This document shows positions 1 through 64,000 of a stretch of 64,000 nt of DNA, piece after piece. The DNA is from Bacillota bacterium. Its GTDB lineage: Bacteria; Bacillota; Clostridia; Peptostreptococcales; Anaerovoracaceae. A program made the translations under genes and the position numbers. The stretch spans positions 1-64,000 of the forward strand of contig JAFRXM010000061.1 in the NCBI GenBank assembly GCA_017443515.1, given 5' to 3'. The notes below the pieces were generated by a model. The model ran no database searches and was not told the DNA's origin. It saw nothing but the letters and a program-made list of their open reading frames with translations. The number at the start of each line of letters is the position of its first letter. The stretch's first letter is position 1.

Positions 1-1
1 G

Positions 2-97
2 AAATATATCGACTATTACAACAATCATCGTATCAAAGGCAAACTAAAGGGACTGAGCCCTGTTCAATACAGGGTCCAGTCCGCTAAAGTCGCTTAA
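2..97 (+). CDS. IS3-family transposase, C-terminal fragment (partial)
   Basis: Reading frame 2 gives KYIDYYNNHRIKGKLKG, then LSPVQYR and a stop at 95-97. This is the standard end of the IS3/IS150 OrfB integrase-like (rve, DDE) transposase: the YIxYYNxxRIhxKLKGLSPxxYR signature. Only about 31 residues are in view; the catalytic DDE triad lies before the window. The gene runs off the left edge, so nothing can be said about its start or the usual -1 frameshift between orfA and orfB. Confidence 0.85.
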   Translation, partial: KYIDYYNNHRIKGKLKGLSPVQYRVQSAKVA

Positions 98-114
98 TTG
101 CGTGACCAGTCTTT

Positions 115-139
115 TGTCTAACCTTTTGGGGTCAGTTCA
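115..139 (+). repeat. IS terminal inverted repeat (right)
   Basis: The stretch from TGTCTAACC to GGTCAGTTCA is the complement of the usual IS150-group left tip (TGAACTGACCCC). It ends in CA, the conserved IS3-family terminus, 18 bases after the transposase stop codon. Confidence 0.75.
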
Positions 140-173
140 ATGCTGGCAGGTCTTTTTTGTTACTTATGAATAT

Positions 174-1172
174 TTACAGTCTTTCGAGGAGCTTTTCCGC
201 TATCTGGACCGCATTGGTGGCTGCGCCTTTGCGGATGTTGTCGGCAACTACCCAGAGGTTGAGTCCGCTGTCAACTGAGAAGTCCCTCCTGATGCGGCCT
301 ACGAATACTTCGTCCTTGCCTTCAGCTTCGCGGGCGAGGGGATATACGGCGTTCTTGGGATCGTCCTGAACGACTATTCCAGGGAACTTCCTGAGTATTT
401 CGCGAGCTTCATCGACGTCGCAGGGCTTTTCGAACTCGAGGTTGATGGATTCGCTGTGGCTGCAGCGCACAGGAACGCGTACGGTGGTTGCTGTAACTCT
501 GATGCTGTCGTCACCGAGGATCTTGTGGGTCTCGTTGATCATCTTCATCTCTTCCTTGGTATACCCGTTATCGAGGAAGACGTCGATGTGCGGAAGTACG
601 TTGCCTACGATCGGGTGGGCGAAAGCCTTGCACTGATCGTTGCCCTTGAGGCCTTCTGCGAGGTCTGAAAGGCCCTTCATTCCGGCACCGGATACAGCCT
701 GATAAGTGCTGTAAACTATGCGCTTTACTTTATAAACGTCGTGCAGAGCCTTTATGGGAAGCATGGCCTGGATGGTGGAGCAGTTCGGGTTAGCGATGAT
801 GCCCTTGTTCTTCCAGATGTCGTCCGGGTTTACTTCAGGAACTACGAGCGGAACCTCGGGATCCATTCTCCAGGCGCTGCTGTTGTCGACTACTGTGCAG
901 CCGTGTGCAGCGGCGATGGGGGAGAACTTCTCGGATGTGCCGCCGCCTGCGGAGAACAGCGCGATATCGATGTGCTTGTCGAAAGAGTGTTCGTTGAGTT
1001 CTTCTACGATATAAACTTTTCCTTTGAAATCTACGGCCTTTCCTGCGGACTTTGCACTGGCCATCATGTAAAGGTTCTCAAATGGGAAGTCCCTTTCTTC
1101 GAGGACTTTCAGGAAGGTGGAACCTACCAATCCTGTTGCGCCTACAACGGCGATATCTGGTTTTCTAGTCAT
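174..1172 (-). CDS. asd: Aspartate-semialdehyde dehydrogenase
   Basis: Reduces aspartyl-4-phosphate to aspartate semialdehyde with NADPH, the branch step to lysine/diaminopimelate, threonine and methionine. The 332-residue cytosolic protein begins MTRKPDIAVVGATGLVG, an N-terminal Rossmann nucleotide-binding motif. It has the catalytic cysteine in ANPNCSTIQ and the dimerisation-domain motif ETHKIL. The frame stays open 58 codons upstream, but the start at 1172 is chosen because it has AAGGAG eight bases upstream and because the TTAACA-N17-TATAAT promoter lies inside that upstream extension. Transcribed alone in view, divergent from ftsK. The usual downstream partners (dapA, dapB) are not seen because an IS element abuts its 3' end. 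Confidence 0.96.
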   Translation of the reverse strand: MTRKPDIAVVGATGLVGSTFLKVLEERDFPFENLYMMASAKSAGKAVDFKGKVYIVEELNEHSFDKHIDIALFSAGGGTSEKFSPIAAAHGCTVVDNSSAWRMDPEVPLVVPEVNPDDIWKNKGIIANPNCSTIQAMLPIKALHDVYKVKRIVYSTYQAVSGAGMKGLSDLAEGLKGNDQCKAFAHPIVGNVLPHIDVFLDNGYTKEEMKMINETHKILGDDSIRVTATTVRVPVRCSHSESINLEFEKPCDVDEAREILRKFPGIVVQDDPKNAVYPLAREAEGKDEVFVGRIRRDFSVDSGLNLWVVADNIRKGAATNAVQIAEKLLERL

Positions 1173-1202
1173 GATATGCGTCTCCTTTGAATTATTTGTG
1201 TA

Positions 1203-1231
1203 ATTATACACAAAATCATAAGAAATGTTAA
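1203..1231 (-). promoter_or_regulatory. Sigma-A-type promoter of asd
   Basis: On the minus strand TTAACA (1226-1231), a 17-base spacer and TATAAT (1203-1208) give a near-consensus housekeeping promoter. Transcription would begin about 25 bases before the asd start codon. The 167-base gap to ftsK has no obvious riboswitch-sized leader on either side. Confidence 0.75.
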
Positions 1232-1339
1232 TAGGGAAATCACAATTTTTTGAGAAAAACAAATGTTTCTTTTTGAATAAAATGTACTGTAATTTTCTTG
1301 GAAATGTGGTAAAATTAATTGTTATAAAAGGAGGCTGAA

Positions 1340-4126
1340 ATGCCAAGACTTACAAAAGAACAGAAAGAAAAACAGAAGCTTGCCGCCCTGAAAAAGGAGG
1401 AAGCTCTCAGAAAAAGAAAAAGAGTTAAAGACGAGATCCTTGCTGTGGTATTCATAGCTGTAGGGCTTTTCCTTATAATCAGCATGTTTACCGGCACAAC
1501 AGGAGCTGTCGGAGCCGCCATTAAATCGTTCCTGGGCGGACTTCTGGGCTGGGTGTCATTCATTCTGCCGTTCTTCCTGATAGTTTACGGGGCGCTCGTA
1601 TTTGCGCAGAAGACTTCGCTGGTGACATTTAAATCGGTCATTTCATGCGTTGCGCTCTTCGTCCTTCTGACCTGCCTTATCGCAAACTTCAAGGTGCCGC
1701 TCAACAGGGGCCCCTCGTACGACTTCTCGATGAGCCTCAAGGAGATCTACGGCATGGGCACCGACGGAGGCGGAATCATAGGCGTCTATATCGGCGGATT
1801 CATCAAGAACCTTATAGGTAATGTAGGGCTTTATATAGTTAGCGCAGCAGGCGTCATAATCGCACTTCTTCTCATACTCAACACGCCGCTTTCTACACTT
1901 ATCGACAACGCCCGCATGAGGCACAAGGCCCGCAAAGCCCAGCGCGAGCACGACCGCGAGGAGCAGCTCGAGCTTGAAGCTCTTGAGCTGGAAAAGAAGG
2001 CCGAGGAAAAGCGCCTTGCCGAAGCTGCCGCAAAGAAGGAATCCGACGATGCAGCAAAAGAGCGCGCTCTGGAACGTTCAAAGACCAGAACTAACCTTAC
2101 TCCTGTAGAAAAGCAGCAGGAGATAGACGCTGAAGCTCTTCCAAAGCTCAACATGTCTGCTGTGGAAAACATAGGGCCGGAGAAGGCTGTCTCTTCAACA
2201 GATGTAGCCGAAAAGACCCTGCCTCAGTTCGCAGTGGATGTTCCTGAAACAAAACCGGCCTTTACCCCTGAGGATATAGGCCTTAAAAGTCCCGAAAAGC
2301 CCTCCATCCAGATAGAAGGCATAACCGAGAACCAGCAGAAGGTGCTCGATCTTGTCATGGATCAGGATCTTTTCAAGGGCGGAGCAAAGAATACGGAGGA
2401 CATATCCGCGCTTCCGCTGAATCCTTCCGGCACCAAGGGATTAAGCCCCCTGGGCGTTGCCGCAGCTGCAGTTGCCGCATCTACTGATCCTTCTGTGATA
2501 GACAAAGCAGCTGAACAGACAGAAAAAGCGGAACAGCCAGCCGTTCCTGAAAAGACAGGAAAGGCTGCAGTCGCCGCAGCTGCTGCCGCTCTTACAAGCG
2601 AAATAGCGGACAAGAAGGAAGCCGCAAAGCCCGAACCAGATTACAAGTTCCCGCCTGTGGATCTTCTTGCAAAACCTTCCGCCACACTCCGAGGTTCGCA
2701 GGCTGGCCCCAACATGCAGGATCAGGCCGAACTTCTTGAAGATACTCTTGCAAGTTTCGGCGTTCAGGCTTCTGTCGTAGATGTCATAAAAGGACCTGCA
2801 GTAACACGTTTTGAGGTGCAGCCGGCAGCCGGCGTAAAAGTATCCAAGATCGCTGCTCTGCACAACGACCTTGCGCTCAACCTGCGAGCCAAGAGCCTCC
2901 GAATAGAAGCACCTATACCCGGCAAGGCTGCCGTAGGCATAGAAGTTTCCAACGATACCATATCCACCGTAACGCTGCGCGAGATCATAGAATCCGAAGC
3001 TTTTAAGAAGAGCAAATCCAAGATCTCTGTTGCGATAGGCCGCAGCATAGGCGGTGAGGCCATAGTTGCGGATCTCAAGTCCATGCCGCATCTGCTCGTC
3101 GCAGGCTCTACCGGTTCCGGTAAATCAGTCTGCATCAACAGCATGATAATAAGCCTTCTCTACAAGGCAACGCCGGAAGAGGTTAAGCTCATACTTATAG
3201 ACCCGAAGGTCGTAGAGCTCAGCATTTACAACGGTCTGCCGCATCTTCTGATACCTGTCGTAACAGATTCAGGCAAGGCCGCCGCCGCTCTTGGCTGGGC
3301 TGTTTCCGAGATGAACGAGCGCTACAACACGTTCGCAGCAGAAGGCGTAAGGGATCTTCAGTCCTACAACGAGACCGTCAAGGCAAACGGCGAGGAAGAA
3401 AAAGTCATGCCGCAGGTAGTCATTATAATAGACGAGCTTGCCGAGCTGATAATGACAGCCAAGAACACCGTAGAAGACTCCATCTGCCGCATAGCGCAGA
3501 AAGCCCGCGCCGCAGGCATGCACCTCATAGTCGCTACGCAAAGGCCGTCAACTGACGTCATCACCGGCGTCATCAAGGCTAATATACCTTCCAGGATAGC
3601 GTTCGCCGTATCCTCGCTCACGGACTCCAGAGTAATACTGGATGTGGGCGGTGCCGAGCATCTCCTGGGCAAGGGCGACATGCTCTACGGACCGCAGAGC
3701 ATCAGCAAACCTCTTCGCGTACAGGGCTGCTTCGTATCCGACAACGAAGTCCGGGATGTCATAACCTTCGTCAAGGACCAGGTCCAGATGGCAAACTACA
3801 ACGACGACATTCTCCAGGCCATGAACAAAGCAGGCTCCGGAGGCTCTTCCCAGGGCGAAGACAGTTCAGACGAGGACGAACTCCTCACAGACGCCATAGA
3901 AACTGTTGTAAGAGCAGAGCAGTGCTCCGTCTCCATGCTGCAGAGGCGCTTCCGCATAGGTTACAATCGCGCGGCAAGGCTCGTAGATCTGATGGAGGAG
4001 AGGGGAATAGTAGGTCCGCCGGACGGTGCAAGGCCCAGGAAGGTCCTCATGACCCTCGACCAGTTCAACCAGCTTACGCAGCAGGCAGCAGGCATATCCG
4101 ACGCAGTAGAGGACGAGATCTTCTGA
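1340..4126 (+). CDS. ftsK: DNA translocase FtsK/SpoIIIE
   Basis: Hexameric septum-anchored ATPase that pumps chromosomal DNA through the closing division or sporulation septum. The 928-residue protein has a basic N-terminus, four membrane segments within about residues 30-190, a long charged, Ala/Glu/Lys-rich linker (about 195-450), the translocase core with Walker A GSTGSGKS (589-596) and Walker B IIIDELAEL, and a C-terminal winged-helix gamma domain (RRFRIGYNRAARLVDLME) that reads KOPS/SRS-type DNA signals. The start has AAAGGAGG eight bases upstream. First gene of a tight cluster with rimO, pgsA and cinA; its stop overlaps the rimO start. The linker is compositionally biased, as is normal for the family. 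Confidence 0.96.
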   Translation: MPRLTKEQKEKQKLAALKKEEALRKRKRVKDEILAVVFIAVGLFLIISMFTGTTGAVGAAIKSFLGGLLGWVSFILPFFLIVYGALVFAQKTSLVTFKSVISCVALFVLLTCLIANFKVPLNRGPSYDFSMSLKEIYGMGTDGGGIIGVYIGGFIKNLIGNVGLYIVSAAGVIIALLLILNTPLSTLIDNARMRHKARKAQREHDREEQLELEALELEKKAEEKRLAEAAAKKESDDAAKERALERSKTRTNLTPVEKQQEIDAEALPKLNMSAVENIGPEKAVSSTDVAEKTLPQFAVDVPETKPAFTPEDIGLKSPEKPSIQIEGITENQQKVLDLVMDQDLFKGGAKNTEDISALPLNPSGTKGLSPLGVAAAAVAASTDPSVIDKAAEQTEKAEQPAVPEKTGKAAVAAAAAALTSEIADKKEAAKPEPDYKFPPVDLLAKPSATLRGSQAGPNMQDQAELLEDTLASFGVQASVVDVIKGPAVTRFEVQPAAGVKVSKIAALHNDLALNLRAKSLRIEAPIPGKAAVGIEVSNDTISTVTLREIIESEAFKKSKSKISVAIGRSIGGEAIVADLKSMPHLLVAGSTGSGKSVCINSMIISLLYKATPEEVKLILIDPKVVELSIYNGLPHLLIPVVTDSGKAAAALGWAVSEMNERYNTFAAEGVRDLQSYNETVKANGEEEKVMPQVVIIIDELAELIMTAKNTVEDSICRIAQKARAAGMHLIVATQRPSTDVITGVIKANIPSRIAFAVSSLTDSRVILDVGGAEHLLGKGDMLYGPQSISKPLRVQGCFVSDNEVRDVITFVKDQVQMANYNDDILQAMNKAGSGGSSQGEDSSDEDELLTDAIETVVRAEQCSVSMLQRRFRIGYNRAARLVDLMEERGIVGPPDGARPRKVLMTLDQFNQLTQQAAGISDAVEDEIF

Positions 4127-5436
4127 TGAAAGTATTTATACAGACCCTCGGATGCGAAAAGAATACAGTAGATTCTGAGAACGCGGCTAAGATCCTTACC
4201 GACGCCGGATGCACTATAGCTCAGGATCCGCAGGATGCGGACTGTTTCATAGTAAACACCTGCGGTTTTATCCACGACGCAAAACAGCAGTCCATCGAAG
4301 CCATTTTCGACCTGTCAAGGATCAAGACAGAAGGTAAGAAGCTAATAGTAACTGGCTGCCTTTCTCAGCGCTACGCAAAGGAGCTGTCGGCTGAAATGCC
4401 TGAAGTGGACGCGTTCCTCGGCGTCAACGACTATCTGAAGCTTCCCGAGATAGTACTTGGAAACCGCACAGAGCGCACGCTCTGCAGCCTGGCTGGAAAG
4501 CCCTACGAAGAACTCGGAGGAAGGGTGCTCTCCACAGTGCCCTGGAGCAGGTCAATAAAGATAGCCGAAGGCTGCAGCAACATATGCAGCTACTGCGCCA
4601 TACCTTTCATAAGGGGCAAATACCGCAGCAGGCAGCCTGAAGCAATAATAAATGAAGCCCAAAAGCTTGCCGAAGAAGGGTGCAAAGAGATTGTGATAAT
4701 AGCTCAGGACGTAACTTTCTACGGAAGGGATCTAGGCCTTAAGGAGGTGCTGCCAAAGCTTTTAAAAGATCTTTGCCGCATAGAAGGCATCGAATGGATC
4801 AGGCTCATGTACTGCTACGAGGACGAGATCACCGAAGGCCTCATTCAGACTATAAAAGACGAGCCGAAGATATGCCACTACCTGGACATACCCATCCAAC
4901 ACTGCAGCGGCCGCATACTGAAGGCCATGAACAGGAAATCGACACCTGAAAGCATTTGGTCTACAATAACTAATTTACGTAAACAAATTCCGGATATCGC
5001 GATAAGGACCACACTTATCACAGGATTCCCAGGCGAAACGAAGGAGGACTTCAAGGAGCTTTACGATTTCGTGAAAGAAGCCGGATTCGACAGGCTCGGC
5101 GCCTTTGCGTATTCTAAGGAAGAAGGAACTAAAGCCGCAGAAATGCCGGGCCAGGTACGCAAGGATGTAAAGGAACGCAGAAGGGACCGCATAATGGAAC
5201 TTCAGCGCGAAATATCCTTAAGACACAATCAGGCGCTTGTAGGGCGCACTTTCAAAGTTCTCGTAGAAGCGCAGGACGACGAGAACACATACACCGGGCG
5301 CACCTTCATGGACGCCCCCGAAATAGACAACAGCGTCATATTCACAAGCAAAAAAGCTCTGCAGCCGGGCAGCTTCGCGCAGGTCCGTATTACAGACGCT
5401 TTCGATTACGATATCAGCGGAGAGGCGGTATTCTAG
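4126..5436 (+). CDS. rimO: Ribosomal protein S12 methylthiotransferase RimO
   Basis: Radical-SAM enzyme that adds a methylthio group to a conserved aspartate of ribosomal protein S12. The 436 residues hold the N-terminal MTTase domain (TLGCEKNTVDSENAAKIL, with further cysteines VNTCGFI and GCLSQRY for the auxiliary 4Fe-4S cluster), the radical-SAM CxxxCxxC in EGCSNICSYCAIP, and a C-terminal TRAM domain. The TLGC-x-KNxVDSE signature separates RimO from MiaB. The start overlaps the ftsK stop (TGATG), so translational coupling is likely. The open frame extends upstream into ftsK but has no initiation signal there. Confidence 0.95.
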   Translation: MKVFIQTLGCEKNTVDSENAAKILTDAGCTIAQDPQDADCFIVNTCGFIHDAKQQSIEAIFDLSRIKTEGKKLIVTGCLSQRYAKELSAEMPEVDAFLGVNDYLKLPEIVLGNRTERTLCSLAGKPYEELGGRVLSTVPWSRSIKIAEGCSNICSYCAIPFIRGKYRSRQPEAIINEAQKLAEEGCKEIVIIAQDVTFYGRDLGLKEVLPKLLKDLCRIEGIEWIRLMYCYEDEITEGLIQTIKDEPKICHYLDIPIQHCSGRILKAMNRKSTPESIWSTITNLRKQIPDIAIRTTLITGFPGETKEDFKELYDFVKEAGFDRLGAFAYSKEEGTKAAEMPGQVRKDVKERRRDRIMELQREISLRHNQALVGRTFKVLVEAQDDENTYTGRTFMDAPEIDNSVIFTSKKALQPGSFAQVRITDAFDYDISGEAVF

Positions 5437-5958
5437 ATGAATCTACCCAACAAACTAACTATAGCAAGAGTCATATGCGTGCCCATTTTCGTGGTACTGT
5501 TCCTGTTTAAGCTTTACATCTGGGCGTTTATAGTGTTTGTGATCGCCTCGCTTACCGACATGTTCGACGGCAGGATAGCCCGCGCCCGCAATATGGTCAC
5601 CAACTTCGGAAAGATCATGGATCCGCTGGCCGATAAAGTTCTCGTATACGCCGCTTTCTGCCTGTTCGTACAAAAAGGCATTATGCCGGGCTGGATGCTC
5701 ATCGTGATCCTCGCGAGGGAATTCGCTGTCTCAGGGATGCGCACTGTTGCCGCGTCAGAAGGCAAAGTCATAGCTGCCGGAATGACCGGTAAAATTAAGA
5801 CGGTCCTGCAGATGTTCGCGACTCTGTTCCTCATCGTTTCTCCATACCACCAATACCTGGAGATAGCCGGAAAGATACTGCTCTGGGCTTCCCTTGTCAT
5901 GACAGTAGTGTCCGGCGCGGAGTATATAATCAAAAATAAAGACGTATTTTCAATGTGA
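5437..5958 (+). CDS. pgsA: CDP-diacylglycerol-glycerol-3-phosphate 3-phosphatidyltransferase
   Basis: Integral membrane enzyme that makes phosphatidylglycerophosphate, the committed step to phosphatidylglycerol and cardiolipin. The 173 residues carry the CDP-alcohol phosphatidyltransferase signature DG-x2-AR-x8-G-x3-D-x3-D (DGRIARAR through MDPLADK, about residues 45-67) between hydrophobic helices, with further membrane segments to the C-terminus. Its ATG follows the rimO TAG directly, with no gap. The rimO-pgsA-cinA-recA order is common in Clostridia and Bacilli. Confidence 0.94.
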   Translation: MNLPNKLTIARVICVPIFVVLFLFKLYIWAFIVFVIASLTDMFDGRIARARNMVTNFGKIMDPLADKVLVYAAFCLFVQKGIMPGWMLIVILAREFAVSGMRTVAASEGKVIAAGMTGKIKTVLQMFATLFLIVSPYHQYLEIAGKILLWASLVMTVVSGAEYIIKNKDVFSM

Positions 5959-5985
5959 TCCGCAGGGCAGAGGCCCCGACTTATC

Positions 5986-7221
5986 ATGAAAGCAACTATT
6001 CTTACCATAGGCACCGAGATCCTTTTCGGCAGCATCACAAACACCAATTCCGTATATCTTTCCCAGCAGCTTCAGAACCTCGGAGTCGACGTCTTACGGC
6101 ACATTACCGTAGGCGACAACGAAGGAAGGCTCCTGAAAGCTCTTGAATACGCCTACGAGGACAGCGACCTTGTGCTTACCACAGGCGGCCTCGGGCCCAC
6201 AGAAGATGACCTCACAAAAGAAACTATTGCAAAATACTTCGGTACCACACTGAAAGAGGATCCCAAGCAGCTTGCAATACTTAAAGGCTGGTACGCAAAG
6301 CAGAACCGCGTGATGGCCAAAAACAACATCAAACAGGCATGGCTGCCCGAAGGAAGCGAAGTTCTGCCAAACCCCAACGGCACGGCGCCGGGGTTTTATT
6401 ATACCGACGGAAAAAGGCACATCTACGTGATGCCTGGCCCGCCTCGGGAAAACATCCCCATGTTCAGGGACTATGTTACGCCAAAGCTTGCGCAGAGCCG
6501 CGACGGATATCTGTATTATAAGATGATCCGCACCATAGGAATAGGGGAGTCCGATCTTGAGATGGCTCTGATAGACCTTATAGACGGTCAGACAGATCCG
6601 ACCATTGCCACCTATGCCAAGCAGTTCTCCTGCGCCTTCCGCGTAACATCGAAACGCGCCACGCTGGAAGAGTCCAAAGCCGCCGTTGAAGAGATGATGC
6701 AGAAGATCCGCCCCATAGTCGGAAAGTACATATACAGCGAAGAGGACGAAGAGCTTCTTCAGGTGGATCTCAGGATGCTTAAGGAAAGGGGCGAAAAGCT
6801 GGCCTGCGCGGAATCTATGACGGGCGGACAGTTCGCCAAGAGCGTAACGGATATACCCGGGGCGTCAGCTGTATTCTATGGCGGAAAAGTCACATACTGC
6901 AACCCCGCAAAGACAGCGGAGCTTTGCGTGAAGCCGGATACACTGGATAAATACGGCGCCGTCAGCGCACAGACCGCAGAGGAGATGGTAAGAGGGCTGT
7001 ACCTCTACACAGGCTGCAGCTGCTGCATCTCGGTGACAGGGCTTGCCGGACCTGATCCGGACGAAGGAAAGCCGGTAGGGCTGTTCTACGTAGGCCTTAT
7101 GTACCGCGGTAAGGTGACCGTTAAGGAGTTCCGTTCGCATCAGAGGACGCGCACGGATATCAGGAATTTCGCGTGCATACAGATGGCCCGGATGATATAC
7201 GAAGCTTTAAATAAAGATTGA
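5986..7221 (+). CDS. cinA: CinA family protein (nicotinamide-nucleotide amidase / ADP-ribose pyrophosphatase type)
   Basis: Two-domain cytosolic protein of 411 residues. The N-terminal MoaB/MogA-like COG1058 domain (ILTIGTEIL, TTGGLGPTEDDLTKE) hydrolyses ADP-ribose-like nucleotides in characterised homologues. The C-terminal COG1546 PncC domain (CAESMTGGQFAKSVTDIPGAS) deamidates nicotinamide mononucleotide for NAD salvage. It lies 27 bases after pgsA and just before recA, the classical competence/damage-inducible position, but recA has its own LexA-controlled promoter here. Whether both activities are kept cannot be told from sequence; the motifs look complete. Confidence 0.93.
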   Translation: MKATILTIGTEILFGSITNTNSVYLSQQLQNLGVDVLRHITVGDNEGRLLKALEYAYEDSDLVLTTGGLGPTEDDLTKETIAKYFGTTLKEDPKQLAILKGWYAKQNRVMAKNNIKQAWLPEGSEVLPNPNGTAPGFYYTDGKRHIYVMPGPPRENIPMFRDYVTPKLAQSRDGYLYYKMIRTIGIGESDLEMALIDLIDGQTDPTIATYAKQFSCAFRVTSKRATLEESKAAVEEMMQKIRPIVGKYIYSEEDEELLQVDLRMLKERGEKLACAESMTGGQFAKSVTDIPGASAVFYGGKVTYCNPAKTAELCVKPDTLDKYGAVSAQTAEEMVRGLYLYTGCSCCISVTGLAGPDPDEGKPVGLFYVGLMYRGKVTVKEFRSHQRTRTDIRNFACIQMARMIYEALNKD

Positions 7222-7250
7222 CATTATTTACAGATAATGTTATTATTTTT
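7221..7250 (+). terminator. Weak hairpin terminator after cinA
   Basis: ACATTAT (7221-7227) and ATAATGT (7234-7240) flank a six-base loop and are followed by TATTATTTTT. The stem is all A/T but for one G/C pair, so termination may be partial. It separates the ftsK-cinA cluster from the recA promoter. Confidence 0.4.
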
Positions 7251-7274
7251 CCGGGACTTTTTTCAAAATAACAC

Positions 7275-7303
7275 TTGACCTTTAGCTGCCGACAGGGTAT
7301 TAT
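7275..7303 (+). promoter_or_regulatory. recA promoter
   Basis: TTGACC (7275-7280), a 17-base spacer and TATTAT (7298-7303). The LexA box begins eight bases after the -10, so bound repressor would block the initiating polymerase. Confidence 0.8.
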
Positions 7304-7310
7304 ATATACA

Positions 7311-7322
7311 GAACATATGTTC
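7311..7322 (+). promoter_or_regulatory. LexA (SOS) box of recA
   Basis: GAACATATGTTC is a perfect palindrome matching the Gram-positive LexA consensus GAAC-N4-GTTC (CGAACRNRYGTTYC). It lies just downstream of the recA -10 and 16 bases before the start codon. Confidence 0.9.
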
Positions 7323-7338
7323 TTTTACGGAGGTCTAC

Positions 7339-8418
7339 ATGGCAACTAACACTAACATTCCTAAATCAGACAAGGACAAAGCTCTGGAAGCGGCACTGCT
7401 GCAGATAGACAAGAAATTCGGCAAAGGCTCCATAATGATGCTCGGAGACGACAACGCAAGGCTGGATATAGAAGCAGTTTCAACAGGTTCCGTCAGCCTG
7501 GATATAGCATGCGGAATAGGTGGTCTTCCCAGAGGAAGGATCATAGAGATCTACGGTCCGGAATCTTCAGGTAAGACTACGCTTGCGCTGCACGTTATAG
7601 CAGAAGCTCAGAAATCCGGCGGAAGGGCAGCCTTCATAGATGCAGAGCACGCGCTGGATCCTGTCTACGCAAAAGCTCTCGGGGTAGATATTGATGAGCT
7701 GCTCGTCTCACAGCCCGATACCGGAGAAGACGCTCTGGAGATCTGCGAGATGCTGATCAGGAGCGGTGCGCTTTCCATAGTCGTAATAGATTCGGTAGCT
7801 GCTCTCGTCCCGAAGACAGAAATAGAAGGCGACATGGGAGATTCTCACGTAGGAGCCCAGGCAAGGCTCATGTCCCAGGCTTTAAGAAAGATCACAGGCG
7901 TGGCCAACAAGACCGGCACCATGGTCGTATTCATCAACCAGCTCCGCGAAAAGATAGGCGTCATGTTCGGCAACCCGGAAACCACCACAGGCGGAAGGGC
8001 ACTGAAGTTCTACTCGTCCGTGCGCCTGGATGTACGCCGCGTGGAATCCATAAAGCAGGGCGATGCAGTCATAGGCAACCGCACAAGGGTCAAAGTAGTC
8101 AAGAACAAGGTGGCACCTCCGTTCAAGATGACAGAATTCGACATCATGTACGGGAAAGGCATATCCCGCGCCGGAGATATTCTGGACTGCGCAGTAGAGG
8201 CCAAACTCATAGAGAAGTCCGGAGCGTGGTATTCCTACAAGGGCGAGCGAATAGGCCAGGGCAGGGAAAACGTCAAAAACTACCTGGAAGAACGCCCGCA
8301 GCTCATGGACGAACTGGAAGTCCTCATCAAGGACAAGTTCATCCCCAAAAAAGATGACACGCTCGTAGACGATTCCGAGGACATCAAAGTGGACGAAGAC
8401 GGCGTTATCATCGAATAA
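7339..8418 (+). CDS. recA: Recombinase RecA
   Basis: DNA-dependent ATPase that forms the strand-exchange filament in homologous recombination and triggers LexA self-cleavage. The 359 residues contain Walker A GPESSGKT (about 73-80), Walker [11 protein letters not shown], the L2-loop region after [19 protein letters not shown], and an acidic C-terminal tail ending in [17 protein letters not shown]. The start has ACGGAGG eight bases upstream. Transcribed from its own SOS-regulated promoter; a probable terminator overlaps the next promoter. No intein or interruption is seen. Confidence 0.98.
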
Positions 8419-8461
8419 ACACCGGCTGCTAATAAATAGTATAATTAATCAAAAAAAGTGT

Positions 8462-8490
8462 TTGACAAGCCTGCGTTCCTGTGGTAAAGT
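8462..8490 (+). promoter_or_regulatory. Promoter of the rplU-rpmA operon
   Basis: TTGACA (8462-8467), a 17-base spacer and TAAAGT (8485-8490), preceded by TGG, which makes an extended -10. Predicted start of transcription is near 8497, leaving a leader of about 88 bases before rplU. Confidence 0.75.
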
Positions 8491-8523
8491 ACATGCGTTG
8501 CCGCTCTAATCAGGCTTGTTTTT
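8465..8523 (+). terminator. Probable recA terminator whose 5' arm overlaps the rplU -35
   Basis: ACAAGCCTG (8465-8473) is exactly complementary to CAGGCTTGT (8511-8519), which runs into five T residues (8519-8523). RNA reading through from recA could form this 9-bp stem with a loop of 37 bases. RNA started at the rplU promoter lacks the 5' arm and would escape. Confidence 0.45.
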
Positions 8524-8584
8524 AAATGCCTTTTACAGGCTGCCTGCACAGGCGAGACGGAAAGATGGAGGTAAAAAAATAAAC
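8497..8584 (+). promoter_or_regulatory. Leader of rplU; possible L21-type autoregulatory leader
   Basis: About 88 untranslated bases precede rplU. They include a short hairpin, GCCT-GCAC-AGGC, just upstream of the ribosome-binding site GATGGAGG. Many Bacillota carry a conserved structured L21 leader at this place. I cannot confirm the family match by eye, so this is only a candidate. Confidence 0.35.
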
Positions 8585-8941
8585 ATGTACGCAGTAATCG
8601 AGACCGGCGGTAAGCAGTATCGCGTTACCGAGGGCGACGTCATCAACGTCGAAAAGCTGGATGCAGAAGTCGGCAAGACTCTCACCATCAAAGAAGTCCT
8701 CATACTTGAGAAGGACGATGAGACAGTAGTAGGTGCTCCCTACGTCACCGGCGCCAGCGTAAAGGCAGAAGTTGTAGAGATCGGCAAGGCTAAGAAAGTC
8801 GTCATCTACAAGTACAAGGCAAAGAAGGACAGCAAGAAGAAGCAGGGCCACAGACAGCCTTACACCCAGCTGAAGATCAAGTCCATAGCAGTCAGAGCTT
8901 CAAAGAAAAAGGCCGACGAGCCTGCTGAAGCAGCAGAATAA
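8585..8941 (+). CDS. rplU: 50S ribosomal protein L21
   Basis: Large-subunit protein binding 23S rRNA. The 118-residue product starts [14 protein letters not shown], the family hallmark, and has the [11 protein letters not shown] motif near its end, followed by a short Glu/Ala/Lys-rich tail ([12 protein letters not shown]). The start at 8585 is chosen over an in-frame upstream codon because homologues begin at [12 protein letters not shown] and GGAGG lies upstream. Cotranscribed with rpmA 21 bases downstream. The Prp protease gene that usually sits between L21 and L27 in Bacillota is absent. Confidence 0.96.
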
Positions 8942-8962
8942 TCGTTCTTAGGAGGTATAGAT

Positions 8963-9223
8963 ATGGCAAGTAAAAAAGGTGTCGGTAGTTCCAAGAACGG
9001 CCGCGAAAGTGAATCCAAACGACTGGGAGTCAAGAGAGCTGACGGTCAGTTCGTAAGCGCAGGTTCCATACTCGTTCGTCAGAGGGGAACCAAGTATCAT
9101 CCCGGCAACAACGTAGGTATCGGCGGAGACGATACTCTGTTCGCAAAGGTTGATGGCACCGTCAAGTTCGAGAGAAAAGACAAGACCCGCAAGCAGGTCA
9201 GCGTCTATCCCGAAGAAGCTTAA
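8963..9223 (+). CDS. rpmA: 50S ribosomal protein L27
   Basis: Large-subunit protein whose N-terminal tail reaches the peptidyl-transferase centre. The 86 residues begin [22 protein letters not shown]. The mature-type N-terminus is encoded directly: the nine-residue LxLxxQFFA-type leader that Prp removes in most Bacillota is missing, in line with the missing prp gene. TAGGAGGTAT lies just upstream of the ATG, so a longer start is unlikely. Followed by a strong terminator. Confidence 0.97.
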
Positions 9224-9230
9224 AACACAC

Positions 9231-9256
9231 GGCCCCCGCAAATACGGGGGCCTTTT
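9231..9256 (+). terminator. Rho-independent terminator after rpmA
   Basis: GGCCCCCG (9231-9238), loop CAAATA, CGGGGGCC (9245-9252) and TTTT. It stands only 16 bases before the obg start codon, so obg depends on read-through or on a promoter I cannot define. Confidence 0.85.
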
Positions 9257-9272
9257 CATGGTCTATTAAACT

Positions 9273-10553
9273 ATGTTCGTAGATAAAGCACAAATATTGA
9301 TCAAGTCCGGCAAGGGCGGCGACGGCGCAGTATCATTCCGCCGCGAACCATACGTCCCGCAGGGCGGTCCTGACGGCGGAAACGGAGGCAGAGGCGGAAG
9401 CGTAGTGCTCCTCGCAGACAGAAACCTGCGCACGCTCATGGACTTCCGTTACAAGCGCAAATACGAAGCCCAGCCCGGTGAGAACGGCCGCGGAAAGCAG
9501 CAGTACGGAAAAGACGCTGAAGACCTTATAATCAAGGTCCCGGTAGGCACCGTAGTCCGCGATGTAGCAAGCGGCAACATAATGGCAGACCTCAAGGAGG
9601 ACGGCCAGCGTTTTGTTGCGGCAAAAGGCGGAAAAGGCGGAAAAGGCAACGTCTGGTTCAAGAACTCCGTGCGCCAGGCGCCTAACTTCGCGGAAGCCGG
9701 AGGTTTTTCCGTTGAAAGAACAATAGAACTTGAGCTTAAACTGATAGCGGACGTGGGCCTCGTCGGCTACCCGAACGTCGGCAAATCCACGCTTCTTTCG
9801 GTAAGCACTTCAGCTAACCCAAAGATCGCAAACTACCATTTCACCACGCTTACGCCTAATCTGGGTGTCGTAACGCTTTACGACCAGAGCTTCATCATGG
9901 CAGACATCCCCGGCCTTATAGAAGGAGCGTCCGAAGGAATGGGGCTGGGCCTTGATTTCCTCAAGCACATCGAAAGGACACGCGTTCTTATCCACATAGT
10001 AGACGTGTCCGGCTCAGAGGGAAGGGACCCCGTAGAGGACTTCGAGAAGATCAACGCCGAGCTTAAGAACTACAGCGAAAAACTCGCTCAAAAGCCCATG
10101 CTCGTAGCGGCGAACAAGATGGACATGGCAGAAGAGGAGACCTACGAAAGGTTCAAAACTTACGTAGAGGGAAAAGGGTACCAGGTCTTCCCGATGTCAG
10201 CGCCAATACACGAAGGCGTAGACGAGCTTCTTCGCGCCGCGCTCAGCACGCTCAACTCGCTTCCCGAAGAGGAAGAAGAGGAGATAGTGTTCTACAACGC
10301 GCCCGACCCGGAGGACGAACCCGATTTCCGCGACATCAACATCTCCCAGGACGAGAATGGCACCTTCGTCCTTACAGGAAAACAGCTGCGCAAGATCTTC
10401 GATTCAACGAACTTCAACGATACCGGATCCCTGCGCTACCTGTATAAATACATAGAAAACAAGGGCATCATGGACGAACTGATGGAAATGGGCCTTGAAG
10501 ACGGAGATACAATAAAAGTCTTCGACTACGAATTCGAATTCTATGAGGATTGA
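9273..10553 (+). CDS. obgE: GTPase Obg/CgtA
   Basis: Essential GTPase linked to 50S subunit assembly and stress signalling. The 426 residues comprise the glycine-rich Obg fold (about 1-158; GGPDGGNGGRGGSVV), the G domain with G1 GYPNVGKST (about 165-173), G3 DIPGLIEGA and G4 NKMD, and a C-terminal OCT domain. No clear Shine-Dalgarno sequence precedes its ATG, and the rpmA terminator lies directly upstream. The stop overlaps the start of the next radical-SAM gene by 11 bases. Confidence 0.96.
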   Translation: MFVDKAQILIKSGKGGDGAVSFRREPYVPQGGPDGGNGGRGGSVVLLADRNLRTLMDFRYKRKYEAQPGENGRGKQQYGKDAEDLIIKVPVGTVVRDVASGNIMADLKEDGQRFVAAKGGKGGKGNVWFKNSVRQAPNFAEAGGFSVERTIELELKLIADVGLVGYPNVGKSTLLSVSTSANPKIANYHFTTLTPNLGVVTLYDQSFIMADIPGLIEGASEGMGLGLDFLKHIERTRVLIHIVDVSGSEGRDPVEDFEKINAELKNYSEKLAQKPMLVAANKMDMAEEETYERFKTYVEGKGYQVFPMSAPIHEGVDELLRAALSTLNSLPEEEEEEIVFYNAPDPEDEPDFRDINISQDENGTFVLTGKQLRKIFDSTNFNDTGSLRYLYKYIENKGIMDELMEMGLEDGDTIKVFDYEFEFYED

Positions 10554-12408
10554 CAGATATAAAGTTCAGGAGATACTTGACAGCCTCCTGAACAAAGTAG
10601 AAAAGCCGGCGGCATATATAGGCGGCGAGCCCAATCAGATATGCAAGGAGGATGGGAGTTTTTCCGTCCGCCTGGCTTTTTGTTTCCCGGATACTTACGA
10701 GATAGGCATGTCATGGAACGGCATGCCTATTCTTTATCACCTTGTGAACAGTACTTGCCACACTTTCATGGAACGCGTCTTCGCACCCAGAGTCGACATG
10801 CAGGAGCAGATGAGAGCCGCAGGCCTTCCTCTTTATACTCTTGAGAGCAAGACTCCCGTGGCGCAGGCAGACATAGTCGGTTTTACGCTGCAGTACGAGA
10901 TGTGCTATACGAACGTGCTAAGCATGATGGATCTTGCGGGAATACCGCTTCTTTCAAAAGACAGGGGAGAAGAATGGCCTCTTGTGATAGCAGGCGGCCC
11001 CTGCGCTTTCAACGCGGAACCTCTGGCGGACTTTTTTGACGCAGTCCTGGTAGGCGACGGCGAGGAGCTTCTTCCAGAATTCTGCAGAGTCTTTTCGGAG
11101 TGCAAAAAAGCCGGCTTAACGAAAAAACAGACGCTTGATAAGCTGCAGAGACTTCAGGGCGTCTATATACCCTCGAGCTACAGTCCTGTTTACGACGAAG
11201 ATGGAAGCTTCATCAAATACGAAAAGCTGGATCCAAATGCTCCGGACCGCGTTCTCCGTGCTTTCCTGAAAGACATGAACAGCGTGGATTACCCCACGAA
11301 CAACATCGTTCCACTCATAGAAGTTGTACACGACAGGGCAGTCTGCGAGCTTTTCCGCGGCTGCACGAGGGGCTGCAGGTTCTGCCAGGCAGGCATGCTC
11401 TATAGACCCGTTCGCGAACGCAGTATGGAGGAGAACCTGCGCATAGCCAGGGAACAGATAGAAAACAGCGGGCACAGCGAGCTGTCGCTGCTTTCGCTTT
11501 CCACCTCGGATTACACTCAGTTCGAACCGCTCGTCGAGAAGCTTCTGCCTTACTGCAAGTCCAGGAGCGTAGCGATCTCTCTGCCATCTCTTCGGCTCGA
11601 CAACTTCAGCTTCAAGGTGCTGGACGAGATACAGGGCATAAGAAAGACCGGGCTCACATTTGCGCCTGAGGCCGGCACGCAGCGCCTTCGCGACGTGATA
11701 AACAAGAACATAACAGAAAAAGACATCCTCGGAGCTCTGGACAAAGCGATAGACCTGGGCTGGAACTCCGTCAAACTCTACTTCATGATAGGCCACCCCA
11801 CGGAAACTGACGAGGACCTGGACGGCATAGCCGACCTTGCAAGGAAGATCATGGACCTGGCCCGCGAAAAGAACGGCGGAAACAGGGGGCGCTTCTCGGT
11901 ATCTGTTTCAGTAGCCAATTTCGTGCCCAAGCCGTTTACACCTTTCCAGTGGGTGCCCCAGGACAGCCCCAGAGAGTTCGAGCGCAAGCACATGTACCTC
12001 ATGAACCGCATAAGGCCGATCAAAGGCGTAACTCTTCATTACCACGAGAGCTTCGTAAGCACGCTTGAAGCCATACTTGCCCGCGGCGACAGAAGGCTTT
12101 GCGTTGCGATTCAAAGAGCCTTTGAACTGGGCTGCCGCTTCGACTCCTGGACAGAGCATTTCAACGAAAAGGCCTGGAAGCAGGCTCTTTCCGAGACCGG
12201 CATAGATGAGAACTACCATGCCCTGAAAGGCCTTGCTCCCGGCGCTGCGCTTCCCTGGAACATCATAGACAGCGGAATAGACGATACTTACCTGATGTCA
12301 GAATACGAAAGATCGCAGAAAGCAGCCACCACACCAGACTGCAGGCTGGGCTGCAACGGCTGCGGCATAAATGCTCACACGGACTGCCCGTGCGGAGGCA
12401 TACTATGA
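10543..12408 (+). CDS. Radical SAM protein of the TIGR03960 type (function unknown)
   Basis: A 621-residue protein with an N-terminal region resembling a B12-binding fold (about 1-230), then a radical-SAM core with the cluster motif CTRGCRFCQAG near residues 275-285. A cysteine-rich C-terminus (CRLGCNGCG, then DCPCGGIL) may bind a further metal cluster. The pairing with a DUF2344 protein matches the TIGR03960/TIGR03936 couple widespread in Clostridia, cyanobacteria and other groups, often beside obg, L21/L27 and RNase G. No substrate is known to me. It overlaps obg at its start and the DUF2344 gene at its stop (ATGA), implying coupled translation. Confidence 0.85.
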   Translation: MRIDRYKVQEILDSLLNKVEKPAAYIGGEPNQICKEDGSFSVRLAFCFPDTYEIGMSWNGMPILYHLVNSTCHTFMERVFAPRVDMQEQMRAAGLPLYTLESKTPVAQADIVGFTLQYEMCYTNVLSMMDLAGIPLLSKDRGEEWPLVIAGGPCAFNAEPLADFFDAVLVGDGEELLPEFCRVFSECKKAGLTKKQTLDKLQRLQGVYIPSSYSPVYDEDGSFIKYEKLDPNAPDRVLRAFLKDMNSVDYPTNNIVPLIEVVHDRAVCELFRGCTRGCRFCQAGMLYRPVRERSMEENLRIAREQIENSGHSELSLLSLSTSDYTQFEPLVEKLLPYCKSRSVAISLPSLRLDNFSFKVLDEIQGIRKTGLTFAPEAGTQRLRDVINKNITEKDILGALDKAIDLGWNSVKLYFMIGHPTETDEDLDGIADLARKIMDLAREKNGGNRGRFSVSVSVANFVPKPFTPFQWVPQDSPREFERKHMYLMNRIRPIKGVTLHYHESFVSTLEAILARGDRRLCVAIQRAFELGCRFDSWTEHFNEKAWKQALSETGIDENYHALKGLAPGAALPWNIIDSGIDDTYLMSEYERSQKAATTPDCRLGCNGCGINAHTDCPCGGIL

Positions 12409-13106
12409 ACAGATATGTGCTAAGATTCTGCAAGTACGGAAACATGCGCTTCCTGTCCCACCTTGACCTGGGAAGGCTTTTTAAGCGCGCCGTGCGCAGG
12501 GCAAACGTGAAGATCGCATTCTCCAACGGATACAACCCTCACGAACTCATGAACATAGTCCAGCCTCTGTCCCTGGGGTACGAGAGCGACAGCGAATATC
12601 TTGAGATAGATACTCTCATACCTTACGACCCCGATACTCTTGCCCAAAGCCTGTGCCAGGTGCTGCCGGAAGGCATCAGATTCACCGCCTGCCGCGAGGA
12701 AGAGCGCACGTCGAAGAATCTGTCGTTCTACACTCAAAGAGCGCTGTATGAGGCGTTTTTCCCGCTTACAGAAGCAGATGCCGAAAAGGCAGACATGCAG
12801 GGATTTATGGACCAGGAACGCGTCATAATAATCAAGCGCGACAAGAAAACAAAGAAACCTGTCGAAAAAGATATCAAAGACTGGATCTATTCGTTTACAA
12901 TAAAAGATATATCGGAAGGGCAGTGCAGAGCGGATATGTCGCTTCGCTGCGCGAGCAACGAGACGGCAAACCCGGGCAAGCTGCTCGAAAGCTTCTTCGG
13001 TTTTTGCGGTATTTCCACAAAAATAGAAGACTGCAGGATCACAAGAAAAGACATTCTGGCACTGAACGGGGAAGGACAGCTGGTGAGCGCTTATGAGGCA
13101 AGATAG
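12405..13106 (+). CDS. DUF2344 / TIGR03936 radical-SAM-linked protein
   Basis: A 233-residue partner of the preceding radical-SAM protein. The N-terminal motif RFCKYGNMRFLSHLDL followed by RAVRRANVKIAFSNGYNPH is diagnostic for the family. Function unknown; in some genomes it is fused to the radical-SAM protein, which suggests one complex. ATG at 12405 overlaps the preceding stop and has GGAGG seven bases upstream. It overlaps the next gene by 14 bases. Confidence 0.85.
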   Translation: MNRYVLRFCKYGNMRFLSHLDLGRLFKRAVRRANVKIAFSNGYNPHELMNIVQPLSLGYESDSEYLEIDTLIPYDPDTLAQSLCQVLPEGIRFTACREEERTSKNLSFYTQRALYEAFFPLTEADAEKADMQGFMDQERVIIIKRDKKTKKPVEKDIKDWIYSFTIKDISEGQCRADMSLRCASNETANPGKLLESFFGFCGISTKIEDCRITRKDILALNGEGQLVSAYEAR

Positions 13107-14259
13107 AAGCAGGAAGAGCAGTTCAGACAAAAAACTTGCGCTCTGGATCGGTACTGTCATCGTGTCAATACTGCTGATAATAGTTGGGCACGCCGCTGCG
13201 TCAAAGGGCCTTAACATCTTTGATCATCCAGAAAGCGATGTAAGGGCTAAAGTCACGGAACTGGTGCGCCTGGTAAACGAAGTCCACGAGGATGCAGGAT
13301 ATTCTTCGGAGACACTATATTTCAACGCGAAGATATTGCGCGGCGCTCATAAAGGCGAAACAGTCCTGGTCTACCAGCAGCAGGACAACTATATGGATAC
13401 AGGCGAGCGCTTCGTCAAAGTCGGGGATACTATACTTATAGCCGAGGACGAGATAAACGAAGAGGCCAAGTGGACTTTCGGAAGCTATATGCGCTTCGAC
13501 TATATGATAGTCCTGGGCATCGTATTTATTCTGCTGCTGATATTATTCGGCAGGGGAAAGGGCATCAGCACTGTCGTGTCGCTGGCGCTTACCTGCCTTG
13601 CGGTGTTCTGCGTGTTCCTCCCGGCTATACTTTCCGGCGCCAACGTCTACCTGATGACTGTGCTGATCTGCGTATTTACTATAGTGATGACGCTGCTTCT
13701 CACCAACGGAGCTACGGCAAAGTCATTCAACACCATGCTCGGCTGCGGCAGCGGAGTCCTTATGGCTGCGCTTCTTACTGTCCTGTTCGACAAACTGATG
13801 CATCTGACAGGTGTAATAGACGAGCACTCGATATATCTTCAGGTCATGAACGACCAGGGCAGCTCTATAGATCTGAACGGCCTGATCTTCGCCATGATAA
13901 CCATAGGCGCCATGGGCGCTGTGATGGACGTTGCGATGGATATAGCCTCGTCTCTTTACGAAGTCCACAGGCATGCGCCTGACATCAGCTTTACAGAGCT
14001 TTTCAAAAGCGGCATGAATATAGGCCGCGACGTGATGGGAACTATGGCCAACACTCTGGTGCTTGCGTATATAGGAAGCAACCTCTGCGCCATACTCCTT
14101 AGAGTCTCCTACGCAAGTTCGCTTACCATGCTGCTCAACACAGAAAGCATTACAGTAGAAGTGCTGCAGGCCCTCATAGGAAGCATGGGGATACTGCTTA
14201 CCATACCGCTTACAACGCTCGTGTGCTGCACAAGGTATACAGGCAGAAAAATGGCTTGA
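13093..14259 (+). CDS. YibE/F-like multi-pass membrane protein
   Basis: A 388-residue integral membrane protein. A short N-terminal membrane anchor (about 17-38) is followed by an extracytoplasmic region of about 100 residues and then seven or so membrane helices (FDYMIVLGIVFILLLILF onward). The sequence GAMGAVMDVAMDIASSLYEV is a strong mark of the YibE/YibF family. Its function is unknown; a transport role is sometimes proposed. The overlap with the DUF2344 gene places it in the obg/radical-SAM operon, an unusual neighbour for it. Confidence 0.8.
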   Translation: MRQDRSRKSSSDKKLALWIGTVIVSILLIIVGHAAASKGLNIFDHPESDVRAKVTELVRLVNEVHEDAGYSSETLYFNAKILRGAHKGETVLVYQQQDNYMDTGERFVKVGDTILIAEDEINEEAKWTFGSYMRFDYMIVLGIVFILLLILFGRGKGISTVVSLALTCLAVFCVFLPAILSGANVYLMTVLICVFTIVMTLLLTNGATAKSFNTMLGCGSGVLMAALLTVLFDKLMHLTGVIDEHSIYLQVMNDQGSSIDLNGLIFAMITIGAMGAVMDVAMDIASSLYEVHRHAPDISFTELFKSGMNIGRDVMGTMANTLVLAYIGSNLCAILLRVSYASSLTMLLNTESITVEVLQALIGSMGILLTIPLTTLVCCTRYTGRKMA

Positions 14260-14315
14260 CTTCCATATATTGTATGTGATAGACTTTGCTGGCGGGGGAA
14301 GCTTTAGGTAGAGCC

Positions 14316-14675
14316 ATGAAGCTTCAGACAGTAAAGAACATCATAATAGGGGCAGTGTGCGCAGCGCTTGCCGCAGGCAATATATATCAGTATGCGCGCG
14401 TCCCGGAGGACCGTACACAGAACATAGTTTTCTATGAGGCAGAACCTTCTTCAGGTATCTTCGAAGAGCGGGAACTTCCCGGTCTTATAGACTTAAACAG
14501 CGCAACAAAGGACGAACTGGAATCGCTCCCCGGCATAGGTCCGGTAAAAGCACGGGCGATAATAGAATACAGGAAGGCATACGGCGGCTTTGTCGCTGCC
14601 GAAGAGATAATGGAAGTCCGCGGAATAGGGCAGTCCACATACGATAAAATCAAAGACAGGATAACGGTAAACTGA
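14316..14675 (+). CDS. ComEA-like helix-hairpin-helix protein
   Basis: A 119-residue protein with an N-terminal membrane anchor (about 6-24) and a C-terminal double helix-hairpin-helix DNA-binding domain (DLNSATKDELESLPGIG, ARAIIEYR, IMEVRGIG). This is the ComEA competence-receptor architecture, but the SLBB domain that usually sits between anchor and HhH is missing, and no comEB or comEC gene is near. The ATG at 14316 is chosen over an in-frame TTG at 14286. It could bind incoming DNA at the cell surface or have another anchoring role. The stop overlaps the next start. Confidence 0.75.
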   Translation: MKLQTVKNIIIGAVCAALAAGNIYQYARVPEDRTQNIVFYEAEPSSGIFEERELPGLIDLNSATKDELESLPGIGPVKARAIIEYRKAYGGFVAAEEIMEVRGIGQSTYDKIKDRITVN

Positions 14676-14878
14676 TGGAACAGAAAAAGATCGACAGGAT
14701 AAACGAACTGGCCCGCAAGAAGAAGGGCGTCGGGCTCACAGAAACAGAGCTTGCGGAACAGAAGGTGCTCTACAAGGAGTTCCTCATCGAGTTCCGCGCG
14801 CGCTTTAAGGCCCAGCTCGAATGCATAGAGATCGTAGAACCTAATGACCCCAGGCTCAAAAACCAGTATAAGCAGTAG
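14675..14878 (+). CDS. DUF896 (YnzC-like) small protein
   Basis: A 67-residue helical protein with the DUF896 signature: RINELARKKKGVGLTETELAEQ, then YLxxFR-like YKEFLIEFRARFKAQL, and a C-terminal VEPNDPRLKN stretch. The family has unknown function. In Bacillus subtilis its member YnzC belongs to the SOS operon yneA-yneB-ynzC; here it is uncoupled from yneA, which sits 8 kb away. Its start overlaps the comEA-like stop (TGATG-type junction). Confidence 0.88.
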   Translation: MEQKKIDRINELARKKKGVGLTETELAEQKVLYKEFLIEFRARFKAQLECIEIVEPNDPRLKNQYKQ

Positions 14879-14892
14879 ATCAACGATGCGGG

Positions 14893-15843
14893 ATGGATAA
14901 ACACAGCTACGACGACCACAACGACTACAGCGGAAAGCCAAAACCTTCCGGATGCGGGACGGTGTTTTTTATTATCGTGCTTCTTTATCTCGCGTACTAC
15001 TTCATATCCAACGGCGGGATAATAAAGAAACAGGAACCTGCTTACAATACCGTAGACAACAGCGCCGCGCAGCATTACAAGTCATATTACGACGGAAGTC
15101 TCGGCTCCTGTGGGGATCTTAAGGGAAAAGTCCTCATCGTTTCCGTATTCATAAGCGATAAAAACACATCCTGGGACACTGCGAACAAAGCCGACCAGGA
15201 AATGATAAACAAGACGCTGCGCGATATCAAAAGCGCCGCGGCATACCTTAAGGAACAGGCCGCAATTTACGGAAGCAACGTGGATTTCATCTACGACTGG
15301 TCCGCTTACCCGGAGCTTAAATACAGCGCGCAGTTCAAGTCCGTCGACATGGTGACAGCGGAGGGAACTTACTACAATACGCAGTCGACGTGGATCAAAA
15401 GAAACATAGATATACAGGGCCTTAAAGACAAGTTCAGTGCCGATCATGTTCTTTTCATAAACTTCTTCGACACGGCGCTCTCCAATCCCGTGCACTGCTG
15501 GAGCCTGGGCGCCTCGAGCTTCCCCGAAGGTTCTAAGGATACCTATTACATAGAGCTCATAAACCTCTTCTGCAGGTTCGAAAACTACGTCACCATGCCG
15601 TCCGTGTACGCGCACGAGATGCTGCATGCTTTCGGGGCACACGACCTGTACTACGCAAGCAGTCAGATACCGCAGAGCTATGTGGATAACCTCAACCGGA
15701 CCGGATCCCAGGATATCATGTTCACAGTCACAAGTTCGGACGAGATAACGAACTATGTTTCTCCGCTGGACGCGTACTACATAGGAATAGCGCCTGCGCC
15801 GGAAGAGGTATCGTACTGGAAGCTTTCAGCCTCCGAGCACTGA
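14893..15843 (+). CDS. Membrane-anchored putative metzincin-type metalloprotease
   Basis: A 316-residue protein with a polar N-terminus, one membrane segment (about 22-40; TVFFIIVLLYLAYYFI) and a large extracytoplasmic part. Residues 241-251 read HEMLHAFGAHD, which fits HExxHxxGxxD: two His ligands, catalytic Glu and Asp as third ligand, as in snapalysin-type metzincins. A Met-turn-like QDIM lies about 25 residues later. No database family is recognised from sequence alone, so substrate and even activity are inferred. Only a weak ribosome-binding site precedes the ATG. It follows the DUF896 gene by 14 bases and precedes the alaS promoter. Confidence 0.65.
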   Translation: MDKHSYDDHNDYSGKPKPSGCGTVFFIIVLLYLAYYFISNGGIIKKQEPAYNTVDNSAAQHYKSYYDGSLGSCGDLKGKVLIVSVFISDKNTSWDTANKADQEMINKTLRDIKSAAAYLKEQAAIYGSNVDFIYDWSAYPELKYSAQFKSVDMVTAEGTYYNTQSTWIKRNIDIQGLKDKFSADHVLFINFFDTALSNPVHCWSLGASSFPEGSKDTYYIELINLFCRFENYVTMPSVYAHEMLHAFGAHDLYYASSQIPQSYVDNLNRTGSQDIMFTVTSSDEITNYVSPLDAYYIGIAPAPEEVSYWKLSASEH

Positions 15844-15880
15844 CGGCTGGCATTTCCGGCGCATATAAGCATCCTTTTTC

Positions 15881-15909
15881 TTTACAATCTAAGTAAAATG
15901 GGATAAAAT
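15881..15909 (+). promoter_or_regulatory. Promoter of alaS
   Basis: TTTACA (15881-15886), a 17-base spacer and TAAAAT (15904-15909). The gap between the preceding gene and alaS is 106 bases, too short for a T-box, and no T-box motif is visible. Confidence 0.6.
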
Positions 15910-15949
15910 ATATAGTTAGCAAATTCTATCGAAAAGAGGTCATTTATAC

Positions 15950-18586
15950 ATGAAATATCTTGGAGTAAACGAGATCAGAAAGATGTTCCTTGAGTTCTGG
16001 GAATCCAAGGGCTGCCTGGCGCACGAGAGCTATTCTCTGGTACCGCACAACGATAAGAGCCTCCTGCTGATCGCTGCAGGCATGGCTCCTTTAAAGCCGT
16101 ATTTCGCAGGCACCGAAGAGCCCCCTCGCCACAGGATGACGACATGTCAGAAGTGCATACGCACCAACGATATAGATAACGTAGGCCACACCGCAAGGCA
16201 CGCCACGTTCTTTGAGATGCTCGGAAACTTCTCGTTCGGCGATTACTTCAAGAGGGAATCCCTTACCTGGGGCTGGGAGTTCGTAACTTCCGAAAAATGG
16301 CTCGGCATCCCCAAGGAAAAGATCTGGGCCACCGTCTACGAGGACGACGACGAGGCATACGCCATCTGGAAGGACGAAATAGGCATGCCGGAAGAAAAGA
16401 TAGTCCGTCTCGGAAAAGACGATAACTTCTGGGAGATAGGAACAGGCCCGTGCGGTCCCTGCTCCGAGATATACTACGACAGAGGTCCCGAGTACGGCTG
16501 CGGAAAGCCTGACTGCAAGCCTGGCTGCGACTGCGACCGCTATATGGAGTTCTGGAACCACGTATTCACCCAGTTCGACCGCCAGGAAGACGGAAGCTAT
16601 CTGGAGCTGGAGCACAAGAACATAGACACCGGAATGGGCCTCGAGCGCATGGCGTGCATCATGCAGGGCGTGGACTCCATCTACAGTGTCGACACCATGC
16701 AGGCAATACTTCAGGAAGTCTGCCGCATGTCCGGCAAGTCCTACAGCGGCGGTGCCAGCAGGGATGACATCTCTATCAGGATCATAACCGACCACATCCG
16801 CGCGGTGTCCTTCATGATCTGCGACGGTATCCTTCCTTCAAACGAGGGCAGGGGATACATTCTCCGCAGGCTCCTTCGAAGGGCTGCCCGCCACGGAAGG
16901 CTTCTTGGCATCAAGGGGACCTTCCTTAAAGACCTTGCAAACAAAGTGTTCGAGACCTCCGGCGAAGCATATCCGGACCTCATCGAAAGAGCTGATTACA
17001 TCAAGAAGATCATTGGCATAGAAGAAGACAAGTTCGCTTCCACCATAGACCAGGGCCAGGCTATACTGGATCAGTACATCGCGGAAGCCAGGGCGCAGGG
17101 AAGCACTGTCATCTCCGGCGAGCATTCCTTCAGGCTCTACGACACCTACGGTTTCCCGATCGAACTCACAAAGGAGATCGCAGAAGACGCCGGACTCTCT
17201 GTAGACGAGGACGGTTTCGCAGCCTGCATGCAGGCCCAGAAAGACATGGCAAGGTCCGCAAGGAAAGCCGAGGACAACGCAGGCTGGCTCGATGAGACCG
17301 CAATGTACAAGGACTTCCCGCCCACGGATTTCACAGGATACGAAAGCCTTGCAGGCGAAGCAAGAGTCATCGGCATCGTAAAGGGCATGAGCAGCCTTGA
17401 CAGCGCGTCAGCAGGAGAAGAAGTCCGCATCATCCTCGACAGCACTCCGTTCTACGGCGAAGGCGGCGGCCAGACAGGCGATACAGGCGTATTCGAAGGC
17501 GCGGATGGATTTGCTGCTGCTATCTCCAATACCACAAAGATCAACAATGTCTACGTGCACCACGCGGCAATAACCGCAGGCACTGTAAAGATAGGCGATA
17601 CCATCACAGTATGCGTCGACGAAAAGAGGCGCCACGCCATAGCAAGGAACCACACCGCAACACACCTTCTTCAGAAGGCTCTGCGCATGGTCCTGGGCGA
17701 TCACGTGGAACAGGCCGGATCCCTTGTTACCGAAGAGGGCCTGCGCTTCGACTTCACGCATTTTGAGGCCATATCCAAAGAAGACCTCCAGGCTGTAGAA
17801 GACATAGTAAACAGCGAGATACTCAAGTTCACAGCTGTCGACACCAACGTGATGCCCATAGAAGAAGCCAAAAAGCTCGGCGCCATGATGCTGTTCGGTG
17901 AAAAGTACGGTTCCGAGGTAAGAGTCGTTAACGTTCCTGACTTCTCGCTCGAGTTCTGCGGCGGCACCCACGTCGCGAACATCGGCCAGATAGGCGCTAT
18001 GCGCATCATATCCGAATCCGGCGTAGCTGCAGGCGTAAGGAGGATCGAAGCGATAACCGGTTCCGCGGTAGGCATGAAGCTCGCCGAAGAACAGGCACTC
18101 GTATCCGATGTAGCCGAAGCGCTCAAGACCACTCCCGGCAACCTCCTAAGAAGAGCAGAAAACCTCGCCGAGGAGAACAGGGCTCTCAGAAAAGAGCTCG
18201 AAGAGCTCAAAAAGGCCGGAATGAACTCTGAAATAGACGATCTTATCGCTTCAGCAAAGGTATTCGGCGAGGCAAAACTCGTTACAAAGACCTTCGAAGG
18301 CGCTTCCATAGACGATCTTCGCGGCCTTTCTGACAGCATCAAACAGGCTTATAAGGGCGTCGTAATGGTATTTGCCAGCGTTAACGGCCCCAAAGCTACG
18401 CTTATGGTATCCGTTACAGACGATCTTGTCGGCAAGGGCTACCACGCAGGCAGCATGATAAAAGAGATCGCTAAGGCTGCAGGCGGCGGCGGAGGCGGAA
18501 AAGCTGACATGGCTCAGGCAGGCGCCAAGGATATTTCTAAACTTTCCGATGCATTTGCTGTTGCCGAAAAGCTCATGACGCGTTAA
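15950..18586 (+). CDS. alaS: Alanyl-tRNA synthetase
   Basis: Class II synthetase that charges tRNA-Ala. The 878 residues follow the full-length layout: catalytic core from MKYLGVNEIRKMFLEFWESK, tRNA-recognition region, editing domain with the zinc ligands RNHTATHLL (HxxxH) and CGGTH, a coiled-coil and a C-terminal DHHA1/C-Ala domain with GGGGGGKADMAQAG. AAAGAGG precedes the ATG. It heads the alaS-ireB-ruvX cluster seen across Bacillota. Confidence 0.97.
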   Translation: MKYLGVNEIRKMFLEFWESKGCLAHESYSLVPHNDKSLLLIAAGMAPLKPYFAGTEEPPRHRMTTCQKCIRTNDIDNVGHTARHATFFEMLGNFSFGDYFKRESLTWGWEFVTSEKWLGIPKEKIWATVYEDDDEAYAIWKDEIGMPEEKIVRLGKDDNFWEIGTGPCGPCSEIYYDRGPEYGCGKPDCKPGCDCDRYMEFWNHVFTQFDRQEDGSYLELEHKNIDTGMGLERMACIMQGVDSIYSVDTMQAILQEVCRMSGKSYSGGASRDDISIRIITDHIRAVSFMICDGILPSNEGRGYILRRLLRRAARHGRLLGIKGTFLKDLANKVFETSGEAYPDLIERADYIKKIIGIEEDKFASTIDQGQAILDQYIAEARAQGSTVISGEHSFRLYDTYGFPIELTKEIAEDAGLSVDEDGFAACMQAQKDMARSARKAEDNAGWLDETAMYKDFPPTDFTGYESLAGEARVIGIVKGMSSLDSASAGEEVRIILDSTPFYGEGGGQTGDTGVFEGADGFAAAISNTTKINNVYVHHAAITAGTVKIGDTITVCVDEKRRHAIARNHTATHLLQKALRMVLGDHVEQAGSLVTEEGLRFDFTHFEAISKEDLQAVEDIVNSEILKFTAVDTNVMPIEEAKKLGAMMLFGEKYGSEVRVVNVPDFSLEFCGGTHVANIGQIGAMRIISESGVAAGVRRIEAITGSAVGMKLAEEQALVSDVAEALKTTPGNLLRRAENLAEENRALRKELEELKKAGMNSEIDDLIASAKVFGEAKLVTKTFEGASIDDLRGLSDSIKQAYKGVVMVFASVNGPKATLMVSVTDDLVGKGYHAGSMIKEIAKAAGGGGGGKADMAQAGAKDISKLSDAFAVAEKLMTR

Positions 18587-18610
18587 AATATATACGAGGG
18601 AGGTATCGAA

Positions 18611-18859
18611 ATGGATAGAAACACAATACTCTTCACAAATCCCGATAAGAAAAAGGAACAGACCATTCAGGAGATCCTGACTCAGGTCTACGCAGCTCTC
18701 GACGAAAAAGGATACAACGCCATAGACCAGATGGTAGGGTATATCCTGTCCGGAGATCCTTCGTACATAACCGGCCACAACAACGCCCGCAACCTCATCC
18801 GCAAGGTCGAAAGAGACGAGCTTGTGGAAGAGCTGCTCAAGAAGTATCTCCGCAAGTAA
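18611..18859 (+). CDS. IreB family regulatory phosphoprotein (UPF0297)
   Basis: An 82-residue protein beginning [13 protein letters not shown] and containing [20 protein letters not shown], the conserved core of the family. In Enterococcus faecalis IreB is the substrate of the Ser/Thr kinase IreK and down-regulates cephalosporin resistance; the B. subtilis counterpart is YrzL. Position between alaS and ruvX is the conserved one. GAGGGAGG precedes its ATG; the stop overlaps the ruvX start (TAATG). Confidence 0.93.
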
Positions 18860-19290
18860 TGCGCTGGATAGGACTGGATATAGGGGATAAAACAATAGGG
18901 GTAGCAGTCAGCGACCCCTTGTTTATATCCGCTCAGGGCGTTACTACCATAGAACGCATTGGAATAAAAAAGGACACCTCAAAAGTTCTGGACTATGTAA
19001 GGGAATACGAAGCGGACACCGTAGTCTGCGGGCTTCCTCTGATGCTGAACGGCACGGACAGCCCCCAGACCGAAAAGGTCAGGGAATTCGTAACGCGTCT
19101 GGAAAACAAGGCCCGCAGCATGGGTTTTAAGCTCAATTTCGTATTCCAGGACGAGCGCTTTACCACCAAGATCGCCGAAAACGCCATGATAGACGCCGGA
19201 ATGCGCCGCGAAAAGCGTAAAGAGATCATAGACAGGCAGGCAGCCGTCATAATTCTTCAGAGCTACATGGACGCAAACCGTCCCCGCTGA
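18859..19290 (+). CDS. ruvX: Putative pre-16S rRNA nuclease / Holliday junction resolvase RuvX (YqgF)
   Basis: A 143-residue RNase H-fold nuclease. Conserved acidic sites appear in GLDIGDKTIGVAVSD near the N-terminus, in VVCGLPL and in QDERFTT. Homologues trim 16S rRNA 5' ends (E. coli YqgF) or have been assigned resolvase activity. It starts on the ireB stop and is followed eight bases later by an SNase-like gene rather than the usual DUF1292 gene. Confidence 0.93.
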   Translation: MRWIGLDIGDKTIGVAVSDPLFISAQGVTTIERIGIKKDTSKVLDYVREYEADTVVCGLPLMLNGTDSPQTEKVREFVTRLENKARSMGFKLNFVFQDERFTTKIAENAMIDAGMRREKRKEIIDRQAAVIILQSYMDANRPR

Positions 19291-19297
19291 CAACAAG

Positions 19298-19885
19298 ATG
19301 AACAATAAAAGACTTTCCAGCAAAGCCCGGGATAAAAAAAGAATACAGAGGCTGCGCAGGATAGTCCTTCCTGTACTGGCGCTGATAGTGATATTGGCGT
19401 TAGTTTTATTTAAGAAATGCTATCTTGAAAGGCCCGGGACCATAGACCGCGGAGACAAGGTGCTGCATGGCCCTTACAAAGTTGAAAAAGTAGTGGACGG
19501 GGACACTTTCTACATTAAAATGGACGGTAAGTCCGAAAAGGTGAGGCTGATCGGAATAGATGCCCCGGAATCCGTTGCGCCTTCGTACTCTGGAAAAGAA
19601 AACACCGACGAAGGTAAAAAGGCTTCGGAATACCTGGAAAAGCTCATAAAAGGAAAGACCGTGTATCTGGAGTACGATCTCGATACCTACGACCAGTACG
19701 GAAGGCTCCTGGCCTACGTGTACTTAAGCGACGAGGAGACCATGGTGCAGGAAAAGATCCTTTCCGAAGGCTATGCGCAGGTGATGACAGTGCAGCCGAA
19801 CGTCAAATATGCCGAAGAATTCCTCAAGCTTCAGCGAAAAGCCCGCGAAGAAAGCCGAGGGTTTTGGGGAAGCTCTTGGAAATAA
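19298..19885 (+). CDS. Membrane-anchored thermonuclease (SNase-like)
   Basis: A 195-residue protein with a basic N-terminus and one membrane anchor (about 22-41), then a staphylococcal-nuclease OB-fold domain. Catalytic features are visible: calcium-binding Asp in KVVDGDTFYI, Arg and Glu in VRLIGIDAPES, and the second Arg in DQYGRLLAYVYL. Expected to cleave DNA or RNA outside the cytoplasmic membrane, perhaps for nutrient scavenging. ATG lies eight bases after ruvX, so it is probably cotranscribed. Confidence 0.88.
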   Translation: MNNKRLSSKARDKKRIQRLRRIVLPVLALIVILALVLFKKCYLERPGTIDRGDKVLHGPYKVEKVVDGDTFYIKMDGKSEKVRLIGIDAPESVAPSYSGKENTDEGKKASEYLEKLIKGKTVYLEYDLDTYDQYGRLLAYVYLSDEETMVQEKILSEGYAQVMTVQPNVKYAEEFLKLQRKAREESRGFWGSSWK

Positions 19886-19909
19886 ACAGTATTTTTATTA
19901 TGTATACAT

Positions 19910-20950
19910 ATGAAGAAACACGCAATAATACCAATCTTCATACCACATAAAGGCTGTCCGCATGCCTGCGTATTCTGCAACCAGAACGCTATAACAGCAA
20001 GGACTGCAGACGTTACCCCGGACGATGTAAGGCGCATCGCAGACGAGTATCTTTCCACTCTTTTGGGCCGCGGTCTGGAAGAGATAGAGCTTTCTTTCTT
20101 CGGAGGAAGTTTTACAGGCATCCCCATGGAAGAGCAGAGCGCTTTTCTGGCTGTCGCAAAAGAGTACAAAGACGCAGGTAAGATAGACAGGATACACCTT
20201 TCCACCAGGCCGGATTACATCGACACCGCCATCCTGGACAACCTGAAAAAGTACTCTGTGGACGTGATAGAGCTGGGTGTTCAGTCTTTGGACGACAACG
20301 TACTTAAGCTTTCCGAGCGCGGCCATACCGCAGAGGATGTTTATAAAGCCTGCAGCCTGATAAAGTCCTACGGCTGCTTTACCCTTGGAATACAGCTGAT
20401 GATAGGTCTTCCCGGGGATTCCTATGATGCCTGCATGGAATCTGTAAGGAAGACCATTGAGATAGGCCCGGCGATCGCAAGGCTTTATCCAACAGTCATA
20501 ATAACGCAGACCAAACTCTGCAGGATGTACGAAGAAGGTACTTACGTGCCTTTCAGCCATGAAGAGATGCTGCGCACTGTCACGGACATGTACAGGGCGC
20601 TTACCGGAGCCGGGATAAACGTTATACGCGTAGGTCTCAAGGCCAGCGCTCTCATAAACGATTCAGAAGACAGCAGGGTAGCTGGCGGCACTTACCATCC
20701 GGCTTTCAGGCAGCTCGTTGAAGGGCGGATAGCAAGGGACGAGATAGAAGCAAGGCTTAAGAATATCGCTGGGCCTTGCAGTATAGAGATATCGGCCGGG
20801 CCGGAACGTTTTTCTTCTGTAATAGGCCATAAAGCCGAAAACAAACAGTATTTTGCCGAAGTTTTCCCGGATCTTGAGATCCGCTACCGCGAAGATGCGC
20901 ATGAAGAAGGCGCCGGCATCAGCATCACAGAATTTGGCTCCCGGAGGTGA
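19910..20950 (+). CDS. Elp3-like radical SAM protein
   Basis: A 346-residue protein with the SAM-cluster motif GCPHACVFCNQ near the N-terminus, FFGGSFTGIP and LSTRPDYID as expected for the Elp3/MiaB-NifB superfamily. It lacks the GNAT acetyltransferase domain of true Elp3. Similar proteins occur in many Clostridia with no fixed role. No Shine-Dalgarno sequence is seen before the ATG, unusual for this window. The stop codon lies inside the ribosome-binding site of the next gene. Confidence 0.8.
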   Translation: MKKHAIIPIFIPHKGCPHACVFCNQNAITARTADVTPDDVRRIADEYLSTLLGRGLEEIELSFFGGSFTGIPMEEQSAFLAVAKEYKDAGKIDRIHLSTRPDYIDTAILDNLKKYSVDVIELGVQSLDDNVLKLSERGHTAEDVYKACSLIKSYGCFTLGIQLMIGLPGDSYDACMESVRKTIEIGPAIARLYPTVIITQTKLCRMYEEGTYVPFSHEEMLRTVTDMYRALTGAGINVIRVGLKASALINDSEDSRVAGGTYHPAFRQLVEGRIARDEIEARLKNIAGPCSIEISAGPERFSSVIGHKAENKQYFAEVFPDLEIRYREDAHEEGAGISITEFGSRR

Positions 20951-20953
20951 TCT

Positions 20954-21514
20954 ATGAAGCTTACAAGCAAAGGCTACACATTAAGCGTCCCCGGAAGGCT
21001 TGAAGACGATCAGTTCTACAAGCTTGTAAAGGAAAACATCAAGGTGCGCGACCAGGAATTCACTCCTGAAGTAAACTACACAGCCCAAGGCGCTGCTGTA
21101 GATTATAAAAAGGGGAGCTACCTTGAATACAAGCCTTCCAGAAAGACTTGGTTCCCCAGGGTGCACGTTTCGGCTTCTCGCAGCGATAAAAGCACGGTCT
21201 TAAGGGCTGAGATCAAGATAAACAAGACTGTCTATATCATCTGGGCTGCTGTCGTAGTGCTTCTTCTGATGATCCTTCTTCTTACGAAGCCTGCGGGGAT
21301 AGCTGCTCCTGCCGCGATAGTGCTTCCTTATATCATCTGGATCGTGATCGCAGCGGTCTCGGTAGCTCTGCCGGTATCGATATTCCGCAAAGATGCCTCA
21401 AGCGCTGTAGAAAGCCTTAAAAAGAACCTTACAGCATACTATAAACAAAGCGAAAATGAAGAGCGAAAAGAGCAGGATACACATTTCGTACAGGGCACAC
21501 AACAGGCTGACTGA
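20954..21514 (+). CDS. Hypothetical protein with two membrane segments
   Basis: Not recognised. The 186 residues hold an N-terminal soluble region of about 90 residues rich in Lys and Tyr, two hydrophobic helices (about 94-116 and 117-141), and a charged C-terminal tail. The ribosome-binding site GGAGGTGA is nearly perfect and contains the stop of the preceding gene. Its last 59 bases overlap the next gene in another frame, suggesting coupled expression of the two. Confidence 0.7.
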   Translation: MKLTSKGYTLSVPGRLEDDQFYKLVKENIKVRDQEFTPEVNYTAQGAAVDYKKGSYLEYKPSRKTWFPRVHVSASRSDKSTVLRAEIKINKTVYIIWAAVVVLLLMILLLTKPAGIAAPAAIVLPYIIWIVIAAVSVALPVSIFRKDASSAVESLKKNLTAYYKQSENEERKEQDTHFVQGTQQAD

Positions 21515-22151
21515 AGCGCTTGCCGCTGAAGGGCATGAGCTTGCCGTTCTGAGGCCCTGCAGCGCCGTTTCAGAGCCGATAAGCGCTCATCCGGATATTT
21601 TCCTGTGCAAGCTCGGTTCGGCTCCCAGATCGCCTGTTTTTCGTGGAAATGCCGGTCTTCTTGCGCCGGAATACCCAAAGGATGTGCTGTATAACGCCGT
21701 CATTACGGAAAAGTTTCTTATCTGCAACACGAACACCGTAAGCGAAGAGCTTATCAGGGCAGCACGGGAGCTTTATCCGGACATAATGACGATACCTGTG
21801 CCGCAGGGGTACACCAAATGCAGCATGGTAGTCGTTGACGAGAGCCATTTTATTACCGGAGACAGGGGTATATTCAGGGCTTTGGAAAAGTACAATAAGA
21901 CCCGACCGGACGACAGGCCTGCTGCGGAGTGCCTTCTTATAGAACCAGGATATGTTGAACTTCCTGGATACAGCAGGGGATTCATAGGCGGAGCTTCCGG
22001 ACGAATAGGCGATGATATCTGGTTCAACGGAGATATCGAATCTCACCCGGAATGTGAAAAGATCAAAGCTTTCATAGAAAGTTGCGGTCTTTCAGTAAGA
22101 TCTTTTGAAGGACTTCCACTGGTGGATATCGGCAGCATAATAGAGGAATAG
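21456..22151 (+). CDS. DUF6873-type protein with predicted GME (guanidino-modifying enzyme) fold
   Basis: A 231-residue cytosolic protein. SAHPDIFLCKL, CNTNTVSEELI, VPQGYTKCSMVVVDE and GFIGGASGRIGDDIWFNGD resemble a clostridial family described as a guanidino-group-modifying-enzyme fold of unknown reaction. The residues DESHFITGDRG and the final cysteine region could form an amidinotransferase-like site, but I cannot assign one. The first 59 bases overlap the membrane-protein gene. The family call comes from recalled motif similarity and should be taken as moderate. Confidence 0.55.
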   Translation: MKSEKSRIHISYRAHNRLTEALAAEGHELAVLRPCSAVSEPISAHPDIFLCKLGSAPRSPVFRGNAGLLAPEYPKDVLYNAVITEKFLICNTNTVSEELIRAARELYPDIMTIPVPQGYTKCSMVVVDESHFITGDRGIFRALEKYNKTRPDDRPAAECLLIEPGYVELPGYSRGFIGGASGRIGDDIWFNGDIESHPECEKIKAFIESCGLSVRSFEGLPLVDIGSIIEE

Positions 22152-22158
22152 ATAAACT

Positions 22159-22491
22159 ATGACAGATTTCGAAAGGGCAGTATACGAAGCAGTAAAGCTG
22201 ATCCCGGAAGGATATGTGGCAACGTATGGACAGATAGCAGAGCTTGCCGGTTATCCGCGTGCGGCAAGAGCTGTCGGCAACGCCTTGCACAAAAACCCCG
22301 ATGAAACAAATGTTCGGTGCCACAGGGTGGTAAACTCCGACGGACGGCTCGCCAGGAACTTCGGATTCGGCGGACCCGAGGAACAGAGGCGCAGGCTCAT
22401 GGCGGAAGGCGTGTACGTTATGGACGGCGCTGTGGATCTGAACGATTACGATATCGATATAGAAGAGATAAGGAAAGGCGTGCTTCGCTGA
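22159..22491 (+). CDS. MGMT-family DNA alkyl-transfer protein (short form)
   Basis: A 110-residue protein equal to the C-terminal DNA-binding half of O6-alkylguanine-DNA methyltransferases: VATYGQIAELAGYPRAARAVGNAL (helix-turn-helix with arginine finger), and RCHRVVNSDG around the acceptor cysteine. The reactive Cys is kept, unlike alkyltransferase-like proteins with Trp, but the usual Pro before it is Arg. There is no N-terminal RNase-H-like domain. It may repair or only flag alkylated DNA. It lies seven bases after the DUF6873-type gene. Confidence 0.82.
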   Translation: MTDFERAVYEAVKLIPEGYVATYGQIAELAGYPRAARAVGNALHKNPDETNVRCHRVVNSDGRLARNFGFGGPEEQRRRLMAEGVYVMDGAVDLNDYDIDIEEIRKGVLR

Positions 22492-22516
22492 GATTTTTAT
22501 AAATACGGGTCCGGAC

Positions 22517-22550
22517 AGGGGACAGTTTTGAAATATGCATAACTGTTCCT
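22517..22550 (+). repeat. Hairpin resembling the GAACCGTCCC repeat family (degenerate)
   Basis: AGGGGACAGTT (22517-22527) and AACTGTTCCT (22541-22550) form an imperfect stem. The left arm resembles, on the opposite strand, the GGGACGGTTCT core seen at 23210 and 34352. Membership is uncertain. Confidence 0.35.
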
Positions 22551-22586
22551 AAAATATCAATTTTCGGCAATGTTATACACTATTAA

Positions 22587-22612
22587 GGCCCCCCGGGGGA
22601 CTTTCGGGGGCC
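22587..22612. repeat. G/C-rich hairpin
   Basis: GGCCCCC (22587-22593) pairs with GGGGGCC (22606-22612). Neither side is followed by a real T-run, so it is a stem-loop of unclear role between converging genes rather than a certain terminator. Confidence 0.5.
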
Positions 22613-22672
22613 CCGTGAGTGACAAAATGTATTTTATGTCATCTATCGATAAAATGCACTTTTATACAAAAA

Positions 22673-22718
22673 ACCGCATCGAAAAATCGCCGATCTGAGC
22701 GATTTTTTTTGATGCGGT
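22673..22718. terminator. Bidirectional terminator between the MGMT gene and yneA
   Basis: Outer arms ACCGCATC (22673-22680) and GATGCGGT (22711-22718) enclose a second stem AAAAATCGC / GCGATTTTT. On the minus strand the outer stem is followed by TTTTTTG, a good yneA terminator. On the plus strand the inner stem ends in eight T residues and may stop the upstream operon. Confidence 0.75.
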
Positions 22719-22744
22719 CGATACTTATATCCTCCCCGTTAAAG

Positions 22745-23041
22745 CTATCTTTCCGGGATAACCAGTATCTGGCCCGGATATATGCTTCCTGCGTCCACGT
22801 TGTTTATCCTGCATATGTCGTATATGACCTCGCGGACGTCTTTGCTCTGATCCCCGTATGTTTTGGCCAACTGCCATAATGTATCGCCGGCCTGTACTTT
22901 TACTTCTTTGTACGAGCTCTGATCTGCGCCGGCTGCGCTGACCGGAAAGCATGCTCCGATAGCCATAGATACCACCAGCACGAATAATGTAACAAATGTT
23001 ATAAACCTGTATTTATTTGTGATCCTAATTGTCTTTTTCAT
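22745..23041 (-). CDS. yneA: YneA-type SOS cell-division suppressor (LysM protein)
   Basis: A 98-residue protein with a short cytoplasmic N-terminus, one membrane segment or signal (about 12-34) and a C-terminal LysM domain (VQAGDTLWQLAKTYG to IYPGQILVIPE). This architecture and SOS control are those of YneA, which delays septation during DNA damage in Bacillus and relatives. AGGAGG precedes the ATG at 23041. Three LexA boxes cover its promoter. In most Bacillota yneA is divergent from lexA; here no lexA lies next to it. Confidence 0.82.
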   Translation of the reverse strand: MKKTIRITNKYRFITFVTLFVLVVSMAIGACFPVSAAGADQSSYKEVKVQAGDTLWQLAKTYGDQSKDVREVIYDICRINNVDAGSIYPGQILVIPER

Positions 23042-23055
23042 CTCCAAAACCTCCT

Positions 23056-23067
23056 GAACATTTGTTC
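23056..23067. promoter_or_regulatory. LexA box 1 of yneA
   Basis: GAAC-ATTT-GTTC, lying between the -10 and the ribosome-binding site of yneA. Read on the minus strand with its flank it is CGAACAAATGTTC, a close match to the Gram-positive consensus. Confidence 0.9.
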
Positions 23068-23073
23068 GATTAG

Positions 23074-23102
23074 ATTATACAGAACAATTGTTCGCTTGTC
23101 AA
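23074..23102 (-). promoter_or_regulatory. Promoter of yneA
   Basis: On the minus strand TTGACA (23097-23102), a 17-base spacer and TATAAT (23074-23079): a full-consensus promoter, as expected for a gene held off by a strong repressor. Confidence 0.88.
23082..23093. promoter_or_regulatory. LexA box 2 of yneA (in the promoter spacer)
   Basis: GAAC-AATT-GTTC, a perfect palindrome lying wholly between the -35 and -10 of yneA. Confidence 0.9.
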
Positions 23103-23112
23103 GCACTATTTT

Positions 23113-23124
23113 GAACATTTGTTC
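23113..23124. promoter_or_regulatory. LexA box 3 of yneA (upstream of the -35)
   Basis: GAAC-ATTT-GTTC. Centre-to-centre distances of the three boxes are 26 and 31 bases. It could also act on a divergent transcript, but no gene is seen on that side. Confidence 0.88.
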
Positions 23125-23165
23125 GTATTTCTTCAGAATCACCTTACAAGCTTATAATAATCAAA

Positions 23166-23191
23166 CAGCTGTGCATAAATCTGCACAGCTG
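23166..23191 (-). terminator. Hairpin terminator after the ynbB-like gene
   Basis: CAGCTGTGCA (23166-23175), six-base loop, TGCACAGCTG (23182-23191): a perfect 10-bp stem 60 bases beyond the stop codon. The following minus-strand bases TTTGATTATTATAAG are T-rich but broken, so strength is uncertain. Confidence 0.55.
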
Positions 23192-23209
23192 ATATTAATT
23201 GTTTATTAT

Positions 23210-23236
23210 GGTGGCGAAGAACCGTCCCTCTCCACC
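23210..23236. repeat. Copy of a small palindromic repeat with core GAACCGTCCC
   Basis: GGTGG (23210-23214) and CCACC (23232-23236) flank CGAAGAACCGTCCCTCT. The copy inside mutS (34352) has the same core between different but again complementary arms. Confidence 0.6.
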
Positions 23237-23253
23237 TTTACTGGCTTCACATA

Positions 23254-24546
23254 TTACAGAAGCCCTGCGTCCTTCAGGGCCTGGAGGCTCTTGATCACGC
23301 CGAACTTGGAGTGCTCGTAAGTTATGCCGCCCTGGAAATACACGATATACGGTTCGCGCATAGGCCCATCCGCAGAAAGCTCTATCGAAGATCCCTGCAC
23401 GAAAGCCCCTGCCGCCATGATGATCTTGTCCCTGTACCCTGCCATGTCGCCGTACTCTGGAGTAACGAAGGAATCGACCGGAGCGGCCTGCTGCACGCCC
23501 TTGCAGAACGCTTCGACTTTCCCGGCGCTGCCCAGCACAACAGCTTCTATAATATCGGAACGCCTGTCGGTCGAATGCGGACAGGTCTTATATCCGAGGT
23601 TCTCGTAGACCCTAGCGCAGAGCTTGGCGCCTTTTACAGCGCCGTTGGTGACGCGCGGCGCAATGAACAGCCCCTGCATCATGGTCCTGGTCTGGCCGAA
23701 AGTAAGGCCGCATTCGCCGCCTATGCCCGGGCATGTCACGCGGTAATAGATCTTATCGATAAGGTCCTTGCGTCCCGCGATATATCCGCCGGAGAGCGCA
23801 AGGCCTCCGCCGGGGTTCTTTATAAGCGAACCCGCCATGATGTCAGCGCCCAGCGCTATGGGATCCTCGTAATCCGTAAATTCGCCGTAGCAGTTATCGA
23901 CCATAAGGATAATGTCAGGTTTTACGGACCTGCAGGCGTCTATCCATGCCTTTATGCGGTCCGTCGTGAACGCTCTTCTGAAGGAATAACCGGTTGAACG
24001 CTGAAGAGCCGCCATAGTGGTAGTCGGCTTTATCGCAGCTTTTACTGCTTCAAGATCTATCTCGCCGTCCTCAGTAAGCTCCACCTGGCTGTACTTTATG
24101 CCGTATTCCTGGAGATTTCCGGGCGAAAGATTGTCCTTATCCAGGCCGATCACTGTCTTCATCGTGTCGTAAGGCGTTCCGCTGCAGTAGATAAGCTCGT
24201 CTCCGGAGCGAAGAAGCCCCAGATACACGCTTGCCAGCGCGTGTGTTCCGTTTACGATCTGGGTCCTTACGATAGCAGCTTCCGCATTGAAAACACTGGC
24301 GTAGACGCGTTCTATCGCGGCGCGTCCCATGTCGTCGTAGCCGTAGCCTGTGGTCCAGCCGAAGTGCATGTCGCTGATCCGGTTCTCCTGAAAAGCCTTA
24401 AGCACCTTGTACTGGTTGTATTCCATTATTTCGTCCTGCGCTTTGAACTCATCCGCAAGCTCTGCTTCGGCCTTCTGCACCAGTTCGACGATATCTTCGT
24501 CTATTCTGAACTGTTGACGTAATAATTTTACGGTTTTATCATTCAT
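23254..24546 (-). CDS. ynbB: Methionine gamma-lyase-like / aluminium-resistance (YnbB) family PLP protein
   Basis: A 430-residue fold-type I PLP enzyme of the Met_gamma_lyase/YnbB family. Visible features are HFGWTTGYGYDD near the N-terminus, QIVNGTHALASVYLGLLRSGDEL, a cofactor-binding Asp region LMVDNCYGEF, and the probable PLP lysine in SLIKNPGGGLALSGGYI. Its true reaction is not settled; a cysteine/methionine C-S lyase role is inferred from fold. ATG at 24546 overlaps the recombinase stop by eight bases. Position next to the miaA/mutSL region is conserved in Clostridia. Confidence 0.88.
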   Translation of the reverse strand: MNDKTVKLLRQQFRIDEDIVELVQKAEAELADEFKAQDEIMEYNQYKVLKAFQENRISDMHFGWTTGYGYDDMGRAAIERVYASVFNAEAAIVRTQIVNGTHALASVYLGLLRSGDELIYCSGTPYDTMKTVIGLDKDNLSPGNLQEYGIKYSQVELTEDGEIDLEAVKAAIKPTTTMAALQRSTGYSFRRAFTTDRIKAWIDACRSVKPDIILMVDNCYGEFTDYEDPIALGADIMAGSLIKNPGGGLALSGGYIAGRKDLIDKIYYRVTCPGIGGECGLTFGQTRTMMQGLFIAPRVTNGAVKGAKLCARVYENLGYKTCPHSTDRRSDIIEAVVLGSAGKVEAFCKGVQQAAPVDSFVTPEYGDMAGYRDKIIMAAGAFVQGSSIELSADGPMREPYIVYFQGGITYEHSKFGVIKSLQALKDAGLL

Positions 24547-25678
24547 CTTTCTTAAGATCTTCTCCCCATTCAAAGTTTTTTATAAGCTCGCGCTTGGTGT
24601 TGAGCTTGTGCGCCGCGTAAAGCTGCGTTGTCGTGACGTTGTCGTGGTCCATAAGCTCCTGGACGTCGTATATGGAATTGCCGCGCCCTATGAGCGATGT
24701 GGCCGCCGTAGCCCTCAGCTTGTGCGGGCTGTAGCCGTTATCGCGCGTGGTACCCATGCTTATGGAAGTGTATTTCTTCACTATCTGCCGTATCTGCCTG
24801 TCCGTAAGGCGGCTGCCCTGAAGCGACAAAAGCAGCGCGTCGCGGCTTTCCTGCGGCAGATCCTCTTCCTTCGGCCGTTCTATGTTCACGTAGTCGTTCC
24901 ATGCCTCGGTGATTGTCCTGTTTATAGGCATAATGGACTCTTTTCCGCGCTTTCTGTAGATCTTGAACTCGCCGCGGTCGAAATTAAACGACGAGATGTT
25001 CAGCTGCTGCAGCTCCGAAAGCCTGAGGCCGTACGTTACCAGAAGCAGCAGTATCAACTTATCCCTAAGCTTCGTCTTTTCCCAGTAGCTCTTTTCATGT
25101 CCGGTAAGGCCTTCACCGGTCTGGACAGCGTCCAGCATCTTCATCACCTCGTCGTCCTGAAGAGCCTTTATCTCGCGTTCTCCGGGCTTGGGCATCCTTA
25201 TCGGATCAAAACCGTCGGTGATATTCTTTGAAACCAGACCGTCTCTGTACAGGTATTTGAACAACACCGAGACAGCCGACTTCTTGTGCGACAGCCTGCT
25301 GTTCTGGTTCTGATAGACGACATCATTGCCGTCCTTGTCCTTAACTTTATAGCGCCGGCAGTAGTCTATGTAGATGTTAACATCCACTGAAGTGATCTGG
25401 TCCAGATCGCCGGGAGTTATCTGACTGATGCTTTCGTATTTCTTTTCCGCGATCACCGATTCTTTTATCAAATAATTGAAAAAGAAGCGGATATCCCCCA
25501 GATACGAGAGCCTGGACATGGGCAGTATGCCGTTTTTCAGGTACATGAAAAACCCGCGCATCCACTTTGGAAGCTCGGATTCAATCCTTTCGCAGCGTTC
25601 CTGGATCTCGTTTTCGCGCTCTACGACATTGTCGGGTTTGTCGGATTTGTTGTGCAGTATTACCTTTTTTCCGCTCAT
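24539..25678 (-). CDS. Tyrosine recombinase (Xer-like)
   Basis: A 379-residue site-specific recombinase with an N-terminal SAM-like core-binding domain (about 30-160) and a catalytic domain with the full set: Arg in TYGLRLSELQQL, Lys in YRKRGKES, HxxR in SPHKLRATAATSL, His in LMDHDNVTTTQ and the nucleophile Tyr in TQLYAAH. Probably a housekeeping Xer-type enzyme rather than a phage integrase, because its neighbours are chromosomal and no att-like repeats are seen. A TGG-TATAAT promoter lies so close to the ATG that the mRNA is predicted leaderless; an in-frame TTG further up would overlap the -10 and is rejected. Confidence 0.88.
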   Translation of the reverse strand: MSGKKVILHNKSDKPDNVVERENEIQERCERIESELPKWMRGFFMYLKNGILPMSRLSYLGDIRFFFNYLIKESVIAEKKYESISQITPGDLDQITSVDVNIYIDYCRRYKVKDKDGNDVVYQNQNSRLSHKKSAVSVLFKYLYRDGLVSKNITDGFDPIRMPKPGEREIKALQDDEVMKMLDAVQTGEGLTGHEKSYWEKTKLRDKLILLLLVTYGLRLSELQQLNISSFNFDRGEFKIYRKRGKESIMPINRTITEAWNDYVNIERPKEEDLPQESRDALLLSLQGSRLTDRQIRQIVKKYTSISMGTTRDNGYSPHKLRATAATSLIGRGNSIYDVQELMDHDNVTTTQLYAAHKLNTKRELIKNFEWGEDLKKDE

Positions 25679-25684
25679 GACGGT

Positions 25685-25690
25685 ATTATA
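25685..25690 (-). promoter_or_regulatory. Extended -10 promoter of the tyrosine recombinase gene
   Basis: TATAAT preceded by TGG on the minus strand, with a weak -35 (TTGTTT at 16 bases). The start codon begins six bases after the -10, so transcription would begin at or within one base of the A of the ATG. Confidence 0.6.
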
Positions 25691-25714
25691 CCACAACTAT
25701 TCCGAAAAACAAAC

Positions 25715-26380
25715 TCATTCAGATATGATTTTGCCGTCAGAAATGGTTATGAGCCTCTGCCCTGAAGAAGCGATTTTGGGATCATGTGTAACGATTATAA
25801 CCGTCTTGCCCTTCTCATTGATACTTTTCAAAAGATCTATTATCTGGCCGCTTGTAACTGTATCAAGCTGTCCTGTCGGCTCATCAGCCAGTATTATGGA
25901 CGGTTCGTTTACAAGAGCTCTGGCGATCGCAACCCGCTGCCTTTGTCCTCCGGACAGCTGATTAGCCTTCTTCTTTGTCTGGTTCTTTAGTCCTACAGAT
26001 TCCAGTGCACCCTCTGCCAGATCTCTTATCTCACCAAAAGGCACCTTGCTGAAAAGCAGCGGCAGCATGACATTGTATAAAACGGTCTGATGGTCGATCA
26101 AAGCAAAATCCTGGAGAACGAATCCAATTTCTTCATTGCGAATACGCGACAATTCTTTGTCCTTTTGTTCTTTGATATCTATGCCGTTTAACTTGTATGA
26201 ACCACCGTCAAAACTGTCTAAAAGTCCAATTATATTCAGCAGAGTCGTTTTTCCAGAACCCGAGGCGCCGCAAACAGATATAAATTCTCCGTCATCTATT
26301 CTAAGATCCACATCTTTAAGCGCATAAAAATCTTCTGCGCCGGTTTTATAGATCTTTATTATTCCATTCAGTTCTATCAT
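25715..26380 (-). CDS. ABC transporter ATP-binding protein (MacB/LolD class)
   Basis: A 221-residue cytosolic ATPase with Walker A GASGSGKTTLLN (about 39-46), signature LSGGQRQRVAIARAL, Walker B IILADEPTGQLD and the switch histidine in VIIVTHDPKIASSG. These match the short ATPases that serve MacB/FtsX-type permeases. Last gene of the minus-strand cassette, 12 bases after the second permease gene. Expected to energise export, resistance to, or mechanical release of the secreted protein encoded upstream, by analogy only. Confidence 0.92.
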   Translation of the reverse strand: MIELNGIIKIYKTGAEDFYALKDVDLRIDDGEFISVCGASGSGKTTLLNIIGLLDSFDGGSYKLNGIDIKEQKDKELSRIRNEEIGFVLQDFALIDHQTVLYNVMLPLLFSKVPFGEIRDLAEGALESVGLKNQTKKKANQLSGGQRQRVAIARALVNEPSIILADEPTGQLDTVTSGQIIDLLKSINEKGKTVIIVTHDPKIASSGQRLITISDGKIISE

Positions 26381-26392
26381 AGTGCGCCTCAG

Positions 26393-27619
26393 TTATTCAT
26401 TCCTTCTTAAAAGCATTATCGGCGATTTACCAGCTGTCATAGCCAGTACTGTTACAAAAGCAATTATCAAGGTAAAAGCAAAATAAGCAAGCACCATCAG
26501 CCTTGCCGTATCTCCCAGCATCATAGAGCTGAATCTTATTCCAAGGAAGCCATCATCAAGCGCTGCATTTGTTCTTGAACTGTCTGCTATTCCTATTATG
26601 ATAAGGTTAATGATCGCCGGAATAAGTGAAACGACTGTTGTTGCAGCAAGTGTGAGCCTGATCGTCTGACTTTTACTGGCTCCGCAAAGATATGAAACTG
26701 CCAACTCATCTGACTTTTTCCTTACAAACAGGATCACCATGCTCAAATATGAAACTGTAGATGTCAGAAGCAGAAAAGCCGGACGCGGCAGCATGGTCTT
26801 CATGTTTTCCTTGATCTGAACTTCAGTGTTATTTGTTATCTCTTCCATGGATACCATCTGCCCGAATGGGGCAAAAGCTCTCTTTACTCCTGCAATATCA
26901 TCATTTGATGCAGATTTGTTAAAACTAATGATATAGTTGGGACTGCTTATCAATAACGAAACTTCTCTGAAATGCTCAAGATTCTTTTTTGTTGCAGGCA
27001 TAATTATTGCTGCATCCACGCTCTGAAACAGATCTTGTGCAAGGTGATCTGTACTTGTTCCGCTAAGTAATAGCTGTTTATATGCAGACCTTATATGTTT
27101 TATGACAGGAAAGGTTTCAGTGTGGATACCGGGCCTGTTGAATTTGAGCTCTATTTCATGTGACAGATCATCAAAGTACGGCCCGACGACAATGCAGCCT
27201 TCTTCATTCCCTTCAAAATCAAAACCTGTCTCCTTAAGTGCCGTAAAATCTTCTGTGATTTTTGGGTCCAACAGCAATATGCTGAAACCAGAATCGTGAT
27301 AGGAAACACTATTTGCTGTATATACACAGTATACATGATCCACTTCTGGCATTTTGGCAATTTCATCGACTTTTAGTGTCATTGCTGTTGGCTGTCCTTG
27401 CATAAGTTTTGAAAGATCTTCATCAGATACAAACGCTTCTGTATAATAAACATTACTCTCTGAAGACTTTACTATACGATAATCGTACATAATATATCTT
27501 ATGTATCCAATGTTTTGTATCCAAATAAACATTGCAAGTGTCATCAGAATGACCATGGCTGTAGTGTGAGGCCTTAATCTTTTGAAGAATTCATGAAGCG
27601 AATATAGAAACCTTCTCAT
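26393..27619 (-). CDS. FtsX/MacB-like ABC permease, subunit 2
   Basis: A 408-residue membrane protein: one membrane helix near the N-terminus (about 21-40), a large extracytoplasmic domain (about 45-285) and three C-terminal helices (about 290-310, 335-357, 380-400). This is the four-helix MacB topology. RKKSDELAVSYLCGASK near the second helix resembles the FtsX-family coupling segment. Sequence similarity to the neighbouring permease is low, so a heterodimer is likely. Ten bases follow the first permease gene. AT-rich compared with housekeeping genes nearby. Confidence 0.78.
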   Translation of the reverse strand: MRRFLYSLHEFFKRLRPHTTAMVILMTLAMFIWIQNIGYIRYIMYDYRIVKSSESNVYYTEAFVSDEDLSKLMQGQPTAMTLKVDEIAKMPEVDHVYCVYTANSVSYHDSGFSILLLDPKITEDFTALKETGFDFEGNEEGCIVVGPYFDDLSHEIELKFNRPGIHTETFPVIKHIRSAYKQLLLSGTSTDHLAQDLFQSVDAAIIMPATKKNLEHFREVSLLISSPNYIISFNKSASNDDIAGVKRAFAPFGQMVSMEEITNNTEVQIKENMKTMLPRPAFLLLTSTVSYLSMVILFVRKKSDELAVSYLCGASKSQTIRLTLAATTVVSLIPAIINLIIIGIADSSRTNAALDDGFLGIRFSSMMLGDTARLMVLAYFAFTLIIAFVTVLAMTAGKSPIMLLRRNE

Positions 27620-27629
27620 ATTTCCGGAT

Positions 27630-28706
27630 TCAATCCTTCCTTCCCCTTGCTTTTATAAATGATCTATTTGTAAAAGCGATTGTGAATAACAAAATGATAA
27701 TAATACTAAGCATCAATACAATAATGAAAATGCTTAGATAATCTGTTATGTTATATTGAATTCCTTCTATCACATTTAGTTTTGAGAAAAGTACAGGTGT
27801 CAGTATTTTGTGCAAAATGATCCCGACTGCTGTTCCTGCAGATGTGAGCAGAATTCCCTCTAAAAACACCATTGCGGAAATAGTGTTTCTTTTTGCTCCA
27901 ACTATACGGCTGACAGCATTTTCTTTTTGCCCGGAATCAAGAAGAAACCTGAAAAGAAATAAGAACGAAACACTGCTTATTGTAAAACTGATTATTATCT
28001 GCATACTTGCAAAGAACGTATCAGATCTGTCAAATGCATCCCCTATTGGGCGTTCAAAATGCTGATCCGGTATTATCGCTTCAAATGCTCGTATGACGGC
28101 ATCATCATTTTCTATATATCTTTCCTTTGAGACTGCAGTAACAAAATACGGGCAGTCATTTTTATGGTTATCCCTTATTTCTTCAAAAGCGCTTTTAGAT
28201 ATAAAGAATTCAGTTGAACCATGTATCCCGATCACACTGAATTCTTTTCCATCTATATTTATTTTGTCATCTACTGAATAATCGAAACCGATTTTAGGGA
28301 CAATTATCTCTTTATCTACTACTGACCTGTTTTCACCATTCAGGATCACTAAGGGATAATCCCCGTAATATACGGTGCTTAATGCATAACCTCTATTCTC
28401 CGGTAAATACAAACCTTGTAATAGGCTTTCAAAAAGGTCTGTATCTATAAGTGAATTCAATACTTCCTTATCTTCTTTTGAGCTTTCGGCGTTAGGATCA
28501 AAACTAAACTGGTATTCTCTATACATATGGATGTTAGAGGAATTTCTTCTGGATATTGAAGGTATAAAATTACCGTAAAGGTAACAAACCATTACGGAAT
28601 TAATGATCGCACCAATAACAAACAGGATAAATATCCATTTATCCTGTTTGCAGTACTGTTTAAGACGCTGTAGAACTAAAAATACTGTTTTCATTATTCT
28701 TTGCAT
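27630..28706 (-). CDS. FtsX/MacB-like ABC permease, subunit 1
   Basis: A 358-residue membrane protein with an N-terminal helix (about 24-45), an extracytoplasmic domain and three C-terminal helices starting about residues 235, 275 and 320. SGQKENAVSRIVGAKRNTISAMVFLEG is the typical FtsX-family loop between helices. GENRSVVDKEIIVP and IGIHGSTEFFISKSAFEEI recall the MacB periplasmic core domain. The first ATG follows the secreted-protein stop by seven bases without a clear ribosome-binding site; a second ATG at 28694 is possible. Translation is likely coupled. Confidence 0.78.
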   Translation of the reverse strand: MQRIMKTVFLVLQRLKQYCKQDKWIFILFVIGAIINSVMVCYLYGNFIPSISRRNSSNIHMYREYQFSFDPNAESSKEDKEVLNSLIDTDLFESLLQGLYLPENRGYALSTVYYGDYPLVILNGENRSVVDKEIIVPKIGFDYSVDDKINIDGKEFSVIGIHGSTEFFISKSAFEEIRDNHKNDCPYFVTAVSKERYIENDDAVIRAFEAIIPDQHFERPIGDAFDRSDTFFASMQIIISFTISSVSFLFLFRFLLDSGQKENAVSRIVGAKRNTISAMVFLEGILLTSAGTAVGIILHKILTPVLFSKLNVIEGIQYNITDYLSIFIIVLMLSIIIILLFTIAFTNRSFIKARGRKD

Positions 28707-28713
28707 CTATTTT

Positions 28714-29157
28714 TTAGTAATAGTGACATAACCAATAGTCAGTATTTGAAGTGCCATTACTATAATTAACTGTTCTTGAGCCTGAATGTTCAACATACTC
28801 AGCATAATAACAGCCGGAAACTGATATATCACCGGTTCTTATAGCTCCGGAAACGATCGAATAACTTGTATATTGAGCGATCGAACCGTTTATGCCCTTT
28901 ATATAAACCTTAGCGTAACCCGTATTGTCAGATGCTACAGACAGATTCGTGTTAGCTGATGCTTTGTTATTTAGAATAAAACCAACATAGTATCTGCCAG
29001 TTAATGGTCCGGTAGAACTATTAGGATATGCAAACATATATCCGGTACTCATATCAACATCATAATAATTGACAGAATTTGTTGCTGCAAATGCAATTGA
29101 TGACATGGATATGATCAGACATAGTACAAGAATAATTGCTATTATTGACTTTTTCAT
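28714..29157 (-). CDS. Small secreted Tyr-rich protein of unknown family
   Basis: A 147-residue precursor with a classic signal peptide (MKKSIIAIILVLCLII through AFA, predicted cleavage about residue 24). The mature part of about 123 residues is rich in Tyr (about 17), Ser, Asn, Thr and Gly, looks beta-rich, has two cysteines (SGCYYAE and WLCHYY) that could pair, and ends DYWLCHYY. AAGGAGG precedes the ATG. It sits between a LysR gene and two permease genes plus an ATPase. The layout recalls lactococcin 972-type loci (secreted beta-sandwich bacteriocin with aromatic C-terminus plus membrane protein plus ATPase), but I see no convincing sequence match. Confidence 0.7.
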   Translation of the reverse strand: MKKSIIAIILVLCLIISMSSIAFAATNSVNYYDVDMSTGYMFAYPNSSTGPLTGRYYVGFILNNKASANTNLSVASDNTGYAKVYIKGINGSIAQYTSYSIVSGAIRTGDISVSGCYYAEYVEHSGSRTVNYSNGTSNTDYWLCHYY

Positions 29158-29244
29158 TTGCCGCCTCCTTACCTGAATATGATTGTTTATCCTGTATAGA
29201 GTATAAAGTATGTGGTAAAGTATTTTATTGCAAATATCATAAAT

Positions 29245-30219
29245 CTATATTTCACATTTCAAGTTATACTTCAATTCAGACATGATTTCTGGGATGATAT
29301 CTGTAATTAAATCAATAAAACTATCGTTTTCTTTATTGCTATCAGGATTAAATATTATATATGTAATAAAACAGTTTCCTTCAGGATCATTATATGGAAT
29401 TTGTCCTATATCACTATCGTATTTAATGAAACTTGATGTAAGACGGGCATAATTCTGATTGTTATTTTTGATATCTTCAAAAATCAAAGATAGATCAGTA
29501 TAGTATTGCGTTGAATAATTTGTTGTTATATTTCTGATCCCATATCGATCACATTCATCTTTAAATATAGTAAGCCCAGGAATTGATTCCAAAGGTGTAA
29601 AAATGAAACATGTATCTGGATATAATTGTAGCTCTTCTAGACTTAATGACTCCTTGCACGCTAATATACTGTACTTGCTAACATTAATAATCCCTTTATC
29701 TGTAAACAAAGCCTTACATCCATAGTCTTTTAACGCTTTAGAAAAACTGTCCTGCAATTCGTCTTCCACTTTACCGAATCTTGTATAAAAACATATGTCT
29801 ATATCTTTATTAGACAACAACTGAATTATTCTTTGGTTATCAGATTTATGTACAAACAGCTGTTTTTCAGGAAAACGAATTCTAAAAGCCTCAATTATTC
29901 GAAATTCAATAAATGGATCAACAGAGAACGGGATTCCAATATGTATTTCAGTCTTATCGTTTAGTGCTATGATCTTTCTATTGATTTCATTTATTCTGTA
30001 TTCAATATCCTTTAAACTTGGCAAAATATGCAGCAAAACATCTGTTGGAACAACAGTTGATTTTCTGTTCCTTATAAACAGTTTCGTTCCAAAGGCATTT
30101 TCTATTTTTGACACCTGCCTTGATACAGTCGCTAAAGAATATCCAAGTTCTTCAGCAGTTTTTGTAAAGCTTAGAGTATCACTGATCGATATAATTATTC
30201 TTATCTGTTCAAGATCCAT
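29245..30219 (-). CDS. LysR-family transcriptional regulator (island-encoded)
   Basis: A 324-residue regulator. The N-terminal winged helix-turn-helix shows LSFTKTAEELGYSLATVSRQVSKIENAFGTKLFIR (split here only by loop residues), followed by a linker helix and a periplasmic-binding-type effector domain. Strongly AT-rich. No Shine-Dalgarno sequence is visible. It lies 87 bases upstream of the secreted-protein gene on the same strand, so it may control or be cotranscribed with the cassette. It diverges from a second LysR gene across a 27-base palindrome. Confidence 0.9.
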   Translation of the reverse strand: MDLEQIRIIISISDTLSFTKTAEELGYSLATVSRQVSKIENAFGTKLFIRNRKSTVVPTDVLLHILPSLKDIEYRINEINRKIIALNDKTEIHIGIPFSVDPFIEFRIIEAFRIRFPEKQLFVHKSDNQRIIQLLSNKDIDICFYTRFGKVEDELQDSFSKALKDYGCKALFTDKGIINVSKYSILACKESLSLEELQLYPDTCFIFTPLESIPGLTIFKDECDRYGIRNITTNYSTQYYTDLSLIFEDIKNNNQNYARLTSSFIKYDSDIGQIPYNDPEGNCFITYIIFNPDSNKENDSFIDLITDIIPEIMSELKYNLKCEI

Positions 30220-30259
30220 ATGTTTAAGAATTAAAACTAATTAGCACCATTTTATAGAT

Positions 30260-30265
30260 ATTATA
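30260..30265 (-). promoter_or_regulatory. -10 element upstream of the island LysR gene
   Basis: TATAAT on the minus strand, 40 bases before the ATG, with only a poor -35 near 30283-30288. The palindrome at 30281-30307 would overlap that weak -35, as is usual for LysR autoregulation. Confidence 0.45.
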
Positions 30266-30280
30266 ACATAATAATTACAA

Positions 30281-30307
30281 TTTATGTTGCACAAAATGCA
30301 ATATAAA
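30281..30307. promoter_or_regulatory. Candidate LysR operator (27-base palindrome)
   Basis: TTTATGTTGCA, spacer CAAAA, TGCAATATAAA: arms of 11 bases with one mismatch. The inner part contains T-N11-A within TTGCA-N5-TGCAA, the LysR-box form. It stands in the divergent gap between two LysR genes. Confidence 0.65.
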
Positions 30308-30345
30308 ATTAGAATTCAATAGATCGATCTTTGACTTTATTCCAC

Positions 30346-30375
30346 TTGACATCTAAGATAAAACTTTGTGATAAT
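30346..30375 (+). promoter_or_regulatory. Promoter of the second LysR gene
   Basis: TTGACA (30346-30351), 18-base spacer and GATAAT (30370-30375) preceded by TGT, giving an extended -10. It lies 39 bases downstream of the palindrome. Confidence 0.65.
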
Positions 30376-30410
30376 ATGAATAATTATTTAGCTAATCGGA
30401 GTAAAGTTAT

Positions 30411-31379
30411 ATGGAAATCAAATACCTCGATACTGTAATAGCCGTAGCCGACAACCTCAGCTACTCCAGGGCAGCGCAGATCATCAATTGCTCGCAGTCA
30501 TCCGTAAGCAGGCAGGTAGGCATAGTCGAAAGAGATCTGGGGGTAGAGCTTTTCAACCACATAAAAGGAGGCCGCGTTGAGCTTACCGATTACGGCAAGC
30601 GCATGCTTCCGATGATGCGCGAGATCATGTCCGGATACAGCTACCTTCAGGAGAGCGCCGGAAGGAAAGCCGACGGAGCCGCGATCCCCTTCCGCCTCGG
30701 CGTGTATAAAGGACCATTCACCTATGGCCCCAAGGAAAAGCTCTTTACCGAGATAGTGATGGCCCACCCGGAGTTTATGATCTCCGTCACGGAATGCCGA
30801 AAAGACGACGCTATAGAAAAGATCAAGGCCACAAACATGGACGCCGCCCTGCTCTACCGCGCTTTCTTCGTTAACGAAAAGAACAGCCGCATAAAAATCG
30901 ACGACCCTAATATCAAGGTGCGCGAACTCTTCAAAAAATACCCTTCCATAGCTATGCCAAAAGACCATCCACTGGCCAGAAAAGGCTCCATCTCGTTTGA
31001 GGAGCTGAAGTACCAGGTGTTTATAATGAGCGCTGACATCTCCAGGATAGGCCGCGGCAACCTTGCCGTGCAGCACGACGGATTTCTGCGAAGCTGCAAC
31101 CATTTCGGCTTTACTCCGCGCATCAAGACAATTACTGACACGCCGTCAAGCGACAACAGGACAGCGGCGCTTCTTACCAACGGCTGGATGTACCCGACCT
31201 TCCTTCCCAACAGCATGAACGATGTGGATAACGTTGCTTTCATACCCGTCGAGGAACCTATATTCTACGGCAAATACTACCTTCTGACGCCAAAAAAAGA
31301 GCGCCCCGGCACCGATACTGTGGCGGACTCCCTTATAAAGATACTGACTACAGACGACCCAAGCTGCAAAGCTCTTTAG
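30411..31379 (+). CDS. LysR-family transcriptional regulator (host-type composition)
   Basis: A 322-residue regulator with N-terminal helix-turn-helix (LSYSRAAQIINCSQSSVSRQ) and a substrate-binding-like effector domain. Its base composition is like the housekeeping genes, unlike the divergent island LysR. CGGAG precedes the ATG. It converges on miaA: the two stop codons overlap (TAG at 31377-31379 on plus, TAA at 31376-31378 on minus). Target and inducer are unknown. Confidence 0.92.
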   Translation: MEIKYLDTVIAVADNLSYSRAAQIINCSQSSVSRQVGIVERDLGVELFNHIKGGRVELTDYGKRMLPMMREIMSGYSYLQESAGRKADGAAIPFRLGVYKGPFTYGPKEKLFTEIVMAHPEFMISVTECRKDDAIEKIKATNMDAALLYRAFFVNEKNSRIKIDDPNIKVRELFKKYPSIAMPKDHPLARKGSISFEELKYQVFIMSADISRIGRGNLAVQHDGFLRSCNHFGFTPRIKTITDTPSSDNRTAALLTNGWMYPTFLPNSMNDVDNVAFIPVEEPIFYGKYYLLTPKKERPGTDTVADSLIKILTTDDPSCKAL

Positions 31380-32239
31380 ACTTTTATCCATTCTATCTGC
31401 GGGTAGCGCCTGAACCATATCAGCTGGCGGCGCGCGTAATGGCGCGTGTTCGTCTTAATAGTTTCCGAGGCCGATTCCGGCGGCATGCCGCCTTGGACGG
31501 CCTCAATTATTTCCTTGTATCCTATGCCTTTCATGGCGACGTCTTTGGCGGTAAAGCCCATGTCCATAAGGCGCAGCACCTCTTCGGCAAGGCCTGCCTC
31601 AAAGAGCCTGTCGACGCGGGTATTTATGCGCTCGTAGAGTATTTTGCGGTCCATGTCAAGGCCGTACATCACAGGCTCGAGTATCCTGCTTGGCGTTGTT
31701 GCCTCAGCAAAACGGGCCAGCTTATCCTCGCCGTTTTCGAGCCTTTCTATAGCCCTTAAGGCACGTTTTATGTTGTTTACATGTATTTCCGACGCTGCGT
31801 CAGGATCGAGCTTTTCAAGACGCTGGTGTATACGATGCGCGTCTCCGCCTTCCTCGGCAAAGACCTTCTGCCTGTAATCGTCGTCGCCTTCGGGAGCGGA
31901 AAAATCCATATCGTAGATCAGCGAATTGACGTACAGCCCCGTGCCTCCGCAGACGATCGGGACCTTGCCCCGCGCGTCTATGTCCTGAATATACTTTAGC
32001 GCCAGCTTCTGATAATCCGCTACATTAAAAGGCGTGCGCGGGTCTATCTCGTCAATGAGCCAGTGCCTTGCGCGCGCGCGTTCTTCGGCCGTGGGCTTGG
32101 CGCTTCCTATATCCATGTACTTGTAGATCTGCATGGAATCCGCGGAAACTATCTCGCCGCCCAGCTTTTCGGCAAGCTGTATCGCGTATTCGGTTTTTCC
32201 GGAGGCTGTAGGCCCCACGACGAAATACGTTCTGATCAT
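31376..32239 (-). CDS. miaA: tRNA dimethylallyltransferase MiaA
   Basis: Transfers the dimethylallyl group to A37 of tRNAs reading UNN codons. The 287 residues begin MIRTYFVVGPTASGKTEYA (P-loop) and continue with ISADSMQ-like IVSADSMQIYKYMDIGSAKP, GGTGLYVNSLI, and RHYARRQLIWFRR at the C-terminus. The open frame extends 35 codons upstream into mutL, but homologues start at this ATG. Last gene of the long minus-strand run, seven bases after the mutL stop. The hfq gene that often follows miaA is not present. Confidence 0.95.
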   Translation of the reverse strand: MIRTYFVVGPTASGKTEYAIQLAEKLGGEIVSADSMQIYKYMDIGSAKPTAEERARARHWLIDEIDPRTPFNVADYQKLALKYIQDIDARGKVPIVCGGTGLYVNSLIYDMDFSAPEGDDDYRQKVFAEEGGDAHRIHQRLEKLDPDAASEIHVNNIKRALRAIERLENGEDKLARFAEATTPSRILEPVMYGLDMDRKILYERINTRVDRLFEAGLAEEVLRLMDMGFTAKDVAMKGIGYKEIIEAVQGGMPPESASETIKTNTRHYARRQLIWFRRYPQIEWIKV

Positions 32240-32246
32240 GGACGGT

Positions 32247-34130
32247 CTACTTTCTTTTGAACATCTTCTCCAGTTCAGATTCGGTGAATTTGAGGAAGGT
32301 CGGTCTTCCGTGCGGACAGGAATAAGGATTCTCGCACTTGTCAAGATCCGAAAGAAGCTGCTTGACTTCCTCAGGCGAGAGCCTGTCGTGAGCCTTGACA
32401 GCTGACTTGCAGGAGCGCATCGTAATAGCGTCGCGCTTTGCCTGAAGCGCCATGCGCGTCTCGGATGCCGCCTCGAAGAACTCCGTAAGAAAATCCTCAG
32501 CTTCGGTGAGCTGCATGCAACCGGGAACTGCCGTTACCGCGTACGATGCCGGACCGAACTCCTTAAGTTCAAAGCCCATCTGAGACAGCATTTCCGCTGC
32601 CGCAGGGGCCGCCTGCATATCTGCGTAACCAAGCTCAACTACTATAGGCGCCAGCAGCTGCTGCGCCGCGTCAGGCTCGGAATTAAAGCGTCCCAAAAGC
32701 TTTTCGAACATGACGCGCTCGTGGACCGCGTGCTGGTCCATTATATAAAGCCCGTCGGCATCCTTGAACACCAGGTAGGTGCTGAAGGCCTGACCTATGT
32801 AAGAAAGGCCTGAGAATTTGAAGCCCTGCGGGGCATTGTAGGTGAAGACTTCTTCCTGTACAGCGGTCTCCAGAACGCGCTCTTCCTGGCGCATCCTGGC
32901 GAATATGTCCTTGTACGGAGAAGCGTTCGCCTCGCCGACGTATTCTACTTTCGGACCAGATGATGGAAGGACTACAGAAGCTTTGTTCAGGTCAGCAGCA
33001 CCTTCATTGTCTTCATTTTTGTCTAAGATCTCAGCGCTCCACCCGGATCTCTCAGGCAGATCAGCTATGTTATTATCTTCAGACAGAGCTGCGGGATTTG
33101 AAGTCTCGCCCTGAATTGTACGCACCTCCATGGCCTGCGGGTTCAACAGAGCCTTTCTAACGGAGCGCATTACGAACTCGTGCACCTCTTTTTCCTGATA
33201 GAAGCGTATCTCGGTCTTGTGCGGGTGGATGTTTACGTCAAGAGTCCGAGGATCAAGCTCGAGGAACAGAAATGCAGATGGATACTGCCCGTCAAAGAGC
33301 TTGTCGTGATACGCGTCGGCAAGAGCCTGCTCCAAAAGCCTGCTCTTTACGAGCCTTCCATTGACGAAGAAGACCTGCTTTCTTCTGGTCTTTTCGAACA
33401 CAGTCGGAGACGAGGTGTACCCTCTGATCCTGAAGGCACCTTCTTCATAAGCTACCTCTACCAGACCCTGCATCGTCTTTGCGCTGTAAACGGTCAAAAT
33501 CGCCTGTTTCAGCGAGTTTCTGCCCGGGGTCGAGAAAAGTATCGACCCATTGGAAACGAGCCGCATACGGACCGCTGGATAGGCTATAGCCATTTTCGAC
33601 ACATAGTCAGTCACCAGCGAACTTTCGGTATTGTCCGGCTTTAAGAACTTGAGCCTTGCGGGCACGTTGAAAAAGAGGTCCTTTACTATGATGGTAGTCC
33701 CCTCTTCGCACGCGGCGTCTTCTATGGAAAGGATCTCGGAAGCGGCAAGACTTATCCTTGCGCCTGTCCTTGCGCCCGCAGTCTTTGTTATAAGTTCTGT
33801 TCTGGAGACTGCCGCAATGGATGCGAGCGCCTCACCGCGGAATCCCAGAGTCTCTATGTCGTCGAGGTCCTCTTCGGTATGCAGCTTGCTCGTAGCGTAG
33901 CGCATGAAAGCAAGCTCCAGCTGGTCTTTTGGGATGCCGCAGCCGTTGTCCGTCACGCGTATGTATTCCTTGCCGCCTTTTTGTATCTCTACTGTTATGG
34001 ATGTGGCACCCGCGTCTATCGAATTCTCAACGAGTTCCTTTACGATGGAAAGCGGCCTTTCGACGACTTCGCCGGCTGCTATCTTATCCGCTACATCCCT
34101 TGGGAGCGCTCTTATGATCCTTTCGTTCAC
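32247..34130 (-). CDS. mutL: DNA mismatch repair protein MutL
   Basis: A 627-residue GHKL ATPase with latent endonuclease. The N-terminal domain shows IAAGEVVERP, SIDAGAT, DNGCGI and TLGFRGEAL. The C-terminal domain has the metal-binding motif DQHAVHERVMFE (DQHA-x2-E-x4-E), SCKSAVKA and CPHGRPT, so nicking activity should be intact, as expected in an organism without MutH. The start is GTG at 34130, overlapping the mutS stop (GTGA). The linker (about 340-420) is poorly conserved, as usual. Confidence 0.96.
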   Translation of the reverse strand: MNERIIRALPRDVADKIAAGEVVERPLSIVKELVENSIDAGATSITVEIQKGGKEYIRVTDNGCGIPKDQLELAFMRYATSKLHTEEDLDDIETLGFRGEALASIAAVSRTELITKTAGARTGARISLAASEILSIEDAACEEGTTIIVKDLFFNVPARLKFLKPDNTESSLVTDYVSKMAIAYPAVRMRLVSNGSILFSTPGRNSLKQAILTVYSAKTMQGLVEVAYEEGAFRIRGYTSSPTVFEKTRRKQVFFVNGRLVKSRLLEQALADAYHDKLFDGQYPSAFLFLELDPRTLDVNIHPHKTEIRFYQEKEVHEFVMRSVRKALLNPQAMEVRTIQGETSNPAALSEDNNIADLPERSGWSAEILDKNEDNEGAADLNKASVVLPSSGPKVEYVGEANASPYKDIFARMRQEERVLETAVQEEVFTYNAPQGFKFSGLSYIGQAFSTYLVFKDADGLYIMDQHAVHERVMFEKLLGRFNSEPDAAQQLLAPIVVELGYADMQAAPAAAEMLSQMGFELKEFGPASYAVTAVPGCMQLTEAEDFLTEFFEAASETRMALQAKRDAITMRSCKSAVKAHDRLSPEEVKQLLSDLDKCENPYSCPHGRPTFLKFTESELEKMFKRK

Positions 34131-36715
34131 AGCTTTTTGGCCTCCTCCTGAAGCTCCTCCAGAAGCCTTATCGCTCCGGAAGGCGTTATATTCATAAGGT
34201 CAAGATCCCTGAGTTTTTGCGCTATCACGGAATCGCCAAGGTTGAACAGCGACAGCTGGGCTTCGGAAGAAGCCCTCTCTTCACGTTTTCCCTTTGCGCT
34301 CCGGTTTTCCTGTGCAGGATCTGTGCTTTTCTGAACTCCTCCTGTATCGGCGTGACAGAGAACCGTCCCCTTGTCACCTGATTCCAGCTCGTCCAGCTTG
34401 TTCTGCGCGGCTTCGAGGACAGACTTCGGAACGCCCGCAAGTTTCGCGACGTGTATGCCGTAGCTGCGGCTCGCGGCGCCCTCAACTATCTTGTGAAGGA
34501 ACACTATATTGCCGTTCTGCTCAGCTACGTCCACGTTAAGATTGCGCACGCCTTCTATACTTTCCGAAAGAGCGGTAAGCTCGTGGTAGTGGGTCGCGAA
34601 AAGCGTCCTGGTCTTAAGATCCGGCCTTGTGAGCGCTTCAACTACGGCCCAGGCTATGGAAAGACCATCCCAGGTGCTGGTGCCGCGGCCTATCTCATCC
34701 AGGATGACAAGGCTCTTCTTCGTCGCGGTGTTGAGTATGTACGCAAGCTCTGACATCTCCACGAAGAACGTGGACTGCCCCATGGAGATGTTGTCCGAAG
34801 CACCTATCCTGGTGTAGATGCGGTCGCATATGCCTATGCTTGCCTCGTCCGCCGGGACAAAGCAGCCCGCCTGCGCCATCAGGACTATCAGCGCCAGCTG
34901 GCGCATATAGGTGGATTTACCGGACATGTTAGGACCGGTTATGAGAAGCATGGACGCCTTATCGCGGTCTATGTACACGTCGTTCGACACGTAGATTCCG
35001 TCCGCGATGGTATTTTCTATCACCGGATGGCGTCCGCGCTTTATAACGATCTCATCCTTGTTGTTTACGGATGGCTTTACATAATTATTTCTTACGGAGA
35101 CTTCCGCGAAACTGCACAAAACATCTGCGGATGCGAGCGCTGTGGAACTCCTCTGGATGTTCGCAGTCAGATCTTTTATCTTAAGCCGAAGCGCCGTGAA
35201 CAGCCTGTATTCCAGATCGTTGGTCTTGGTCTGCGCGTTTAAGACCAGGCTCTCCACCTCTTTTAGCTCCGGAGTTATATACCTTTCGCCGCCGACAAGA
35301 GTCTGCTTTCTGATGTAGTCTTCCGGCGCCATGTCCGTCTGCGACTTGCTGATCTCGATATAGTAGCCGAAGACCTTGTTGTAGCCCACCTTGAGGTTCT
35401 TTATTCCTGTGCGCTCGCGCTCGGTCGCCTCAAGCCCTGCTATCCACTTCCTGCCGTCCCTTGCGGAATCGTTGATATCATCCAGTTCTTTGGAGTAGCC
35501 CGGCTTGATCAGCCCGCCTTCTCTTACGGTAAACGGCGGATCGTCGGTGATGGCAGCCTCTATCTCCTCGCAGATGTCGGTGAGCGGATCTATCTGCGCG
35601 TTGAGCTGGTCCAGAAGCTCCTGCGAAACGTTGGAAAGCTCGGCCTTTATGTCCGGAAGCCTCTTAAGACTCGTCTTTAGCGCAACAAGATCCCTGGCGT
35701 TGGCCGTACCAAGGGATATCCTTGCTATCAGCCTTTCGAGGTCGTAGACGTCCTTCAGGGCGTTCCTCAGGTTGTTGCGCGTATACACATCCTCCACCAG
35801 GGCGTCTACGGCGTCCAGGCGCTTTTGTATCATATCTATGTTTATGAGAGGTTCTCTGAGCCAGGAACGCATCTTCCTGGAGCCCATGGCCGTGCCACAG
35901 AGGTCCAGAACGCCGAGAAGCGAACCGTTAACACCGCGCTCGAACAGAGTCTCGGTTATCTCAAGGTTCTTTACTGTTGCCTTATCAAGCCTCATCGTGA
36001 CGGAATCGTCCACTATGCGCATGGGCTCGAGGTGCGTAACATCCTGTTTTTGTGTGTCCTTAAGGTACGCCAGAAGCATGCCCGGAGCGCTCTTTTCGTA
36101 GCTCAGCCTGCTGCTGATGCACGAGATGTAAAGCCCTTCGGTATGCTGCGCAAAGTCCCATAGATCAGGCGCCCTGTCCGCGTCGAAGTTTGTAATGATC
36201 TCTTTCGGCTGCACCCTTACCAGCGTTTCTATCAATTGCTCGCTGCGGTTCTCTCCGCCTATGCGGCTTGCGCAGAACTCGCCGGTGGATATGTCGCACC
36301 AGGAAAGGTCTATGCTGTCGTCGAAATACACGGCAAACAGGTAGTTGCTCTCCTTTTCGGAAAGCATGGTATCGCTTACTACTGTGCCCGGAGTCACGAC
36401 CCTTATTACGTCTCTTGGAACTATGCCCTTGCATGTCGCCGGGTCTGCCATCTGCTCTGCGATAGCTACTTTATAGCCTTTTTCTATGAGCCTTGCTATG
36501 TAGGTGTCCGCCGCGTGGTAAGGAACTCCGCACATCGGAGCCTTCTCGTCGTCGCCGCAGGCACGGGAGGTCAGCACCAGTTCTATTGCTTTTGACGCAA
36601 CTATGGCATCGTCAAAAAACATCTCGTAGAAATCGCCGAGACGGTAGAAAAGAAGGCAGTCCTTGTACTGCTCCTTCGTCGCCAGATACTGCTGCATCAT
36701 CGGGCTGTATGCCAC
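34127..36715 (-). CDS. mutS: DNA mismatch repair protein MutS
   Basis: Mismatch-recognising ATPase of 862 residues. The mismatch-reading Phe-x-Glu appears in GDFYEMFFDDA near residue 30; Walker A GPNMSGKST lies near 593-600 and DEIGRGTSTWDG follows. The C-terminal linker holds an unusual insertion, DKGTVLCH, encoded by a small palindromic repeat (34352-34377) in frame; after it the normal QLSLFNLGDSVI and dimer region resume. The start is GTG at 36715 with a clear GGAGG eight bases upstream; the stop overlaps mutL. Confidence 0.96.
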   Translation of the reverse strand: MAYSPMMQQYLATKEQYKDCLLFYRLGDFYEMFFDDAIVASKAIELVLTSRACGDDEKAPMCGVPYHAADTYIARLIEKGYKVAIAEQMADPATCKGIVPRDVIRVVTPGTVVSDTMLSEKESNYLFAVYFDDSIDLSWCDISTGEFCASRIGGENRSEQLIETLVRVQPKEIITNFDADRAPDLWDFAQHTEGLYISCISSRLSYEKSAPGMLLAYLKDTQKQDVTHLEPMRIVDDSVTMRLDKATVKNLEITETLFERGVNGSLLGVLDLCGTAMGSRKMRSWLREPLINIDMIQKRLDAVDALVEDVYTRNNLRNALKDVYDLERLIARISLGTANARDLVALKTSLKRLPDIKAELSNVSQELLDQLNAQIDPLTDICEEIEAAITDDPPFTVREGGLIKPGYSKELDDINDSARDGRKWIAGLEATERERTGIKNLKVGYNKVFGYYIEISKSQTDMAPEDYIRKQTLVGGERYITPELKEVESLVLNAQTKTNDLEYRLFTALRLKIKDLTANIQRSSTALASADVLCSFAEVSVRNNYVKPSVNNKDEIVIKRGRHPVIENTIADGIYVSNDVYIDRDKASMLLITGPNMSGKSTYMRQLALIVLMAQAGCFVPADEASIGICDRIYTRIGASDNISMGQSTFFVEMSELAYILNTATKKSLVILDEIGRGTSTWDGLSIAWAVVEALTRPDLKTRTLFATHYHELTALSESIEGVRNLNVDVAEQNGNIVFLHKIVEGAASRSYGIHVAKLAGVPKSVLEAAQNKLDELESGDKGTVLCHADTGGVQKSTDPAQENRSAKGKREERASSEAQLSLFNLGDSVIAQKLRDLDLMNITPSGAIRLLEELQEEAKKL
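34352..34377. repeat. In-frame copy of the GAACCGTCCC palindromic repeat inside mutS
   Basis: GTGACA (34352-34357) and TGTCAC (34372-34377) flank GAGAACCGTCCCCT. The 26-base unit lies in the MutS linker and is read without shifting the frame. It shares the core AGAACCGTCCC with the intergenic copy at 23210-23236. Confidence 0.65.
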
Positions 36716-36716
36716 T

Positions 36717-37514
36717 TTAAGCCTCCAGTTTTTCGTGAGCCGCCTTTACAGCGGCCTCTATATCTATATCAGCCTCAGGATCCTGCGCAAATACAAGATC
36801 GAGGAGAAATTCTATGTTTCCGGTAGAACCGGTTATAGGCGAATAGTCGAGCCCCGCGGGGTAAAGCCTGTTTGCCGCGGCATAACCAATTACGCTCTGT
36901 ATCACCTGCGCGTGGACCTTAGGATCCTTTACAAGGCCCTTTTTTCCTACCTGCTCCCTGCCAGCTTCGAACTGAGGTTTTACAAGGGCAGTAAGATGCG
37001 CACCTTCTTTCAGCAGCTTCACCGCTGTCGGGAATATCAGCCTCAGCGATATGAATGATACATCGGTGCAGGCGTAGTCTATTGGCTCTGGTATCTGCGC
37101 CGGATCCATGGTGCGGAAATTGGTCTTTTCCATGCACACTACGCGCTCGTCGGAGCGCAGCTTGTACGCCAGCTGGTTCGTCCCGGAATCCACAGCGTAG
37201 ACTTTTTTTGCGCCGCGCTGCAGAAGGCAGTCTGTAAAGCCTCCCGTAGAAGACCCTATATCAAGGCACACAAGGCCTGAAGGGTCTATCCCGAACACAT
37301 CCAAGGCCTTGGCGATCTTATATCCGCCACGCCCCACGTAGGGACAGGTATCGCCCTTGACCTCCAGGAAAGCATCCTCTGCGACCTGGGTGCCGGGCTT
37401 ATCCGAAATAGCCTTGTTGACGTAGACAAGGCCTTCCATTATCGCTATCCTGGCTTTCTCGCGCGACTCGAAGAAGCCTTTTTCGGTTAGCAGAACATCA
37501 AGTCTTTTCTTCAA
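36717..37514 (-). CDS. tlyA: TlyA-family rRNA methyltransferase
   Basis: A 265-residue protein with an N-terminal S4 RNA-binding domain (KKRLDVLLTEKG, SREKARIAIMEG) and an FtsJ-like SAM methyltransferase domain (CLDIGSSTGGFTDCLLQRGA, VDSGTNQLAYKLR, LVKPQFEAGR). Homologues 2'-O-methylate 16S and 23S rRNA cytidines; some are called hemolysin A by history. The start is TTG at 37514, with GGAGGAGG upstream, overlapping the dxs stop (TTGA). It is followed two bases later by mutS. Confidence 0.93.
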   Translation of the reverse strand: MKKRLDVLLTEKGFFESREKARIAIMEGLVYVNKAISDKPGTQVAEDAFLEVKGDTCPYVGRGGYKIAKALDVFGIDPSGLVCLDIGSSTGGFTDCLLQRGAKKVYAVDSGTNQLAYKLRSDERVVCMEKTNFRTMDPAQIPEPIDYACTDVSFISLRLIFPTAVKLLKEGAHLTALVKPQFEAGREQVGKKGLVKDPKVHAQVIQSVIGYAAANRLYPAGLDYSPITGSTGNIEFLLDLVFAQDPEADIDIEAAVKAAHEKLEA

Positions 37515-39370
37515 GCTCTGCCTCCTCCGATAAACTCTTCTACCTTCAGCGCTATTCCCTGGGCATCCATCCCGTACTTTTCCCTTAGCTGGGCTATGGT
37601 GCCGTGCTCTATGAACTTGTCCGGCCATCCCAGAACAAGAACTTCCACCGGAGCCTTTGTCCTGCATGCATATGCCGCGACAGCGGATCCAAACCCGCCG
37701 GTACCAACGCCGTCCTCAACTGTTACTATAGTTTTGTACTTTCTGAACTGCTTTGCAAGGAAAGCTTCGTTAAGGGGTGCAAGTGTACCGATGTCCGCAA
37801 CGGCAACGCTGAGCGTCTTCCAGTCTTTTATGACGCTGTTTTCCATGATCTTCGCGGCTTTGAAAGCTTCATCCAGCATATTTGCGTCACTGAGTATCAG
37901 AACGCCTGAACCATCCCTGAGTATCTGCGGATCTCCGTTTCCGGCAGGTATCGCGCTTTCCTTTACCTTGCCCCTCGGGTATCTTATTGCGACAGGCGCT
38001 TCGGATGAAAAAGCTTTTTTCATCATATTGCGCAGCGTTTCCTTATCGCGGGGGTTCATTATGGTGATCCCGGGCATCGATGACATGTATGCTATGTCGA
38101 AAATGCCCTGGTGCGTCTCGCCGTCGGCCCCTGTGACTCCTGCCCTGTCGACTGCAAACACAACGGGAAGCTTCTGAAGGCAGACTTCGCTCAGCATCTG
38201 GTCGTAGGCCCTCTGAAGGAATGTCGAATACACTGCAGTTACGGGGCGCATACCGTTCAGAGCAAGGCCTTCAGCAAAAGCGACAGCGTGCTGCTCGGCT
38301 ATTCCAACGTCGAACACCCTGTCCGGAAGAGCCTCCTTCATGGGCATGAGACCCGTAGAATCCATCATCGCAGCACTTATCGCGCAGATCTTTTCGTCTT
38401 CTTTCGCAAGCTCCAGCAGTATCTCTCCGAAAGCGTCAGACCAGCTCTGGCCTGTAACCTTGTCATGCTTTTGGACGTCTGAAGGATCGAAGCTTCCGAT
38501 CCCGTGGAACCTTGTGGGATCCTCTTCAGCAGGGGCAAAACCCTTGCCCTTTGTGGTAAGTACATGCAGCATTACCGGCCTGTTCTGGGCTTTTGCGAAC
38601 TCGAAGAGCCTTATCATGACTTCTATGTCGTGGCCGTTCACAGGTCCGTAGTACTTGAATCCTATCTCCTCGAAAATATCCCTGGGAAGTATTGAGTACT
38701 TTATAGCGTCCCTGATGGATTCGAGCCTGTGCTGTCCCCTGGGGCCACTCATCTTCTTGAGGTTTTCCTTGAACTTTTTGTAAAAGCCCGATGTGCGCAG
38801 CTTCTGCAGATGGCTGTTCAGCCCGCCTACATTCTTGGAGATAGACATGTCGTTGTCGTTAAGCACGACGATCACTGGAGTTTTAGACGCTCCGATGCAG
38901 TTCAGCGCCTCCCAGGCAACGCCAGAAGTCATGGCTCCGTCGCCTATTACAGCAACACAGCTGTAATCATCTCCGGCAAGATCCCTTGCCACTGCCATGC
39001 CGTGCGCTATGGAAAGAGACGTGCCTGAATGCCCTGGGTCCGTTATGTCGTGGACGCTTTCGCTGCGCTTGGGAAAGCCCGAAATACCGCCCATCTGGCG
39101 CAGGCTCTGCATATCATCCCAGCGCCCTGTGATCATCTTGTGTGCGTAGCACTGATGGCCTACGTCCCAGATGATCTTGTCCTTGGGGCTGTCGAACACC
39201 TTGTGCAGAGCTATGGTAAGTTCCACCACGCCAAGAGAAGAAGCAAGATGTCCGCCTGTCTTTGAGACGCTTTCGACCATATCGCTTCTTATCTTTGCGG
39301 CAAGCTGATCCAGTTCTTCAGAAGTGCCGTTTTTTATCTTATCAATGATGTTTTCAGTGTTTTCAGCCAT
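37511..39370 (-). CDS. dxs: 1-deoxy-D-xylulose-5-phosphate synthase
   Basis: Thiamine-diphosphate enzyme condensing pyruvate and glyceraldehyde-3-phosphate, the first step of the MEP isoprenoid pathway. The 619 residues show DVGHQCYAHKMITGR, the ThDP motif GDGAMTSG with NDNDMSIS, and the pyrimidine-domain DRAGVTGADGETHQG. Its gene overlaps ispA by eight bases and tlyA by four; dxs-tlyA next to xseAB-ispA is a common bacterial arrangement. It feeds the polyprenyl synthase encoded just upstream. Confidence 0.97.
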   Translation of the reverse strand: MAENTENIIDKIKNGTSEELDQLAAKIRSDMVESVSKTGGHLASSLGVVELTIALHKVFDSPKDKIIWDVGHQCYAHKMITGRWDDMQSLRQMGGISGFPKRSESVHDITDPGHSGTSLSIAHGMAVARDLAGDDYSCVAVIGDGAMTSGVAWEALNCIGASKTPVIVVLNDNDMSISKNVGGLNSHLQKLRTSGFYKKFKENLKKMSGPRGQHRLESIRDAIKYSILPRDIFEEIGFKYYGPVNGHDIEVMIRLFEFAKAQNRPVMLHVLTTKGKGFAPAEEDPTRFHGIGSFDPSDVQKHDKVTGQSWSDAFGEILLELAKEDEKICAISAAMMDSTGLMPMKEALPDRVFDVGIAEQHAVAFAEGLALNGMRPVTAVYSTFLQRAYDQMLSEVCLQKLPVVFAVDRAGVTGADGETHQGIFDIAYMSSMPGITIMNPRDKETLRNMMKKAFSSEAPVAIRYPRGKVKESAIPAGNGDPQILRDGSGVLILSDANMLDEAFKAAKIMENSVIKDWKTLSVAVADIGTLAPLNEAFLAKQFRKYKTIVTVEDGVGTGGFGSAVAAYACRTKAPVEVLVLGWPDKFIEHGTIAQLREKYGMDAQGIALKVEEFIGGGRA

Positions 39371-40241
39371 TTATCTTCTGTTCCAAAAGCTCCGCAAGAT
39401 ACCTGTAGACCTCTGCGTGGTCGTAGTATTTTTCTATCGCGTCTTTGGCTCTCTTTATGTATTTCATCGCCTTTTCAGAAGCTCTGTCCAGGCCGTATGT
39501 ACCTGCGTAGGTGTTTTTGTCTGTGTCCTGGCCGCTTCTGACGTCGTCGATATCATCCACGAGCTGGAAAGCCATACCTATGTTTTCTCCGTATATAAGA
39601 AGGTCTTCTCTTGTGGACGCATCCATTCCTCCCAGGAATCCTCCTGAAAGGACGCTGCTTCTTATAAGCATCGCGGTCTTGTTGTAGTTGATATAATTGA
39701 AAAGATCCTCGGATCCGCTGCGCTCCGCAGACTCTATATCCGTGATCTGCCCTGCCACCATGCCTCTGCAGCCACAGCCCTTGGAGAGCGAATACGCAGC
39801 CCTTACCTTCCTCTTCAGGAGATCCGGGTCGTCCAGGTACATAAGCATGTCCTTGTTGAGAGATTCGAATGCTGCAGACAGCAGTCCGTCACCTGCAAGG
39901 ATGGCGTTTGCTTCGCCGAAGACCTTGTGGCAGGTCGGTTTGCCGCGCCTGAGGTCGTCGTCATCCATTGCCGGAAGATCGTCGTGGATCAGCGAATAAG
40001 TGTGTATATACTCAACAGCGCAGGCGTTGGGAAGCACGAAATGGAGCGGCGTATTGAACATGTCGCACGAAGCAAGCACCAGCACCGGCCTTATCCTTTT
40101 GCCGCCGGATAAAAGCGCGTAACGCATAGCCTCGTAAAGGCTCTTGCTAAGAGGCGATATTTCCGGTATGAAGTCCAGAATGTGTTCGTCTACAAGGTCC
40201 TTATACCTTTTGAATGCTTCAATGCTGGAACTAGTGCTCAT
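39363..40241 (-). CDS. ispA: Polyprenyl (farnesyl-type) diphosphate synthase
   Basis: A 292-residue prenyl chain elongase. The first aspartate-rich motif lies in IHDDLPAMDDDDLRRGKPTCHK and the second in FQLVDDIDDVRSG. GGKRIRPVL is the isopentenyl-diphosphate site. Length and the position between xseB and dxs suggest farnesyl or geranylgeranyl diphosphate product; chain length cannot be fixed from the sequence alone. It overlaps xseB by 11 bases. Confidence 0.93.
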   Translation of the reverse strand: MSTSSSIEAFKRYKDLVDEHILDFIPEISPLSKSLYEAMRYALLSGGKRIRPVLVLASCDMFNTPLHFVLPNACAVEYIHTYSLIHDDLPAMDDDDLRRGKPTCHKVFGEANAILAGDGLLSAAFESLNKDMLMYLDDPDLLKRKVRAAYSLSKGCGCRGMVAGQITDIESAERSGSEDLFNYINYNKTAMLIRSSVLSGGFLGGMDASTREDLLIYGENIGMAFQLVDDIDDVRSGQDTDKNTYAGTYGLDRASEKAMKYIKRAKDAIEKYYDHAEVYRYLAELLEQKING

Positions 40242-40455
40242 GGAACTCCTCCGTGGTGCCGTCCTGCGGACGGTAGATCTCTATCTTCTGCCTTGCGTCT
40301 TTTAGTATTCTGTCACACAGCTCGTAGTATTTTACGCTGTCTTCGTAGATCTTTATGCTCTCTTCGAGGCTGCACTCGCCGCTGCGGAGCTTTTCGACGG
40401 CTGTTTCCAGCTTTTCAAGCGCTTCCTCAAAGCTTATATTCTTCTTCTGTGCCAT
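40231..40455 (-). CDS. xseB: Exodeoxyribonuclease VII small subunit
   Basis: A 74-residue helical protein with the family core SFEEALEKLETAVEKLRSGECSLEESI (residue run broken here by no gap; key residues are the LE-x2-V-x2-L and L-E-E-S). It binds the large subunit XseA to form a single-strand DNA exonuclease. It lies 24 bases after xseA. Confidence 0.94.
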   Translation of the reverse strand: MAQKKNISFEEALEKLETAVEKLRSGECSLEESIKIYEDSVKYYELCDRILKDARQKIEIYRPQDGTTEEFHEH

Positions 40456-40479
40456 ACTGACCTCCAGTATCTTATTATA

Positions 40480-41619
40480 TCACACTTTTGTTTTTATGAC
40501 AGTGGCTTCAGCCGTTCCGTCGGAGAAGACAAGCTGCACATTTTCGCCTGCTTTCAGCTGCGATGCCCTGGTGCGCCAGCTTCCGTCCGAAGCCTTTACT
40601 GCTGCATAGCCTTTTTCCAGAACACCAAGGGGATGGCTGGAGTCAAGGTCCAGTTTAAGGAGCCTCAGCTTTGACGAAAGCTCGGATATCATAGAAACTG
40701 CTGCAGAATCCGCTGATTCCTTCAGCCTGAGAGTTTTTGATGCGCAAAGCTCAAGCCTTGAAGCAAGAAGATCGTACATCCTGCCCGGTGCGCAGGCGGT
40801 CAGTCTGTCCTTTATGTTTCCTACGTGAGGAACAGCAAGCTCGGCTGCCGCCGTAGGAGTCGCCGCGCGAACGTCCGCAACATAGTCCGTGATAACTGTA
40901 TCCACTTCGTGGCCGACAGCGGAGATCACAGGTATTTTCGAAGCGTATACGGCTCTTGCGACGCTCTCCTCGTTGAAAGTCCAAAGATCTTCAGCCGAAC
41001 CTCCGCCGCGCCCTATGATGATGACGTCAAGTTCAGGGAACTTTTCGTTAAGAACTCTTATGCCCTCGCACACAGTTGCCGCGCTTCCTTCTCCTTGCAC
41101 CAGCGCAGGATAGAGAAGTATGTCTGCAAGCGGATCCCTTCGCGTGACTGTAGTGATTATATCCCTTATCGCGGCACCTGTCGGAGAGGTTACGACTCCT
41201 ATCCTCGACGGGAATGCAGGAAGCGGTCTTTTGTGCGCCGCATCGAACAGGCCTTCGGCCTCCAGTTTCTTCCTGAGTTTTTCGAAAGCTGCGGCCAGAG
41301 CTCCCTCGCCCATTGGCTGTATATCGGTGACATTGAGAGAATAATACCCGCCCGGTTCGTAGAGGTTGATGCTTCCGAAGACTACGACCTCCATCCCGGC
41401 GTCTATTTCAAAGCGCAGCCTTAAAGCCCTTGCCGCATGCAAAAAACAGCGGACCTTGCTGGTCTTGTCCTTAAGATCGAAATACCAGTGGCCGCTGGAG
41501 TGCTTTGTAAGCCCCGAGATCTCTCCGCTGACGGAAAGGCCTGACAGTATGGGATCAGTACCCAGCACCCGGGCTATGTATCTGTTCAGTTGTGATACCG
41601 ATATAGGTTTTACTGCCAT
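40480..41619 (-). CDS. xseA: Exodeoxyribonuclease VII large subunit
   Basis: A 379-residue nuclease subunit with an N-terminal OB fold (VSGEISGLTKHSSGHWYFDLKD) and the catalytic core (RIGVVTSPTGAAIRDI, IIGRGGGSAEDLWTFNEE, SAVGHEVDTVITDYVADVRA). The central coiled coil is shorter than in E. coli (379 against about 450 residues), typical for clostridial forms. Cotranscribed with xseB. Confidence 0.95.
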   Translation of the reverse strand: MAVKPISVSQLNRYIARVLGTDPILSGLSVSGEISGLTKHSSGHWYFDLKDKTSKVRCFLHAARALRLRFEIDAGMEVVVFGSINLYEPGGYYSLNVTDIQPMGEGALAAAFEKLRKKLEAEGLFDAAHKRPLPAFPSRIGVVTSPTGAAIRDIITTVTRRDPLADILLYPALVQGEGSAATVCEGIRVLNEKFPELDVIIIGRGGGSAEDLWTFNEESVARAVYASKIPVISAVGHEVDTVITDYVADVRAATPTAAAELAVPHVGNIKDRLTACAPGRMYDLLASRLELCASKTLRLKESADSAAVSMISELSSKLRLLKLDLDSSHPLGVLEKGYAAVKASDGSWRTRASQLKAGENVQLVFSDGTAEATVIKTKV

Positions 41620-41623
41620 TGCT

Positions 41624-42556
41624 CTATAGTTTTACGCCGCTCGCAAAGAGAGCTTCGCCGACTGCGTTGTCGGAGCAAAGATCCCTGCGTCCGAACACAT
41701 AATTCTTATCTCTGCAATAATTCCTCAGGAACTCGCTGCAGGCCACCCCACCGCTGACAAGCACCTGCTGCACGCCGTATTTTTCTTTTGCGGCTTCGCA
41801 TACGGCAGCAAAGCTTTCCGAAATGCTGTCCATCAGGTAAAAAAGGAGCTGGTCGTGAGGATAGAAGCTTTCTATTCTCCTCATCTTTGTCTCCACACCT
41901 GAGAGATTAATAAAAGTATCGCCTTTGAATATGCGTCCCAGCGGGTTTTTCCCAGACGCCGTCTTGCAGGAACAGGCTGCTTCATCCACATATCTTCCAG
42001 ACGGGAAGGGATAGCCGAACAGGACTCCGGTCCTGTCTATAAGCTGTCCGTAGGATATGTCTTTGGTACCGCCGACGATCTCGTAATTGCTGCCGTCCTT
42101 AAGTATCAGCTCAAGCGTGCCGCCGGACAGGTGCGCGCAGATAGCAGGCCTTGAAAAGTCTATATCGCTTTCGTAAGCCGCGGCAAGGAAGTGCCCTTCC
42201 TGATGAGAAAGCTCCATGTATTCTGCGCCCAGCGCACCCGCAAGAACTCTCCCAAGGTTTGTCCCGGATGTAAATACAGGCATGTACGAACCTTCCTTAG
42301 GACGGGGCCTCGATCCGCAGCAGACAGCTGCTATTCTGCTCCTGTATTGCGAGAGCAGCGGTTCAAGAAGCTGCGGAAGTACCTTCCAATGCTGAAAAAG
42401 AGCGTCAGACTGTCTGAGCCCTTTTTCTCCGCTTGCCACTTCAAGCAGTTTTCTGCTGTTGGCCAGTATTTCTCCGTCTGCTGAAACAACAGCTACAGAG
42501 GTTGTATAATTGCTGGTGTCGATCCCGACAAATACCGGACCGTCAGCTATTTGCAT
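41624..42556 (-). CDS. TsaD/Kae1-like paralogue (ASKHA fold)
   Basis: A 310-residue protein of the Kae1/TsaD/YeaZ superfamily: GIDTSNYTTSVAVV, a metal-site HxxxH in LSHQEGHFLAA, and the nucleotide loop AHLSGGTLELIL. It is shorter and diverged from true TsaD (about 335 residues, with the VEGPGL-type motifs), so it is probably the clostridial paralogue often found between nusB and xseA and annotated as O-sialoglycoprotein endopeptidase. Function unproven; a role in the t6A pathway or a separate metal-dependent role are both possible. It overlaps nusB by 14 bases. Confidence 0.8.
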   Translation of the reverse strand: MQIADGPVFVGIDTSNYTTSVAVVSADGEILANSRKLLEVASGEKGLRQSDALFQHWKVLPQLLEPLLSQYRSRIAAVCCGSRPRPKEGSYMPVFTSGTNLGRVLAGALGAEYMELSHQEGHFLAAAYESDIDFSRPAICAHLSGGTLELILKDGSNYEIVGGTKDISYGQLIDRTGVLFGYPFPSGRYVDEAACSCKTASGKNPLGRIFKGDTFINLSGVETKMRRIESFYPHDQLLFYLMDSISESFAAVCEAAKEKYGVQQVLVSGGVACSEFLRNYCRDKNYVFGRRDLCSDNAVGEALFASGVKL

Positions 42557-42968
42557 CAGCGTTCTCCTCCCTGGATATGCGCCCCAGTATACCGTTGACG
42601 AATTTGCCGGAATCTTCGCCGCTGTAGAGCTTTACTATGCGTACAGCTTCGTTTATCGCGGCCGCCTGCGGTACTGCAGGCTCCTTAAGGTAGAGCATTT
42701 CGGCGATGCACAGGCGCAGCACGGAAAGGTCCACCTTTGCTATGCGCTCTATTCTCCAGCCTTTGCTGTATTTTTCTATAAGGTCGTCTATCTCGTTGTT
42801 GTGGCAGATATAGGACGCGAATGCGGCTTCGAAGTACGCTTCGTCGTAGTCCTCGCCGAGATATTCCGATTCGAACGCTGCTTTGGCCTCTTCGGAGAAA
42901 TCGCCCTGTATCTCCATCTGATAGAGCATCTTCATGAGCGCTTCCCTCGTGCGGGAACGCTTACTCAT
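42543..42968 (-). CDS. nusB: Transcription antitermination factor NusB
   Basis: A 141-residue helical RNA-binding protein that with NusE/S10 recognises boxA in rRNA leaders. It begins MSKRSRTREALMKMLYQMEIQ and ends with AVRIVKLYSGEDSGKFVNGILGRI-type sequence, the family hallmark. An ATG four codons upstream (42980) is an alternative start; 42968 fits homologues and has AGGA just before it. It overlaps both the Asp23-family gene and the TsaD-like gene. Confidence 0.93.
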   Translation of the reverse strand: MSKRSRTREALMKMLYQMEIQGDFSEEAKAAFESEYLGEDYDEAYFEAAFASYICHNNEIDDLIEKYSKGWRIERIAKVDLSVLRLCIAEMLYLKEPAVPQAAAINEAVRIVKLYSGEDSGKFVNGILGRISREENADANS

Positions 42969-43281
42969 TTTTCCTGACATTGCTTAGATCTACCCCTTCT
43001 ATGTGTATATTTATATGGTCCGCATTCATTCCGCCGGCTTCTATGGCTTCCTTGATGCGTTCCTGTACGTTCCAGGACACTTCGGGAATGTTGCAGTTGT
43101 AGAAGACATTTACGTATACGTCTATTCCAACGCTGCCGAACAGGTTGGTTATGATTATTCCCTGGTGTATAGGCGGCATCGGCTGAAGCGAGGCTACACC
43201 TTCTGTTGCCAGCACCGTATCGGTGATGACGGGCGTTACAGACTCCACCGTCCACTTTTCCTTAGGATCCTTACTTGCCAT
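42961..43281 (-). CDS. Asp23/Gls24 family envelope-stress protein (YqhY-like)
   Basis: A 106-residue DUF322 protein. VTPVITDTVLATEGVASL opens the domain and VDVYVNVFYNCNIPEVSWNVQERI-like sequence continues it. In B. subtilis the nusB-linked member YqhY affects acetyl-CoA carboxylase activity. No lipid anchor or membrane segment is present. It overlaps mltG by 11 bases and nusB by eight. Confidence 0.87.
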   Translation of the reverse strand: MASKDPKEKWTVESVTPVITDTVLATEGVASLQPMPPIHQGIIITNLFGSVGIDVYVNVFYNCNIPEVSWNVQERIKEAIEAGGMNADHINIHIEGVDLSNVRKNE

Positions 43282-44404
43282 ACATGTATTTGCGCCATGC
43301 TTCGGCGTTCTTTAAATGCTGGTTGTAATCCGCTGTGAAAAGCAGCCTGTTGGACCCGTCTGCCGCGACGCAGAAGTACAGGTAATTGGACTCAACAGGC
43401 GCAAGAGCCGCGTTGACGGAAGCTGCTGTAGGACTGCATATGGGCCCTGCGGGAAGGCCTTTGAAGGTCTTGCCGTAGGTGCTGTAAGGCGAGCTGTAGC
43501 TGTCTTCGAGGTCCTTGTTGAGGACCCTTGCTCCGCCTGTCTTACCCAGCGCGTAGAGCACTGTGACGTCTGACTGCAGGTTCATCTTCTTTGCGAGCCT
43601 GTTGTAGATCACGCTGGCTACCCCGGGGCCGTCCTTGGAAGCGTTGTAAGTCTCCATCTCTATGATGGACGCCGCCACTACTATATCGTGCATGGTATAG
43701 GATGTGCCGAGCTTTTTGTTTAGAGCCGCGAGCCTGTCCCTTGAGTTTTCCGGGACCATCTTGGCAAACTGACCCAGCATCTTGTTTATGATCTCGTGCG
43801 CGCTGGCACCTTTGTAGACATCGTAGGTGTTGGGATACAAAAACCCTTCGAGCCTGTTGCCTTTTGCGGAGATCTTTCCGGTAGGATCTTCGTACTCTCC
43901 TTCAAGTCCTTCAAGGAACCAGTAACCATACTCGTCCTCAAGCGCCTTGTAGAAAGTTTCAGGCTTATCTATCAAGCCGTCTTTAGCGAGCTTTTCACCT
44001 ACCTGGACAAGATTGAGGCCTTCCTGTACAGTAAAGCGCACGGTCTCTTTTGTGCCGTGCTGTATCTCCTCCATTATCTGGCTCATGGTCATGGCCGGAC
44101 TGAGATCGTAGGTACCTGCCTGGTATTTTGAATCGAGCCCCAGTATCCTGGATTTGATCTTGAAGATGCCGGCGTTCTCTATCAGGCCGAACTCCTCAAG
44201 CTTGTTTGCTATCGCGCCTGTAGAAGAGCCGTTAGCTATTGAAAAGCTTACGGTCTGGGTGATCTCAGGCATATAGGCTTCGTCGTAGTTCTTGTAATAG
44301 TTATATAAATACAGCCCCGTTCCACCCGCGGCAACTATAATTATAAGTAAGACGAGCAGCACTATAAGTGCTGTTCGTCTGTGTTTTTTAGTTGTTCTGC
44401 TCAT
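43271..44404 (-). CDS. mltG: Endolytic transglycosylase MltG (YceG-like)
   Basis: A 377-residue cell-wall enzyme with one N-terminal membrane anchor (about 12-33), a LysM-like domain (FTVQEGLNLVQVGEKLAKDG) and the YceG catalytic domain; the catalytic Glu lies in AASIIEMET, and SVIYNRL follows. It is thought to cut nascent glycan strands and set their length. The ATG overlaps the efp stop (TAATG). Confidence 0.93.
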   Translation of the reverse strand: MSRTTKKHRRTALIVLLVLLIIIVAAGGTGLYLYNYYKNYDEAYMPEITQTVSFSIANGSSTGAIANKLEEFGLIENAGIFKIKSRILGLDSKYQAGTYDLSPAMTMSQIMEEIQHGTKETVRFTVQEGLNLVQVGEKLAKDGLIDKPETFYKALEDEYGYWFLEGLEGEYEDPTGKISAKGNRLEGFLYPNTYDVYKGASAHEIINKMLGQFAKMVPENSRDRLAALNKKLGTSYTMHDIVVAASIIEMETYNASKDGPGVASVIYNRLAKKMNLQSDVTVLYALGKTGGARVLNKDLEDSYSSPYSTYGKTFKGLPAGPICSPTAASVNAALAPVESNYLYFCVAADGSNRLLFTADYNQHLKNAEAWRKYMYGK

Positions 44405-44964
44405 TACTTGGATCTTCCGAGGTATTCTCCGGTCCTGGTATCGATCTGGATCTTCTCACCCTGCTCGATGAAGATGGGGACCTGGATGACTGCGCCGGTC
44501 TCGACTGTTGCTGCCTTGGTGACGTTTGTTGCGGTGTTGCCCTTTACGCCCGGCTCGGTCTCGATGACTACGAGGTCCACGAAATTAGGAGCTTCTACGG
44601 TGAATGCGCTGCCCTGGTAGAACTTGACTGTTACCTCGTCGTTCTCCTTGATGTACTTGATGGCGTCTTCAACAAGCTCGAAGGACAGAGGAACCTGATC
44701 GTAGGTCTCCGGGTCCATGAAGTAGTAGAGCTCGCCGTCGTTGTAGAGGTACTGCATCTTCTTTGTCTCGATGTGTGCCTGCTCGAACTTGTCGGAGGGG
44801 CTGAAAGCTTCTTCTCTGGTAGCTCCGGTAAGGATGTTTCTGTACTTTGTCCTTACGAATGCAGCGCCTTTGCCCGGCTTGACGTGCTGGAAATCCAGGA
44901 CGACGTGCGGCTCTCCGTTGATGTCAAAAGTCATTCCTTTTCTGAAATCGCTTGCGTAGATCAT
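44404..44964 (-). CDS. efp: Translation elongation factor P
   Basis: A 186-residue, three-domain factor that relieves ribosome stalling at polyproline. It starts [20 protein letters not shown]; the loop [10 protein letters not shown] carries the tip lysine that is modified in many bacteria; the C-terminal signature is [16 protein letters not shown]. The gap to the preceding peptidase gene is 29 bases, the widest within this gene run. A neighbouring Xaa-Pro peptidase gene is a common partner. Confidence 0.97.
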
Positions 44965-44993
44965 TGGTAGTTGTTCCTTCCTTATATGTCAGT

Positions 44994-46061
44994 TTACAGT
45001 ATTATCAGCTCTTTAGGTGCTGTCACAAAATTTATTATACCAGTTTCTGTGACCAATGCCAAGTCCTCAATTCTAACGCCGAACTTTTTGGGCAGATATA
45101 TTCCCGGCTCTATCGAAACTATGGTTCCAGCTTTTATCGGTTTGTCCCAGGTCTGGGCGTATCTGGGGTTCTCATGGATCTCAAGACCTGTCCCGTGGCC
45201 AAGGCTGTGGCCGAAGTACTCTCCGTATCCTGCTTTTTCTATTACGTCCCTTGCCAGGCTGTCGGCCTGCTTTCCTGTGATTCCTGCCTTGATGCCTTCG
45301 CAAGCTGCGAGCTGCGCTTCCAGCACCACGTTGTAGACATCTGTCATTTCCTGAGTGGGCTGGCCGATGGCTACGGTCCTCGTCTCGTCTGAGCAGTATC
45401 CGTCCACCTTGCAGCCGTAGTCCATGGTCACGAAATCACCCTTCTGTATCACGTCGTTTCCGGGAACTCCGTGCGGGTAACTGGTCTTGGCGCCTGTTAT
45501 CAGTATTGTGTCGAATGACAGGTCGTCGGCGCCGAGGGTCTTCATGCAGTGCTCCAGCTCAGCTGCTGCCTGCTTTTCAGTAAGGCCCGGGCGAAGATAT
45601 CCGCACATGTGGTCGAAGGCTTTCATCGCAATGGCGCAGGCCTTTTTGGTTGCCTCTATCTCGAACTCGTCCTTTACTTCCCTGAGCTCCAGGACTATGT
45701 CCTTTACCGCCAGGATGTCCTTTTCGGGGCACTTTTCCTTAATGGACAGATACACTGAAAGCTGCATCCTGTCCTTTTCTACTGCGATGATCTTTTCAGG
45801 CCTTGCCTTTAAGAAATCGTACAGGCTCTTTCCTATCGCAGTCTCGAAAAACGAGAGCCAGCTGAGCTCCTGAGCCATCTCGCGGTAGCGGAAGTCGGTT
45901 ATGATCCAGGCTTCGCTCTTGGTTATATAAAGGGTGCAGTCGTTGCCTTTCTTTCCGGTAAAATACGCCACATTGGGCTCTCCTGTGATGAGAAAGCCTT
46001 CCGCGCCGGTGTTTTTCAGTTTTTCTCTCAGCCTTGCAAGCCTTGTTTCGAAGCGGTTCAC
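44994..46061 (-). CDS. M24-family Xaa-Pro aminopeptidase
   Basis: A 355-residue metallopeptidase with a creatinase-like N-terminal domain and a pita-bread catalytic domain. Metal ligands are seen in TMDYGCKVDGYCSDETRT (two Asp), LGHGTGLEIHE (His), SIEPGIYLP (Glu) and VRIEDLALVTE (Glu). It should release the N-terminal residue before proline. It overlaps the ylbF start by four bases and precedes efp, the usual pairing. Confidence 0.93.
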   Translation of the reverse strand: MNRFETRLARLREKLKNTGAEGFLITGEPNVAYFTGKKGNDCTLYITKSEAWIITDFRYREMAQELSWLSFFETAIGKSLYDFLKARPEKIIAVEKDRMQLSVYLSIKEKCPEKDILAVKDIVLELREVKDEFEIEATKKACAIAMKAFDHMCGYLRPGLTEKQAAAELEHCMKTLGADDLSFDTILITGAKTSYPHGVPGNDVIQKGDFVTMDYGCKVDGYCSDETRTVAIGQPTQEMTDVYNVVLEAQLAACEGIKAGITGKQADSLARDVIEKAGYGEYFGHSLGHGTGLEIHENPRYAQTWDKPIKAGTIVSIEPGIYLPKKFGVRIEDLALVTETGIINFVTAPKELIIL

Positions 46062-46384
46062 TCTACTGCCTCCCCTATGATCTTGAAAATGTCGCCTATG
46101 ATGGTCTGAAGCTGCATCTGAGCGTTTATGTAGCTTGCTGCAAGCGGGTCGGACATGATGATGGCGGACATCTGCTGCATCTGGGCAAGCTCTTCCTGCT
46201 CGGGCATCTGGCCGGACATGATCTTTGTCTGGTACTCCATGCTCTTTGCCTGGAAATCGTCCATCATCCTGGAAACTTCCTCGTTGGCCTTGAGCTTGGT
46301 TTCCGCATCCTTGTAATCCTTGTACTGATCAGTCTCGCGCAGGGATCTTACAAGTTCGTGTGCGATATCGTATACGTTCTGCAT
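46058..46384 (-). CDS. YlbF/YmcA-family protein
   Basis: A 108-residue helical protein of the Com_YlbF family (DIAHELVRSLRETDQYKDYKDA, ANEEVSRMMDDFQ). In B. subtilis YlbF, YmcA and YaaT form a complex that steers RNase Y. Here the gene lies one base after the RNase J gene, so two RNA-decay factors share an operon. The protein lacks the cysteine cluster of the B. subtilis complex, so a Fe-S role is not supported. Confidence 0.82.
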   Translation of the reverse strand: MQNVYDIAHELVRSLRETDQYKDYKDAETKLKANEEVSRMMDDFQAKSMEYQTKIMSGQMPEQEELAQMQQMSAIIMSDPLAASYINAQMQLQTIIGDIFKIIGEAVE

Positions 46385-46385
46385 A

Positions 46386-48062
46386 TCATACCTCCATGAA
46401 CACCGGCACTATTACCGGACTTCTGTTCGTCTTTTTATAAATATAACTCTTAAGAGTATCTATCATTATCTTCTGGATGGCGCCCAGCTTTTTGTGCTCA
46501 GCTACGGCTTTGTCCACGTTGTTGAGGATCTCGGCGCGCGCTTCGTCGAGCACCTTACCGTATTCCTTGACGTAGATAAGGCCTTTGGTATGGAGCTCCG
46601 GCCCGGAGACCATCTCGCCTGTCGCAGCGTCGAAAGCTGCCGCAAGTACTATAAGGCCGCTTACGGAGAGGACTTTTCTTTCGTTCAGAACGGAGTTTCC
46701 TATATCTCCTACGCCGAGGCCGTCGACCAGCACAGGGCTTGCCGGGACCTTATCGGCGGAAAGCTTCATGCTGCGCCTTGTCAGCTCCACAACGTCCCCG
46801 TTGGATGCTATAAGCATATGGTTCTCGGCCATTCCAAGCCCTTTTGCGAGCTTTACATGGCCCATAAGATGCCTTATCTCTCCGTGCACAGGCATGAAGA
46901 ACTTCGGCTTAAGAAGCGTGTGTATCAGCTTCAGCTCCTCCTGGCAGGCGTGGCCGGAGACGTGGGTCTCGGCTATGTCGTTGTATATAACGTCCGCGCC
47001 TTCTTCGATAAGGGCGTTGACTATGTCTGACACGTCGCGCTCGTTGCCCGGAACCGGGTTGGAAGACAGGATGACGAGATCGTTCTTCTTTATCTTTACG
47101 TTCTTATGGGTGCCTTCCGACATGCGGTAGAGCGCGCTCATGGGCTCGCCCTGGCTTCCGGTCGTGATTATCACGAGCTGTGAATCCTTGACCTTGCCTA
47201 TGTCCTTCAGCGGTATCATGCATCCGGGCGGGATGTTGAGGTAGCCGAGATCCTGAGCAATATTCACGTTGTTTTCCATGCTGCGTCCGGAGACAGCAAC
47301 CTTACGGTTGTTTTCAGCAGCGATATCTATGATCTTCTGCACCCTGTGGACGTTGCTGGAGAAAGTAGCGATTATTATCCTCTGGTTTGTGTTTCTTATG
47401 ATGCTGGCGAGGGAACTTCCTACTGCTTCCTCGGATTTTGTGTATCCGGGGCGGAGAGCGTTGGTGCTGTCGCACATCAGGAGCTGCACTCCGTCCTGCC
47501 CTATCCTGCCGAGCTTGGCGAGGTCTATGGGGCTTCCGTCAACGGGAGTGTAATCGACCTTAAAATCACCGGTGTGGAATACGGTGCCGACAGGAGTCTT
47601 TATTGAAAAACCGAACGAATCCGCGACTGAATGCGTCATGTGCACTGCTTCCACCTTAAAACAGCCGAAGTCGCGTATCTGGCCCGGCTCTATCTCCACG
47701 AGCTTAGCTCCGGTCAGTTTGTGCTCTTTCAGCTTATGCTTTATAAAACCTACAGTAAGGCGGCTTCCGTATACCGGTACGTTTATCTGCTTGAGAAGGT
47801 ATGGAACTCCGCCTATGTGGTCCTCGTGCGCGTGGGTTATAAGAACTCCGCGCACCTTCGCAGCGTTCTCCACGAGGTAGGCGAAATCGGGTATGACCGA
47901 ATCCACGCCCAGCATCTCATCGTCCGGGAAGGACATACCGCAGTCTATTACGATAATGTCCTCTCCGTATTCGAGAGCCGTGCAGTTCTTGCCCACTTCG
48001 TGAAGACCGCCCAGCGGTATTATTCTGAGTTTCTTTGTCTGTTGTTTCTTTTTTCCTGGCAT
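46386..48062 (-). CDS. rnjA: Ribonuclease J
   Basis: A 558-residue metallo-beta-lactamase/beta-CASP ribonuclease with endonuclease and 5'-3' exonuclease activity. Zinc motif HAHEDHIGG, further ligands in MTHSVADSFG, HTGDFKVD, and the beta-CASP region (TGSQGEPMSAL, HVSGHACQEELK, PVHGEIRHL) are all present. Short basic N-terminus. It starts one base after leuS. Confidence 0.95.
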   Translation of the reverse strand: MPGKKKQQTKKLRIIPLGGLHEVGKNCTALEYGEDIIVIDCGMSFPDDEMLGVDSVIPDFAYLVENAAKVRGVLITHAHEDHIGGVPYLLKQINVPVYGSRLTVGFIKHKLKEHKLTGAKLVEIEPGQIRDFGCFKVEAVHMTHSVADSFGFSIKTPVGTVFHTGDFKVDYTPVDGSPIDLAKLGRIGQDGVQLLMCDSTNALRPGYTKSEEAVGSSLASIIRNTNQRIIIATFSSNVHRVQKIIDIAAENNRKVAVSGRSMENNVNIAQDLGYLNIPPGCMIPLKDIGKVKDSQLVIITTGSQGEPMSALYRMSEGTHKNVKIKKNDLVILSSNPVPGNERDVSDIVNALIEEGADVIYNDIAETHVSGHACQEELKLIHTLLKPKFFMPVHGEIRHLMGHVKLAKGLGMAENHMLIASNGDVVELTRRSMKLSADKVPASPVLVDGLGVGDIGNSVLNERKVLSVSGLIVLAAAFDAATGEMVSGPELHTKGLIYVKEYGKVLDEARAEILNNVDKAVAEHKKLGAIQKIMIDTLKSYIYKKTNRSPVIVPVFMEV

Positions 48063-48063
48063 A

Positions 48064-50565
48064 TTATCCTTTCACGACGATATTCAGGAGCTTGCCGGGA
48101 ACAGCTACGGTCTTGATGACGTTCTTTCCTTCGACGAGGGCCTTTACAGCATCCTGCTCCATGCAGTACGCAAGCAGGCCGTCCCTGTCGAGGCCGTTTG
48201 GAACATCCATCTTCTCGCGGACCTTGCCGTTTATCTGAACGACTATCTCTATCGTATCCTTTACTAGCGCGCTCTCGTCGCAGACCGGCCAGGGGTGGAA
48301 GTAGAGGCTGTCCTCTTTTCCCAGGCCTTCCCACATCTCTTCGCAGATGTGCGGTACGAAGGGCGAAAGCAGCAGGACTGTGGTCTCGGCTGCATAGCGC
48401 AGCAGACCCATGTTTACGTCCTCAAGCTCTTTGTATCTGTAGATCTCGTTAACAAGCTCCATGATGGCGCTTATTCCTGTGTTGAAGTTGAAGCGCTTTC
48501 CTATATCGTCTGTAACTCTCTTTATCGTGTTGTTGAGTATGTAGTTGAGCTGTTTGTCGTCTTTGGTCTCAGCTCTGTAGACCGTGGGGATGCCTTTCGT
48601 CTGCTCCGCGAGGTCGTAGATGAGACGGTACACTCTGTTGAGGAACCTGAAGGATCCTTCTACTCCTGTATCAGACCATTCGAGCTCCCTTTCCGGAGGC
48701 GCGGCGAAGAGTATGAACAGCCTTGCGGTGTCTGCGCCGTACTTGTTCACTATCTCCTCGGGGCTTACGGTGTTTCCAATTGACTTGCTCATCTTGCCGA
48801 CGATCCAGTTGCCCTTTTCGTCGTTGTATCCTTTAAGAACCATGCCCTGGGTCAGCAGGTTGGTGAAAGGCTCGTCGCAGGCGGTGAGTCCGAGATCGTG
48901 CAGCACCATCATGAAGAACCTCGCGTACATGAGGTGCAGTATGGCGTGCTCGACTCCTCCGATGTACTGATCTACAGGCATCCAGTAAGCAGCCTTCTTC
49001 GGATCGAACGCTGCCTTGTCGTTTCTGGCGTCGCAGTAGCGCAGGAAGTACCAGGAAGAATCAAGGAAGGTGTCCATGGTGTCCACTTCCCTCTTCGCAG
49101 GCTTTCCGCAGACCGGGCAGACGGTATCCACGAAAGTCTTTGAGGTTGCTATCGGGCTTTCACCTTTTCCCGTAAATTCTACGTCTGTGGGCAGCAGAAC
49201 GGGGAGATTCTCTTCCTTTTCGGGAACCCATCCGCAGTGCTCGCAGTAGATCATGGGTATGGGAGTGCCCCAGTACCTCTGGCGGGAGATGAGCCAGTCG
49301 CGGAGCTTGTAGTTGGTCTTAGCCTCGCCAAGACCTATCTTTTTGAGATCGTCCCTTATCGCTACGATGGCGTCCTTGTTGTCCATACCGTCGTACTTGC
49401 CGGAGTTTATCATCTTTCCTTCGGCTTCGAAGGCGGCTGTGAGGTTGTTCACGTCCACGTCTTCCCTGCCGGGGTCCACTACCGGTATGATCTCGAGGCC
49501 GAACTTCGTGGCAAAATCGAAGTCCCTCTGGTCGTGAGCGGGAACGCCCATGACCGCGCCTGTTCCGTAGGAGATCAGCACGTAGTCGGAAATGTATATC
49601 GGCATGCGCTTATGGGTAAGTGGATTTACGGCGTAGCGTCCGGTGAACACGCCTGTCTTCTCCTTGCTCGTGGAGGTGCGCTCTATATCGGAGAGGTGCT
49701 TTACCTGCTCGCAGTATTTCTCTACTGCGGCTTCCTGCTCCGTTCCGTGGACCAGCTCGTGGAGCATGGGGTGCTCGGGGCTCATGACCATGAAGGTGGT
49801 GCCGAAGACCGTGTCGACGCGCGTGGTAAAGACGCGGAGCTTCTTTTCAGAACCTTCTATGTCGAAATCCAGCTCTGTACCCTCGGAACGGCCTATCCAG
49901 TTCTTCTGCATGGTCTTGACCTTTTCGGGCCAGCCGGGCATCTTCTCCAGGTCGTCCAGGAGCCTGTCAGCGTAATCGGTGATCTTAAGGTACCACTGGG
50001 AAAGGTCTTTCTTGGTGACTTCGCTCTTACAGCGCTCGCACTTTCCGTCCACTACCTGCTCGTTGGCGAGCACTGTTGCGCAGGACGGGCACCAGTTTAC
50101 GGGGTTTTCTTTCTTATAGGCAAGGCCCTTCTTCCAGAACTGGATGAAGATCCACTGCATCCATTTATAGTACTCTTCTTTATATGTACAGGCTTCCCTG
50201 TCCCAGTCGTAGGAAAAACCGAGGCGCTTTAGCTGGCTTTCCATCTCGGCTATGTTGGAACTTGTCCATACAGCCGGGTGCGTTCCGTGCTTAATGGCTG
50301 CGTTCTCCGCCGGAAGTCCAAAGGAGTCGAACCCTATCGGGTGCAGGACGTTGAAGCCGTTCATGGTCTTGAATCTCGCGACGACATCGCCTATGGAGTA
50401 GTTGCGCACGTGTCCCATGTGAAGGTTGCCGCTTGGATACGGGAACATCTCCAGACAGTAATACTTCTCCTTAGTCGGGTCTTCAGTTACGTGGAAAACG
50501 TCAGCTTCTTCCCACTTCTTCTGCCATTTTTCTTCGATAGCCTTAAAATCGTACTGCTCTTTCAT
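48064..50565 (-). CDS. leuS: Leucyl-tRNA synthetase
   Basis: Class I synthetase of 833 residues. HIGH-type motif [18 protein letters not shown]1 editing domain (about 225-420), zinc-ribbon cysteines [23 protein letters not shown], and the KMSKS loop [11 protein letters not shown] are visible. Position after rsfS is common in Clostridia. A tRNA-Leu(CAA) gene lies 9 kb away at 59938. Confidence 0.97.
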
Positions 50566-50571
50566 GAGGAT

Positions 50572-50925
50572 CTATTTCCTTTCCGGCTCAAACTGCAGTT
50601 TGTCGCAGTCCGCCCATACTTTTTCTATGTTGTAGTGCTCTCTCTGAGCCCTTGTGAACACGTTTACTATGATGTCGCCGAAGTCAAGCAGCACCCAGCC
50701 GCTCTCTCCGACGCCTTCCCTGTGGTGCAAAGGCTGGCCTGCTTCGGCCATCTTGTCCTCCGCCGCGTCTGCCAGCGCGTCTACAAGCCTTGCATTTGGG
50801 GCATCTGCGATCACAAAGAAGTCCGCAAAACCGCTCTTTTCTGCGATATCCAGAATGACTATGTCCTGGCCTTTTTTCGCGTCAAGAGTCTTTGCTGTCA
50901 TCAGTGCTAGTTCCTTATTTTCCAT
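50572..50925 (-). CDS. rsfS: Ribosomal silencing factor RsfS
   Basis: A 117-residue protein that binds L14 and keeps ribosomal subunits apart in starvation. ADFFVIADAPNARLVDALAD and GWVLLDFGDIIVNVFTRAQREHYNIEKVW are the conserved blocks. It overlaps the nadD-yqeK fusion by 11 bases and precedes leuS by six. Confidence 0.95.
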   Translation of the reverse strand: MENKELALMTAKTLDAKKGQDIVILDIAEKSGFADFFVIADAPNARLVDALADAAEDKMAEAGQPLHHREGVGESGWVLLDFGDIIVNVFTRAQREHYNIEKVWADCDKLQFEPERK

Positions 50926-52057
50926 GGTCTCCTCCTTTGGGGACTGCTGCAGTATTCTTAAGCCAGTCTATGCAGGCCTGTGTGTCGGGGTGGCAGCCGT
51001 GGCCGCTTTGTTCTTCGTGGACCTTAAGTCGCTCCATTATCATGAGGTAGCTGCCGTAAAGGTCGTCGGTTATAGAAGCGCGCAGTTTTGCAACTTCCGC
51101 GTAAGTACGGGTCTCTTCCAGAAGGTCCGCCATCTTGAGAATTATCTCTGTAAGACCCTCTTCGGCGTGCCCTGTGGTATGGTAGCGCACCGCATTTAAG
51201 ATGTCCTGATCGGTGATGCCCCAGTCCTTTTCCAGGTGTTCTGCGGCCAAGGGGCCGTGAGACAGGTTCCCTTCATCGCGGTAGGCGTCGTGGAAGATCG
51301 CGGCGGTCTCGACCTTTTCCCTGATCTCCTGGCTCACGCCGTACCTTTCGCAGAGTTCCTGGGCCTTTCTTACGACATGTATGGTGTGCGCAAAGCGGCT
51401 GGGTTTGACGTTCTTCCTCACAAAGGTCCCGAGCCTTCTTGTGAGGCTGTCGTACAGGCCGTGCGATTCTATGTATTCTATGACAGGGTCGGGCGTTATG
51501 AATTTTATGCTCTGCCCGAATCGCAGCCGCTCCCTCATGTCCGAAGACGAGATCTCAAGCTCCGGCGATTCGAATATCCTGATGTTGCAGGTCGGGTACT
51601 TTGCCTTGAGCCTTGCGCAGACCTGGTCCACTTTTTTTCGGCTCTCGCCTTTTCTGTAAATACTTATGAAACCGAAGTTTTCGATAAGTTCCGGCCCTTT
51701 CTTCCAGTCCTCAAGCTTTATAAGAGTGTCGCTTCCGAGGATGAAATAGATCTCCGTGTCTTCGGGAAGTTCTTCCCTGAAGTGCATCAGCGTGTCGTAG
51801 GTGTACGAAGGGCCGTCGCGGAGTATCTCAAAATCGGACACTTCCATGCCGGGGGCATCGCCTATGGCAAGCTCCACCATTCGCATGCGGTCCTCGCCGG
51901 AAGGCTGCTCGCGGCCCACCTTAAAAGGATTTACGTGCGCAGGCACGAATATGACCTTGTCAAGGCCCGCTATCTCCCTTACCTGCTCCGCAAGTATCAG
52001 GTGCCCGTTATGTATGGGATTGAAGCTCCCTCCGAATACTCCTACACGCTTTGGCAT
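50915..52057 (-). CDS. nadD: NadD-YqeK fusion: nicotinate-nucleotide adenylyltransferase plus HD-domain hydrolase
   Basis: A 380-residue fusion. The N-terminal half (about 1-205) is NadD, which forms deamido-NAD from nicotinate mononucleotide and ATP: GVFGGSFNPIHNGHL with the HxGH site, FILGSDTL, and ISSSDMRERLR. The C-terminal half (about 210-380) is a YqeK-type HD phosphohydrolase (AAIFHDAYRD, RYHTTGH, ADLLEETR), whose relatives cleave Ap4A. In B. subtilis these are two neighbouring genes. The ATG at 52057 overlaps the aspS stop with GGAG before it. No frame break lies between the domains. Confidence 0.9.
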   Translation of the reverse strand: MPKRVGVFGGSFNPIHNGHLILAEQVREIAGLDKVIFVPAHVNPFKVGREQPSGEDRMRMVELAIGDAPGMEVSDFEILRDGPSYTYDTLMHFREELPEDTEIYFILGSDTLIKLEDWKKGPELIENFGFISIYRKGESRKKVDQVCARLKAKYPTCNIRIFESPELEISSSDMRERLRFGQSIKFITPDPVIEYIESHGLYDSLTRRLGTFVRKNVKPSRFAHTIHVVRKAQELCERYGVSQEIREKVETAAIFHDAYRDEGNLSHGPLAAEHLEKDWGITDQDILNAVRYHTTGHAEEGLTEIILKMADLLEETRTYAEVAKLRASITDDLYGSYLMIMERLKVHEEQSGHGCHPDTQACIDWLKNTAAVPKGGDHGK

Positions 52058-53835
52058 CACTTCTCCGCTAAGTTTATTGCAATTGAAAGCTCGTCAAGCT
52101 GCTGCTGCAAAACGATAGTGGGCGCTTCGGACATCACGCACTGCGCGTTCTGGTTCTTGGGGAACGCGATGACCTGGCGTATGTCGTCAGTTCCAAGGAG
52201 CAGCATGCAGAGCCTGTCCAGACCGAAGGCCAGACCGCCGTGAGGAGGCGCGCCGTACTTGAAAGCGTCGATGAAGAATCCGAACCTCGTGCGGATCTCG
52301 TCCTCGGAAAGCCTTAAGACTTCAAAAATAGTCTGCTGCAGCTCGCTGTCGTGTATCCTTATGGATCCGCCGCCTGCTTCGTAACCGTTTATTACTATAT
52401 CGTACGCGTCCGCGTAGATCTTGTCCAGTTCGCCTGTCTTGAGGTACTTTATATGTTCCTTTTTGGGCGATGTGAACGGATGGTGCATCGCGGTGTAGCG
52501 TTGCTCTTCCTCGGACCACTCGAACATCGGGAAGTCCACGACCCATAAAAGCTTGTATTCGTTCGGATCCAACATGCCGAGCTTTGAAGCAAGATCCCTT
52601 CTTAAGAAGCCCAGAGCCGACCAGACGACAGTCTTAGGACCGCTGCAGATGAGTATGAGATCCCCTGCCTTGGCACCGAACTTATCGCAAAGCGCAGCCA
52701 GCTCTTCCTGAGAGAAGAACTTGTTTACAGAAGACTTTATTTCGTTAGCTTCCTTGCGTATCCATACCAGTCCCTTAGCGCCGAAGGTCTTTACGGATTC
52801 GACCATCTTGTCTATGTCCTTGCGCGAGAACTTCTCCGAGCACCCGTTGAAATTGATGCCCATAACTTTTTCGCCCTCAGCGATGGCCTTTGTGAACACC
52901 TCGAAACTGCAGTCTTTTACGGCCTCAGCAATATCCACCAGCTCGAATCCGAAGCGCAGGTCCGGCTTATCGGAACCGAAGTGGTTCATGGCCTCGTCCC
53001 AGGAGAGCCTGGGAAGCGGGGTCTCGATATCTATACCCTTCATCTCCTTGAAGAGCCTCTTGAGGAAGGCCTCCTGAACAGCTATTATATCGTCCTGGTC
53101 CACGAAGGACATCTCGAGGTCTATCTGGGTGAATTCCGGCTGGCGATCCGCCCTGAGGTCTTCATCGCGGTAGCACTTGGCTATCTGAACGTACCTGTCG
53201 GTGCCGCCTATCATCAGCAGCTGCTTGAACTGCTGCGGGCTCTGCGGAAGAGCGTAGAACTTTCCGGGGTTCACGCGGCTTGGAACGAGGTAGTCCCTTG
53301 CGCCTTCCGGGGTGGGCTTGGCAAGGACCGGAGTCTCGATCTCAGTAAATCCGTTCTCGAAGTAGAAGTTACGGATGACGTTGTACATCCTGCTCCTGAA
53401 CTGCAGGGTCTTCTGCATGGAAGGCTTGCGCAGGTCCAGGTACCTGTATTTGAGGCGCAGATCGCCTGATACGTTGTCGTCGTCCTTGATGTAGATCGGC
53501 GGAGTATCGGATTCGGAATAGATGCTGAGCTCTTCAGCTACGATCTCTATGAAGCCGGTCTCGAGCTCTTCATTCTTGGACTCCCTTTCGCAGACAGTGC
53601 CTGTGACGCCGACGCAGTATTCGCCGCGCAGGCTGTTGGCCTTCTCCACGACGTCCGCCGGGGTGCCGTTTCCGAAAACGACCTGAACTATACCGCTGCG
53701 GTCGCGGATGTCGGCAAATATGAGGTTTCCGAGCCTTCTGTTCTTCTGGACCCAGCCGTTGACTGTGACCTTTTCACCTATGTTCTCTTTTCTCAGCACG
53801 CCGCAGTAATGCGTGCGCTTCAGCAACTTATCCAT
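52057..53835 (-). CDS. aspS: Aspartyl-tRNA synthetase
   Basis: Class IIb synthetase of 592 residues: N-terminal OB-fold anticodon domain (VNGWVQKNRRLGNLIFADIRD), class II core (FTEIETPVL, QSPQQFKQLLM, RDEDLRADRQPEFTQID), bacterial GAD insertion (about 285-420), and motif 3 GLAFGLDRL. It overlaps hisS by eight bases, in the hisS-aspS pair typical for Bacillota. Whether it also charges tRNA-Asn is not shown here. Confidence 0.97.
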   Translation of the reverse strand: MDKLLKRTHYCGVLRKENIGEKVTVNGWVQKNRRLGNLIFADIRDRSGIVQVVFGNGTPADVVEKANSLRGEYCVGVTGTVCERESKNEELETGFIEIVAEELSIYSESDTPPIYIKDDDNVSGDLRLKYRYLDLRKPSMQKTLQFRSRMYNVIRNFYFENGFTEIETPVLAKPTPEGARDYLVPSRVNPGKFYALPQSPQQFKQLLMIGGTDRYVQIAKCYRDEDLRADRQPEFTQIDLEMSFVDQDDIIAVQEAFLKRLFKEMKGIDIETPLPRLSWDEAMNHFGSDKPDLRFGFELVDIAEAVKDCSFEVFTKAIAEGEKVMGINFNGCSEKFSRKDIDKMVESVKTFGAKGLVWIRKEANEIKSSVNKFFSQEELAALCDKFGAKAGDLILICSGPKTVVWSALGFLRRDLASKLGMLDPNEYKLLWVVDFPMFEWSEEEQRYTAMHHPFTSPKKEHIKYLKTGELDKIYADAYDIVINGYEAGGGSIRIHDSELQQTIFEVLRLSEDEIRTRFGFFIDAFKYGAPPHGGLAFGLDRLCMLLLGTDDIRQVIAFPKNQNAQCVMSEAPTIVLQQQLDELSIAINLAEK

Positions 53836-55084
53836 ATACTCTCCTTAAAACGTCTATGATCTCGCCTGCAGGCACTTCCTGCTGCGAGGAATTTGCCATG
53901 TCGCGCAGGGACACCACGCCTTTTGCCATCTCATCGTCGCCGATGACGACCACGTAGCGCGCTCCTGCCCTGTCGGCGTACTTGAACTGAGCCTTAAGGC
54001 CCCTTTCCATAACGTCTATTATAACTCTAATTCCGCTTTCGCGCATCTGTTTTGTGAGCTTAAGAGCCGCTTCTTTCGCGCTTTCTCCAAGGCCGCAGAC
54101 CATTACGTCGCAGACGGAAGGCGCTTTTGGCTCCTTACCGGAAGCCTCCAGGATAAGAAGCAACCTTTCTATGCCCAGACCGAAGCCTACGCCGGGCGTT
54201 GCGGGTCCGCCGAGCTGCTCTATCAGGTTGTCGTAGCGGCCTCCGCCGCAGACCGTCGCCTGGGAACCGAGCTTGTCGGATATAAACTCGAAGGCGGTCT
54301 TCGTGTAGTAATCGAGGCCCCTTACGATGCCGGGGTCTACCTCGTAGGGAATTCCGTATACATCAAGAAGCGCTTTAAGTTCGTCAAACGCACTGCGGCA
54401 GTCCTCGCAGAGATAGTCCAGCATGTGCGGAGCGCCTTCTGCTATCTTCTGGCACTCGGGGCTCTTGCAATCCAGTATGCGCATCGGGTTGCGCTCAAAA
54501 CGGCTCTTGCAGGTATCGCAGAGCCTGTCGTAATTGGGGCGCAGGAAATCCTGCAGGGCTTTGCGGTACTCTGCTCTGCACTTCGGGCAGCCTATGCTGT
54601 TTATGTGCAGTTTAGCGTCGTCTATGCCAACGGATGTGAGGAAGTCGTAGGCCAGCAGGATTACTTCGGCGTCTGCCATCATCTTATCGGATCCGAACAC
54701 CTCTATTCCGAACTGGTGGAACTCCCTCTGGCGGCCTTTCTGCATCTTCTCGTAGCGGTAGCACGGGGTGATGTAATAGTACTTTGCCGGAAGACCGTCC
54801 GCGTAGAGCTTGTTTTCTATGAAAGACCTTCCGACGCCCGCGGTGCCTTCGGGCTTAAGGGACAGGCTGCGTCCCGCGATCTCAAAGGTGTACATCTCTT
54901 TCTGCACGACGTCCGTGGTATCGCCGATGCCGCGCGAGAACAGCTCCGTGTGCTCTATTATTGGAGTGCGGATCTCTGTAAATCCGTATTTTTCTGCTGT
55001 TTTGCGGAAAGTCTCTTCTGCCAGCTGCCATTTGTATACGTCCTTTGGAAGTATATCTTTTGTGCCTTTGGGAATGCTTATCAT
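53828..55084 (-). CDS. hisS: Histidyl-tRNA synthetase
   Basis: Class IIa synthetase of 418 residues beginning MISIPKGTKDILP. The histidine-specific motifs RGLDYYTKTAFEF and GGGRYDNL, motif 2 CYRYEKMQKGRQREFHQFG and motif 3 GLGIERLLL are present. A four-cysteine cluster (CPKCRAEY, CDTCKSRF and nearby) may bind zinc, as in several clostridial enzymes. It overlaps hemZ by four bases. Confidence 0.96.
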   Translation of the reverse strand: MISIPKGTKDILPKDVYKWQLAEETFRKTAEKYGFTEIRTPIIEHTELFSRGIGDTTDVVQKEMYTFEIAGRSLSLKPEGTAGVGRSFIENKLYADGLPAKYYYITPCYRYEKMQKGRQREFHQFGIEVFGSDKMMADAEVILLAYDFLTSVGIDDAKLHINSIGCPKCRAEYRKALQDFLRPNYDRLCDTCKSRFERNPMRILDCKSPECQKIAEGAPHMLDYLCEDCRSAFDELKALLDVYGIPYEVDPGIVRGLDYYTKTAFEFISDKLGSQATVCGGGRYDNLIEQLGGPATPGVGFGLGIERLLLILEASGKEPKAPSVCDVMVCGLGESAKEAALKLTKQMRESGIRVIIDVMERGLKAQFKYADRAGARYVVVIGDDEMAKGVVSLRDMANSSQQEVPAGEIIDVLRRVYG

Positions 55085-56454
55085 AAGCCTTCTTCCTTTC
55101 TTTTTATCATCTCATCGATCCTGTCGATGTAGATCTCGTAGTTCGATACGTTCGCGACTCTTTCGAGCCTGTCCTCAGCCGGATAGTAGACCTTTGAGAT
55201 GCCTCCGGCGCCGAGAGCTATTATGGTCTGGTCCTCTTCCATGATGCGCATGTTGTAGAGGCTTGCGGTGTTGCCCCTGCAGTAGCCGACGTTCTCGAAG
55301 TTTCCGGCCATGTGCTTCTGGCGGTAGAGGTAGTAAGGCTCGTAGCCCTCTTCCTTAAGGATGGCGGAGCCTTTTTCAAGCATATGCCTTACTGTACTGC
55401 CCTGCCTGTAGGAATAGCCGCTGTCCTCTTCTATGAGGCGCGAGCCGCGTTTTACGGCAAGGGTATGCACGGTTATGTTTTCCGGCCCGAGCTCTGTGAC
55501 TTTGCGGAGCGATCCTTCGAAATCCTCAGGGCTCTCCTGCGGAAGGCCCGCGATAAGGTCCATGTTTATGCATTCCATGCCGCAGGACCTCGCTAAAGCG
55601 AAAGCTTCTTCTATCTGCACGGGCGTGTGCTGACGGCCGATCAGCTCCAGAGTATGCTGCTTCATGGTCTGCGGGTTTATGCTTATGCGGCCCGCGCCGG
55701 CCGTTTTTATGGCTTTAAGCTTTGCCTCGGTGATCGTATCGGGACGCCCGCATTCCACCGTGAATTCGGCTGTTTTCGGCCTTAAAAAGGCACCGGAAAC
55801 GCTTTGCACTATTTCGGAAAACATGCTGTCGGTAAGCGACGTGGGCGTACCTCCGCCTATGTATATCGATTCCGCGTACAGGCCTCGCTGCTCCATCATT
55901 TCCGAGACAGCCGCGATCTCTTTATAAAGCGCTTTGAGGTACTTTGCGGCTGCATCATCTTTGAACCTGTTTGAGGTGAAGGAGCAGTAAAGGCACCTTG
56001 TGGGGCAAAAAGGTATGCCTACATAGACTCCGCAGGCCGCCGGGCTCTTGTCGCATTTTATCCGCTGCTGTACCTCCCAGGTGTTCCTTAGCAGTCCGAT
56101 CTTTGAGTCCGTTACGAAGTATTCTTTTTTCAGCGCTTCTTCAGCATTATCAGGGCTACCAAGGCGCCTTGAAAGCTGCGAAAAGAGCTTTCCGGGCCTA
56201 ACCCCGGTAAGCGTGCCCCAGTCGGGAACGACGCCTGTCTTTTCCGCAAGGTACGAAAACAGCGCCCTCTTCTGGGCGTTCCTGTCCATTTCTTCTGGTC
56301 CGGGTACAGCAAACACTTCCGCGGACGCTCCTTCGGACGTTTCTTCCTCAGTTTCGTCCGAAAACTCAAGCTCCTCCGCGGGAGCGAACATCTTCGCGAG
56401 CTCTGTAAGCTCGTACCTGTTTTTTTCGTCCTGTATCTTTATTCTATACGACAA
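55081..56454 (-). CDS. hemZ: HemZ-type radical SAM coproporphyrinogen dehydrogenase-like protein
   Basis: A 457-residue protein. The N-terminal region (about 1-150) is specific to HemZ; the radical-SAM cluster lies in PFCPTRCLYCSF, followed by SIYIGGGTPTSL and GLPQESPEDFEGSL. Proteins of this group resemble oxygen-independent coproporphyrinogen III oxidase (HemN), but genuine heme-synthesis activity is not certain and no heme genes are nearby. Position between the MBL hydrolase and hisS is the standard clostridial one. Confidence 0.88.
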   Translation of the reverse strand: MSYRIKIQDEKNRYELTELAKMFAPAEELEFSDETEEETSEGASAEVFAVPGPEEMDRNAQKRALFSYLAEKTGVVPDWGTLTGVRPGKLFSQLSRRLGSPDNAEEALKKEYFVTDSKIGLLRNTWEVQQRIKCDKSPAACGVYVGIPFCPTRCLYCSFTSNRFKDDAAAKYLKALYKEIAAVSEMMEQRGLYAESIYIGGGTPTSLTDSMFSEIVQSVSGAFLRPKTAEFTVECGRPDTITEAKLKAIKTAGAGRISINPQTMKQHTLELIGRQHTPVQIEEAFALARSCGMECINMDLIAGLPQESPEDFEGSLRKVTELGPENITVHTLAVKRGSRLIEEDSGYSYRQGSTVRHMLEKGSAILKEEGYEPYYLYRQKHMAGNFENVGYCRGNTASLYNMRIMEEDQTIIALGAGGISKVYYPAEDRLERVANVSNYEIYIDRIDEMIKRKEEGL

Positions 56455-57052
56455 ACGGATTGTACCTTTTTTCGTAACCTATCGTAGTTTCGCCCATGTG
56501 GCCGGGAAGCACCAGCGTATCTTCCGGCAGCGTAAAGAGTTTGTTTTTAAGCGTATCCAGCAGGGTGTCCCAGTCTCCTCCGTAAAGATCGGTCCTTCCG
56601 ACAGACCTCTGGAAGAGCGTATCGCCGGAAAACAGCACTTTGTCCACTAAAATACTCATGCCGCCCACGGTATGTCCCGGGCACTCGATGAACTTCAGCA
56701 GCAGGTCTCCGACCATTACTGTGTCGCCGTCCACAACTTCAAGATCTGCTTTATATCCGCCTTTGCCGCCGCTAATGTCGCGGTTCAGGAGCATCTTGCG
56801 TTCCTTGCGGCAGGCTATCATCTTGATGTCCGGGAAGTTTTCCTTAAAGAAATTTATCCCGCCGGTATGGTCACCGTGGCCGTGGGTTATTATCATGTAC
56901 TGAAGGTCCAGACCGTACATCTCAACGGCGTCCTGGACTTCTTCAAGCGGGCTGCCCGGGTCTACGATGAAAGCCTTTTTGGTATCGGTATCCCACGCCA
57001 GGTAAGCGTTGGTCCCGTATCCGTTATTACAGATAAATCTTCTGATCTCCAT
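56444..57052 (-). CDS. Metallo-beta-lactamase-fold hydrolase (glyoxalase II-like)
   Basis: A 202-residue MBL protein: metal motif THGHGDHTGG, further ligands in ECPGHTVGGMS and LFSGDTLFQRSVGRTD, and VLPGHMGETTIGYEK. Such stand-alone proteins are annotated as hydroxyacylglutathione hydrolase-like, but the glutathione-binding C-terminal domain of true GloB is missing, so the substrate is unknown. It is two bases from relA and overlaps hemZ by 11. Confidence 0.9.
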   Translation of the reverse strand: MEIRRFICNNGYGTNAYLAWDTDTKKAFIVDPGSPLEEVQDAVEMYGLDLQYMIITHGHGDHTGGINFFKENFPDIKMIACRKERKMLLNRDISGGKGGYKADLEVVDGDTVMVGDLLLKFIECPGHTVGGMSILVDKVLFSGDTLFQRSVGRTDLYGGDWDTLLDTLKNKLFTLPEDTLVLPGHMGETTIGYEKRYNPFVV

Positions 57053-57054
57053 AG

Positions 57055-59229
57055 TTAGTAGTTAGTCCTGTAAACATCTATTACGTCTTTTATCTGGCGG
57101 AAGCGGCCTATGGCCTTCTCAACGTCGCCGATGTTGCTTATCTGCAGCATCAGGTTGAGCGTGGACATTCCGTTGTTGTCCGCCACGGCGTGCACGCTGG
57201 AAAGGTTGATGTCCATATCGTCGCAGACCTTGGAAACATCGGAGAACAGGCCCTTCCTGTCGTCCGCAAGTATGGTTATTCCTGCGTCGAAGAACATGCC
57301 GCCGTCGCCGAGCTCCCACTCGACATCGATGAGGCGCGCCTGCTCTGCTTCGGGAAGGCTTAGTATATTTATGCAGTCCTTCCTGTGGATGCTTACGCCC
57401 CTGCCCTTGGTGGTGTAGCCTATGATCTCGTCGCCGGGGACCGGGTTGCAGCACCTGGAAAACCTTATGAGCAGGTTGTCCACTCCCTTTACGGTGACGC
57501 CTTTGCTGTTCTTTTTGGCGCGGGTCTTTGTTGCGTTCTCAAGGCGCTTTTCCTCGCGTTCCCTGCGTTTTATCTGAGCCTGCTCTTCTTCTCTGAAGTA
57601 GCTGAGGCAAAGAAGCAGCGTCTTGTTTATGATGGACCCGCCTGCCGACAGCGCTGCGTACAGATCGTCCACATTGCTGAAGTTCTGCGCCTTTGCGGCT
57701 CTTTCTACGTAGCTGGGCTTAAGTATCAGTGCCGCGTCGTAGTCCTTGCGCTTTGCTGCGCGTTCCAGGGTCTCTTTGCCTTTTCCGGTGCCCTGCACCT
57801 TGTTTTCTTTCTTGAGGTACTGGCGTATCTTGGTCTTGGCGGAGTTGGACTTTACTATCTTGAGCCAGTCTATGCTCGGGCCGCGGGAATTGGCCGAAGT
57901 TACGATCTCTACGATCTCGCCGTTCTTGAGCTCGTAGGTTATAGGCACCATCTTGCCGTTGACCTTGGCTCCGACGCACTTTTCGCCTACGCGGGAGTGT
58001 ATCTTGTACGCGAAGTCCAGAGGCGTGGAACCTGCCGGAAGCTCCAGAACGTCCCCTTTAGGCGTGAACACGAACACCTGGCTGGAGAACAGATCGACCT
58101 TAAGAGTCTCCAAAAAGTCCTTGGAATCCGGAACTTCCTTCTGCCACTCCAGGGTCTGGCGTATCCAGGCCAGCTTAACTTCTTCGTTGCCGCTGTCCGC
58201 GGTTATGCCTTCCTTGTACTTCCAGTGAGCCGCGATACCGTACTCAGCGACCCTGTGCATCTCCCAGGTGCGTATCTGTATCTCGAAAGGTATGCCGTTG
58301 CGCCTTAAGACCGTGGTGTGCAGCGACTGGTAGTGGTTGGACTTGGGCATAGCTATGTAGTCCTTGAAGCGCCCCGGTATGGGCGTCCACTTGGTGTGGA
58401 TCTGGCCGAGCACAGCGTAGCAGTCCTTTACGGAATCCACAATGATGCGCACAGCTGTAAGGTCGAAGATCTCGTCTATCTGCTTGTTCTGATAGATCAT
58501 CTTCTTGTATATACTGTAGTAGTGCTTCTCGCGGCCGTAGATCTCGTATTTTATCTCGAGTTTGTCGACCAGCTCCTTTATCTCGTCTATGAGCTGGTCC
58601 AGTGTTATGTGCCTGGCCCTGCGGCGTTTTTCCATCTCGCGGGCTATGTTGTTGTAGGCTTCCGGGTCAAGGTGCTGGAACGCGATATTTTCAAGCTCTA
58701 TCTTGAATTTGAACATTCCCAGGCGTGCCGCTATAGGCGCGTAGATCTCCAGTGTCTCGCGGCTCTTTTCCTTGATCTTTTCAGGAGTCTGGTAGTCTAT
58801 CGTCCGCATGTTGTGCAGGCGGTCGCAGACCTTTATTATGAGTATGCGTATGTCCTTGGACATGGCAAGGAACATCTTGCGGACGTTCTCAGCCTGTACA
58901 TCCTCCTTGGTGGTGTAGACCAGGTTGGTGAGCTTTGTTACGCCGTCCACCATTACAGCAATATCTTCGCCGAAATCCTTTTTAACATCGTCGATAGTAT
59001 AGGACGTGTCTTCTACGACATCGTGAAGCAGGCCCGCGGCTATGGTATGGTCGTCCATGCCAAGGTCTGCAAGTATCTTGCCGACGGCCATGGGATGGAT
59101 GATATACGGTTCCCCGGACTTTCTCAGCTGCCCGTTATGAAGTTCTTCGGCTTTTTTATAAGCCCGCTCCAGAAGATCCTCGTCGTAAGCGGGATTATAT
59201 TCCAAAAGCTCTTTTACGTATTCGGACAT
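57055..59229 (-). CDS. relA: Bifunctional (p)ppGpp synthetase/hydrolase (Rel)
   Basis: A 724-residue stringent-response enzyme. The hydrolase HD motif is LLHDVVEDT. In the synthetase domain the motif PGRFKDYIAMPK has RxKD, the form of bifunctional enzymes. TGS (DVLELPAGSTPLDFAYKIHS), the conserved cysteine/zinc-finger region (RFSRCCNPVPGDEI) and a C-terminal ACT domain follow. Full length, both activities expected. It may be transcribed from a promoter inside the yajC terminator and heads the long minus-strand run. Confidence 0.96.
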   Translation of the reverse strand: MSEYVKELLEYNPAYDEDLLERAYKKAEELHNGQLRKSGEPYIIHPMAVGKILADLGMDDHTIAAGLLHDVVEDTSYTIDDVKKDFGEDIAVMVDGVTKLTNLVYTTKEDVQAENVRKMFLAMSKDIRILIIKVCDRLHNMRTIDYQTPEKIKEKSRETLEIYAPIAARLGMFKFKIELENIAFQHLDPEAYNNIAREMEKRRRARHITLDQLIDEIKELVDKLEIKYEIYGREKHYYSIYKKMIYQNKQIDEIFDLTAVRIIVDSVKDCYAVLGQIHTKWTPIPGRFKDYIAMPKSNHYQSLHTTVLRRNGIPFEIQIRTWEMHRVAEYGIAAHWKYKEGITADSGNEEVKLAWIRQTLEWQKEVPDSKDFLETLKVDLFSSQVFVFTPKGDVLELPAGSTPLDFAYKIHSRVGEKCVGAKVNGKMVPITYELKNGEIVEIVTSANSRGPSIDWLKIVKSNSAKTKIRQYLKKENKVQGTGKGKETLERAAKRKDYDAALILKPSYVERAAKAQNFSNVDDLYAALSAGGSIINKTLLLCLSYFREEEQAQIKRREREEKRLENATKTRAKKNSKGVTVKGVDNLLIRFSRCCNPVPGDEIIGYTTKGRGVSIHRKDCINILSLPEAEQARLIDVEWELGDGGMFFDAGITILADDRKGLFSDVSKVCDDMDINLSSVHAVADNNGMSTLNLMLQISNIGDVEKAIGRFRQIKDVIDVYRTNY

Positions 59230-59243
59230 ATGCCACCTGGATA

Positions 59244-59272
59244 ATTATAAAAAACAAGGCATGCGCGCCCAA
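59244..59272 (-). promoter_or_regulatory. Possible relA promoter overlapping the yajC terminator
   Basis: On the minus strand TTGGGC (59267-59272), 17-base spacer and TATAAT (59244-59249). The spacer is the 3' arm and T-run of the yajC terminator. A transcript from here would have only about eight untranslated bases, still containing AGGTGG before the relA ATG. Confidence 0.4.
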
Positions 59273-59284
59273 GACGCACATGCC
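59250..59284 (-). terminator. Terminator of yajC
   Basis: On the minus strand GGCATGTGCG and CGCGCATGCC form a 10-bp stem (one G-U pair; plus-strand 59275-59284 and 59258-59267) with a seven-base loop, followed by TTGTTTTTT. Confidence 0.75.
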
Positions 59285-59300
59285 CCGCTGCCTGTCTGAC

Positions 59301-59813
59301 TTAAGCCTCAGTTTTTTCCACTGCCTCGGCAACAGCCTCTGCAGCTTCTTCTGCCGCCTGGACGGCTTCTTCAGCTTTATTCTCTGCATTCTCAGCAGCT
59401 TCCTTAGCGGCTCCAAGCTTTCTGATAGTCTTAGGAGTTGGCTTGGAAACTTCCTTCTCGGGCTCTTCCTGCTTTGTCTTAGGTGCGGAAGAAGCAGTAG
59501 AAGCGGAAGTGGCGCTGACAACGGAAGAAATGGCGCTCTTGGCCATCTCGAGCTTGGTCTTTTCGGATCCGACCATGATTATTACTCTGTCGTCTGTGAC
59601 CCTTACTACCTTGCCGTAGATGCCGCCGATGGTGACGATCTCGTCGCCCGGCCTGAGGTTATCGCGCATCTTCCTGGCTTCCTTATCCCTCTTGTTCTGG
59701 GGACGGATGGTGAGGAAGTAGATAGCGGCAAACATTACGATGATGATGACCCATGACATCCAGCTGCCGCCGAGACCGCCTGTGGTTCCTGTTGTTGATG
59801 CGTATGCGAACAT
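59301..59813 (-). CDS. yajC: Preprotein translocase subunit YajC with long C-terminal tail
   Basis: A 170-residue protein. Residues 1-95 are YajC: a membrane helix (about 18-37), then IRPQNKRDKEARKMRDNLRPGDEIVT and IIMVGSEKTKLEMAKSAI. Residues 96-170 are a low-complexity Ser/Ala/Glu tail, not part of the usual family, with probable coiled coil (AKEAAENAENKAEEAVQAAE). YajC binds SecDF and aids protein export. AGGAGG precedes the ATG. secDF is not in the window. Confidence 0.92.
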   Translation of the reverse strand: MFAYASTTGTTGGLGGSWMSWVIIIVMFAAIYFLTIRPQNKRDKEARKMRDNLRPGDEIVTIGGIYGKVVRVTDDRVIIMVGSEKTKLEMAKSAISSVVSATSASTASSAPKTKQEEPEKEVSKPTPKTIRKLGAAKEAAENAENKAEEAVQAAEEAAEAVAEAVEKTEA

Positions 59814-59845
59814 GTTGACCTCCTGTGCTGTTTCTATACAGAACT

Positions 59846-59873
59846 ATTATAATCAAAAATCGCACAAAATCAA
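59846..59873 (-). promoter_or_regulatory. Promoter of yajC
   Basis: On the minus strand TTGATT (59868-59873), a 16-base spacer and TATAAT (59846-59851), with transcription starting about 25-30 bases before the yajC start codon. Confidence 0.7.
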
Positions 59874-59937
59874 CACATTTTTGTAATTATCTTCCTTGAT
59901 TTTATACTATTTAAATGCTATGATAATTTATCATTGC

Positions 59938-60024
59938 GCCGGCGTGGTGGAACTGGCAGACGCGCGGGACTCAAAATCCCGTGGTAGCGATACCGTGCGG
60001 GTTCGACCCCCGCCGCCGGCACCA
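59938..60024 (+). tRNA. tRNA-Leu (anticodon CAA)
   Basis: Acceptor arms GCCGGCG (59938-59944) and CGCCGGC (60014-60020) pair fully, followed by discriminator A and an encoded CCA. The anticodon loop CTCAAAA between CGGGA and TCCCG gives CAA, reading UUG. A long variable arm (about 13 bases) and the T-loop TTCGACC mark a class II tRNA of the leucine type. It is alone, not in a tRNA cluster. Confidence 0.97.
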
Positions 60025-60077
60025 ATCCGTATCAAAAGATCCCGCGCATGGGATCTGTTTTTTCCCAGGAGGACTAT

Positions 60078-60923
60078 ATGAAAACCAGAAAGAAAACAGC
60101 AGTATTTGCCCTTCTCCTCGCAGTCTGTCTCCTGCTCGGCGCGTGTTCGTCGACCGATATCAAAAAGCAGAACGCGTACGAACTGGTAAAAAACGCCGTA
60201 GAAAAGACTTCAAAGCTCGACAGCTACGAGCTCGATATGACTACAAATACCACCATCGATATGATGGGCCAGAAAATGTCCACTCCCATCAACTTCAACA
60301 TCAAAGCCGAGGGTGCCGGAAGTTCTCTTAAGGCTATCGGCACCATTTCGATGTCCGTATTAGGCCTTGAGGTGAAAGGCGATGTGTACCAGGAAAACAA
60401 CATGATCTACCTTTCGCTGGGCGGCATGAAATTCAAGATCGACGCTTCAGCTGAAGAGGCAAAAACATATCAGTTCGCGGACACCGAGGAACAGCTCATC
60501 AAGTCACTCCCGGAAGATGTTCTTAAGGACGTACAGGTCACGGACAACGCGGACGGTTCCAGATCTGTTTCTGTTACTGTAGACGGCGAGAAGTTCACAG
60601 GAATATACAACGAACTTGTCTCGGCACTTTCCAACGCGGATTCCTACTCCGAGTACGCAAAAGACATTAAGACTGAAATAACAGTAAAAGACGCAAAAGT
60701 AGACATAAACGTTCTGCCGAACGGCTATATCGGAAAGTACGAACTGGCCTTCGATATGGATATAAAGATAAGTTCTGCTTCTGAAGGCCTCGATGTCTCA
60801 AGCTCTGTCGGGGTTGAAGCTTCCGCTTCGTTCAAGGATCCCGGCAGCAAGGTGACAGTCACGGCGCCTTCGGATCTTTCGGAGTATGTGGATTACAGCA
60901 AGATACCCGGTATGACATTCTAA
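60078..60923 (+). CDS. Putative lipoprotein (LppX/DUF6612-like fold)
   Basis: A 281-residue secreted lipoprotein with lipobox LLGAC (Cys about residue 23) after a basic, hydrophobic signal. The mature part begins with a helix (NAYELVKNAVEKTSKLDSYE) and continues with alternating beta strands that resemble the LolA/LppX half-barrel; the family resemblance to DUF6612 is tentative. Function unknown. AGGAGG precedes the ATG at 60078. It is monocistronic, 54 bases after tRNA-Leu and before a strong terminator. Confidence 0.8.
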   Translation: MKTRKKTAVFALLLAVCLLLGACSSTDIKKQNAYELVKNAVEKTSKLDSYELDMTTNTTIDMMGQKMSTPINFNIKAEGAGSSLKAIGTISMSVLGLEVKGDVYQENNMIYLSLGGMKFKIDASAEEAKTYQFADTEEQLIKSLPEDVLKDVQVTDNADGSRSVSVTVDGEKFTGIYNELVSALSNADSYSEYAKDIKTEITVKDAKVDINVLPNGYIGKYELAFDMDIKISSASEGLDVSSSVGVEASASFKDPGSKVTVTAPSDLSEYVDYSKIPGMTF

Positions 60924-60939
60924 TTATCGCAGATACGAG

Positions 60940-60967
60940 AAAGAGCTCCCGCGTCCGGGAGCTCTTT
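60940..60967. terminator. Bidirectional terminator between the lipoprotein gene and rpmF
   Basis: AAAGAGCTCCCG, loop CGTC, CGGGAGCTCTTT: a perfect 12-bp stem, with A-start and T-end on both strands. It serves the converging lipoprotein (plus) and rpmF (minus) genes. Confidence 0.85.
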
Positions 60968-61001
60968 AATTTGTCTTTAGCTAAAGTAAGTGTTCGTTTG
61001 A

Positions 61002-61178
61002 TTACTCTTCTACGATCGCCTTGCCGTCGTAATAGTTGCAGTTCGGGCAAACTCTGTGCGGGAGCTTGGGCTCGTGGCACTGCGGGCAGATCGAAAGCGC
61101 AGGACCGGTCTTCTTCATGTTGGCCTTGGTCCTCTGGCTGGTTATAGCTTTAGACGTTTTTCTCTTAGGTGTTGCCAT
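61002..61178 (-). CDS. rpmF: 50S ribosomal protein L32
   Basis: A 58-residue protein beginning MATPKRKTSKA, with the zinc-ribbon cysteines CPQC and CPNC intact (the zinc-binding C+ form), and ending DGKAIVEE. AAAGGAGG precedes the ATG by eight bases. The YceD/DUF177 gene that usually precedes rpmF is absent; ackA lies upstream instead. It has its own promoter. Confidence 0.95.
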   Translation of the reverse strand: MATPKRKTSKAITSQRTKANMKKTGPALSICPQCHEPKLPHRVCPNCNYYDGKAIVEE

Positions 61179-61214
61179 CTGACATTCCTCCTTTTTGAAA
61201 AATCGAACCTCTAT

Positions 61215-61243
61215 AGTTTAATGACGGAGGCATGGTTTGTCAA
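61215..61243 (-). promoter_or_regulatory. Promoter of rpmF
   Basis: On the minus strand TTGACA (61238-61243), a 17-base spacer and TAAACT (61215-61220), in the 95-base gap between ackA and rpmF. Confidence 0.65.
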
Positions 61244-61273
61244 GCAAAACTTTGCCTGTCTTTGGAAAAACTT

Positions 61274-62467
61274 TTATTTTCCTGTAACGATCTCGTAAGT
61301 GTCGCGCGCGATCATGAGTTCTTCGTTGGTGGGAAGTATGAGGATCTTTACCTTTCCGCCTTCGCCGGTGATGTCAGCTTCCTGCCTGCATCCCCTGTTC
61401 TTCTCTTCGTCGAGGACTATTCCGAGGTAATCCATATCCTTGCAGGTCATGGATCTGAATATGTCGTCGTTCTCGCCCAGGCCGGCGGTGAAGATCAGAG
61501 CGTCAGCTCCGTTGAGCTCTGCCATGTAAGCGCCGATGTAGTTCTTGACCCTGTGCACGAACATCTCGAAGGCAAGCTTTGCCCTCTCGTCGCCCTTTGC
61601 GGATGCTTCATGGATGTCGCGGGCATCGGAGTAGCCGCCTATGCCAAGAAGTCCGGACTTCTTGTTCATAAGAGTGTCGAGCTCTTCCGGAGTGAGGCCT
61701 TCCCTCTTCTGGATGAAGGTTATTGCCGCGGGGTCAAGATCGCCGCAGCGGGTGCCCATCATGAGGCCTTCGAGCGGTGTAAGACCCATGGAGGTGTCTA
61801 CGCACTTGCCGTCCTTGATAGCGCATACAGAAGCGCCGCTTCCGATGTGGCAGGATATGAGCTTGAGGCCCTTGGGATCTCTTCCGAGGAACTCAGCGGC
61901 TCTTCTTGCTACGAACCTGTGACTGGTGCCGTGGAAGCCGTACTTTCTGATGCCGTACTTTTCGTAATATTCGTAAGGAAGACCGTACATATAGCTGCTG
62001 GGAGCCATTGTCTGGTGGAACGCTGTGTCGAATACAGCTACATTCTTAAGGCCCGGCATAGCCTCCATGCAGGCTTTGATACCCATGAGGTTAGCGGGGT
62101 TGTGAAGAGGTCCGAGGGGGATGCAGTCCTTGATAGCCTGGAGCACTTCGTCGTCTACCAGTATGCTGCACGCGAACTTTGCTCCGCCGTGAAGTACTCT
62201 GTGGCCTACGGCTCCGATCTCGTCAGTGCTCTTTATGACGCCCATCTCAGGGTCGAGCAGTATCTTGATGACGTTCTTGAAAGCATCTGTATGGGTCTTG
62301 TTGTAGACATCGACCTTCCAGGACTTTCCGTCCTTCTTGTGTCCTATGAACGAATCCTTAAGGCCGATCTTTTCAGCGTTGCCCTTGCACAGGACGCTTT
62401 CGTCGGTCATGTCCAGGACCTGATACTTAAGAGAAGAGCTTCCACAGTTAACTACCAGAATAATCAT
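61274..62467 (-). CDS. ackA: Acetate kinase
   Basis: A 397-residue ASKHA-fold kinase that converts acetyl phosphate and ADP to acetate and ATP, the energy-yielding end of acetogenic fermentation. VNCGSSSLKYQ opens the protein; DTAFHQTM, GTSHRFVA, HIGSGASVCAI and GLTPLEGLMMGTRCGD follow. AGGAGG precedes the ATG. It lies 13 bases after tmcAL, the usual clostridial neighbour. No phosphotransacetylase gene is in view. Confidence 0.97.
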   Translation of the reverse strand: MIILVVNCGSSSLKYQVLDMTDESVLCKGNAEKIGLKDSFIGHKKDGKSWKVDVYNKTHTDAFKNVIKILLDPEMGVIKSTDEIGAVGHRVLHGGAKFACSILVDDEVLQAIKDCIPLGPLHNPANLMGIKACMEAMPGLKNVAVFDTAFHQTMAPSSYMYGLPYEYYEKYGIRKYGFHGTSHRFVARRAAEFLGRDPKGLKLISCHIGSGASVCAIKDGKCVDTSMGLTPLEGLMMGTRCGDLDPAAITFIQKREGLTPEELDTLMNKKSGLLGIGGYSDARDIHEASAKGDERAKLAFEMFVHRVKNYIGAYMAELNGADALIFTAGLGENDDIFRSMTCKDMDYLGIVLDEEKNRGCRQEADITGEGGKVKILILPTNEELMIARDTYEIVTGK

Positions 62468-62480
62468 TATGTATCCTCCT

Positions 62481-63710
62481 TTAATTTTCCATGATTATTG
62501 GCACACGCACTTTGTCCGAGAACTCCGCCGGAGGCCTTCCGCACAATATGGTGTAGATGTCGTTTGAACGTATATCGATGGCGAGCATCCTGCCCGCCGC
62601 CTCATCGATCATGAGGTTTTTGTTTATATTCGACAGGACCGGGACGTGCCCTTTTTCCTGCGCATACCTTAACAGTTTAGCACCTTTTCCGTTGAAAGCA
62701 AGAACTTTCGCGTAAGCAGCGCTGTTTTTTTCCGCAATGGAAAGCGTTTCTTTATCGATCCCCAGCAGGAGCTGGGTGAGCACGCGGCACACCCTGGCCT
62801 TTGTGTAGCGCCTTGTTACTATGCCGTTTATAAGGCTTTCCATGTCAGTTGCCTTAAGCACTGCATCTTTTATGCGGTTCTCAAGGCCTTCGGAAACTTC
62901 CGGAAGTTCGGACAGCTCCTCAGTTGATGCGGCAAGTATCCTTGCGGATATCATCGCGAACATCAGTTCTCCCGAAGGATGCCCCAGGGTATCTTCAGAA
63001 AACAGCACTTTTGCGGTGCTTTCCGGGATCATAGCATGGACAGAAGCGTCCTCAAAGACGGCACCCGGCGTACTGAGTATATTCCTCACATAGCTTCCGG
63101 AGACCGCCTCAGACGAAGCCTCTTCCGAGCCGTGCGCCGCCCCGATCCTTTTTACCACATGGACTCCCATACCGGCATCCTGCTTTATGATCTGCCGTAT
63201 GTAGCTGATGCCAAGAGTGTCGTTGGGATCGCGGAAAAGCCGCGCGTCTACCTGCGGGTAAAGGCTGCTTACGGCCTTCTGATAAGCTGCAGGATATGAA
63301 AGCCCTTCATCTATTGCCGCTTTTACAGCGTCAGAAAACTGCGGGCTCTCCGAAACTGTAAGCGCCGCTGCTTTCATAAGGCTCTCGCCGCTGCCGGATT
63401 CACTTCCGAACGCCAGATGCTCGACGCAGCCAAGACCCTTAAGTACGCGCACGCCGCCCCGCGCAAAATACTCCGCGGAGTTTACGGCATACAAGGCGGG
63501 AAGCTCCAGAACAAGATCGGCGCCTCCCATCACTGCAGCGCGCGCCCTGGCGAACTTGTCCCACGCAGCGGGCTGTCCGCGCTGGGTAAATGCCCCGCTC
63601 ATGACGCAGACGACCGCGTCCGGACAAAGATCCTTCCGGACTGCGTCTACAAGGTACTTATGACCGTTGTGGAATGGGTCGAATTCGCAGATTATGCCTG
63701 CTGCGCGCAT
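62481..63710 (-). CDS. tmcAL: tRNA(Met) cytidine acetate ligase TmcAL
   Basis: A 409-residue enzyme that activates acetate with ATP and forms N4-acetylcytidine at the wobble position of elongator tRNA-Met. The nucleotidyltransferase core has GIICEFDPFHNGH (HxGH near residue 18), VMSGAFTQRG and ADLVLELPALYAVNSAE. Its acetate use gives a sensible link with ackA directly downstream. The start codon overlaps the stop of the upstream coiled-coil gene (TAATG). Confidence 0.94.
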   Translation of the reverse strand: MRAAGIICEFDPFHNGHKYLVDAVRKDLCPDAVVCVMSGAFTQRGQPAAWDKFARARAAVMGGADLVLELPALYAVNSAEYFARGGVRVLKGLGCVEHLAFGSESGSGESLMKAAALTVSESPQFSDAVKAAIDEGLSYPAAYQKAVSSLYPQVDARLFRDPNDTLGISYIRQIIKQDAGMGVHVVKRIGAAHGSEEASSEAVSGSYVRNILSTPGAVFEDASVHAMIPESTAKVLFSEDTLGHPSGELMFAMISARILAASTEELSELPEVSEGLENRIKDAVLKATDMESLINGIVTRRYTKARVCRVLTQLLLGIDKETLSIAEKNSAAYAKVLAFNGKGAKLLRYAQEKGHVPVLSNINKNLMIDEAAGRMLAIDIRSNDIYTILCGRPPAEFSDKVRVPIIMEN

Positions 63711-64000
63711 TACTTGTTATCTTCAGAGCCCTGAGACTTGTAGATCTGCTCCTTCACCTCGTTGCGGCTGTTGGCAATGTTGGTGTTGATCTTCTCGAAG
63801 GTGTTCTGCAGATCGTCGTACATATCGGTGAAATATGTGGCGTACATCTGGTCGACCTTTTCCTGAAGGTTGTAGAGCATACCGTCGGTGTAATCCAGGA
63901 TGGACATCTTCATGACGGAGCAGTTCTCCTTGGCTACGCGGAGTATCTCGTCTGCCCTTTCCTTGGCTCTGATAGTGATCTCGTCCTGCTCTACAAGAGC
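63710..64000 (-). CDS. Coiled-coil protein, C-terminal part (runs off the right edge)
   Basis: Ninety-six residues are visible and the frame stays open to the window edge. The sequence is helical and charged (ITIRAKERADEILRVAKEN, then ILDYTDGMLYNLQEKVDQ), like the ATPase-subunit/DivIVA-like coiled-coil proteins that often precede tmcAL in Clostridia. Family not assignable from this fragment. Internal methionines in MKMSILDY are not the true start, since coding potential continues upstream. Confidence 0.7.
   Translation of the reverse strand, partial: ALVEQDEITIRAKERADEILRVAKENCSVMKMSILDYTDGMLYNLQEKVDQMYATYFTDMYDDLQNTFEKINTNIANSRNEVKEQIYKSQGSEDNK

Follow-up and report, generated by a model that had tools for sequence, protein, structure and literature searches.

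A putatively LexA-repressed yneA promoter with three operators, and the separation of yneA from lexA in the Anaerovoracaceae

The yneA promoter described here is very probably an SOS promoter repressed by LexA, which follows a general three-operator design and whose former neighbour, lexA, has probably moved elsewhere. A pattern search of the window, by which we mean the whole 64-kb stretch of DNA analyzed, located exact copies of GAACNNNNGTTC at three places around this promoter (Table 1), in agreement with an earlier note on this DNA that had reported GAAC-N4-GTTC before the -35, within the spacer and after the -10. The promoter itself lies on the minus strand and reads TTGACA-N17-TATAAT, with 12 of 12 consensus matches, as that note had also seen. 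Read 5' to 3' on this strand, the order of elements is box, -35, spacer box, -10, box, AGGAGG and the ATG (23041). The spacer is composed of 3+12+2 nt, the middle 12 being LexA box 2, and boxes 1 and 3 are identical 12-mers. If transcription starts where we infer it, box 3 would span roughly positions +1 to +12.

Table 1. Features of the yneA locus and the LexA box of recA, in window coordinates
Feature	Position	Strand	Sequence	Basis
LexA box 1, upstream of -35	23113..23124		GAACAAATGTTC (minus-strand reading)	exact match
-35 hexamer	23097..23102	minus	TTGACA	consensus match
LexA box 2, within 17-nt spacer	23082..23093		GAACAATTGTTC (minus-strand reading)	exact match
-10 hexamer	23074..23079	minus	TATAAT	consensus match
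LexA box 3, past -10	23056..23067		GAACAAATGTTC (minus-strand reading)	exact match
Ribosome-binding site	23050..23055	minus	AGGAGG	sequence
yneA, 98 aa	22745..23041	minus		LysM and NF010723
Terminator-like hairpin between ynbB and yneA boxes	23166..23191	minus		10 pairs, T-rich tail
ynbB	23254..24573	minus		Pfam match (Met_gamma_lyase PF06838)
LexA box of recA (same regulon)	7311..7322			exact match

The identification of the gene as yneA, likewise proposed in the earlier note, is supported by a score of 67.4 bits against NF010723, which passes the curated cut-off of 60. The protein carries a C-terminal LysM domain (PF01476, residues 48-96, E 4e-10) and one N-terminal hydrophobic segment, read from its sequence. 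Upstream, the nearest gene is ynbB, which is oriented like yneA and ends about 130 bp from the yneA promoter region; no divergent gene is found at the locus. The earlier description of an empty divergent side is thus correct with respect to the lack of a divergent gene, and its wording needs to be amended to include the co-oriented ynbB. A hairpin scan returned two matches, compared with 0.7 expected, which are the two strands of the single hairpin listed in Table 1. Further upstream on the minus strand are a solitary XerS-like tyrosine recombinase (24539-25696), in a frame overlapping the start of ynbB, and ORFs that by eye resemble ABC-type permeases (26393-29157). Beside the latter is an orphan of 147 aa that looks secreted and matches no Pfam family.

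The window contains five copies of the palindrome, compared with 0.89 expected, and none of 100 shuffles reaches five. Genome-wide the palindrome is not enriched (31 sites, against 77 for a backward-read control), and on these numbers the genome-wide count was rejected as evidence for a regulon; 25 of the 31 sites were inspected, and many of those lie inside ORFs. At the observed site density, approximately 1e-5 clusters of three within 69 bp are expected in the whole genome. The improbable feature is the clustering of the boxes, not their number.

The genome comprises 1.94 Mb in 73 contigs and is 91% complete. One LexA DNA-binding domain is found in it, at C65:136473, in a protein that scores 210 bits against TIGR00498. 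This places lexA on contig C65 and yneA on contig C36, and bears out the earlier statement that lexA does not stand beside yneA. At its present place lexA neighbours a gene that by eye resembles polysaccharide-biosynthesis genes, and its upstream region carries GAACATACGTTT and AAACTTTTGTTC, both one-mismatch boxes. The LexA operator of the Bacillus type, a GAAC-N4-GTTC palindrome, is present at SOS genes of this genome: exact boxes precede recA (7339-8418, plus strand, identified by TIGR02012), a PcrA-like helicase (L004) and a RarA-like AAA ATPase (L006:3370, contig C12). Because the motif occurs at these genes and, with one mismatch, at lexA, we read it, on sequence grounds, as the operator of this genome's own LexA. 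The exactness of the boxes and the recurrence of the motif at recA and other SOS genes speak for the SOS-type promoter that the earlier note had proposed. Two further boxes lie at other kinds of genes. A 90-aa orphan ORF (L003:4704-5005, contig C51), with no Pfam or NCBIfam matches, has an exact LexA box just before a TATAAT and is a candidate SOS gene, and in L008:3333-4076 (contig C71), whose product joins an XRE helix-turn-helix to a Uma2 nuclease domain, a LexA box lies shortly past a TATAAT.

To place the layout in a wider context, yneA promoters were compared within and outside the family, scoring boxes with at most one mismatch. The family is taken to be the Anaerovoracaceae, class Clostridia, for which NCBI gives Eubacteriales Family XIII as another name. 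The family set comprises 90 loci drawn from 155 genomes, namely the 30 best matches and 60 others chosen across most further genera with a listed match, and includes the window's own locus together with extra members of its genus and of some others. The lexA-linked (coupled) set comprises 91 loci, pooled from samples of the phylum, class and order plus one further locus (L339), and four loci (L312 counted once) make up a set of other detached yneA genes. In the family, the spacer box is present in 80 of 90 promoters and all three boxes are in register in 69 (82 and 70, respectively, under slightly different limits), while shuffled upstream regions average 0.085 such sites each. The spacer is exactly 17 nt long in 76 of 82 promoters, and in 68 of 70 triples a distance of 28-33 bp separates the upstream box from the one in the spacer. 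Coupled loci show the spacer box in 85 of 91 cases and all three boxes in 64; one of them, L339, has three exact yneA boxes plus a lexA-proximal one. The arrangement of box, promoter with spacer box, and box is thus, on the comparison of these sequences, a general design of Bacillota yneA promoters and not peculiar to this locus. Since triples are found both with and without a neighbouring lexA, the layout is not a response to the split, and the triple box was rejected as a mark of detached yneA genes. This is consistent with the literature in that PMC8457756 describes three sites upstream of lexA in Clostridium thermocellum and Bacillus subtilis, and remarks that the divergent lexA/yneA pair 'may be a common theme'. 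Three boxes are not obligatory for yneA in the family: 21 of the 90 promoters are without one of them, and L144, from the window's own genus, has no box at yneA. Among the 80 spacer boxes of the family, 41 read GAACn4ATTC, which is not one of the six commonest forms in coupled loci.

Exact triples are much rarer than the layout. They occur in 10 of 197 Anaerovoracaceae genomes (3 of 197 for the backward control), in all ten before a yneA-like gene, and in 4 of 398 genomes of the phylum sample. That an exact triple is specific to yneA accordingly holds within the family and was rejected beyond it, as two of the four phylum genomes, G211 and G427, have the triple elsewhere. G427 contains a tandem array of GAACN4GTTC away from yneA, and G211, from another Bacillota family, has four exact boxes spread over roughly 100 bp, close to a large ORF that by eye resembles a phage portal protein (L340/L342).

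The linkage of lexA and yneA was followed through the same samples. The phylum sample consists of 398 genomes, 62 of them over the YneA cut-off and 60 of these outside the Anaerovoracaceae; the phylum loci are these 60, out of 262 genomes with any match at 1e-8, with weaker matches left out. All 60 contain lexA, and in 57 it is divergent from and adjacent to yneA, at 108-684 bp. The three exceptions are two contig ends and G501, in which a LysM gene stands apart from lexA and a second match lies beside it. The generalization of the earlier note that yneA is divergent from lexA in most Bacillota therefore holds for genomes with a clear yneA, and the present locus departs from it. Outside the family, 24 of 26 loci in the class sample are coupled, as are 12 of 16 in the order sample, the rest of which belong to families f195 and f142, one of them without upstream DNA. 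Within the family, none of the 90 fetched stretches contains lexA, at least six of them ending early at contig ends, where absence is less certain. The yneA profile matches 155 of 197 family genomes (100 of the 108 good ones) and lexA matches 177 (all 108 good ones); among the matches listed, nine genomes have both on one contig, by eye 149-562 kb apart. In the loci read, lexA and yneA are separated throughout the family. The gene order ynbB(+) lexA(-) yneA(+) is seen in named relatives, among them Alkalithermobacter paradoxus (L167) and a Tissierellia MAG (L164). Of the 90 family loci, 58 have ynbB or a VTT-domain gene in the fetched upstream region, and 45 have ynbB itself, which suggests that yneA often stayed near its old neighbour and that lexA left. 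Clustering of ORFs around 31 lexA loci named no common new site for lexA; the clusters with most members seem to consist of lexA and of its alternative reading frames.

The form of the operators also differs between the two groups. The upstream yneA box reads AAACn4GTTC in 65 of 67 coupled loci compared with 5 of 71 in the family, and is exact in 2 of 67 compared with 23 of 71, although it should be noted that the Fisher P values for these counts take no account of shared ancestry and that a single separation may underlie them. Seen from the lexA side, the coupled form becomes GAACn4GTTT, and 73 of 81 coupled loci have a lexA-proximal box of this form. Of 31 family genomes, 30 carry the same GAACn4GTTT ahead of lexA, as do all four others (three from detached families of the order and one, f182, from elsewhere in the class). 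The rarity of AAACn4GTTC in the family relative to coupled loci suggests that the family's upstream box serves as a third operator dedicated to yneA. In a quick LexA tree with a midpoint root, the LexAs of the family and of f195 form one branch (33 rows, SH-aLRT 100) within a 46-row group that includes the order's LexAs (SH-aLRT 91). With this position among the LexAs of the order, the family's lexA appears to be vertically inherited, which favours relocation over replacement from a distant source. In f142, where the two genes are likewise apart, LexA falls on a long branch at another place within the order, and lexA and yneA may therefore have parted more than once. Open-licence full text yielded no description of the change of upstream-box form, no on-topic paper on LexA in Anaerovoracaceae and no mitomycin time course of yneA with LexA.

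Together, these observations are consistent with the following model. In the undamaged cell, LexA dimers bound to the three palindromes would occupy both sides of the -35, the spacer and the start site, so that polymerase is excluded. Upon DNA damage, RecA would trigger LexA self-cleavage and free the yneA promoter, and the membrane-anchored LysM protein YneA would then delay septation, as is known for B. subtilis, in which YneA acts on FtsW and blocks septal peptidoglycan synthesis (PMC13396833). Tight repression of yneA, which the earlier note had predicted together with late SOS induction, is likely, and may fairly be presumed because its three exact boxes lie at the strong end. The number of exact boxes here is three at yneA and one at recA, whereas lexA has one-mismatch boxes only; by extrapolation from the operator logic of E. 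coli, for which PMC9578287 relates stronger boxes to later release, lexA and recA would be expected to be induced before yneA. In the ancestor, lexA would have been divergent from yneA and placed between ynbB and yneA, with the upstream box common to both genes. On the line of descent of the Anaerovoracaceae (Clostridiales Family XIII), together with one or more sister families, lexA would have moved along with its own GAACn4GTTT operator, and yneA would have kept its full set of three boxes.

A further proposal, to which we give an even chance of being right, is that the split was followed by a reshaping of the operators, and that selection maintains three operators for the sake of the division checkpoint rather than as a by-product of the divergent pair. 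In the shared stage, autoregulation of lexA would hold the upstream box in the weak, oriented form AAACn4GTTC; after lexA had left with a box of the same form, the yneA copy would have lost this form and often become a full palindrome, as at the present locus.

Other explanations have to be weighed against this model. The identity of boxes 1 and 3, and the small number of genomes with an exact triple in family and phylum, might suggest that the triple arose in this strain by accident or by recent tandem duplication of a single operator. However, with one mismatch allowed per box, 69 of 90 family promoters from many genera and 64 of 91 coupled ones have boxes at these three positions, the flanks of the boxes differ between genera, and the conserved spacing largely refutes this reading, which we consider extremely improbable. 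Binding by another regulator, for instance a prophage or stress repressor, is scarcely credible either: the palindrome precedes recA, the PcrA-like helicase and the rarA-like gene and has its one-mismatch form at lexA, even though clusters of GAACN4GTTC occur away from yneA in G427 and, near the portal-like ORF, in G211.

It is also conceivable that lexA did not move, but was lost and a foreign lexA acquired elsewhere, as its different place and different neighbour would allow. The single branch that family and f195 LexAs form among those of the order, and the retention of the same GAACn4GTTT box, make this unlikely. Box 1, finally, could be an idle leftover of the old lexA promoter; its counterpart in coupled relatives is indeed lexA-proximal (AAACn4GTTC in 65 of 67). 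A relic should decay and not sharpen, but the box is exact far more often in the family than in coupled loci, rarely retains AAACn4GTTC, and keeps its 28-33 bp spacing to the spacer box in nearly all family triples, and we regard this explanation as doubtful while according it some weight. Repression by LexA from three operators, with a relocated lexA, remains the preferred reading.

Comparable arrangements are known from other bacteria. In E. coli, sulA is a division inhibitor under LexA, and recN and the colicin genes have several SOS operators for tight control; these systems share LexA control and multiple operators with the present locus and differ in the LexA motif and the protein. In staphylococci, sosA is adjacent to lexA. 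The staphylococcal lexA-sosA system encodes an SOS-induced cell division inhibitor (PMC6851548) and is similar in this respect, whereas its inhibitor is other than YneA. A close likeness is also seen to the lexA-yneA locus of B. subtilis and C. thermocellum, with a LysM yneA and LexA boxes tiling the intergenic region, three of them upstream of lexA in both organisms according to PMC8457756; there the boxes are shared by a divergent pair, whereas the present yneA has no such partner and its lexA lies at a distance. The triple box at lexA/yneA is hence already known from these species, and its novelty is below that claimed in the earlier note; that of the family-wide split with its changed operator form is somewhat larger.

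In the usual divergent lexA-yneA pair it is hard to assign boxes to either gene. The split family, in which yneA mostly has three boxes and lexA one weak box, separates the demands of the two genes in a way that can be tested by promoter comparison. If the proposed reshaping of operators is true, the family would constitute a natural experiment on the operators needed by a division checkpoint. In the Anaerovoracaceae, the division block would no longer be tied in cis to the lexA promoter.

Follow-up and report, generated by a model that had tools for sequence, protein, structure and literature searches.

On the minus strand of the window, by which we mean the whole 64,000-nt stretch of DNA analysed here, four closely spaced genes are read in a single direction. 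A gene for a small secreted protein is followed after 7 bp by a first permease gene, after another 10 bp by a second permease gene, and after a further 12 bp by the gene of an ABC-transporter ATPase (Table 1). All four open reading frames are intact, with good ribosome-binding sites and spacing.

Table 1. Features of the locus in the window, and related loci in other Clostridia genomes
Feature	Position	Strand	Details
Tyr-rich Sec-secreted protein, putative bacteriocin/effector	28714..29157	-	147 aa; ATG start; intact ORF
Ribosome-binding site of the secreted gene	29164..29170	-	AAGGAGG-CGGCAA-ATG; 6-nt spacer to ATG
Permease 1	27630..28706	-	358 aa; FtsX PF02687, E 1e-9; 1 TM + extracellular domain + 3 TM
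Permease 2	26393..27619	-	408 aa; FtsX-like, FtsX match below cut-off; layout as permease 1
ABC ATPase	25715..26380	-	221 aa; MacB/LolD/Lcn972-type
Low-GC island	25715..30219	.	30-43% GC, against 51% for the window; deviant dinucleotide signature
LysR-type regulator	29245..30219	-	inside the low-GC island; 87 bp upstream of the secreted gene, same strand
Second LysR gene	30411-31379	plus	normal GC
Tyrosine recombinase gene	24539-25696		normal GC; 18 bp beyond the ABC stop; PHROG integrase matches
Complete cassettes (secreted, permease 1, permease 2, ABC)	G861; G560 C221; G826 C1:2.94M; two in G873
Complete cassettes with more distant permease pairs	G743; G792; G560 C238; G826 C1:1.13M
Partial cassette	G665		secreted gene, permease 1 and permease 2; no ABC ORF listed behind
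Partial cassette	G787 C41		contig end falls inside permease 1
Transporter-only loci	G007, G838, G787 C20, G787 C32, G490 C9, G490 C24, G689 and others

The product of the first gene begins with a clear Sec signal peptide (MKKSIIAIILVLCLIISMSSIAFA), likely cleaved after A24, and no modification gene is present in its cluster. Re-reading the sequence confirmed what an earlier, sequence-only reading had described: an open reading frame with a signal peptide, a mature part of about 123 residues containing 17 tyrosines and two cysteines, the aromatic C-terminus DYWLCHYY, and a ribosome-binding site of sequence AAGGAGG. The cysteines are C116 and C144, and the ribosome-binding site is positioned 6 nt ahead of the ATG. 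Ser, Thr, Gly and Asn together account for 42% of the mature protein, the net charge of which is about -1. This is more than a chance open reading frame, because it combines the signal peptide and a strong ribosome-binding site with a 7-bp gap to the next gene and with the first slot of a recurrent cassette, described below.

The same reading had called the protein unrecognised and a fit to no known family, and our searches bear this out. No relative was found among Pfam, NCBIfam, PADLOC and PDB sequences, in plasmids and phages searched with tblastn, or in genomes and viral contigs scanned for sequence patterns, and a PHROGs search returned only three weak matches, to families of unknown function. 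Weak genome matches (99 relatives) were rejected as signal-peptide-level or chance similarities lying in unrelated open reading frames. The gene occurs as a single copy in its own genome, and its product is unique across all collections searched. A search for anti-phage defence genes gave generic ATPase matches only. An AlphaFold2 single-sequence model of the mature protein shows all-beta secondary structure and is too poor to trust (pLDDT 34.6).

Profile comparison places the two permeases as homologues (hhalign 98.7%), and both display the layout of the FtsX/MacB/LolC type, in which one transmembrane segment and an extracellular domain (ECD) precede three further transmembrane segments. With this layout, an FtsX C-terminal domain and a LolD-like ATPase, the three downstream genes have the features of an FtsX/MacB-type ABC transporter. 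The best NCBIfam model for the ATPase is TIGR03608 (226 bits, under the cut-off of 254.85), and the MacB model scores 218; for several ABCs of other cassettes, the MacB or LolD score exceeds that of TIGR03608. Judged from these profile scores, the window ATPase is only generically MacB/LolD/Lcn972-like. A perfect 14-nt inverted repeat with a 4-nt loop (CAAACAGGATAAAT/ATTTATCCTGTTTG) lies at 28619-28650, near the start of permease 1, and a similar sequence, TTTATCCTGT, is found at 29186, upstream of the secreted gene.

The whole cluster falls within a block of low GC content (25.7-30.2 kb), which is also where the window's dinucleotide signature is most deviant. The genes beside it (the tyrosine recombinase, a methionine-lyase-like gene, the second LysR gene, miaA and mutL) have 50-54% GC. 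Because of its low GC content and deviant dinucleotide signature, the island was probably acquired horizontally. The tyrosine recombinase gene next to the ATPase may mark an edge of the insertion or may be unrelated to it; a search for mobile-element boundaries of the island found neither a tRNA nor any convincing repeats at the flanks. The LysR gene within the island is a possible candidate regulator of the cassette, which it might control from its position upstream, and no such gene was seen in the other cassettes examined. This gene and the second LysR gene are divergent and meet at the island edge, and a near-consensus promoter (TTGACA-18-GATAAT) lies between them at 30346-30375 on the plus strand.

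Within the family, permease 1 is rare and patchily distributed (2 of 248 genomes). Using profiles of permease 1 or of the secreted proteins, grown from relatives, we found further loci in Clostridia. At 11 of these, a small secreted protein is encoded directly before permease 1, in nine complete and two partial cassettes (Table 1). As a positional control, a crude rule for small secreted open reading frames was applied to the window and 17 loci, which together hold 99 genes encoding 250 aa or more. Such a frame lies immediately before nine of the 99, each of them a permease 1 gene: eight from other loci and the one from the window (35295-36371 in reverse coordinates, which is 27630-28706). Since the control and the discovery share loci, this result shows the specificity of the position and gives no independent rate.

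Several cassettes carry an extra gene behind the ABC gene (L103 5221-5862, L106 6462-7106, L109 5059-5535 and L110 5588-5971). Its product is small, with one N-terminal membrane anchor, and is a candidate immunity protein; the gene is absent from the window.

Other loci hold the transporter only. At one of them, in a genome of the same genus (G007, L010 6784-7891), a frameshift splits permease 1, no secreted gene precedes it, and the gene context differs from that of the window. Copies of the transporter in relatives can thus decay, and an orphan sequence of foreign composition might likewise suggest that the window cassette is what remains of a mobile cassette, decayed or not expressed. Against such decay stand the four intact open reading frames of the window with their well-placed ribosome-binding sites, and we regard this explanation as highly improbable.

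The secreted proteins of the cassettes fall into about five groups with no detectable similarity between them: the window protein by itself; those of G560, G826 and G873 (G873a and G873b); those of G665, G787c and G861; those of G743, G826b and G560b; and that of G792. All have a signal peptide, their mature parts range from 64 to 143 aa, and aromatic residues are frequent in many of them (8-18%). We considered whether the window protein might be homologous to either of two groups. It resembles the G560 protein marginally (z 3.5, with p 0.004 uncorrected for several comparisons), and the profile of the G560/G826/G873 group fails to recognise it, with 79% of shuffles scoring at least equally; homology to the G665/G787c/G861 group was ruled out by hhalign, shuffles and profile. 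The window protein is therefore equivalent in position to the other secreted proteins, and shared ancestry is not supported. Unrelated effectors combined with a conserved transporter are what would be expected for diversifying effectors served by a common transporter.

The same variability bears on two further explanations. The secreted protein might be an extracytoplasmic partner of the transporter (a sensor, adaptor or chaperone) and no weapon, with the FtsX pair and the ATPase exporting or sensing something else. MacB/LolD-type transporters often have extracytoplasmic partners, and the secreted gene always lies immediately ahead of permease 1, at a short gap. A partner should, however, be conserved alongside the permeases, yet the secreted proteins are unrelated across groups, and complete transporters occur without one; we consider this explanation unlikely. 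We judge it very unlikely that the product acts as a signal or at the cell surface (as a pheromone, adhesin or pilin-like protein), with neighbours that would handle stress or its export. Such a role would suit a secreted, Tyr-rich product adjoining a LysR gene, but it offers no reason for the variability across cassettes, a scan of the open reading frame saw neither a sortase motif nor a lipobox, and Pfam and NCBIfam profiles of adhesin and pilin families gave no match.

Because the effector is variable, the transporter conserved, the island foreign and patchy, and transporter-only loci exist, an antibacterial protein accompanied by a transporter for self-protection or release is the most economical reading. 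We assign a probability of roughly 60% to the reading in which the cassette is bacteriocin-like and horizontally acquired, with the window protein as its variable effector and the transporter dedicated to immunity or export. Several points weigh against this reading: the effector has no homologue of known function, its similarity to the nearest cassette protein (G560) is marginal and is lost with a profile, the ATPase is generic in type, the permeases are not DUF1430 proteins, and secreted proteins with other functions also adjoin ABC exporters. The analysis suggests an unrecorded kind of bacteriocin-like secreted weapon that brings a pump of its own for protection or export. More tentatively, and a little short of an even chance, the cassettes may form a widespread, uncurated class in Clostridia, which would combine a hypervariable Sec-dependent effector with a conserved split FtsX-pair/ABC immunity transporter, and in which the window protein would represent a new type of effector.

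In the mechanism we infer, signal peptidase would remove the Sec signal peptide of the effector by cutting after A24, and what leaves the cell would be a soluble and probably beta-rich domain, rich in Tyr, Ser, Gly and Asn, with one possible disulfide (C116-C144). It would most likely act on rival cells at their envelope. Together, the permease pair and the ATPase would make up a transporter of the MacB type, which would shield the producer by removing the effector or an effector-target complex from the producer's own membrane; alternatively, the transporter may help to release the effector. If this is true, it would yield around 12 antibacterial candidates open to testing, namely small secreted proteins of Clostridia in about five groups unrelated to one another, and effectors should be recognisable through the permease-permease-ABC genes downstream of them and not through their own sequence.

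The lactococcin 972 (Lcn972) operon of pBL1 has the same order as the window cassette, on one strand and with a Sec-secreted protein first: LcnA, then orf2 (a membrane protein) and orf3 (an ABC protein). Immunity is credited to orf2-orf3, in a role that is presumed (PMC4055356), and the same presumed and likewise unverified role is given to scbBC of the Lcn972-like scbABC (streptococcin B) locus (PMC11796350). Pneumococcal genomes with scbBC alone are on record (PMC11796350), and Lcn972 loci and window-type cassettes both have transporter-only versions. The sequence-only reading had held that the protein recalls lactococcin 972 without matching it. For the protein itself this stands (the alignment with LcnA gives z = 0.0), and it is the gene context that speaks for a bacteriocin-like role.

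Could the window protein be a member of the Lcn972 family that has diverged past sequence recognition? The operon logic is shared, the C-terminus is aromatic, and the model described above, too poor to be read against the Lcn972 beta-sandwich, is all-beta. Furthermore, known members diverge strongly: mediterrocin, for which the same fold is predicted, is only 18% identical to Lcn972 (PMC12345188), and LcnA compared with the relative at L083 gives z = -0.2. Some true members likewise fail the pairwise test against each other. The PF09683 and Lcn972 NCBIfam profiles nevertheless found no match in the window protein up to E 10, and its comparison with LcnA and three Clostridia relatives gave no signal beyond shuffles (z -0.6 to 0.5). 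A PF09683 search of 41 relatives is uninformative, since it found no match there and its control was equally silent. The mature part, unrelated in sequence, is about twice the length of Lcn972, and two split permeases take the place of one DUF1430 protein. We regard membership as quite unlikely: the protein is not PF09683 by any test made, and it is on grounds of gene content that the window cassette would act like the Lcn972 operon. In another genome (G488, L080 3035-3478), a Tyr-rich secreted protein of 147 aa, with no similarity to the window protein, is encoded behind the genes of a DUF1430-like protein and the associated ABC.

With regard to the transporters, the window ATPase is 35% identical to orf3, which itself reaches 253.4 bits against TIGR03608 (cut-off 254.85). 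In a small ABC tree, the Lcn972 ATPases form a group of their own and the cassette ABCs fall outside it. Lcn972 operons typically encode one DUF1430 membrane protein with 7-8 TM. Orf2 is a single DUF1430 protein of 648 aa with eight hydrophobic segments, whereas the window has two FtsX permeases (358 and 408 aa) with four segments each; the hydrophobic layout of orf2 (1-ECD-4-ECD-3) equals that of the window permeases joined (1-ECD-3 + 1-ECD-3). Against the DUF1430 family, the window permeases show weak, remote profile similarity (hhalign E 0.002-0.02, probability 2-15%), and a TIGR01654 (DUF1430) search of their own genome gave no match. We suggest that orf2 may be a fusion of two FtsX-type permeases. 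In a limited search of open-access full text we found no description of the split-permease form, for which an earlier description is possible. If our reading of the cassette as effector plus transporter is correct, it would also hint at the way in which ordinary FtsX pairs and the fused membrane protein of Lcn972 are related.

In TMcin (tmcA-tmcP-tmcBC), two ABC-transporter genes accompany a small antibacterial that is secreted (PMC12328743). Like the window cassette, it sets a small secreted protein beside ABC-transporter genes; in contrast to it, TMcin shows a transmembrane helix, matures by proteolysis and includes a gene for a metalloprotease, where the window cassette has a Sec signal peptide and no protease gene. 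Elsewhere, MacB/LolCDE-type transporters such as AS-48 EFGH serve in bacteriocin self-protection. These transporters have FtsX/MacB-type permeases and a LolD/MacB-like ATPase in common with the window cassette, which differs from them in having two permeases, no HlyD-type adaptor and a variable Sec-secreted protein in first position.
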